From positions 1-24,418 of the IMG/VR virus record IMGVR_UViG_3300025122_000149: a stretch of DNA of 24,418 nt; one strand, given 5' to 3'. How positions within the stretch are numbered: the stretch's first letter is position 1; every line of letters begins with the position of its first letter. This document shows, one piece after another, positions 1-24,418 of the stretch. The DNA comes from a virus. The notes beneath the pieces were generated by a model. It was not told the origin of the DNA. It saw only the letters and a list, made by a program, of their open reading frames with translations, and did not search any database. The translations under genes and the position numbers were made by a program.

Positions 1-661
1 AATAATAACATAAGTCGCGAGGAGTGTCAAGGTCAAAAAGCCATTTTTCTTCTAAATTTTTCATGTTCAGCATGGCCACACTGCGGATGCGATTAATCTC
101 GGCCGGCCGAGCCATCACTCCCACTTCCGGCTCTGCATGGGCGAAGTAATTAAGGTAGTGCGCAGTTGAAAAAATGGAGGAATTCAGCCGATCAAAATAG
201 CTTTTAATAGGAACTTCCCCCAGCGCATCTTCTATGCTCATGTTGGATAATAAAGTGATAGAGTTAAACACACCGGAGCGCGCATACTCTTGCAGCACCC
301 CATACACTACGTTTTCAATCAACTTGGGAATACCGGTTAAAAGAGTAGTGTCTGGTTTAATATAGAATACATCAACCTTCTTGTGTTTCAACTGCTCCAA
401 CACAGCCAATGAATAATTGGAACTATAAGAAGAGCCCATTATAAATACTTGGACATGATCGTCCACGGTAGAGAAAAACTTTGTCAAGTCCGGAGGTTGA
501 TTTTCGTATTCCTCTGGTTCTTCAAAACGTTTTAATTTGAATTTATACTTAGACGTACGAGCTACCTTATCATTCAACACATAAACATTATATTGAGGTG
601 TTTTGCTAAATTTTTCTGCAATGGCCGAAGCACCATTGCCGATACCAATTATAGAAATCAT
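1..661 (-). CDS. Tubulin/FtsZ-superfamily-like protein, C-terminus beyond window
   Basis: My own translation from the ATG at 661 to the left edge is open for 220 codons. The start overlaps the polymerase stop as ATGA, so the two genes are probably translationally coupled. Residues 1-17 read ISIIGIGNGASAIAEKF, like the glycine-rich first loop of FtsZ. Residues 70-110 (VQVFIMGSSYSSNYSLAVL, then a beta strand ending YIKPDTTLLTG) line up by eye with the FtsZ stretch holding the GGGTGTG tubulin signature and the following TKPF.FEG strand. Residues 111-170 match the helix-strand-helix that follows, including a strand ITLLSNMSIEDAL at the place of FtsZ LITIPNDKLL. The signature loop is degenerate (GSSYSSN), so normal GTP hydrolysis is doubtful. 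A Rossmann-type nucleotide-binding protein is the main alternative. The role is unknown; filament formation or particle positioning would be inference. Confidence 0.55.
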   Translation of the reverse strand, partial: MISIIGIGNGASAIAEKFSKTPQYNVYVLNDKVARTSKYKFKLKRFEEPEEYENQPPDLTKFFSTVDDHVQVFIMGSSYSSNYSLAVLEQLKHKKVDVFYIKPDTTLLTGIPKLIENVVYGVLQEYARSGVFNSITLLSNMSIEDALGEVPIKSYFDRLNSSIFSTAHYLNYFAHAEPEVGVMARPAEINRIRSVAMLNMKNLEEKWLFDLDTPRDLCYY

Positions 662-1842
662 AAGTTTAAATCTTTTAAATCCAAATAGTTTTTGCCGGCG
701 CGCAAATTAACAAGGTAGTTCCCAATTTGATTGTCTGCGAAAGTATCTCGTATTTCCGCAATCATCTCCCGTTCTTCATCAGCCATGTCGATCACTAATT
801 CATCATGCACGATGTGTGACACAAACGATTTCTTTCCTTCAAGCATCTTATCTACCACGACTGCGCGCTCTATTACCAAATCGGCGGTGGTGCTTTGGAT
901 TAAATAGTTCAGTGCTTTACGTTTGTCCACCTTAATCTTGCGCCCAAATGGTGTTAAAATATGATCATCCCGGTACCAAGCCTCTAATACCTTTTCTCTA
1001 TCATAAACCTCCGTTTCAATAGCTTCAGACTCGGGGTTGTACAGCCAACTGAACAATAAGGTTTTAGCCTCTTCTCGCGTCACGCCCCCACCAAAAATGT
1101 TTTTTACGTTCCATTGATGAATGTCTTGCGAAGGCTGCGCCTGTTCAGAGAGACCCATCAACGTTCTCACCTCGGCCCCATTATAATCCAAAGACAAAAA
1201 CCAATCGTTCTTCGGTTTTATTAATTGACGAAATCCACGCTGGGAAGTTAGGATGGGAAATGATTCTGGGAATGTGGTTAGGCGACCGGTCACTGTACCA
1301 AATAAATTATAATTGATATAATGCGGGCCCTCCAATAATTTCTTGGCCATGGCTCGGGATGGAGTGCTATAAAAAAGTTCTTTACAGTTGTCTGGATTAA
1401 GCTGCAGTGTTTGAAATTTTATCTTATACAACAGTTTGGTAGCATCCATGAGGTGCTCGTAGCACGGCGGCTTATCATATGTCGTAAGCACATGTTCAGT
1501 AATTTTATTTTTTATCTCGCAAAACTCTTTTAGAAAGTCTTCTGGTACCAACTCAAAAATACAGTGGTCTCGCAAGTTGATTTTAGCAATTCGAAAGGAT
1601 TGTGCATAAGCTTTTAATCGTCGCTGCGCTTTTGCTAGCGGATCTTTAAGAGACGCGGGTGCTATTCTTTCTAGGGGCGCGCCCTCGCAGTACAAGGAGG
1701 CATATTCAATGTTCCCATCCGATAAAAACCCAGTATATTTCCATGTTTGTGCTATCTCTTCGGGCCAATTATCAAAATATAACTGGCCGTTCGCATAAAC
1801 ACCGACACATTCTGTTTTATCATCCAACGCTTGAAAAATCAC
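658..1842 (-). CDS. Family A DNA polymerase, polymerase domain only
   Basis: This 394-aa protein carries the palm and fingers motifs of the Pol I family. TGRLTTFPESFPILT at 185-199 matches the TGRLSS...NLQNIP motif. Motif A is LDYNGAEVR with Asp219. Motif B is R256-x3-K260-x3-F264-x3-Y268. Q316 sits in the QxTAAD-type motif, and motif C is HDE at 346-348. Phe at 264 corresponds to E. coli Phe762. The residue after Tyr268 is Asn rather than the usual Gly. The first ~170 residues show no 3'-5' exonuclease motif and no 5' nuclease, so proofreading would have to come from elsewhere. The start is GTG at 1842, because the ATG at 1844 runs straight into TGA and no other in-frame start precedes the upstream stop. 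It lies 14 nt after the 411-aa structural-type gene with no promoter of its own visible, so it is probably expressed with late genes. T4 relatives usually use a family B polymerase (gp43). Confidence 0.9.
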   Translation of the reverse strand: MIFQALDDKTECVGVYANGQLYFDNWPEEIAQTWKYTGFLSDGNIEYASLYCEGAPLERIAPASLKDPLAKAQRRLKAYAQSFRIAKINLRDHCIFELVPEDFLKEFCEIKNKITEHVLTTYDKPPCYEHLMDATKLLYKIKFQTLQLNPDNCKELFYSTPSRAMAKKLLEGPHYINYNLFGTVTGRLTTFPESFPILTSQRGFRQLIKPKNDWFLSLDYNGAEVRTLMGLSEQAQPSQDIHQWNVKNIFGGGVTREEAKTLLFSWLYNPESEAIETEVYDREKVLEAWYRDDHILTPFGRKIKVDKRKALNYLIQSTTADLVIERAVVVDKMLEGKKSFVSHIVHDELVIDMADEEREMIAEIRDTFADNQIGNYLVNLRAGKNYLDLKDLNL

Positions 1843-1856
1843 ATCAACCCCGTTCT

Positions 1857-3092
1857 TTAATAGTTACCTGACGACACGCTAGTTAGAGTACGCGACGCCT
1901 CAGTAGATGTTGCATGTATGTACTCTATAATATAACTCAAAGAGCCCCGATAGTCAAATGTTTTGTTAAGAATTCTTTCGAATATCTGTAGGGCCGTGTT
2001 GCGCCCTTGATTATAATAAAGCTCAAGACTATCATCTATTAACATTTCTTCTTCAAACGCTTTAAATTGAGATTCCTCTTCCCAAAAACGGATTTTAAAA
2101 TACAATTTTAAAAAAGTTGAATCAGGATAATTATTTTCTATTTGAGCAGGCGTATAGCTCTGAGGAACAATGATGTTGTTCTTAGTGCTCCCATTACAAT
2201 ATTCCACTTCAAGAAAGTTCTTAAGCTTAACTTTATTATACAGCCCCAAAAGAAAAAATTTAAATTGCTTATAGAAAATTAGGTCAGCCGAGGTATATCC
2301 CCCGTTTAATACAAGATCTGTGCCACCGAGTCCATAGTTGGCGGCGTAGGCAATCATAGGAGAAGAACCAATATCGGCCACAAGGCGCCATGGCACAAAA
2401 CGATCTACCATAAACCCATACGACCGACAGGCGTTCACATAAAATTCCCAATTTTTGCTCTTCACAAATCGATTGATTTTTTCCTCATCGTTAGTATAAT
2501 TCAAATCAGCTATTTCAACGACGAGCCCGGAACAGTTCATTGGGCACAGCCGGCTTTTAATATAAGCCGGCAACGTAAAAGGAAATCGTCTGGCACTTTT
2601 TTCTAATAAGATTTCTACTTCGGTTAAAAATTCATCAAAATTTTTAACTCTTATTTTTCGACGCGTAAACTCCGTTGCAATTGTAGTTTGATAGGTCGAT
2701 AGATATTGGCCGTACAGCGCTTGCGGATCTTGGTAGGCTTTATACACCACCAAGTTACTCAGAAATGTATCGTCTTTGCTGATTTGTCCACTTGCTGCGC
2801 ATCTTTTGAATTGAGCATTGAGATCATTGAAAGCATCTACCACAAAACTTGCTGCCCTTAAATTTTTGGCGGCTGCATTGCTTTTATTAAAAGCTTTAAT
2901 GGGAAGGCGCGCCGGCACAATAGGCATGAAGAGTCGATTAACGCGTCCGTATAATAGCTTTTCTCCAAAATTAAAATTAACCAAATTTTTATACTCTTCT
3001 GCAGTGCTGGCCAATGTTCCCCAATAAATATTTCTCTTGTTAAAAAGATCTCGCGTAGATTCTTTATTTGATTCGGCGTAATAGATTCCCAT
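1857..3092 (-). CDS. Putative virion/baseplate protein of unknown function (411 aa)
   Basis: I do not recognise a named family. The protein is rich in Tyr, Phe and Asn, soluble in character, without signal peptide or clear membrane segment. The middle, from about 170 to 270, has conserved-looking stretches such as LPAYIKSRLCPMNCSGLVVE and ACRSYGFMVDRFVPWRLVAD, and a Gly-Ala-rich part around 245-265. It starts only 3 nt after the stop of the 1134-aa baseplate-type gene and ends 14 nt before the polymerase, so it belongs to the same transcript. Position downstream of the tape measure and gp53-like genes suggests a baseplate or tail-tip role; this is inference from context only. Confidence 0.6.
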   Translation of the reverse strand: MGIYYAESNKESTRDLFNKRNIYWGTLASTAEEYKNLVNFNFGEKLLYGRVNRLFMPIVPARLPIKAFNKSNAAAKNLRAASFVVDAFNDLNAQFKRCAASGQISKDDTFLSNLVVYKAYQDPQALYGQYLSTYQTTIATEFTRRKIRVKNFDEFLTEVEILLEKSARRFPFTLPAYIKSRLCPMNCSGLVVEIADLNYTNDEEKINRFVKSKNWEFYVNACRSYGFMVDRFVPWRLVADIGSSPMIAYAANYGLGGTDLVLNGGYTSADLIFYKQFKFFLLGLYNKVKLKNFLEVEYCNGSTKNNIIVPQSYTPAQIENNYPDSTFLKLYFKIRFWEEESQFKAFEEEMLIDDSLELYYNQGRNTALQIFERILNKTFDYRGSLSYIIEYIHATSTEASRTLTSVSSGNY

Positions 3093-3095
3093 TTT

Positions 3096-6000
3096 CTAAA
3101 ATAAATCCTCCGTCCCTTCATCCAACTTCGTGGTTACTGTATCGGTTAGTTCCAAAATCTTTTCCTCCGTAAGGCTCTCGAAAAATCCTTTGTCCTCTGA
3201 GTTGCTTAAATTTTTCACCCACGCCGGACACTTAGATTTGCTATTGGTTCCTGCCTCGCGTTGGCGCTCGCGCGCATCTTCACACTCTTGATTTTCCTGT
3301 TCACCTTCTATTTGAGCAACCCACTTGGCTGTAATTTTTGTCTCTGCTTTGCCGGGAGCAAAGTTATGTTCTGAACGAATAATCATACAATACCCTCCAA
3401 TACCATATCGTGTCAAGTCTAGTAAAAGCTCTTCACTATCATAAGCTACCGTATTAGGTGCAAAGCCGCGCGGATCTACGAATATGTAGGTACCCGGAAA
3501 AGTTTTAGCATTCGCATAACAATCTACATTAACATCGTATACCTCGCGTAGCTGTTGCAAGCCGTCGAAGCCTTCTTTTTGGAAACGTACTTCTTTCAAA
3601 TATTTAGCATCAGTTTTAGAAAGACTAATTGTCTTTACGATGCCGCGGGGACGACCAATCAGGTAATGAAAAATACCATTGGACTCGTCTTCACTACGTT
3701 TGCCATTCATCTTTTCTATCGGCTGTGTGCGACCGGCAAAGTAGACCAAATAATTCATTTCGTTTTGAACGCCGCCGTCCCCAAGAGGAAGATCACGCGG
3801 TCCCGAAATATTGAGCAACGGGATGGGCAGGCCCGCAGCTTTAATATTGAGGACAGAAGTATTGCCATGGCTAATTAAATATTTAGTTATTTCATCATGC
3901 TTGGAATTACTATCTTTATAAGATGTGACGGCAGCTTGATTCACTCGCACTTTTTGTTTAGTAGAAAAGCCGCGGAAACAGGTGTCGTTGTTTAAAAAGT
4001 TTTTAACGAGATCGTTGAGCAAATCATTTAAAAATTTACTTAGGTTATATCGTGTCTCTTCTCGTTTAAGAAGTTTATCGGTTAGCCACTCTAAAAAATA
4101 ACGAACCGAAACTGGCACATCTCCAAAATTGATATGACGCATCGTTTCACCATCGCGAGGATCCATTATTTCCACGGGCCCCAACACAGCTCTAAATTTT
4201 TCAAACTGTTTTTTAAACTGCTTATGAGAATCTATTTCTTGGTCCTTTTCCTCCTCGTCTAGATTGAGAAGTTTGCCGTGATCATAAACATCTCCGTCAG
4301 AAAAAGTCTCTAGTCTCTTCCCAATCCCATGTAAAATTACATCTAATAGATCGCTTACATAAAAAAATCCGATGTTTTCTTCAGTGGGGTTTGTCGCCCT
4401 CAAAGACAGTTCCAGTTGGGATTTAAGCTTCTCATCGGCCGCACCTTCATCTTCCCATTGACCTTTATATTCGTTCATTAAATCTGTATCTAATTCATCA
4501 GCGGGAGAATCTAATATCTCCGGTCCTCCTTCTTGTTCAAAGAAGGGCCCCAGCGTGTTAAACGTTTTAAGAGTCTGGTGTGTAACGTTAATGTATCGTA
4601 TTTTATCTGCTTCTCTCATTCGCGTTAGGAGAGACCTCATATTCTCAAATTTGTCTACGCGAATGTCACCATTTTTAGCAAGGGACTCTTTCCATTCTGC
4701 TATCTCTTCTGATTTACACAGCTTGCTTAATTCTTCATATTGATATTTTCGCGCCATGACGCGGATGGCTACGCCCTCCTCGTAAAAAATATCAAACTGA
4801 GGCTGATCATAAAAATCCTCCACAAAGGCCAAATAATTAATAGTAAAAGTCACTCGTCCCATATCATCAATATTAAATTCATGGATGGTGGGGGTTAAAT
4901 TTAAAGTCACATAGGATTCTGCAATCGCACTCAACAAAGCCTGTCGTTCGGATTCGGTTTTATTGGTAAACCATGTTTCCTCTACGGGGCGCGCAAACCC
5001 AACAATGGCCTTAAGTCTAAAATGTAATTTACTTAGTTCGCTTTGCGCCTCTGGGGAATTTTGCCACGAACACTGGAGCGGCTCGTTAACGTCAGGCTCA
5101 TTTGCCGCTCCCCGTTTGTCCGACCATGTTTTTAATGCCAGCTGCGCATACTGGTATGGGCGAGTTAGGTATTTAGGGTTATCGGGATCGGTGTTGTCCT
5201 TGTATGTGGCAGTGCGCAATTTAAGTAACTCATCAAAACTGCTAGCAAAAATAGTTAATTTAGCTTTAATACTTTTTTTAGCCGCGAAGGGGTTATTGCC
5301 GTCATAGGTAAAGGAAAAATCTTTTATCCCTGTTCCAAAGCCGCGCTTTGTCGTATCTGCAAAGAGACTTTCCACATCGCCGGCGGAAGCATATGCATCA
5401 AAATTAAATTCATGTTGGTACTCGGTGCCATTTTCATCAAAAACTTTAAAAATTCTAATCATGGGCTGCAAACTAGAAAGTTCAGGTGTGGCCATATCAA
5501 AAAATTTGTTTTGAGCGGGGTGTTGAGTCACCCGATTCATAAATCCATAGGGATCACCGTTCACCAAGAGCGAAGCATTTCCCGCATTAGCATAATAAGG
5601 CAGCGGTTTGACCCAGCTTTCGTTCTCCACAGGCATCGGAGAGGATGAAGGAATCCTTTCCAGCTCTCTCTTAGCGCCGGCGAGATTATAAATTTGGGCC
5701 AGCAAGAAACACTGTTCTTTAAAATTAATTTGGGTGCGCCAAAAAGAAGCAACAACCGCTTTTTCAAGAGCCTGGAAGTCTTCTTGATTTTCTTTAAGGG
5801 CGGCCTCAGAGTTTTTGGCTGATCCTGTCCCATAGTCCTCAGCAAAAGCTTGACGCATATTGCCCATACGATCCATGTACTCTCCCAGGTCACCCTGCAT
5901 CGTAAGAGCCGCACAGGTTTGTAGGCCTAATTCATACATGACACTAATGGAATCACCCAAACAATTTCCTCTATACCATCCATATGATTTTTGGCCTGGG

Positions 6001-6500
6001 CTGTAGCTGGGAAGATCCTCTATTTTCTTTTGATAACCTTCGTGCCACTCCTCCAGCCTAAGATTGTTGCTCGTTAATTCATTAATTTGCGACAACGTGA
6101 GAGTATATAATTTATCTGCCGGCAGCCTGTCAGTTAAAAGAGTCATCAAAGTGCCCGTGTTGTCGTCGGCGTAAACGACAGCGTCCTGAGCTTGGGCCTT
6201 GAGAATGTCACTATTAAATTCCTCGCTTGCCGATTTAAGGGCGCTCATAAATGCAGCGAGGGTGCCGAAAGGATTGGCATTGGTTCCCGTTATCGCCGTA
6301 TTAGTAAAGTAATCACTTTTACTAAATTGCTCGGGGTGTGGGCAACTGTCCTGGCTGTACCAGGGTGTTGCCTCGTCAATTTGCTCCCATTGGGCCGCGG
6401 CAGCATCATGTAAACTATCGAGATAATCAACCGCAAATTCATACATTCCGCTGTAGTCAATAAGTGGGGTGTCTTTTGTGAAGCAAATGTCTTTTGCCAT
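3096..6500 (-). CDS. Large baseplate-type structural protein (1134 aa)
   Basis: This is the largest gene in the window. It starts 1 nt after the stop of the LysM/gp53-like gene, so its ribosome binding site lies inside that gene. Residues 1-300 are mainly helical and acidic. About 345-575 looks like a beta-rich tail domain, with MIRIFKVFDENGTEYQHEF, a segment GFGTGIKDFSFTYDGNNPF at 387-405, then KAKLTIFASSFDELLKLR and later HEFNIDDMGRVTFTINY. The region from about 590 to 830 is charged and helical. The last third has an LLNISGPRDLPLG segment and a pattern near the C-terminus (YIFVDPRGFAPN, then YGIGGYCMIIRSEHNFAPG) that I associate with hub or baseplate proteins of large myoviruses. A central baseplate hub/wedge component is likely, but I cannot assign it to a specific T4 protein. 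No enzymatic motif was seen. Confidence 0.6.
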   Translation of the reverse strand: MAKDICFTKDTPLIDYSGMYEFAVDYLDSLHDAAAAQWEQIDEATPWYSQDSCPHPEQFSKSDYFTNTAITGTNANPFGTLAAFMSALKSASEEFNSDILKAQAQDAVVYADDNTGTLMTLLTDRLPADKLYTLTLSQINELTSNNLRLEEWHEGYQKKIEDLPSYSPGQKSYGWYRGNCLGDSISVMYELGLQTCAALTMQGDLGEYMDRMGNMRQAFAEDYGTGSAKNSEAALKENQEDFQALEKAVVASFWRTQINFKEQCFLLAQIYNLAGAKRELERIPSSSPMPVENESWVKPLPYYANAGNASLLVNGDPYGFMNRVTQHPAQNKFFDMATPELSSLQPMIRIFKVFDENGTEYQHEFNFDAYASAGDVESLFADTTKRGFGTGIKDFSFTYDGNNPFAAKKSIKAKLTIFASSFDELLKLRTATYKDNTDPDNPKYLTRPYQYAQLALKTWSDKRGAANEPDVNEPLQCSWQNSPEAQSELSKLHFRLKAIVGFARPVEETWFTNKTESERQALLSAIAESYVTLNLTPTIHEFNIDDMGRVTFTINYLAFVEDFYDQPQFDIFYEEGVAIRVMARKYQYEELSKLCKSEEIAEWKESLAKNGDIRVDKFENMRSLLTRMREADKIRYINVTHQTLKTFNTLGPFFEQEGGPEILDSPADELDTDLMNEYKGQWEDEGAADEKLKSQLELSLRATNPTEENIGFFYVSDLLDVILHGIGKRLETFSDGDVYDHGKLLNLDEEEKDQEIDSHKQFKKQFEKFRAVLGPVEIMDPRDGETMRHINFGDVPVSVRYFLEWLTDKLLKREETRYNLSKFLNDLLNDLVKNFLNNDTCFRGFSTKQKVRVNQAAVTSYKDSNSKHDEITKYLISHGNTSVLNIKAAGLPIPLLNISGPRDLPLGDGGVQNEMNYLVYFAGRTQPIEKMNGKRSEDESNGIFHYLIGRPRGIVKTISLSKTDAKYLKEVRFQKEGFDGLQQLREVYDVNVDCYANAKTFPGTYIFVDPRGFAPNTVAYDSEELLLDLTRYGIGGYCMIIRSEHNFAPGKAETKITAKWVAQIEGEQENQECEDARERQREAGTNSKSKCPAWVKNLSNSEDKGFFESLTEEKILELTDTVTTKLDEGTEDLF

Positions 6501-6501
6501 T

Positions 6502-6840
6502 TTATGCCAGCCCCAATGCCTTTAGGGCGCTTTCCACATTTATTGGAATATAAATTACAGCGCCATTTTTAATATCAGCTTCGCAGGGAATGGCGTTCCA
6601 CCATGCAATCACCCACCAGAAACGCGAATCCCCATAATGTTGGTGTGCCAGTTTATATAGGCGGTCTCCGTATTTCCAAATGTGCGCATTAGTGATCGTA
6701 TTGGCGCGCTCGGACCTAGTAGGATTTTTGAGGCGCGGTGTCTCATAGTGTTTTATCACTTTAAGTCCCCTCGATTCGCGAAGTGGCTCGTAATATTCAC
6801 TAGCGTTAGTTAAAATTCTAAATTTATTATATCTTCCCAT
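6502..6840 (-). CDS. LysM-like baseplate wedge protein (gp53-like)
   Basis: This 112-aa protein has a single LysM-like fold signature. After a basic N-terminus, residues 52-103 read WKYGDRLYKLAHQHYGD, then SRFWWVIAWWN, then IKNGAVIYIPIN. That order (DxLYKLA..YYGD...WW.IA..N......I..G..I.IP) is shared by T4 gp53-type wedge proteins and P2 gpX-type tail proteins. In T4, gp53 joins wedges around the hub during baseplate assembly. Small size and position between the 340-aa tail protein and the large baseplate-type protein fit this role. It is a structural LysM domain, so no peptidoglycan-degrading activity should be assumed. Confidence 0.75.
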   Translation of the reverse strand: MGRYNKFRILTNASEYYEPLRESRGLKVIKHYETPRLKNPTRSERANTITNAHIWKYGDRLYKLAHQHYGDSRFWWVIAWWNAIPCEADIKNGAVIYIPINVESALKALGLA

Positions 6841-6851
6841 AATTAATATTA

Positions 6852-7874
6852 CTACGACAGGTCAAATTCTGAAATTAATTGTTCTGTCCACTCGTCGGAT
6901 GCAAGATTCGTGTCTTGTTGAGCTGAATTGTAATCCTCCTCTAGTTCGGTCTTTGCTGCTTCTGGATCTTGATAGCTTTCGTTGTCTGGATTTAGTTGAG
7001 CGTTAAGCTCCGCAGTAGCAGGCTGGAACACAATTTCGTCCGGGGGCTCAATCGGTTCGGATGTATTAATAGCATAAGGCCATACCTCATTCGTAAACAT
7101 AACCGGATTTTCCTCATCGCCAGTCGCTGTCCACCCCAAAGCGTGTTCGTGAATGGGAGAAAATGAAATATTAACATCGATATGTTTAGGCATAATAACC
7201 CCACTTCCTTCGTTAAATCCTCCGCCATCTGGGGTCTCCAAATTATGATTTACCGTAACGTTATCAATCACCCCTAAGAGGCCCTGGTCCGGGTCTACAT
7301 TCATGGGATATTTATTTTTGATATAGTATTCATAGTCCAAATAGCCTGTAGCTTTTTCCTCGCGGATGCCGCTCAATGTTTCTACCAACGCTCCATGAGA
7401 TGTGGTGTCTTGTAAAAGATTCATTACTTTTAATCGTACCATCGGGGACTGAGAAATTGTTTGAGCAAACACGTCACCCCCGAGGGTAGTGTAGTTAGGG
7501 TATAAGAATTGAAGTAGTGTTTGAACTTTTCCTAAATTTTGGAACGCTTCGCTTTGAGACTCCGCTGGTACCTTAAATCCTAAAGTAATTTTACGTTGAG
7601 TGTTTTTGAAAAGATAAATGGGATCAGCGCGGCCGTATACAGTTTCCGAGGCCCACTCAGAATTATAAGTTTCGGTAAAGGTAGTTATAAAAGCTTTAAA
7701 AAATACAGCCGTTTGGCTCGGCATATGCAAAAAAGAAATATACATCTTCTTATGATTTGCATACGCGTCGGTGGCCTTAATTAAGGCGTTTGTATCGGAC
7801 TGGCCGGTTGCGTTTTCTGTATATTTCTGCGAGTTAAACTCTGCGTCGAAGAGCCATTTGTAGTTTGTTGCCAT
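6852..7874 (-). CDS. Baseplate / tail-tube-initiator-like structural protein (340 aa)
   Basis: The first ~200 residues form a compact beta-rich domain with a typical tail-protein signature at about 60-125: FITTFTETYNSEWASETVYG, then RADPIYLFKNTQRKITLGFK, then a helix with EAFQNLGKVQTLLQFLYPNY. This pattern (W.SE.VYGR.DPI..F..T.R.I.L.F.V.A.S..EA..NL) is common in myovirus proteins that sit at the tube-baseplate junction. The C-terminal ~70 residues (from about 265) are acidic, Asn/Glu/Pro-rich and probably disordered. It begins 15 nt after the tape measure stop and ends 11 nt before the gp53-like gene. The exact T4 counterpart (gp48 or gp54 type) is uncertain. Confidence 0.6.
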   Translation of the reverse strand: MATNYKWLFDAEFNSQKYTENATGQSDTNALIKATDAYANHKKMYISFLHMPSQTAVFFKAFITTFTETYNSEWASETVYGRADPIYLFKNTQRKITLGFKVPAESQSEAFQNLGKVQTLLQFLYPNYTTLGGDVFAQTISQSPMVRLKVMNLLQDTTSHGALVETLSGIREEKATGYLDYEYYIKNKYPMNVDPDQGLLGVIDNVTVNHNLETPDGGGFNEGSGVIMPKHIDVNISFSPIHEHALGWTATGDEENPVMFTNEVWPYAINTSEPIEPPDEIVFQPATAELNAQLNPDNESYQDPEAAKTELEEDYNSAQQDTNLASDEWTEQLISEFDLS

Positions 7875-7889
7875 TTTTATCCCTCCATC

Positions 7890-10298
7890 CTATGATTCGT
7901 CCAGCGCCTCATCAACTTTTGTCTTTACTATTGTACCTAGTTTACCATCCAAAAACGCGGTGGTGGCCGCGGCGTCTAACTGAATAGTTCCTTTAAGGGT
8001 GTAGTTTCCACGGCCTCCGCCACCTCCGCCACCCTCACCGGTACCAGTTGCTTTAAAAGCCGTGATAGCGTCAACTGTGGCGGTCATTGCGATGGCTTTG
8101 TTCTGCGGGATCGAATCCATGGCTTTGGCCACTCTTTCAATGGCGTCAGCCACTTGATCCAACTTCTCAGATTCCATCTTTTCCATTGCTGTTGCAAACG
8201 TGGCTATCGCTTTAAGCTTCTCTTCGTTGATGGTTAGGAGAGCAAAACCGACAGACCCCAGAGAAAGCGCAAATGCTCCGAAACCGACGGCGGCCATGAT
8301 GCCGAGTGCGGAGCCAGCCAAGAGCAACCCTCCTAAAGCTAGCGCTTTTTCAACTTCAATGCTTTTGAACAACAGAGACATCCCGAGCGCCAGTAACCCA
8401 ATGCCGGCAGCTGCAGCGCCTATTGAAAAGGCCACCCCCGCAATTGATCCAGCGATAGCACCGAGCGGGATCGCCAATTCCAGCAGGCCCGGGGCGGCTT
8501 TCTTGCTCGCCCACCCCAGCAGTACCAACGAAGCTGATAAGGCTATCATATATAGCACTAATTTAGACGGAGAAGCAATGAGCATGTAGGTCGTGAGGGC
8601 AAAAATGGCCGCGGCCAGGAACCAGATACCCCTGCTGGCCAATTTAGAGCTGCCCGCTACAGCTAGCTGGGACAGAGCTTGGAAAGATTGCGCAACCGCC
8701 AGGCCTATGGTGATTGCTCGATAGGCCATCATAAAAGGAATCAGGACCCCAATAACCGAAGACCACGAGCTTATGGTCTTTACAACGGTTTGCATGATTT
8801 CCGCTATATCCGTAAAAAGTTCAACATTGTCCGCTAAAATAGCTTGCCAGGCCTCCTGCATGGTCATTAAACGTTGGGCTTTCTTTTTCTGGTCTACAAA
8901 GCTTTCCGCAGTACCGTCTGCAGCGTTGGTTAAAAGATCCATATTGCCGGACAACATCACAGCCAAATCTCCCACTTCAGAAAGACCCAGAGATTCCGTA
9001 TAAAATTGTTTCTGGTAGTAAGACATGCTATCAAAACTTAAACCAGCGTCCAAGATAGCATCACGAACTGATTCAAATCTGGAGGCCGGGTCAGTGTCCA
9101 TCATCATATCCATCGCGTTAACAAAGTTTCCACCGAGGGCAGCGTTCAGCTTTCCCGTCATGGCCGCCGCATCTTCAAACGTATCAAACTTATTAGCAAT
9201 TCCCAGCACCTTTTCCATTTCCATGCCGGTGATCTTAGCGATGCGGTTGAGATCTGCGAATGCTTGAACTCCTTGATCTCCAAACTTAGCGAGGGCGCCG
9301 GCTGATTTGGCATAGGCGCCGGCGAATTCCTCTTGATCGCGGCCTAAATTCCGGGCGACGTCTGCAAGTTTGCTTTGTGTGTGGATAGCATCATCTGCGC
9401 TTTGGCCAAACATTTTCATGGATGCTTGAAGGCCGGCGGAATAAGTATCGTTTTGGATACCCAGGCGCTCTGCAATTGCTGTGCTGTCTCTCATCGATTT
9501 TTGTTGGCGGGCGCTCATCAACGTGTAATCGGTGACGCCTTTAATTAATGAAGTTTGAGCTTTGGTGGCGCCTTCTAAAGTTACACCAAATTCATTAAGT
9601 TCCTTATAAGTGTCTTTAATTTGAGCGGTATATTTGGGGCCCAATTGAAGTTGCTTTTCGAATTCTTTAGTAAGTTTATCATATTCAAACACCAAATCCT
9701 TGGCTGCTCCGTATAGCTTGGCGCCCAATTTGTCCATTTGTTCCAGGGCTTTGCGGTGGAGGGTAGCACTCATTGCCCCTTGAGCCATCGCCGCCTGCCA
9801 ATAGACCGCCTGTTCGACAGCCTGTACTTCGTAACCAACCAGTGACTCTAACTCCCTTTTAATTGCCTCATGAGCTTGTGCTTTGGCTTTGATGATGGGC
9901 TCCATCTTCTTTAAAAGTTCATACTCTTTCTTCTGCTCGTCCCCCATCTCCTGGCCACGTTCGACCATTTCCTGAAGCGCTTTCAATCTCTGGGCCTCAA
10001 TAGTCACAGTTTGCATAGCGATTTCTCGCTTGCGCACTTCTTGGACGTAACTGTTTTCTTCCGCGGCATTAACATTCTCAAGGGTTACTAAGTAGCTCTG
10101 CAGGCGCTCCAATTCCTCTTGCTGGAAATTGGACGTTCTTCCATGTATTTCCATGATCGCTTCTAGATCTTTTTTGCGCTGTGTGAGAAACTTACTGGCC
10201 TTCAGTTCCTCAGCATTCATCTGTTCAAGGCTTTTAAGTTCTTGGGCCCTCTGGTCCAAGTCCATTTTAGATATATCACCTCTTTCTTCGCCAGCCAT
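7890..10298 (-). CDS. Tail tape measure protein
   Basis: At 802 aa, this protein has the architecture of a tape measure. The N-terminal ~250 residues are charged coiled coil (Glu/Lys/Gln-rich). An Ala/Gly-rich helical middle follows at about 250-500, then a hydrophobic block at about 513-692 with several membrane-length segments (around 515-537, 558-575, 580-597, 609-645 and 653-690). A Gly8-type linker near 753-765 is followed by a short C-terminal domain. Such proteins set tail length during tube assembly and enter the envelope during DNA ejection. At roughly 0.15 nm per residue the tail would be about 120 nm. It lies directly after the gp26-like/gp51-like pair, where tail assembly chaperones normally sit. 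GTGAGGG precedes the ATG, and a terminator and a promoter-like motif lie just upstream, so it starts its own transcription unit. Confidence 0.85.
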   Translation of the reverse strand: MAGEERGDISKMDLDQRAQELKSLEQMNAEELKASKFLTQRKKDLEAIMEIHGRTSNFQQEELERLQSYLVTLENVNAAEENSYVQEVRKREIAMQTVTIEAQRLKALQEMVERGQEMGDEQKKEYELLKKMEPIIKAKAQAHEAIKRELESLVGYEVQAVEQAVYWQAAMAQGAMSATLHRKALEQMDKLGAKLYGAAKDLVFEYDKLTKEFEKQLQLGPKYTAQIKDTYKELNEFGVTLEGATKAQTSLIKGVTDYTLMSARQQKSMRDSTAIAERLGIQNDTYSAGLQASMKMFGQSADDAIHTQSKLADVARNLGRDQEEFAGAYAKSAGALAKFGDQGVQAFADLNRIAKITGMEMEKVLGIANKFDTFEDAAAMTGKLNAALGGNFVNAMDMMMDTDPASRFESVRDAILDAGLSFDSMSYYQKQFYTESLGLSEVGDLAVMLSGNMDLLTNAADGTAESFVDQKKKAQRLMTMQEAWQAILADNVELFTDIAEIMQTVVKTISSWSSVIGVLIPFMMAYRAITIGLAVAQSFQALSQLAVAGSSKLASRGIWFLAAAIFALTTYMLIASPSKLVLYMIALSASLVLLGWASKKAAPGLLELAIPLGAIAGSIAGVAFSIGAAAAGIGLLALGMSLLFKSIEVEKALALGGLLLAGSALGIMAAVGFGAFALSLGSVGFALLTINEEKLKAIATFATAMEKMESEKLDQVADAIERVAKAMDSIPQNKAIAMTATVDAITAFKATGTGEGGGGGGGRGNYTLKGTIQLDAAATTAFLDGKLGTIVKTKVDEALDES

Positions 10299-10324
10299 AA
10301 AAAGGGGCCCTCACGTACTATCAA

Positions 10325-10332
10325 TAATTAGT
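10325..10332 (-). promoter_or_regulatory. Recurring promoter-like motif ACTAATTA before tape measure gene
   Basis: The coding strand reads ACGTAACTAATTATTGATAG, 27-34 nt before the tape measure ATG and directly after the terminator hairpin. It is one of eight sites in this window sharing (A/G)CTA(A/C/T)TTA. A promoter role is inferred from position and recurrence. Confidence 0.5.
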
Positions 10333-10339
10333 TACGTAC

Positions 10340-10371
10340 AAAAAAAGACAGAGCTATGAGTTGCCCTGTCT
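10340..10371 (-). terminator. Rho-independent terminator after gp51-like gene
   Basis: On the minus strand, AGACAGGGC pairs with GCTCTGTCT (9 bp with one G-U) around an 8-nt loop, followed by seven T. The stem includes the TAG stop of the gp51-like frame. It would separate tube/chaperone expression from tape measure expression. Confidence 0.85.
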
Positions 10372-10605
10372 CTTTCGCCCCGTCATTTGTGGGGGCGCTG
10401 GTGGTTGATTGTGCGATGTCAAAGTTTGAGAGCGGCCGCTAGACCCCTTGGAAGCCTTCTCCATCGCTTCATTTTCTTTTTCTACCTGTGTTAATAATCG
10501 TTTTACAAACCAACCTCTTAACCCAACGGGCAGGTTATAAGACTCCCACAGTGACCATCCACCCACATATTTTAAAAAGAAGAATTGCTCATACACTTCT
10601 TCCAT
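10354..10605 (-). CDS. gp51-like tail assembly chaperone candidate, overlapping frame
   Basis: This 83-aa frame begins at an ATG at 10605, 4 nt after the gp26-like stop (TGAGTATATG). The protein starts EEVYEQFFFLKYVGGWSLWE and continues with a SYNLPVGLRGWFVKRLL segment. This is the short helical pattern (YNLP..LR.WFV.RL) typical of tail chaperone or gp51-type proteins in T4-like phages. The C-terminal ~35 residues are Ser/Gln/Pro-rich. No good Shine-Dalgarno lies before the ATG, so it is made either by reinitiation after the gp26-like stop or by frameshift fusion (the open frame continues upstream across a T7 run). Placement directly before the tape measure gene is where chaperone pairs such as lambda G/GT lie. 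The coding call is strong; the exact translation start is uncertain. Confidence 0.7.
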   Translation of the reverse strand: MEEVYEQFFFLKYVGGWSLWESYNLPVGLRGWFVKRLLTQVEKENEAMEKASKGSSGRSQTLTSHNQPPAPPQMTGRKRQGNS

Positions 10606-10609
10606 ATAC

Positions 10610-11467
10610 TCATCGGTCAGGCCAAAAAAAGTCCGCGGTGAGCGGAACCTCCATCTCTTGCTCGTGATCGCATTCGTTACATTCGAACCGCTGAGTAAGA
10701 TCCACATTGGGGGTTGCCAATTTATATACGAGCCGGAGATGACGTGCATCCAGGGTCGGCATATTATCTACTAAATAATTAAGAGTTACTTGTTCAGTCT
10801 CTCCGTTAACTGCCACTATCATTAGCCTGAGTTGACGAGTGATAGCATTTTCATCTTGTCGTTTTTTGCGAGCATTCTCTACTTGTTCAACCAAACTTCT
10901 TTCATCTGCTCCGTTTAATAAACGAAAAGTAACTTCCAATTTGGTACCCGGCAGCGTAGTAAGAAATGTGCCATCCTCTTGGGGGGAAGCTTCTTGTGGC
11001 GATAACCCATCGCCATTATAAGTGGAGGCCTCATTTAAATCAAACGCATATTCCTGTTGACTTTGACAAGCTGGGCACGTAACGCGTGTCTCGTACACGT
11101 TCCCGTATCCCGACACTCTGGCTGCTACCAAAATAGCGTTTCGATCTCCCACCAATAAACCATGTGGTTCTATTCGTTTATCGATAATAATATTTTTCAT
11201 CAGCCGATCCAGGGCAACTCCTTTTTTTAGGAGGGCGCGGGACGTCAGAAGATCTTCTTCTTTGGCCGTCATTTGTTTAATTTCAATCGTATCAACTCCG
11301 CAGAGCGGGTGGCCTGCAGGATAAAACTTTCCCTGTGATGGCAGTTCCACAAACTCTGTAGGTACTACGAATGAAAACCCACCACCTTCGTTTTGCAGGA
11401 CAGAGGGCGGTGGGGCGGCGTCGGCTGTGTGTTTGGTACCACCAACGCGATCTTTATTTCTTGACAA
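10610..11467 (-). CDS. gp26-like baseplate hub assembly protein
   Basis: This 285-aa protein resembles the T4 gp26 family. An N-terminal Pro/Ala-rich stretch precedes VELPSQGKFYPAGHPL (40-54) and IEIKQMTAKEEDLLTSRALL (61-80), the signature of that family. It carries two CxxC pairs (Cys131/134 in TCPACQ and Cys263/266 in ECNECDHE) that could bind zinc together. T4 gp26 acts in hub assembly and is not prominent in the finished tail; a chaperone role is plausible. The start must be TTG at 11467: a TAG lies three codons upstream in frame and the first ATG is at residue 66. AGAGGTG sits 4 nt before the TTG. It follows the tube gene by 18 nt. The 3' end overlaps the gp51-like frame and contains a T7 run. 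Confidence 0.8.
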   Translation of the reverse strand: MSRNKDRVGGTKHTADAAPPPSVLQNEGGGFSFVVPTEFVELPSQGKFYPAGHPLCGVDTIEIKQMTAKEEDLLTSRALLKKGVALDRLMKNIIIDKRIEPHGLLVGDRNAILVAARVSGYGNVYETRVTCPACQSQQEYAFDLNEASTYNGDGLSPQEASPQEDGTFLTTLPGTKLEVTFRLLNGADERSLVEQVENARKKRQDENAITRQLRLMIVAVNGETEQVTLNYLVDNMPTLDARHLRLVYKLATPNVDLTQRFECNECDHEQEMEVPLTADFFWPDR

Positions 11468-11485
11468 TATACACCTCTATTTTGT

Positions 11486-12085
11486 CTATACGCTAAAGAA
11501 TTCGGAGCCGCCATCGCCGGCGACAAGAACTGAACCTTCAGTGTTGAATGTTTGAATTCTGGCCCAATCGTACTTGAGGGTCACGGACATCTCTGTTAGG
11601 TCATCCGTGCCATAAGCCAAATCACCGTATTTCACCTCGGTGAGGAAGGAGTTCCACAACGTCCATTTTTCTAACTCCTGGCCATTTGAATCGATCTGCG
11701 TTACAATCACAGTACCCAGTGCACCTGCGGCCTTAGCCTTTGAAATTGTTCCCATGCTATCGCTGGTCGCATCCGTTGGGGGAGAATAACCAGACTGCAC
11801 GAGAATATCGGATAGAGTTGCAGCCATGTCGGGGTCGACAGGATCAACCAATGTCAACGTCATGTCCTGCCAAGTAACACCGCCGGGATAAAAGAACGTA
11901 TGGTTCAAATATTTATGCTCCACGGAAGCAACCTGAAAGCTGGGCTTTGTGACGGTCTTTGCATACCACAGTGTGGCACCTCCTTGCGGAGCATTGAGGC
12001 CCTGGAACTCGACATAAAACCTAAATTGTCTCTTTGGATCTTTTAAAGTGGTATCTTCACCGAAATTTGTTGACCAGAATGGCAT
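11486..12085 (-). CDS. 19: Tail tube protein (gp19-like)
   Basis: This 199-aa protein has the length and pattern of T4-like tube proteins. The N-terminal KRQFRFYVEFQGL strand is followed by WYAKTVTKPSFQVASVEHKY, then YPGGVTWQDMTLTLVDP (68-84). Near the end comes LTEMSVTLKYDWARIQTFN, the usual closing strand. Tube proteins stack as hexameric rings around the tape measure and form the DNA channel inside the sheath. It lies directly after the sheath gene. An ATTATAGGAG leader with strong Shine-Dalgarno and the promoter-like motif ACTACTTA lie just upstream, so independent high expression is likely. Confidence 0.92.
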   Translation of the reverse strand: MPFWSTNFGEDTTLKDPKRQFRFYVEFQGLNAPQGGATLWYAKTVTKPSFQVASVEHKYLNHTFFYPGGVTWQDMTLTLVDPVDPDMAATLSDILVQSGYSPPTDATSDSMGTISKAKAAGALGTVIVTQIDSNGQELEKWTLWNSFLTEVKYGDLAYGTDDLTEMSVTLKYDWARIQTFNTEGSVLVAGDGGSEFFSV

Positions 12086-12111
12086 ATGTTAAAACTCCTA
12101 TAATCTATTTT

Positions 12112-12119
12112 TAAGTAGT
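12112..12119 (-). promoter_or_regulatory. Recurring promoter-like motif ACTACTTA before tail tube gene
   Basis: The coding strand reads CCACACTACTTAAAAATAG, 27-34 nt before the tube ATG, with TTAAAAATA close to the T4 late-promoter core TATAAATA overlapping it. One of the eight related sites; the promoter role is inferred. Confidence 0.5.
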
Positions 12120-12146
12120 GTGGTAAGGGAAAAATCCCTAACATCT

Positions 12147-15100
12147 TTAATCATCGAATGATGCTCCCGTAGACATGATAACAAAGTCGATAGCAATGTA
12201 TTCAATTGCTCGGGCCGGCTTAATCATGATCTTCGCATACAAAATATTCTGATCAATCAAGTCAGGCGTCGTCGTGGACTCGTCCAGTACCAGCTTATAA
12301 TCGGTGATACCATACGTAGTTTTAACGTTAGCAAGGAAGGGCTCCACCAGGGAGATAAAGCGATTCCATGTTGCCTGCACATTTTGTTCAAAAAGAATTT
12401 GTGTCGAAAGAACGGAAATTTCTTTCTTCAGGTAAATCACCAGTCGTCGGACGTTAATCCGGTCGAGGGCCGACTGACGCTCTTGGAGAGTTTTCTGGCC
12501 AAAGACCACAATCCCACTAGACGGGAAAGAAGCGATGGGGTTAATGTTGCTCTCGTATAACGTGTCTCGATCCTTGGATGTGAGACGCTGGGTGATACCG
12601 GTAATAGGAATTCCAGCTGCGCCTTCGGAAAGGCCGCCTCGGTTAAAGCCAGCCGGTGCAAACCAAATTGCAGATGCTCGCTCTGACGAAGCTAAAACAC
12701 CCATCATGGCAACCGAAGGGGGCACCCACAGCATTGCGCCGGTACTCTCGTCTCGCGTTTGAACCCAGGGATAGAAAGTCGTTCCATAGCTGGAGTCAAT
12801 CCTGCGGTTGCGAAGTGCCGTTGCAGCCGTTGTGGGAGTTGTCCCAATCCGATCAGCTTTGTCGCTCTGATAGCCTTCAGCAGCGGGCTTATAAACATCA
12901 GGAAGGTCAATGAGAGCAAGAGCATCTGCACGCTCTTCGCAAACCCTAACCTCATGAGTTGTTAAACTAGCATTAGTAAGGCCCGGGACCGACAAGAGAT
13001 TCATGTTAATATACTCTGGATCGGCTACCGTATCGATGGCGCGCCGGAAGGTATGATAAACATAACTATTGTCTTCAGTTGAAGAATCCGACATTTCGCG
13101 GTTAGCCACCGGGTCGGGCTTCATAATATCAAATCCGTCAAAGCCTCCATAAACGGGACACGTAAAGCGGTCGATGCCTCCCAGCAACAATGCATTATAA
13201 GAGGAGGATGCGGCAGTATAAGAAAATCCTAACACTCGCGAGCCAGATAAATAGTACCAATTTCCAGCATCGCTCTTCGCCACATCGTCAAGAGAAAAAA
13301 CGTATGCGTAATCATCGACACCTGTGGTCGAATACGGAGTCTTGGCGTTATCGCCGCCGCCACCCGTATATCCTTGATACAATAATGTATGGAAGTCTGC
13401 GACACTAGCGTCCGGCGTTGTCCCATCAGCTTCGCGAGTCGTCTGCATTCCGAAGTAAGCATCCGTCTGGTCGGTCAAGCCACCATCGGAAGCGGAATTG
13501 CGTAAACGCACAGACGGGAAGACAAACGACCCCGTGCAAGAGCCACTAAGATCGGACAGGCCAACTCCTGTGCCACCGGAAAGATAAGTAACATAACCGG
13601 TCGCACTATACGAGTCGTTTCCTGGCAGGGGGCGATTTGGGACGTCGGCGCCACCGGTGATGAAGGTGTCACTCAAGACCGTTCCGGCGGTGAACGTCTC
13701 GCCGCCGAGGGGTATAAGTGAGCAGGCGCCCGAGGTGTTCAAATCATAAACCGCCCTGAACCGCGGAGGAGCAAAATATCCAAAGGGTAAGAGAGTTGCG
13801 TCGGTAGCTCCAGCTTCCACATCGCTATTCATTTCAACATACATAAACTTAGATTGGTTATCGTATTCCCCAAAAGTCCGTAGACGTTTCTGGGTCGTGT
13901 CCCACTGCGTATACTTGTCTCCAATTACACGCGCCACATAATTGGGCGATGTAGGATCGAGATTAAGATTATCAAACCTCTCCATTATCTCAACCGCATT
14001 ATCTGTGTCGGTGATGGAACGAATGAGAACCGAAAAGGTCCCATACTCATAAGTTGAGGTAGTAGAACGACGTACATTACTAATTGAAACTTTGCAACTG
14101 CGCTGCAGCCATTCACCATGTCCGCGTCCAACCAAGCGGAAAAGTCGCTGCTGGTTAAACGGCACATAATCGGCGGAGGCCCCTAGCGCCTGACCAATAA
14201 ACCAGCCGGTCCGCCCTTCGCGGGAAGCCTGGGGTTTCATGTCGGCGGGAGTATCGGTGCCGCCGCCACCATAAACTGGCATCAGAACAGCAATACTTTC
14301 AGTGGTCAAGCCGCGGTCGCGGATTTCTTGCTCGTAAGACTGACCAAGCCAATATACTTTAGAAGTTGACGCGTCAGTAGAATAAAATGTAGATCCGCTG
14401 ATCAACTGAGGATTGGTGTTGAACTGATTACGAATGAAATTATCGCTCTGATCATCAAAATTGAAGGAAATGGTTTCGGTGGTCTGGTTGGTGCCTGCCA
14501 CTTCAAGAGTCAAAAGTCCGCTCGTATTATCTCCACCAGTACCAAACAAAGTATTACTAGAAGCGGTGATAACAGTCGAGCCTATATTGCCATTAGTCGC
14601 GCGGCCGCCATAAACCGCTCCAGTTAATGTAAGGCTTCCTTGATTAAGATAAAAAATTGCCCCCAGGCTGGCAGTCCCTAAGTTGTTCCGACCGCCGGCG
14701 CCAGCGTCAGCGGTTTCGGAGGACTGACTTGGGAAGAGCCAAAGGCCGTACGCACCTGCATTAGTAGCAGCCAGGTCGGCGGGCGCAGTTCTTAAGGTCT
14801 GCCACCCTGCAGCCGCATCGCCGCCAGCAGCGCTTCCGACGCTAGTTTCCTGACCCAACAACCGAACATAAGTAAGAGGAGCAACGTTTGCTTTCAAGAA
14901 TGCTTTAGCCGCGTACGTTCCATACATGGGAGACTGATAATTTCCGTGTCGTGAAATATCACCACCACCAAAACCGGGGGCAGTGTCTCCAAACATTTCC
15001 ACAAAGTCCGAATAAGATTGGACCGAGACAGGCTGCATCGCTAGGCCGCGACGTGAACGTCCGACTACGACAGGGCCAATGGCTTCTGCTGATTTGGGGA

Positions 15101-15167
15101 TGAAAGAATCATCAATTTCGTGAATAAACACCCCAGGAGATACAAATTTAAAACTTTTGACTGACAT
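12147..15167 (-). CDS. 18: Contractile tail sheath protein (gp18-like)
   Basis: This 1006-aa protein has clear sheath ends. The N-terminus reads FVSPGVFIHEIDDSFIPKS with a following IGPVVVGRSRRG. The C-terminal ~150 residues carry NVRRLVIYLKKEISVLSTQ, a TWNRFISLVEPFL helix and a final strand AIEYIAIDFVIMSTG, the handshake domain linking neighbouring subunits. The central catalytic-looking stretch ASSERASAIWFAPAGFNRGG is the standard sheath core motif. T4 gp18 is 659 aa, so about 350 extra residues are inserted, mostly Gly/Ser/Thr-rich beta material between about 120 and 680. These probably form surface decorations. The gene sits between the gp15-like gene and the tube gene. Confidence 0.95.
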   Translation of the reverse strand: MSVKSFKFVSPGVFIHEIDDSFIPKSAEAIGPVVVGRSRRGLAMQPVSVQSYSDFVEMFGDTAPGFGGGDISRHGNYQSPMYGTYAAKAFLKANVAPLTYVRLLGQETSVGSAAGGDAAAGWQTLRTAPADLAATNAGAYGLWLFPSQSSETADAGAGGRNNLGTASLGAIFYLNQGSLTLTGAVYGGRATNGNIGSTVITASSNTLFGTGGDNTSGLLTLEVAGTNQTTETISFNFDDQSDNFIRNQFNTNPQLISGSTFYSTDASTSKVYWLGQSYEQEIRDRGLTTESIAVLMPVYGGGGTDTPADMKPQASREGRTGWFIGQALGASADYVPFNQQRLFRLVGRGHGEWLQRSCKVSISNVRRSTTSTYEYGTFSVLIRSITDTDNAVEIMERFDNLNLDPTSPNYVARVIGDKYTQWDTTQKRLRTFGEYDNQSKFMYVEMNSDVEAGATDATLLPFGYFAPPRFRAVYDLNTSGACSLIPLGGETFTAGTVLSDTFITGGADVPNRPLPGNDSYSATGYVTYLSGGTGVGLSDLSGSCTGSFVFPSVRLRNSASDGGLTDQTDAYFGMQTTREADGTTPDASVADFHTLLYQGYTGGGGDNAKTPYSTTGVDDYAYVFSLDDVAKSDAGNWYYLSGSRVLGFSYTAASSSYNALLLGGIDRFTCPVYGGFDGFDIMKPDPVANREMSDSSTEDNSYVYHTFRRAIDTVADPEYINMNLLSVPGLTNASLTTHEVRVCEERADALALIDLPDVYKPAAEGYQSDKADRIGTTPTTAATALRNRRIDSSYGTTFYPWVQTRDESTGAMLWVPPSVAMMGVLASSERASAIWFAPAGFNRGGLSEGAAGIPITGITQRLTSKDRDTLYESNINPIASFPSSGIVVFGQKTLQERQSALDRINVRRLVIYLKKEISVLSTQILFEQNVQATWNRFISLVEPFLANVKTTYGITDYKLVLDESTTTPDLIDQNILYAKIMIKPARAIEYIAIDFVIMSTGASFDD

Positions 15168-15217
15168 ACTGTGTTCCTCTTATCAAAATATGCGTAAATG
15201 ATAGTGCAATCATTAAT

Positions 15218-15225
15218 TAAATAGT
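15218..15225 (-). promoter_or_regulatory. Recurring promoter-like motif ACTATTTA before tail sheath gene
   Basis: The coding strand reads AAAATACTATTTAATTAATG, 51-58 nt before the sheath ATG, in the 86-nt gap after the gp15-like gene. One of the eight related sites; the promoter role is inferred. Confidence 0.5.
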
Positions 15226-15253
15226 ATTTTTAATCTCAAAAGGAGTTCCTGAA

Positions 15254-16129
15254 CTAAAGAAAAAGGTCGTCTTTCCCCTCAGGAACTACCCCTTCCTGGG
15301 GAAAACTTATCTCCACAAGGTTTTCATGAATTCGAACCAGAGGTCGATCATCACTCTCCCCCTCGCCAATAAGGTAGCCTAATACCTTAATAGTAATTTC
15401 TGAAGTGTACATGCGTATGTCCTCTCCCAAATCTGCTATGTTATTAGAATGGCTAAAGCTTTGGTCTATGAAGCCTTCGTATAAATGACCATTTCTGGTC
15501 ATAGTAAAGGCATTTGCTTGGCCTGTTCGGGCCACAAAGGGTGCGAGCATCGTATTCATTTGCTGTTGGTATTCGGACTTCAAAATAATCTTATAATCCA
15601 CATTTACGTACACGGGAATCGGAATGGAAAGCATTTTGATAACCACCTTTTTGTTTACTCTCGGGTAATAAAGCTGATCCGTTCCTGAAGTCTCGTGGTG
15701 GCGCGTACCATCACATACAGCAAAGTTGCGGGTTTTGTCCTCCACGATCTTTTTAGCGATAACCATGCGGCCGCTCCGTCCGTCGTTACGATCTGAATAT
15801 AAATTTGCTTGGAAGGCGCCCTTACGAGCCGGATCTTTATTCATCCCTGTACGTTCCACACTAATGATGGGGAGTTTTAAGGCTCCGTCATCATCCCGTA
15901 ATTCCTTTTTATGTTTAATCTGGAACGATCTTTCAGGTACCTGCCACAAAACCGGGGTTTTCTCAAAACCTTCGTGTGTTGTGGTGCTGATAATCACATC
16001 TTCTTTTAACCACGACATGATGGCATAGTCAATGTTCTCGATGGTTGAGGCGAGCATGCCTATTTCTTTTAAACTAATCTCGTCTTTGTCGACTGGTAAC
16101 TGCGCAAAATCAAAATTCTCAGGTAGCAT
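15254..16129 (-). CDS. Probable tail sheath terminator/stabiliser (gp15-like)
   Basis: I start this 291-aa protein at the ATG at 16129 (MLPENFDFAQLP), with AAGGAAGG about 9 nt upstream. The longer frame from 16216 would lie inside the gp14-like gene without a ribosome site. Features compatible with T4 gp15 are a domain with LKLPIISVERTGMNKDPARK and a strand-rich part KMLSIPIPVYVNVDYKIILK followed by SEYQQQMNTMLAPFV. T4 gp15 caps the tail at the neck end and meets the sheath. Gene order gp13-gp14-this-sheath supports the call strongly; sequence resemblance by eye is moderate. It overlaps the gp14-like gene by 11 nt. Confidence 0.65.
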   Translation of the reverse strand: MLPENFDFAQLPVDKDEISLKEIGMLASTIENIDYAIMSWLKEDVIISTTTHEGFEKTPVLWQVPERSFQIKHKKELRDDDGALKLPIISVERTGMNKDPARKGAFQANLYSDRNDGRSGRMVIAKKIVEDKTRNFAVCDGTRHHETSGTDQLYYPRVNKKVVIKMLSIPIPVYVNVDYKIILKSEYQQQMNTMLAPFVARTGQANAFTMTRNGHLYEGFIDQSFSHSNNIADLGEDIRMYTSEITIKVLGYLIGEGESDDRPLVRIHENLVEISFPQEGVVPEGKDDLFL

Positions 16130-16607
16130 CGAATAGTCCCTTCCTTGCCCTCTTACAAGTAGCTGAAATTTCAAATAGATGATTGACTTGCCCGAACAGC
16201 TGTTTGTTTTGAACAAGCTTCACTATTTCGTAGTAACTATCACCATACAACACAAAATCACCTTCACGCACATACATGTTCTGATCTTCTTCTAACCTTC
16301 TCTTGTGGAAATGAATATTAATTTCCCACACCTTGTCAATGCCGACGTTGGGCATATATTCCGTTTCAAATCTTGTAAATTCCACAAGAGCGAATACGCG
16401 GACGGGTGGCAAAAAAGTTTTCTTGATGGCCTCTCCGTATAACTCGTGAAAATTCGTCCTATCTAAATCTATGGGATAATACAATATCTGTTGGCCAATA
16501 ACTTTTTCAATTAACTCATCGTTAACCTGCTTGACAAGGTCTCTTTCTTTTTTGCCGATAAAGAGCGGTGGGGGTGGCGCCTTGGGTCTTTTCCATTCGT
16601 CAGCCAT
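16119..16607 (-). CDS. 14: Neck protein, head completion (gp14-like)
   Basis: This 162-aa protein is shorter than T4 gp14 (256 aa) but shares its order of motifs: a helix VNDELIEKVIGQQILYYPID, then HELYGEAIKKTFLPPVRVFA, a strand pair ending in INIHFHKRRLEEDQNMYVRE and a final YEIVKLVQNKQLFGQVNHLF. In T4, gp14 with gp13 closes the portal vertex after packaging and receives the tail. It starts 6 nt after the gp13-like stop and overlaps the gp15-like gene, so the three are probably co-translated. Confidence 0.7.
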   Translation of the reverse strand: MADEWKRPKAPPPPLFIGKKERDLVKQVNDELIEKVIGQQILYYPIDLDRTNFHELYGEAIKKTFLPPVRVFALVEFTRFETEYMPNVGIDKVWEINIHFHKRRLEEDQNMYVREGDFVLYGDSYYEIVKLVQNKQLFGQVNHLFEISATCKRARKGLFDAT

Positions 16608-16613
16608 AACTTA

Positions 16614-17912
16614 TTACCCCACAAAAATTGGCAACGGCGAATTCTTGAGCGTTGTTGCAGCTGCCTCCGCCTTCTCGCTGTCCCGCTTCACTAGTTCGGT
16701 GTACTCCAGTTCTTTAAGCATCTCCGCTAATTTATCTTTGAGAGAGTCTTGTTCTTCTTTCGCTTGGCTCAGAAGTTCGGAATGATTAAGCGTTACACTT
16801 TCTCCCGGAATTGGAATAGTGGTGAATTTACCTCTAATCTGTCCTAACATCTCCTTGCACAAGGCCAAACAATATTTACGTATCCATTGTTTTCCAATAG
16901 AGTTTATGTTTTTATATGGAAGATTATCAAACGGCAGCGTATTAACATTATTGATCCCGTTGACGCCGCTTTGATAGCCAGCGTCTTCCTCCCATGCATC
17001 TGACTCTACATAGAACCTAAACCAGATCCGATCTAAAGCTCCAAAATCCCAATAACTGGGATCCGGGAAGAGTCTTAATTTGTTGTTCACAAGCTCGTAG
17101 GAATAGTGCGAGGTTCTCGTGTAAAGCGAATCCTCATACATGATGGCTTGCATTTTATTTTGCCACGTAGGGATGATTTCAAAGGTCGAATCATCTGCAA
17201 ACTGTCCGTAGGTAGAAAAGTTGCCTACTACTCCGGTGCCTCCATAATAGCCGTAAAAACGCCACATAATGCGTGGAGATTTATAGAACACCTGTGTAAT
17301 AATAATACGCTTATCCCCTACCTTTTCAAAGAAAGGTACGGTGCCGCCCCCATCATCTGTACCCGTAGCAGAGCTAGCCGAAACAATTGCCTGCAAATCG
17401 TAATCTTGGACCGACGTAGTGGGTGTAAAAGACGCCGAATATTGTGGAATTGTGCCGCCGTACCCCGTAAATCCTGCTGCAGCCATTCCATCACCAATGC
17501 GGCGGGCGTACTCAAATTCAAAACGAGGATATTTAAGGGCCACTTTGGTTCCGCCCAAGCTAGAGGAAAGCGTCCCAGGTTCAATTTCTCCCCGATGATC
17601 AAAGGTGCCGGTGGTGTCACCCAATACATCGGATAACATGTTTTTACTTTGATGGAGGTTGACAATATAAGAATATTCCAACACAGCTTCTTCATATGCT
17701 GCGTACACATTGCCAGGCGTTAATTCAATATCGACTACATCGCCACCTAATTTCTTGTAAACATAGGATACTTGGACTGCAGCGCCACTTAAAAACTCTA
17801 CGGAACCCGTATACATTCCAAAAGGGACCGCCGCGGCAACGAGGGCCGCGGATCCACTACTACTTAAAATTACAGCGCTGGTTTCGGACCTAGGCTGAAG
17901 ATTCTTGGGCAT
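16614..17912 (-). CDS. 13: Neck protein, head completion (gp13-like)
   Basis: This 432-aa protein is longer than T4 gp13 (309 aa). The recognisable core is the C-terminal third: NINSIGKQWIRKYCLALCKE, MLGQIRGKFTTIPIPGESVT and LNHSELLSQAKEEQDSLKDK, followed by a coiled-coil tail. The middle shows AVLEYSYIVNLHQSKNMLSD near 75-94 and DRIWFRFYVESDAW near 290-303. The Gly/Ser/Thr-rich insert between about 100 and 210 accounts for the extra length. gp13 sits on the portal after DNA filling and binds gp14. It opens its own unit: a weak terminator, the promoter-like motif ACTAATTA and GAGGAG all lie just upstream. Confidence 0.85.
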   Translation of the reverse strand: MPKNLQPRSETSAVILSSSGSAALVAAAVPFGMYTGSVEFLSGAAVQVSYVYKKLGGDVVDIELTPGNVYAAYEEAVLEYSYIVNLHQSKNMLSDVLGDTTGTFDHRGEIEPGTLSSSLGGTKVALKYPRFEFEYARRIGDGMAAAGFTGYGGTIPQYSASFTPTTSVQDYDLQAIVSASSATGTDDGGGTVPFFEKVGDKRIIITQVFYKSPRIMWRFYGYYGGTGVVGNFSTYGQFADDSTFEIIPTWQNKMQAIMYEDSLYTRTSHYSYELVNNKLRLFPDPSYWDFGALDRIWFRFYVESDAWEEDAGYQSGVNGINNVNTLPFDNLPYKNINSIGKQWIRKYCLALCKEMLGQIRGKFTTIPIPGESVTLNHSELLSQAKEEQDSLKDKLAEMLKELEYTELVKRDSEKAEAAATTLKNSPLPIFVG

Positions 17913-17932
17913 CTATAATATTCTCCTCGCAG

Positions 17933-17940
17933 TAATTAGT
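17933..17940 (-). promoter_or_regulatory. Recurring promoter-like motif ACTAATTA before gp13-like gene
   Basis: The coding strand reads GTAAACTACTAATTACTGCG, 21-28 nt before the gp13-like ATG, shortly after a small terminator hairpin. One of the eight related sites; the promoter role is inferred. Confidence 0.5.
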
Positions 17941-17952
17941 AGTTTACAAGAC

Positions 17953-17972
17953 AAAACCCCGATGGGGATCGG
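17953..17972 (-). terminator. Weak terminator after 99-aa gene
   Basis: On the minus strand CCGAT-CCCC-ATCGG forms a 5-bp hairpin followed by GGTTTTG. The stem is short and the T run only four, so termination may be partial and allow read-through into the gp13-like gene. Confidence 0.45.
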
Positions 17973-17995
17973 CCTTATTCTATAAAGGAAAATAT

Positions 17996-18295
17996 TTAAG
18001 CGCTGGTACTTTTGCGAGTTCTCTTGGTGCTTTTAGTTTTGCGTTTGCGGGGGCGCTTCGCCTTGGCAATAATTTCTGGCACCACAATCGTCTCTTCTTC
18101 TTCAAGCAAGACCGGGACTGGTGCCACAAACACCTCTACCGGAGCAACAGTTACTTCTGCCTCGGGCACACTTTCAATTACTTCCTCTACAACCTCGTTA
18201 GTGTTGGTTGTGGTTAGAAGCTGCATACGCGGGTGGTTAGCGTGCTTAGCTTTAAACTTTGCTTTGGCAGAATTCAATCGTCTTTTCTTTCCCAT
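17996..18295 (-). CDS. Small protein with basic ends and acidic middle (99 aa)
   Basis: The family is unknown to me. The N-terminal 23 residues are strongly basic (GKKRRLNSAKAKFKAKHANH). Residues ~33-77 are acidic, Val/Pro/Glu-rich and probably extended. The C-terminal ~22 residues are Lys/Arg/Ser/Thr-rich, like histone H1 or nucleoid protein tails. Such a composition suits binding to DNA or to an acidic partner; a packaged internal head protein or an assembly adaptor is possible. It lies between the 173-aa capsid-associated gene and the neck genes, has its own promoter-like motif and Shine-Dalgarno (AAAGGAG), and hairpin terminators lie on both sides. That isolation suggests dosage different from its neighbours. 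Coding is supported by the start site, spacing and sharp composition pattern. Confidence 0.75.
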   Translation of the reverse strand: MGKKRRLNSAKAKFKAKHANHPRMQLLTTTNTNEVVEEVIESVPEAEVTVAPVEVFVAPVPVLLEEEETIVVPEIIAKAKRPRKRKTKSTKRTRKSTSA

Positions 18296-18318
18296 GGGAA
18301 ATCTCCTTTATAATATAG

Positions 18319-18326
18319 TAAATAGT
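18319..18326 (-). promoter_or_regulatory. Recurring promoter-like motif ACTATTTA before 99-aa gene
   Basis: The coding strand reads AATAGTACTATTTACTATAT followed by TATAAAGGAG, 24-31 nt before the ATG. One of the eight related sites; the promoter role is inferred. Confidence 0.5.
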
Positions 18327-18387
18327 ACTATTCTTTCTAAACCGAAAATCTCAAAAAATTGGAGGCGAAAAAAATTGAGCAGATCGT

Positions 18388-18430
18388 GGTTTTAAAAGAA
18401 AAACCCCCCAATCCAAAAGGAAAGGGGGAT
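18388..18430 (-). terminator. Rho-independent terminator after 173-aa gene
   Basis: On the minus strand a CCCCC run pairs with GGGGG around a 14-nt interior that can add a CC/GG pair, followed by TTTTTCTTTT. It lies 27 nt after the stop of the 173-aa gene. Confidence 0.75.
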
Positions 18431-18456
18431 AAATATAAAAATATATTTTAATTATC

Positions 18457-18978
18457 TCAACCCATATCTTGATAGCCTTCCACATAAACATAGAACTTGC
18501 CGGCAGTAAGAGCGGCGGTACCAATAGTGATAGAAACCGGATCCGCCGTGGTAACAATGCGTTTGCCAGCCGCAGTGGTGTTGTGTGCAAGGGCACCATC
18601 GAAAGGATGCACAGAGTTAGCGGTTAAAGAAGCTTTCCCGATGGACGTAACGAACCCATTGGGATCATTAGAAGTTCCTTGAGTCCCCACGATGAGCGTA
18701 GCCGAAGCATCCGAAGTTACAGCATCGATAACTTCTAGCCACCCACCTGTTACCATAAAACCAACCGGAAGAGATAAACTATTTCCGAGGGGGTCCTTTA
18801 AGTTGTGCTCTGCGGCAGTAGCCGTATCCGTACCATAAGTCCACTTAAAGACATATGTCTGCTTCTGCGGCTGGCCAGGTTTGAAGAGCCGAGTCGTGGC
18901 CCCTCCCATTGTCAACTCTCTCTTTAAATTCTGAATTAATGCTTGGGTTCTCGCCAAGCCTACTCTTTTGGTTCCCAT
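18457..18978 (-). CDS. Putative capsid decoration or head-associated protein (173 aa)
   Basis: The N-terminus is a short basic helix (GTKRVGLARTQALIQNLKRE). The rest is Ala/Thr/Gly/Val-rich and beta-like, with LPVGFMVTGGWLEVIDAV, an ATLIVGTQGTS strand and a closing strand GKFYVYVEGYQDMG. No enzyme motif, signal peptide or membrane segment is seen. It follows the major capsid gene directly but is insulated by terminators before and after and has its own promoter-like motif and a 5' leader hairpin. That layout suits a high-copy capsid decoration protein; fibre or structural head protein are alternatives. I cannot name a family. Confidence 0.65.
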   Translation of the reverse strand: MGTKRVGLARTQALIQNLKRELTMGGATTRLFKPGQPQKQTYVFKWTYGTDTATAAEHNLKDPLGNSLSLPVGFMVTGGWLEVIDAVTSDASATLIVGTQGTSNDPNGFVTSIGKASLTANSVHPFDGALAHNTTAAGKRIVTTADPVSITIGTAALTAGKFYVYVEGYQDMG

Positions 18979-19020
18979 TTTTATAACCCTCCATTTGTAA
19001 TCATGTCATTAAACATGGGA

Positions 19021-19036
19021 CGAGTCTTTCGACTCG
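19021..19036 (-). other. 5' leader hairpin with GAAA tetraloop
   Basis: On the minus strand CGAGTC-GAAA-GACTCG forms a perfect 6-bp stem with a GNRA loop, about 45 nt before the 173-aa start and just after the promoter-like motif. No T run follows, so it is not a terminator; an mRNA-stabilising leader is plausible. Confidence 0.5.
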
Positions 19037-19042
19037 CACTTA

Positions 19043-19050
19043 TAAGTAGT
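19043..19050 (-). promoter_or_regulatory. Recurring promoter-like motif ACTACTTA before 173-aa gene
   Basis: The coding strand reads CGACTACTTATAAGTGCGAG, 65-72 nt before the ATG and 11 nt after the capsid-gene terminator. It closely resembles the site before the second fibre gene (GGCTAATTATAAGCGAGAG). One of the eight related sites; the promoter role is inferred. Confidence 0.5.
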
Positions 19051-19057
19051 CGAGTAA

Positions 19058-19093
19058 AACGAAAGCCTCCTTCCGAAGAAGGAGGCTTTACAT
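19058..19093 (-). terminator. Strong terminator after major capsid gene
   Basis: On the minus strand AAAGCCTCCTTC and GAAGGAGGCTTT form a perfect 12-bp stem closed by a TTCG tetraloop, followed by CGTTTT. It begins 21 nt after the capsid stop and is the most stable hairpin I found in the window. Confidence 0.9.
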
Positions 19094-19114
19094 TTATTTT
19101 GCTATGCTAGTTTT

Positions 19115-20932
19115 TTAACTAGTAGCGCCGGCCTGTCCTAGGAGACCCTGGACGACAACGATGCCGTACATATCGGGACGCACCATCTTCTTGGCGTACC
19201 GAGTCATCACACCCTTGCGGGGTACGAAGTCCTCTGGACCAAAGATAGTGGGAGTGGTCTGTAGTGGCACATAAGGTGCATATACATAACCGCTCTCAAG
19301 GAAAGAACTTCCTCGACGACCAACTAGAATCACTGAGCGCGGGAAGTATGGGTCAACGTAGACGTCGAACTTCTTCGTCAGCGAACCAACCTTCACAGCC
19401 CCAATGGAACCAGTCTCATCATCTGCGGTAACGCTCGCGCGGAAACCAGCGGTGAACTCAAGGACGTTAGCAACCTCGGGCCCGCAGACCACAAAGTTTG
19501 CTCCACCACGTAGAGTCTTACGATGGATCTGTGCAGACACATCGTTGATGGTTTCAGCAAGAGTCTCATACCACTCAGAGACCGTACCGGTGAAGTCTGG
19601 AGCAGCAGAGCTAGCGCCAATCTCACGACCAGTTGTACGTTCCACGAATAGCCCGGGAGAGCGTGACCAGTAATAAGTACCTGCCTGCGCACCCACGAGA
19701 AGATCTTCGAGAATCTCACGGTCAATCTCAAGAGCAATCTGCTCAGAGAGAATACTGGTAAGCTCGACTTCGGCGTCAAGGTTGTGATAGGCATTTAGAT
19801 CCTGTCCCAACTCTGGCGTCCACTTAGCCTTGAGCTTCTTGGTGATAGCCGTCACAGCCACGGAATCGACCTTAATGTCGATCTCGGGGATCTGTGGGTT
19901 ATTTTCCAAGCTCCACTCCGTCGTACCAATGACCGAACCAAGAGCAGTGCCCGAGGTAAAGTTATCGTCGATAGGGAATGTGAGCACCAGGGCATCGGCG
20001 CCCGTGACCGAGTTAAGAAGGCCTGTGGCGCCACCCAGAATAGTGGAACCACTCTTCTGTGATAGTACCATGGTCATCTTCCAATTGGATTGACTCGGAT
20101 CATCACCGGTCGACCCAGATGCAATCCGGGTGCAACGACGTACGAGTTGTGCACCAGCGCGCACGTCATAATCGCTACTGGAACTTAGCTCAATACCCAC
20201 AAGGTTATTGGTATTTAACTGTTCCCAGTTCCCTGCACTCGTACCTGTCATCTCAACAACAGCCACCATGGTTCCAGAAAGATCTACATCGTACTGACAT
20301 AGACTATCTAGGGTTGCCTGCTGAGTTGTGGAGAGAGTATCAACACCGTTAATATAACCACCACCACCCACAGTGCCCGAGGACACCAAAATCAACCCAG
20401 AGGTTAAGAGAGCGTACAATGAACCGGTAGGTGAAGCATAGCCGTTGTTAAGGGCGTATGGCCCCGCTTCGGCTTCGCGACCACTGAGGGTAACACCACC
20501 TGTGATTTGACTGGCCACGCGGCCGCCACCATAGAGTGACTGTTCCACGGATCCCGAACCATATCCCAACCGGGGAAGACCAGGGCCACTTGTGGAAGTG
20601 GTAAAATCCAGGAAGAAAATGAGACCACTTGGCAGACTCATCGGCTGAACACTAACGAGATCGTTTGCGATCAGACCTGCGAAAACACGACGAACGATGG
20701 GGAATGCGACGGCTGCAAAACCTTCGACATCGCCACCAGACATTGTGCTGGACTCACGGAGTAGCTCTTTCGCTTGATTCTCAAGCAAACGAGCCATAGC
20801 TTGACGAGAACGTTCGTGTCCGATCCCTTCCAAAAGACCGGTCCTTTCCCACTTATTTAACAATGCGCCACCTTCGGCGCGCATATCACGATTGACGATA
20901 CCTTCCGTCAATCTTTCTACGATACTAGACAT
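19115..20932 (-). CDS. 23: Major capsid protein (gp23-like)
   Basis: This 605-aa protein matches T4-like gp23 in order. There is an N-terminal charged helical delta-like region (1-60), then VEGFAAVAFPIVRRVFAGLI and ANDLVSVQPMSLPSG (69-103), the family hallmark. The C-terminus has KFDVYVDPYFPRSVILVGRR, then YVYAPYVPLQTTP and MTRYAKKMVRPDMYG. T4 gp23 is 521 aa; the extra length is mostly a Gly/Ser/Thr-rich insert around 110-260. The N-terminus holds LxE sites at Glu35, Glu51 and Glu60 that could be cut by a gp21-type prohead protease; Glu60 lies closest to the T4 cut (Glu65). The protease is not in the window. It follows the scaffold gene by 24 nt and ends in a strong terminator. Confidence 0.95.
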   Translation of the reverse strand: MSSIVERLTEGIVNRDMRAEGGALLNKWERTGLLEGIGHERSRQAMARLLENQAKELLRESSTMSGGDVEGFAAVAFPIVRRVFAGLIANDLVSVQPMSLPSGLIFFLDFTTSTSGPGLPRLGYGSGSVEQSLYGGGRVASQITGGVTLSGREAEAGPYALNNGYASPTGSLYALLTSGLILVSSGTVGGGGYINGVDTLSTTQQATLDSLCQYDVDLSGTMVAVVEMTGTSAGNWEQLNTNNLVGIELSSSSDYDVRAGAQLVRRCTRIASGSTGDDPSQSNWKMTMVLSQKSGSTILGGATGLLNSVTGADALVLTFPIDDNFTSGTALGSVIGTTEWSLENNPQIPEIDIKVDSVAVTAITKKLKAKWTPELGQDLNAYHNLDAEVELTSILSEQIALEIDREILEDLLVGAQAGTYYWSRSPGLFVERTTGREIGASSAAPDFTGTVSEWYETLAETINDVSAQIHRKTLRGGANFVVCGPEVANVLEFTAGFRASVTADDETGSIGAVKVGSLTKKFDVYVDPYFPRSVILVGRRGSSFLESGYVYAPYVPLQTTPTIFGPEDFVPRKGVMTRYAKKMVRPDMYGIVVVQGLLGQAGATS

Positions 20933-20942
20933 TTTTTAATAC

Positions 20943-20961
20943 CTCCTATAATGTATTTATT
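20943..20961 (-). promoter_or_regulatory. T4-like late promoter core and strong RBS before capsid gene
   Basis: The coding strand reads AATAAATACATTATAGGAGG, ending 11 nt before the capsid ATG. AATAAATA matches the T4 late core TATAAATA at 7 of 8 positions, and AGGAGG is a near-perfect Shine-Dalgarno. The core overlaps the scaffold stop codon. Unlike the other gaps it lacks the ACTAHTTA motif. Confidence 0.5.
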
Positions 20962-22156
20962 TTATTCCTGCTAGTTTTTTCATCCGATCTGTAAACGGAT
21001 CAGATGGTTGTGCTGTCTCTTTACGAGTTGCACGAATAACAGAGGATGGACGATTAATTGCTTCGCTCAGCGATTGGGGCCCCCGTTTAACGTGAGTGGG
21101 CGCTGCGCTTTCAAGCGTCTTATATATTGTCTTTGCCTCTGTTACTGAACCAGCCCTTGAAATAGCTTCGGCAATTTTATTCTTTTGCCGCTCATTTAAG
21201 GAGGTATTTCTCAAAACACGGTTCGTGTAAAGCAAGCGAGCATTGGAAATATTTACTTCTTGTAAATTCTCCCTCAACTCTTCAACTGCTTGCTCATATT
21301 GTTTGTTGCGCTCACTGAGTTGGTTATTTTCAAAAACCAATTCTTCTTGAGCTTTCTTCAAAATCTCTAATTCTTCATAGGCTTCGGTGCCGCGGCGATG
21401 GGCCATTTCCTTTTCCATCTCCCACACGACATCATAAGCTGGGCGGCCGGCCCAACCGGACAATTCAGCACCCATATCAACTGTAAGTTTTTCCATAATA
21501 GCGTCCACGAGGCCATCGGGAATATCAATTCCCTCGTTTGTTTTTACCCCTTCTTCGCTCTGTAAAGCGTTGGAGTCGGCCTCTTCGGCTGCTGCAGAGC
21601 CAGCGAGTGCACCGCCTCCACTAGTTTGAGGAGCATCTTCTTGCGTTCCAAAAATCTCATCCGATCCTGTAGTGATGTTTTCTTCGATGTCGTCGTCGTC
21701 CTCGTCATCGTCTTCGGAAAGAAGATCTTCTAAATTTAAACTGCTCAAATCGATTTCTTCGTCTAAATCTTCCTCGAGATCGCGATGAAGCGCTTCCACG
21801 GCTTCCTGAAGCTCATCTAAATCAACCGTTACTTTGGACTCTTCTCCGTCGTCGGGGCAGCCACAAAGTTTCTCGCCTTCTGCGGCGCCGAGGGGCACAT
21901 CTTGTGCAACATCCTCTGCGGGTGCACCCTCTGGGGTGTCACCTAACGGGTCGGCTGCAGCCATGGGATCTGCGGCCATGGGATCTGCGGCCATATCAGC
22001 GCCCAAACCTAGATCTTCTTCCTGCTCTAAAAGGCTATCGAGGGCGGCGCGCACCTCATCAGAGTACTTTTCAATAATGGTAGATTCCGCATTTTTGAGG
22101 GCTGCTTCTCTTAACGCTTGAGCATCAACAATCGCTTCTTTAAGCAAAGTGGACAT
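20957..22156 (-). CDS. 22: Prohead core scaffold protein (gp22-like)
   Basis: This 399-aa protein is acidic and largely helical. A short helix (1-45) is followed by a low-complexity Ala/Asp/Pro part with the repeat MAADPMAADPMAA (about 55-67), a tract of Asp/Glu near 130-160, and a coiled coil at about 250-310 (EILKKAQEELVFENNQLSER). A C-terminal helical domain includes ARLLYTNRVLRNTSLNERQK and ends FTDRMKKLAGIK, a typical C-terminus of phage scaffolds. Such proteins fill the prohead core and are degraded by the prohead protease before packaging. Position directly before the capsid gene fits. Gene 22 of T4 is 269 aa, so this one is enlarged by the acidic linker. Confidence 0.85.
   Translation of the reverse strand: MSTLLKEAIVDAQALREAALKNAESTIIEKYSDEVRAALDSLLEQEEDLGLGADMAADPMAADPMAAADPLGDTPEGAPAEDVAQDVPLGAAEGEKLCGCPDDGEESKVTVDLDELQEAVEALHRDLEEDLDEEIDLSSLNLEDLLSEDDDEDDDDIEENITTGSDEIFGTQEDAPQTSGGGALAGSAAAEEADSNALQSEEGVKTNEGIDIPDGLVDAIMEKLTVDMGAELSGWAGRPAYDVVWEMEKEMAHRRGTEAYEELEILKKAQEELVFENNQLSERNKQYEQAVEELRENLQEVNISNARLLYTNRVLRNTSLNERQKNKIAEAISRAGSVTEAKTIYKTLESAAPTHVKRGPQSLSEAINRPSSVIRATRKETAQPSDPFTDRMKKLAGIK
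21960..21994. repeat. 15-bp in-frame tandem repeat in scaffold gene
   Basis: The + strand unit gccatgggatctgcg occurs twice followed by gccat. It encodes the MAADP repeats of the scaffold linker. Being a multiple of three, copy changes would keep the frame. Confidence 0.85.
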
Positions 22157-22188
22157 AAATTAGCTCCTAATAATATAGTAATTCACAA

Positions 22189-22196
22189 TAAATAGT
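22189..22196 (-). promoter_or_regulatory. Recurring promoter-like motif ACTATTTA before scaffold gene
   Basis: The coding strand reads GATATCACTATTTATTGTG, 33-40 nt before the scaffold ATG, followed by ACTATATTATTAGGAG. One of the eight related sites. The opposite strand reads CAATAAATAG, so a rightward AT-rich promoter cannot be excluded. Confidence 0.5.
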
Positions 22197-22221
22197 GATA
22201 TCAAATTCTAAAAGACCTAAT

Positions 22222-23343
22222 TTATGAACCAGTTTTTCCAATAATCCACCATTTTTTACCATCTGATTGCAACGTAAGCGTAGAGTACGTGGTTTTCATC
22301 TCCACACTCTTCCTAAAATCTATTTCCCCTTCTTCAACTGTGACTGTAAGTACGTGAGAGTGCAACTTAAATTTATCTTTGTTTATCTTTTTAATAATCA
22401 CAATACGTCCTTTGTGATTACAAGCCGGGGGCAATGATACGTTCATGGGGCTCTGAGAAGTATCACCTAGTAGAGTGTAATCGTTGTCAGCCACTTCATA
22501 AGGCGAAGATGCAACAGTTTTAATATTCTGTGTAACATGACTTTCAAACTTTGTGTTGCCTGTGACAATTAGAGCGTCAGCTACCACTGTTCCATCTACA
22601 TTTAAAACTTGCACTTCGGGGTCATACGTTAAATCCCCGCAGCCCTTAAATCCCCGGGAGCCCTTTACTTGAATACTATTAGGGGGCCCCGTCGGGTGGG
22701 GAATTTTAGAATTAATATAGGAAGCATATAAGTTACTCAAACTGGTGTTACGAACCTCACCCCTAGAAGCATCATGAATCACCACCATGTCATCATCACT
22801 TAAATTTTGCCCTTCTGTCGCCACATTTAAGCAATTTTTAAGATCGATACTTACTCGCTTGCTCTTAATACTCAGCCCGCTTTTGGGAAGGAGAGAAACT
22901 TTAAGTTGTTTGTCTTGGGTGGTCAGACCGTCGCCGGCGTCTACTTGTAATGTGTTTCTTACGTCCTTGAGGCCATGGCCCAAGTTTAAAAAACGAGCAT
23001 GAATGGTTCCGTTAAACTGATTGGGGGGCAGGTTGATAAGCTTTGCGCCGTCTCCTTGAAAACTTTCTGCTTTAATGTGTTTGGTTATAAGGTTTTGTCC
23101 ATCAAATGTCAAATTAATGTTTGCTTTAGCCGTGGTGCCCTGTTGATAAGTTACAACAGCGTTCTTAACACTTCCCTCAATTTCCGTAATCGCGGCAGGT
23201 ACAATGGGGCGCCCATCTTTAGCGAGGAGATCTCCGACAATTATTTTCGTCCCCCTTATTTCTTGGTTGGCATGTGCATCTACCAATTCGGGGTGTTGTG
23301 TGGTGCTATAATCCACCACTCCATCTAAGACATTGTAAGCCAT
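22222..23343 (-). CDS. Fibre-like structural protein (373 aa)
   Basis: I start at ATG 23343 (MAYNVLDGVVDYST), which has AGAGG 7 nt upstream; the longer frame from 23481 would run through the terminator and the end of the preceding gene. The N-terminal half has short beta segments with a fibre-like pattern (FQGDGAKLINLPPNQFNGTI), then KQLKVSLLPKSGLSIKSK. The C-terminal ~90 residues form a small beta domain also seen at the ends of phage fibres: NDYTLLGDTSQSPMNVSLPP, then GRIVIIKKINKDKFKLHSH, ending STLTLQSDGKKWWIIGKTGS. Its C-terminal layout (LP..., KG..., final W-x-I/V) is like that of the upstream fibre-like gene. Its position before the scaffold gene leaves open a head or tail fibre. Confidence 0.65.
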   Translation of the reverse strand: MAYNVLDGVVDYSTTQHPELVDAHANQEIRGTKIIVGDLLAKDGRPIVPAAITEIEGSVKNAVVTYQQGTTAKANINLTFDGQNLITKHIKAESFQGDGAKLINLPPNQFNGTIHARFLNLGHGLKDVRNTLQVDAGDGLTTQDKQLKVSLLPKSGLSIKSKRVSIDLKNCLNVATEGQNLSDDDMVVIHDASRGEVRNTSLSNLYASYINSKIPHPTGPPNSIQVKGSRGFKGCGDLTYDPEVQVLNVDGTVVADALIVTGNTKFESHVTQNIKTVASSPYEVADNDYTLLGDTSQSPMNVSLPPACNHKGRIVIIKKINKDKFKLHSHVLTVTVEEGEIDFRKSVEMKTTYSTLTLQSDGKKWWIIGKTGS

Positions 23344-23360
23344 ATTTTGCCTCTCGCTTA

Positions 23361-23368
23361 TAATTAGC
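23361..23368 (-). promoter_or_regulatory. Recurring promoter-like motif GCTAATTA before second fibre gene
   Basis: The coding strand reads AGGCTAATTATAAGCGAGAG, 18-25 nt before the ATG and just after a terminator. It differs from the other sites only in G for the first A. The promoter role is inferred. Confidence 0.45.
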
Positions 23369-23387
23369 CTCGTTGTTGTATTTAAGG

Positions 23388-23420
23388 CAAAAAAAGAGGA
23401 TGCCCCCCGTAAGGGAGGCA
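23388..23420 (-). terminator. Rho-independent terminator after first fibre gene
   Basis: On the minus strand TGCCTCCC-TTAC-GGGGGGCA forms an 8-bp stem with one U-G pair, followed by TCCTCTTTTTTTG. It lies 26 nt after the stop of the first fibre-like gene. Confidence 0.85.
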
Positions 23421-23446
23421 CCCAATAGAACCAAAGATAATAATCT

Positions 23447-24418
23447 CTAGAGAACGAACCAGCTTTGAGAATCGTATGCAATAAGCATAACAGCGGAACC
23501 AGTCGATTCTAAACGAATAGAAGCAGAGTTCTCCACCAAGGTGTTAGCGGCGGCTGTAAGAACCGCATCGCCAACACTTGAAGACAACTTAACATAAAGC
23601 GACTTGCCAGCAGTAGGCGACGGCAACGTTATAACTCCACCATTAGCAGATGTAATCAACGCGAAGTCTGTAGCGGCAGAAATAGTTGTGCCTGCGGCTC
23701 GACTTTCAACATCAAAAGCCACGTTAGCGCCAACAATACTATCCACATAGATAGTCTGGAACTTCTTCGCGGAGGTACCCAAATCATAAGTGCTATCAGT
23801 CTTAGGAACCAAGTTAGATGCAGCATAACCATTAAAAGTAAGATCATCAGCAGTTGCATCGCCAAGAGTAACTGCGCCATTTAGCGTAGTTGCTCCAGTT
23901 GCATCCAAAGCAGCGAAGTTACCAGCACGAGCGGTACCAGCACCAATGATACCATCAATATTAGTACCAACTAAATCGGTAGCAGTGATCGATGTAGCAG
24001 CCGAAACTGTACCAAGATTGTTAATTGTTTGTCCAACAAAAGTACAAGATTGACCAAAAGTAATTAACTCACTAGCATCAGTCGTGGCGAACTTTATATA
24101 AGAGTTGCCAGCTTCCTTAATATTAAGAGCATCAGCTAGGTTATCAGTAAGACTGATTAAGTTGTTACCTGTAGATGAAGCAGCAAAGCTAATGTTAAGC
24201 CCTGCGGCGGAATCATCCACACTAACGCTATCGCAGTTAATATCTCCAACGTTAGTAATGTTGCCATCGCCTACGCTAAGACTTGTACCAGCAAGAGCAG
24301 CAAAAGTACCAGCACGAGCGGTACCAGCACCAATGATGCCATCAATATTAGTACCAATTAGATCGGTAGCCGTAATTGACGTAGCAGTTGTGACTGTACC
24401 TAAGTCAGCAATGGTACG
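23447..24418 (-). CDS. Repeat-containing fibre-like protein, N-terminus beyond window
   Basis: The frame stays open to the right edge (24418), so the GTG at 24220 is not the true start; 323 residues are visible. The protein is Ala/Thr/Gly/Ser-rich with short strands. A block with TDLVGTNIDGIIGAGTARAG occurs twice, 129 residues apart. The segment TDSTYDLGTSAKKFQTIYVD is a hallmark of phage tail fibres (YDLG.S..KF..IYVD). The C-terminal ~60 residues (GGVITLPSPTAGKSLYVKLS through a final QSWFVL) form a small beta domain like the end of the next gene. A tail fibre or other receptor-contact fibre is likely. It is followed by a strong terminator. Confidence 0.8.
   Translation of the reverse strand, partial: RTIADLGTVTTATSITATDLIGTNIDGIIGAGTARAGTFAALAGTSLSVGDGNITNVGDINCDSVSVDDSAAGLNISFAASSTGNNLISLTDNLADALNIKEAGNSYIKFATTDASELITFGQSCTFVGQTINNLGTVSAATSITATDLVGTNIDGIIGAGTARAGNFAALDATGATTLNGAVTLGDATADDLTFNGYAASNLVPKTDSTYDLGTSAKKFQTIYVDSIVGANVAFDVESRAAGTTISAATDFALITSANGGVITLPSPTAGKSLYVKLSSSVGDAVLTAAANTLVENSASIRLESTGSAVMLIAYDSQSWFVL
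23921..24391. repeat. 387-bp-period repeat in fibre-like gene
   Basis: A block of about 84 bp starting accagcacgagcggtaccag occurs at 23921-24004 and again at 24308-24391 with few differences. The offset is 387 bp, exactly 129 codons, so both copies are in frame. More copies may lie beyond the right edge. Confidence 0.85.

Follow-up and report, generated by a model that had tools for sequence, protein, structure and literature searches.

What is a protein with the fold of tubulin doing next to a DNA polymerase in the genome of an ocean phage, when most of the glycines of the tubulin signature have gone? Phage tubulins are known mainly as single active proteins, from nucleus-forming jumbo phages and from partition systems. 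The gene that raises the question sits at the very start of a 24,418-nucleotide stretch of viral DNA (the window; positions 1 to 24,418 of IMG/VR record IMGVR_UViG_3300025122_000149). An earlier sequence-only reading took it for a divergent relative of tubulin and FtsZ. Our analysis gives the protein, by prediction, a complete tubulin/FtsZ fold and finds a second tubulin, with its signature intact, in the same phages.

The phage and its gene

The window covers part of the genome of a T4-like myovirus, and the nearest matches to its major capsid protein come from Far-T4 phages, namely an uncultured 484-kb phage, Flavobacterium phage immuto, Microcystis phage Mel-JY01 and Rhodothermus phage RM378. 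At least 566 IMG/VR stretches, on marine viral contigs of a Far-T4 lineage, encode a relative of the degenerate tubulin, and its carriers, T4-like phages of the ocean, form an abundant group without cultured members. No relative turned up among the 50,697 phage records searched, nor in one genome from each of 84,980 prokaryote species (a scan with short conserved peptides, which may miss distant relatives). A search of GTDB genomes for this tubulin and for the canonical one described below came back empty and gave no link to a host. Nor did cultured Far-T4 phages yield a distant homologue. Elsewhere in the window (12147-15167) lies a tail sheath protein of 1006 aa, in which the PHROG sheath matches fall mainly within residues 644-1004, leaving a long additional part.

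The gene and its immediate neighbors are as follows.

2..661, minus strand: degenerate tubulin/FtsZ-fold gene (open reading frame; residues 1-220 of 280, the 3' end lying outside the window)
658..661, minus strand: ATGA overlap of the polA stop codon (TGA) and the degenerate tubulin start codon (ATG), read from the sequence
658..1842, minus strand: family A DNA polymerase (polA), 394 aa (PF00476, E 4.8e-16; phrog_17)
1857..3092, minus strand: 411-aa protein without a Pfam or PHROG match

The frame runs from an ATG at 661 to the window edge at 2, which gives 220 aa of a protein that is 280 aa at full length (full copies are present in L002 and L082); an IMG/VR contig holds the 220 residues at 100% identity together with the remainder of the gene. 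The three motifs on which the sequence-only reading had built its case are all there: GIGNGAS at residues 6-12, VQVFIMGSSYSSN at 70-82 and YIKPDTTLLTG at 100-110. We sampled the family through 292 fetched stretches, yielding 111 unique full-length proteins, 84 of them below 90% identity. The dN/dS ratio is 0.05-0.08 in the two pairs with measurable dS, and the gene is under purifying selection. That it is a real gene follows from these ratios, from the 292 coding stretches and from the overlap with polA, present in all 264 loci in which the start is visible. The same overlap suggests that the polymerase and the degenerate tubulin are translationally coupled. One match, at 162045-162893 of the 195.5-kb contig G039, contains a single in-frame TGA, which may be a sequencing error, recoding or a broken copy.

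Gene order is strict. The 411-aa gene comes first (210/210 loci with enough upstream DNA), then polA (263/263), the degenerate tubulin and gp32 (229/229), although these counts, like that of the ATGA overlap, are not independent, the loci sharing descent and some of them repeating one contig. The search of related contigs for the polymerase and this gene together, which the sequence-only reading had proposed, finds the pair throughout. The polymerase has the polymerase domain only, and a separate 3'-5' exonuclease was not located. Beyond gp32 lie RecA/UvsX, a 5'-3' exonuclease, a DnaB-type helicase and a class II RNR. The gene had been placed at the end of a phage structural block. It does adjoin the tail/baseplate block, but because gp32 and these other genes follow, its position is better described as the junction with the DNA-replication block than as simply a structural end. 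Also in the window, a 1134-aa protein (3096-6500) has no significant family match.

A tubulin fold seen through structure prediction

An AlphaFold2 model of the degenerate protein, made from 31 family members, is confident (mean pLDDT 86.9, pTM 0.87). Its elements come in the tubulin/FtsZ order: S1 2-7, H1 8-20, S2 24-30, S3 40-42, S4 69-75, H4 79-89, S5 95-102, H5 111-129, S6 134-139, H6 140-147 and the core helix H7 at 152-175, followed by the C-terminal domain. Against the PDB, Foldseek gives FtsZ (E 9.3e-12) and TubZ (1.8e-11) as the best of 697 matches at E <= 0.001. VIA alignments covering residues 1-280 reach Z scores of 23.4 for CetZ, 22.2 for TubZ, 21.4 for FtsZ and about 21 for tubulins. 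The best PDB matches listed by both programs all belong to the tubulin/FtsZ superfamily and extend over the full chain (PhuZ chains are not among the best 50 VIA matches listed, which says nothing against a relation to PhuZ). In a library of viral structures, FtsZ and tubulin proteins make up most of the named matches at E <= 0.001, with Rossmann-type epimerases next at about 1e-3. As far as prediction can settle it, the degenerate protein has a complete tubulin/FtsZ fold, since the model, Foldseek and VIA agree on the overall architecture, core helix H7 and C-terminal domain included, by which we judge membership of the superfamily. The relation guessed from the letters is borne out, and its assignment of loops fits the order of strands and helices in the model.

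Sequence comparison sees none of this. Searches of Pfam, PHROGs, NCBIfam and PDB profiles returned no significant match for the degenerate protein, PF00091 and the FtsZ chains of the PDB included, and gave weak matches to Rossmann families (GARS_N, shikimate dehydrogenase). With hhalign, the comparison with the canonical tubulin reached E 0.03 over 30 columns. That with FtsZ gave a collinear alignment from S1 to H7 of about 149 columns, whose score was reached by 90 of 150 block-shuffled profiles (6/150 with a larger set). We do not use this alignment as evidence because shuffled profiles reach its score. All attempts to prove homology from sequence failed, whether by these profile searches or by hhalign comparison with the canonical paralogue and with a small set of FtsZ sequences. 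Significant similarity of sequence or profile is supportive, not required, for diverged members of a superfamily, and of the checks that the sequence-only reading had suggested, the profile search came back empty while the model made the fold relation visible. A part of the tubulin superfamily is therefore invisible to sequence profiles and missing from Pfam, PHROGs and NCBIfam.

Could the model have been misled by a Rossmann-type protein that is no tubulin at all? The blank profile searches, the weak GARS_N and shikimate dehydrogenase matches and an hhalign score to FtsZ not clearly above the shuffles would fit. The confident model has a core helix H7 and a C-terminal domain, both absent from Rossmann enzymes; VIA Z scores exceed 20 over the whole chain; and in the viral library some eight orders of magnitude in E-value separate the best FtsZ match from the far weaker Rossmann matches. 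We rejected a Rossmann oxidoreductase on the fold (from the VIA scores and the ranking of matches in the viral library) and regard any Rossmann reading as very improbable. A plain Rossmann or unrelated fold was the outcome named in advance as fatal to the tubulin idea, and the model shows a tubulin/FtsZ fold instead.

What the protein has lost and what it has kept

We mapped the loops of the degenerate protein by secondary structure and scored conservation over the 84 distinct sequences.

626..646, minus strand: T1 glycine loop GIGNGAS, residues 6-12 (at S1/H1 of the model; G6 and G8 invariant, S12 in 81/84)
416..436, minus strand: T4 loop GSSYSSN, residues 76-82, replacing GGGTGTG (after S4 and starting H4; S80 in 80/84, N82 in 80/84)
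332..355, minus strand: T5 loop, residues 103-110 (between S5 and H5; P103, D104 and L107 invariant, G110 in 83/84)
242..247, minus strand: T6, residues S139-N140 (at the end of S6; S139 invariant, N140 in 81/84)
137..208, minus strand: core helix H7 of the model, residues 152-175 (K153 and N160 invariant, position 156 Y or F)
89..136, minus strand: T7-equivalent loop, residues 176-191 (conserved E-P-E-I-G, not NxDxxD; no H8 helix afterwards)

The signature GGGTG(T/S)G of catalytic GTPases is found in none of the 84 sequences. The family pattern in T4 is G76-S-S-[YFML]-S-S-N, in which G76 is the one signature glycine retained, much as the sequence-only reading had described (glycines mostly replaced by Ser, Tyr and Asn). 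In the model only a short segment remains of the T3 and H3 stretch, and there is no H8. Having lost H8 and the T3 loop with H3 as well as its T4 signature, the protein is unlikely to hydrolyse GTP in the manner of FtsZ. The NxDxxD motif of T7 is absent too, yet the loop in its place has two conserved glutamates, E177 and E179 (mapped by secondary structure), and so we say of catalysis that it is likely lost, not that its loss is proven.

The pocket itself looks better preserved. N160 is invariant, position 156 is Y or F and N140 is kept in 81/84, at positions assigned to guanine contact by secondary structure rather than by superposition; Y/F156 and N160 share the spacing of F183 and N187 of E. 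coli FtsZ, the residues that contact guanine there. Mean entropy is 0.41 bits at the positions mapped to the pocket and 1.25 bits elsewhere in residues 1-175, the pocket positions having been chosen partly with knowledge of their conservation. Taken as whole loops with model boundaries, T4-H4 scores 0.66 and T5 0.67. From its T1, T5, T6 and H7 residues, the protein probably keeps a pocket the size of a guanine nucleotide. The region of H6 (residues 140-151) is variable, with a mean entropy of 1.74, and the C-terminal strands are the most conserved part of the protein (0.08 bits for residues 254-260, 0.48 bits for 264-274).

A second, canonical tubulin

Searching the longest contigs with PF00091 brought up a separate gene of about 380 aa above the Pfam cut-off in all four of those first tested. 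Its product scores 42 bits against a cut-off of 33, with further matches to FtsZ chains at E 2.6e-9 and to NCBIfam ftsZ at E 4.4e-15. The gene is represented by loci L154-L157 and L164-L243. In the protein AGGGGGTGSS and SFD.KD are invariant, so that the GGGTG motif and the T7-type aspartates (SFDSKD) of a tubulin GTPase are both in place. The N-terminus has a conserved acidic extension of about 65 aa (NEFDFLPPAEPPPSF...EDFGMVEDFGLQMEYSDEDLLP). Between the same genomes this protein is 85-96% identical, compared with 61-75% for the degenerate one. In cultured phage records we found no match to it except a weak one, gp138 of Bacillus phage G. An AlphaFold2 model of the canonical paralogue was poor (pLDDT 51, from a shallow alignment) and was not used.

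Like the degenerate one, the canonical gene comes after a DNA-processing gene, here for an SbcD-SbcC fusion (with an ATGA overlap in L164); a primase and a RuvC-like resolvase lie upstream, terminase and portal downstream. On both sides of it (L169, L191, L204, L219, L225) are many small genes that share a leader, such as MKITKxQLKQIIKEEL or MKLxMENWxKFxNE. These leaders resemble the capsid-targeting sequences of internal head proteins in T4.

Thirteen contigs extend over both places, and each of them carries both tubulins on the same strand (G001-G004, G007, G013, G033, G036, G039, G040, G044, G048 and G052). The canonical gene lies 38.8-47.0 kb upstream of the degenerate one, where the contig end cuts the canonical gene in 3 of the 13 and the spacing in G039 assumes a circular 195.5-kb contig. 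Every contig in which only one tubulin is seen stops short of where the other should lie; the closest case is G012, with 37.6 kb upstream, just under the smallest spacing observed. The window itself ends some 15 kb or more before that place.

What might the pair do?

The reading we prefer, with a probability of about 0.45, is that the degenerate protein is a non-hydrolysing pseudotubulin that partners the canonical paralogue and links phage DNA in replication, or replication proteins, to its filament. The canonical tubulin, signature intact, has the features required of a GTPase that makes filaments and would form a GTP-driven one. The degenerate protein, co-produced with the replication polymerase, would act on that filament as a non-hydrolysing cap, nucleator or adaptor and tie replicating phage DNA or replication proteins to it; DNA so joined would be held or placed in the cell. 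The fold, the missing signature, purifying selection, the fixed gene order and the presence of both tubulins come from computation; that the protein binds nucleotide without hydrolysing it, interacts with the canonical tubulin and is linked to DNA is what we infer. Such a partnership would explain the co-occurrence, the position in the replication block and the selective loss of the signature. Against it, the two genes are 39-47 kb apart and not in one operon, sequence profiles give no link between the two proteins, the window stops short of where its canonical gene would be, and the known phage tubulins, PhuZ and TubZ, function without a pseudotubulin as far as is known. Co-occurrence inside one phage lineage could also be common descent only. 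The bolder statement, that marine Far-T4 phages have an obligate two-tubulin cytoskeleton in which the pseudotubulin couples the replication machinery to a GTPase-tubulin filament, we hold as doubtful.

The main rival keeps the protein at the replisome. A tubulin fold may have been borrowed for an accessory that works with the polymerase or gp32, for instance as a nucleotide-sensing or bridging subunit, with no role in filaments. Its invariant placement between polA and gp32, the start/stop overlap with polA, and C-terminal strands (254-260, 264-274) conserved as for a fixed protein contact all speak for this, but it leaves the canonical tubulin in 13 of 13 contigs unexplained, and we think it rather unlikely. 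An FtsZ-like fold stripped of its hydrolysis motif would also suit a mimic that inserts itself into host FtsZ filaments, or caps them, and blocks division. Phage inhibitors of FtsZ do exist, T7 Gp0.4 and lambda Kil among them, with other folds. A strongly conserved gene encoded in the replication block is unlike the typical early genes of host takeover, and a poison of host division seems improbable to us. Nor do we give much credence to a tubulin that polymerises by itself with a non-standard site, in which the Ser-rich T4 would bind phosphate and E177 and E179 would replace the T7 aspartates. The Ser and Asn residues of T4 and the E-P-E-I-G motif are indeed conserved, but T3/H3 and H8 are missing in the model, and the sequence varies in the H6 region, where the upper longitudinal face usually lies. 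If the pseudotubulin does partner the canonical tubulin, an abundant ocean phage lineage has split a cytoskeleton into a catalytic member and a pseudo-enzyme, and the tethering of phage replication complexes to filaments becomes testable.

Comparison with known systems

Among the open-access papers searched, none names Far-T4 and tubulin together, and neither FtsZ nor a cytoskeleton is mentioned in the paper on Far-T4 genomes (PMC4360716). We regard the signature-less tubulin family as new, and its setting in a genome with two tubulins is undescribed in the open-access literature searched. The Far-T4 phages RM378, immuto and Mel-JY01 have a capsid protein akin to that of the window, but their records hold no match to either tubulin. 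With CetZ, FtsZ and TubZ the degenerate protein has its entire fold in common, from the GTPase domain through core helix H7 to the C-terminal domain (VIA Z scores of 21-23). Unlike them, it is 280 aa long, has lost GGGTGTG, lacks T3/H3 and H8, and shows no significant sequence similarity to them.

Strongly diverged members of the superfamily have been seen before. Makarova and Koonin (2010) described FtsZl-1 and FtsZl-2, highly diverged FtsZ-like families that keep GGGTG(S/T)G (PMC2875224); the degenerate phage family is likewise highly diverged, but it has lost that motif and keeps H7 and the C-terminal domain. PhuZ of phiKZ-type phages and TubZ of phage-borne partition systems are likewise tubulin-superfamily proteins encoded by phages. 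Both are single, catalytically intact tubulins, whereas here a degenerate tubulin exists beside a canonical one in a T4-type phage. Reviews of jumbo phages describe proteins of the PhuZ and TubZ types (PMC7824862, PMC13282480), and PhuZ, a single tubulin, centres phage DNA and carries capsids (PMC13282480). Two tubulin-family proteins in one genome also bring to mind BtubA/BtubB, alpha/beta-tubulin and archaeal FtsZ1/FtsZ2, and the phage pair differs from these in that one member is without the signature. In BtubA/BtubB, alpha/beta-tubulin and FtsZ1/FtsZ2, both members retain it.
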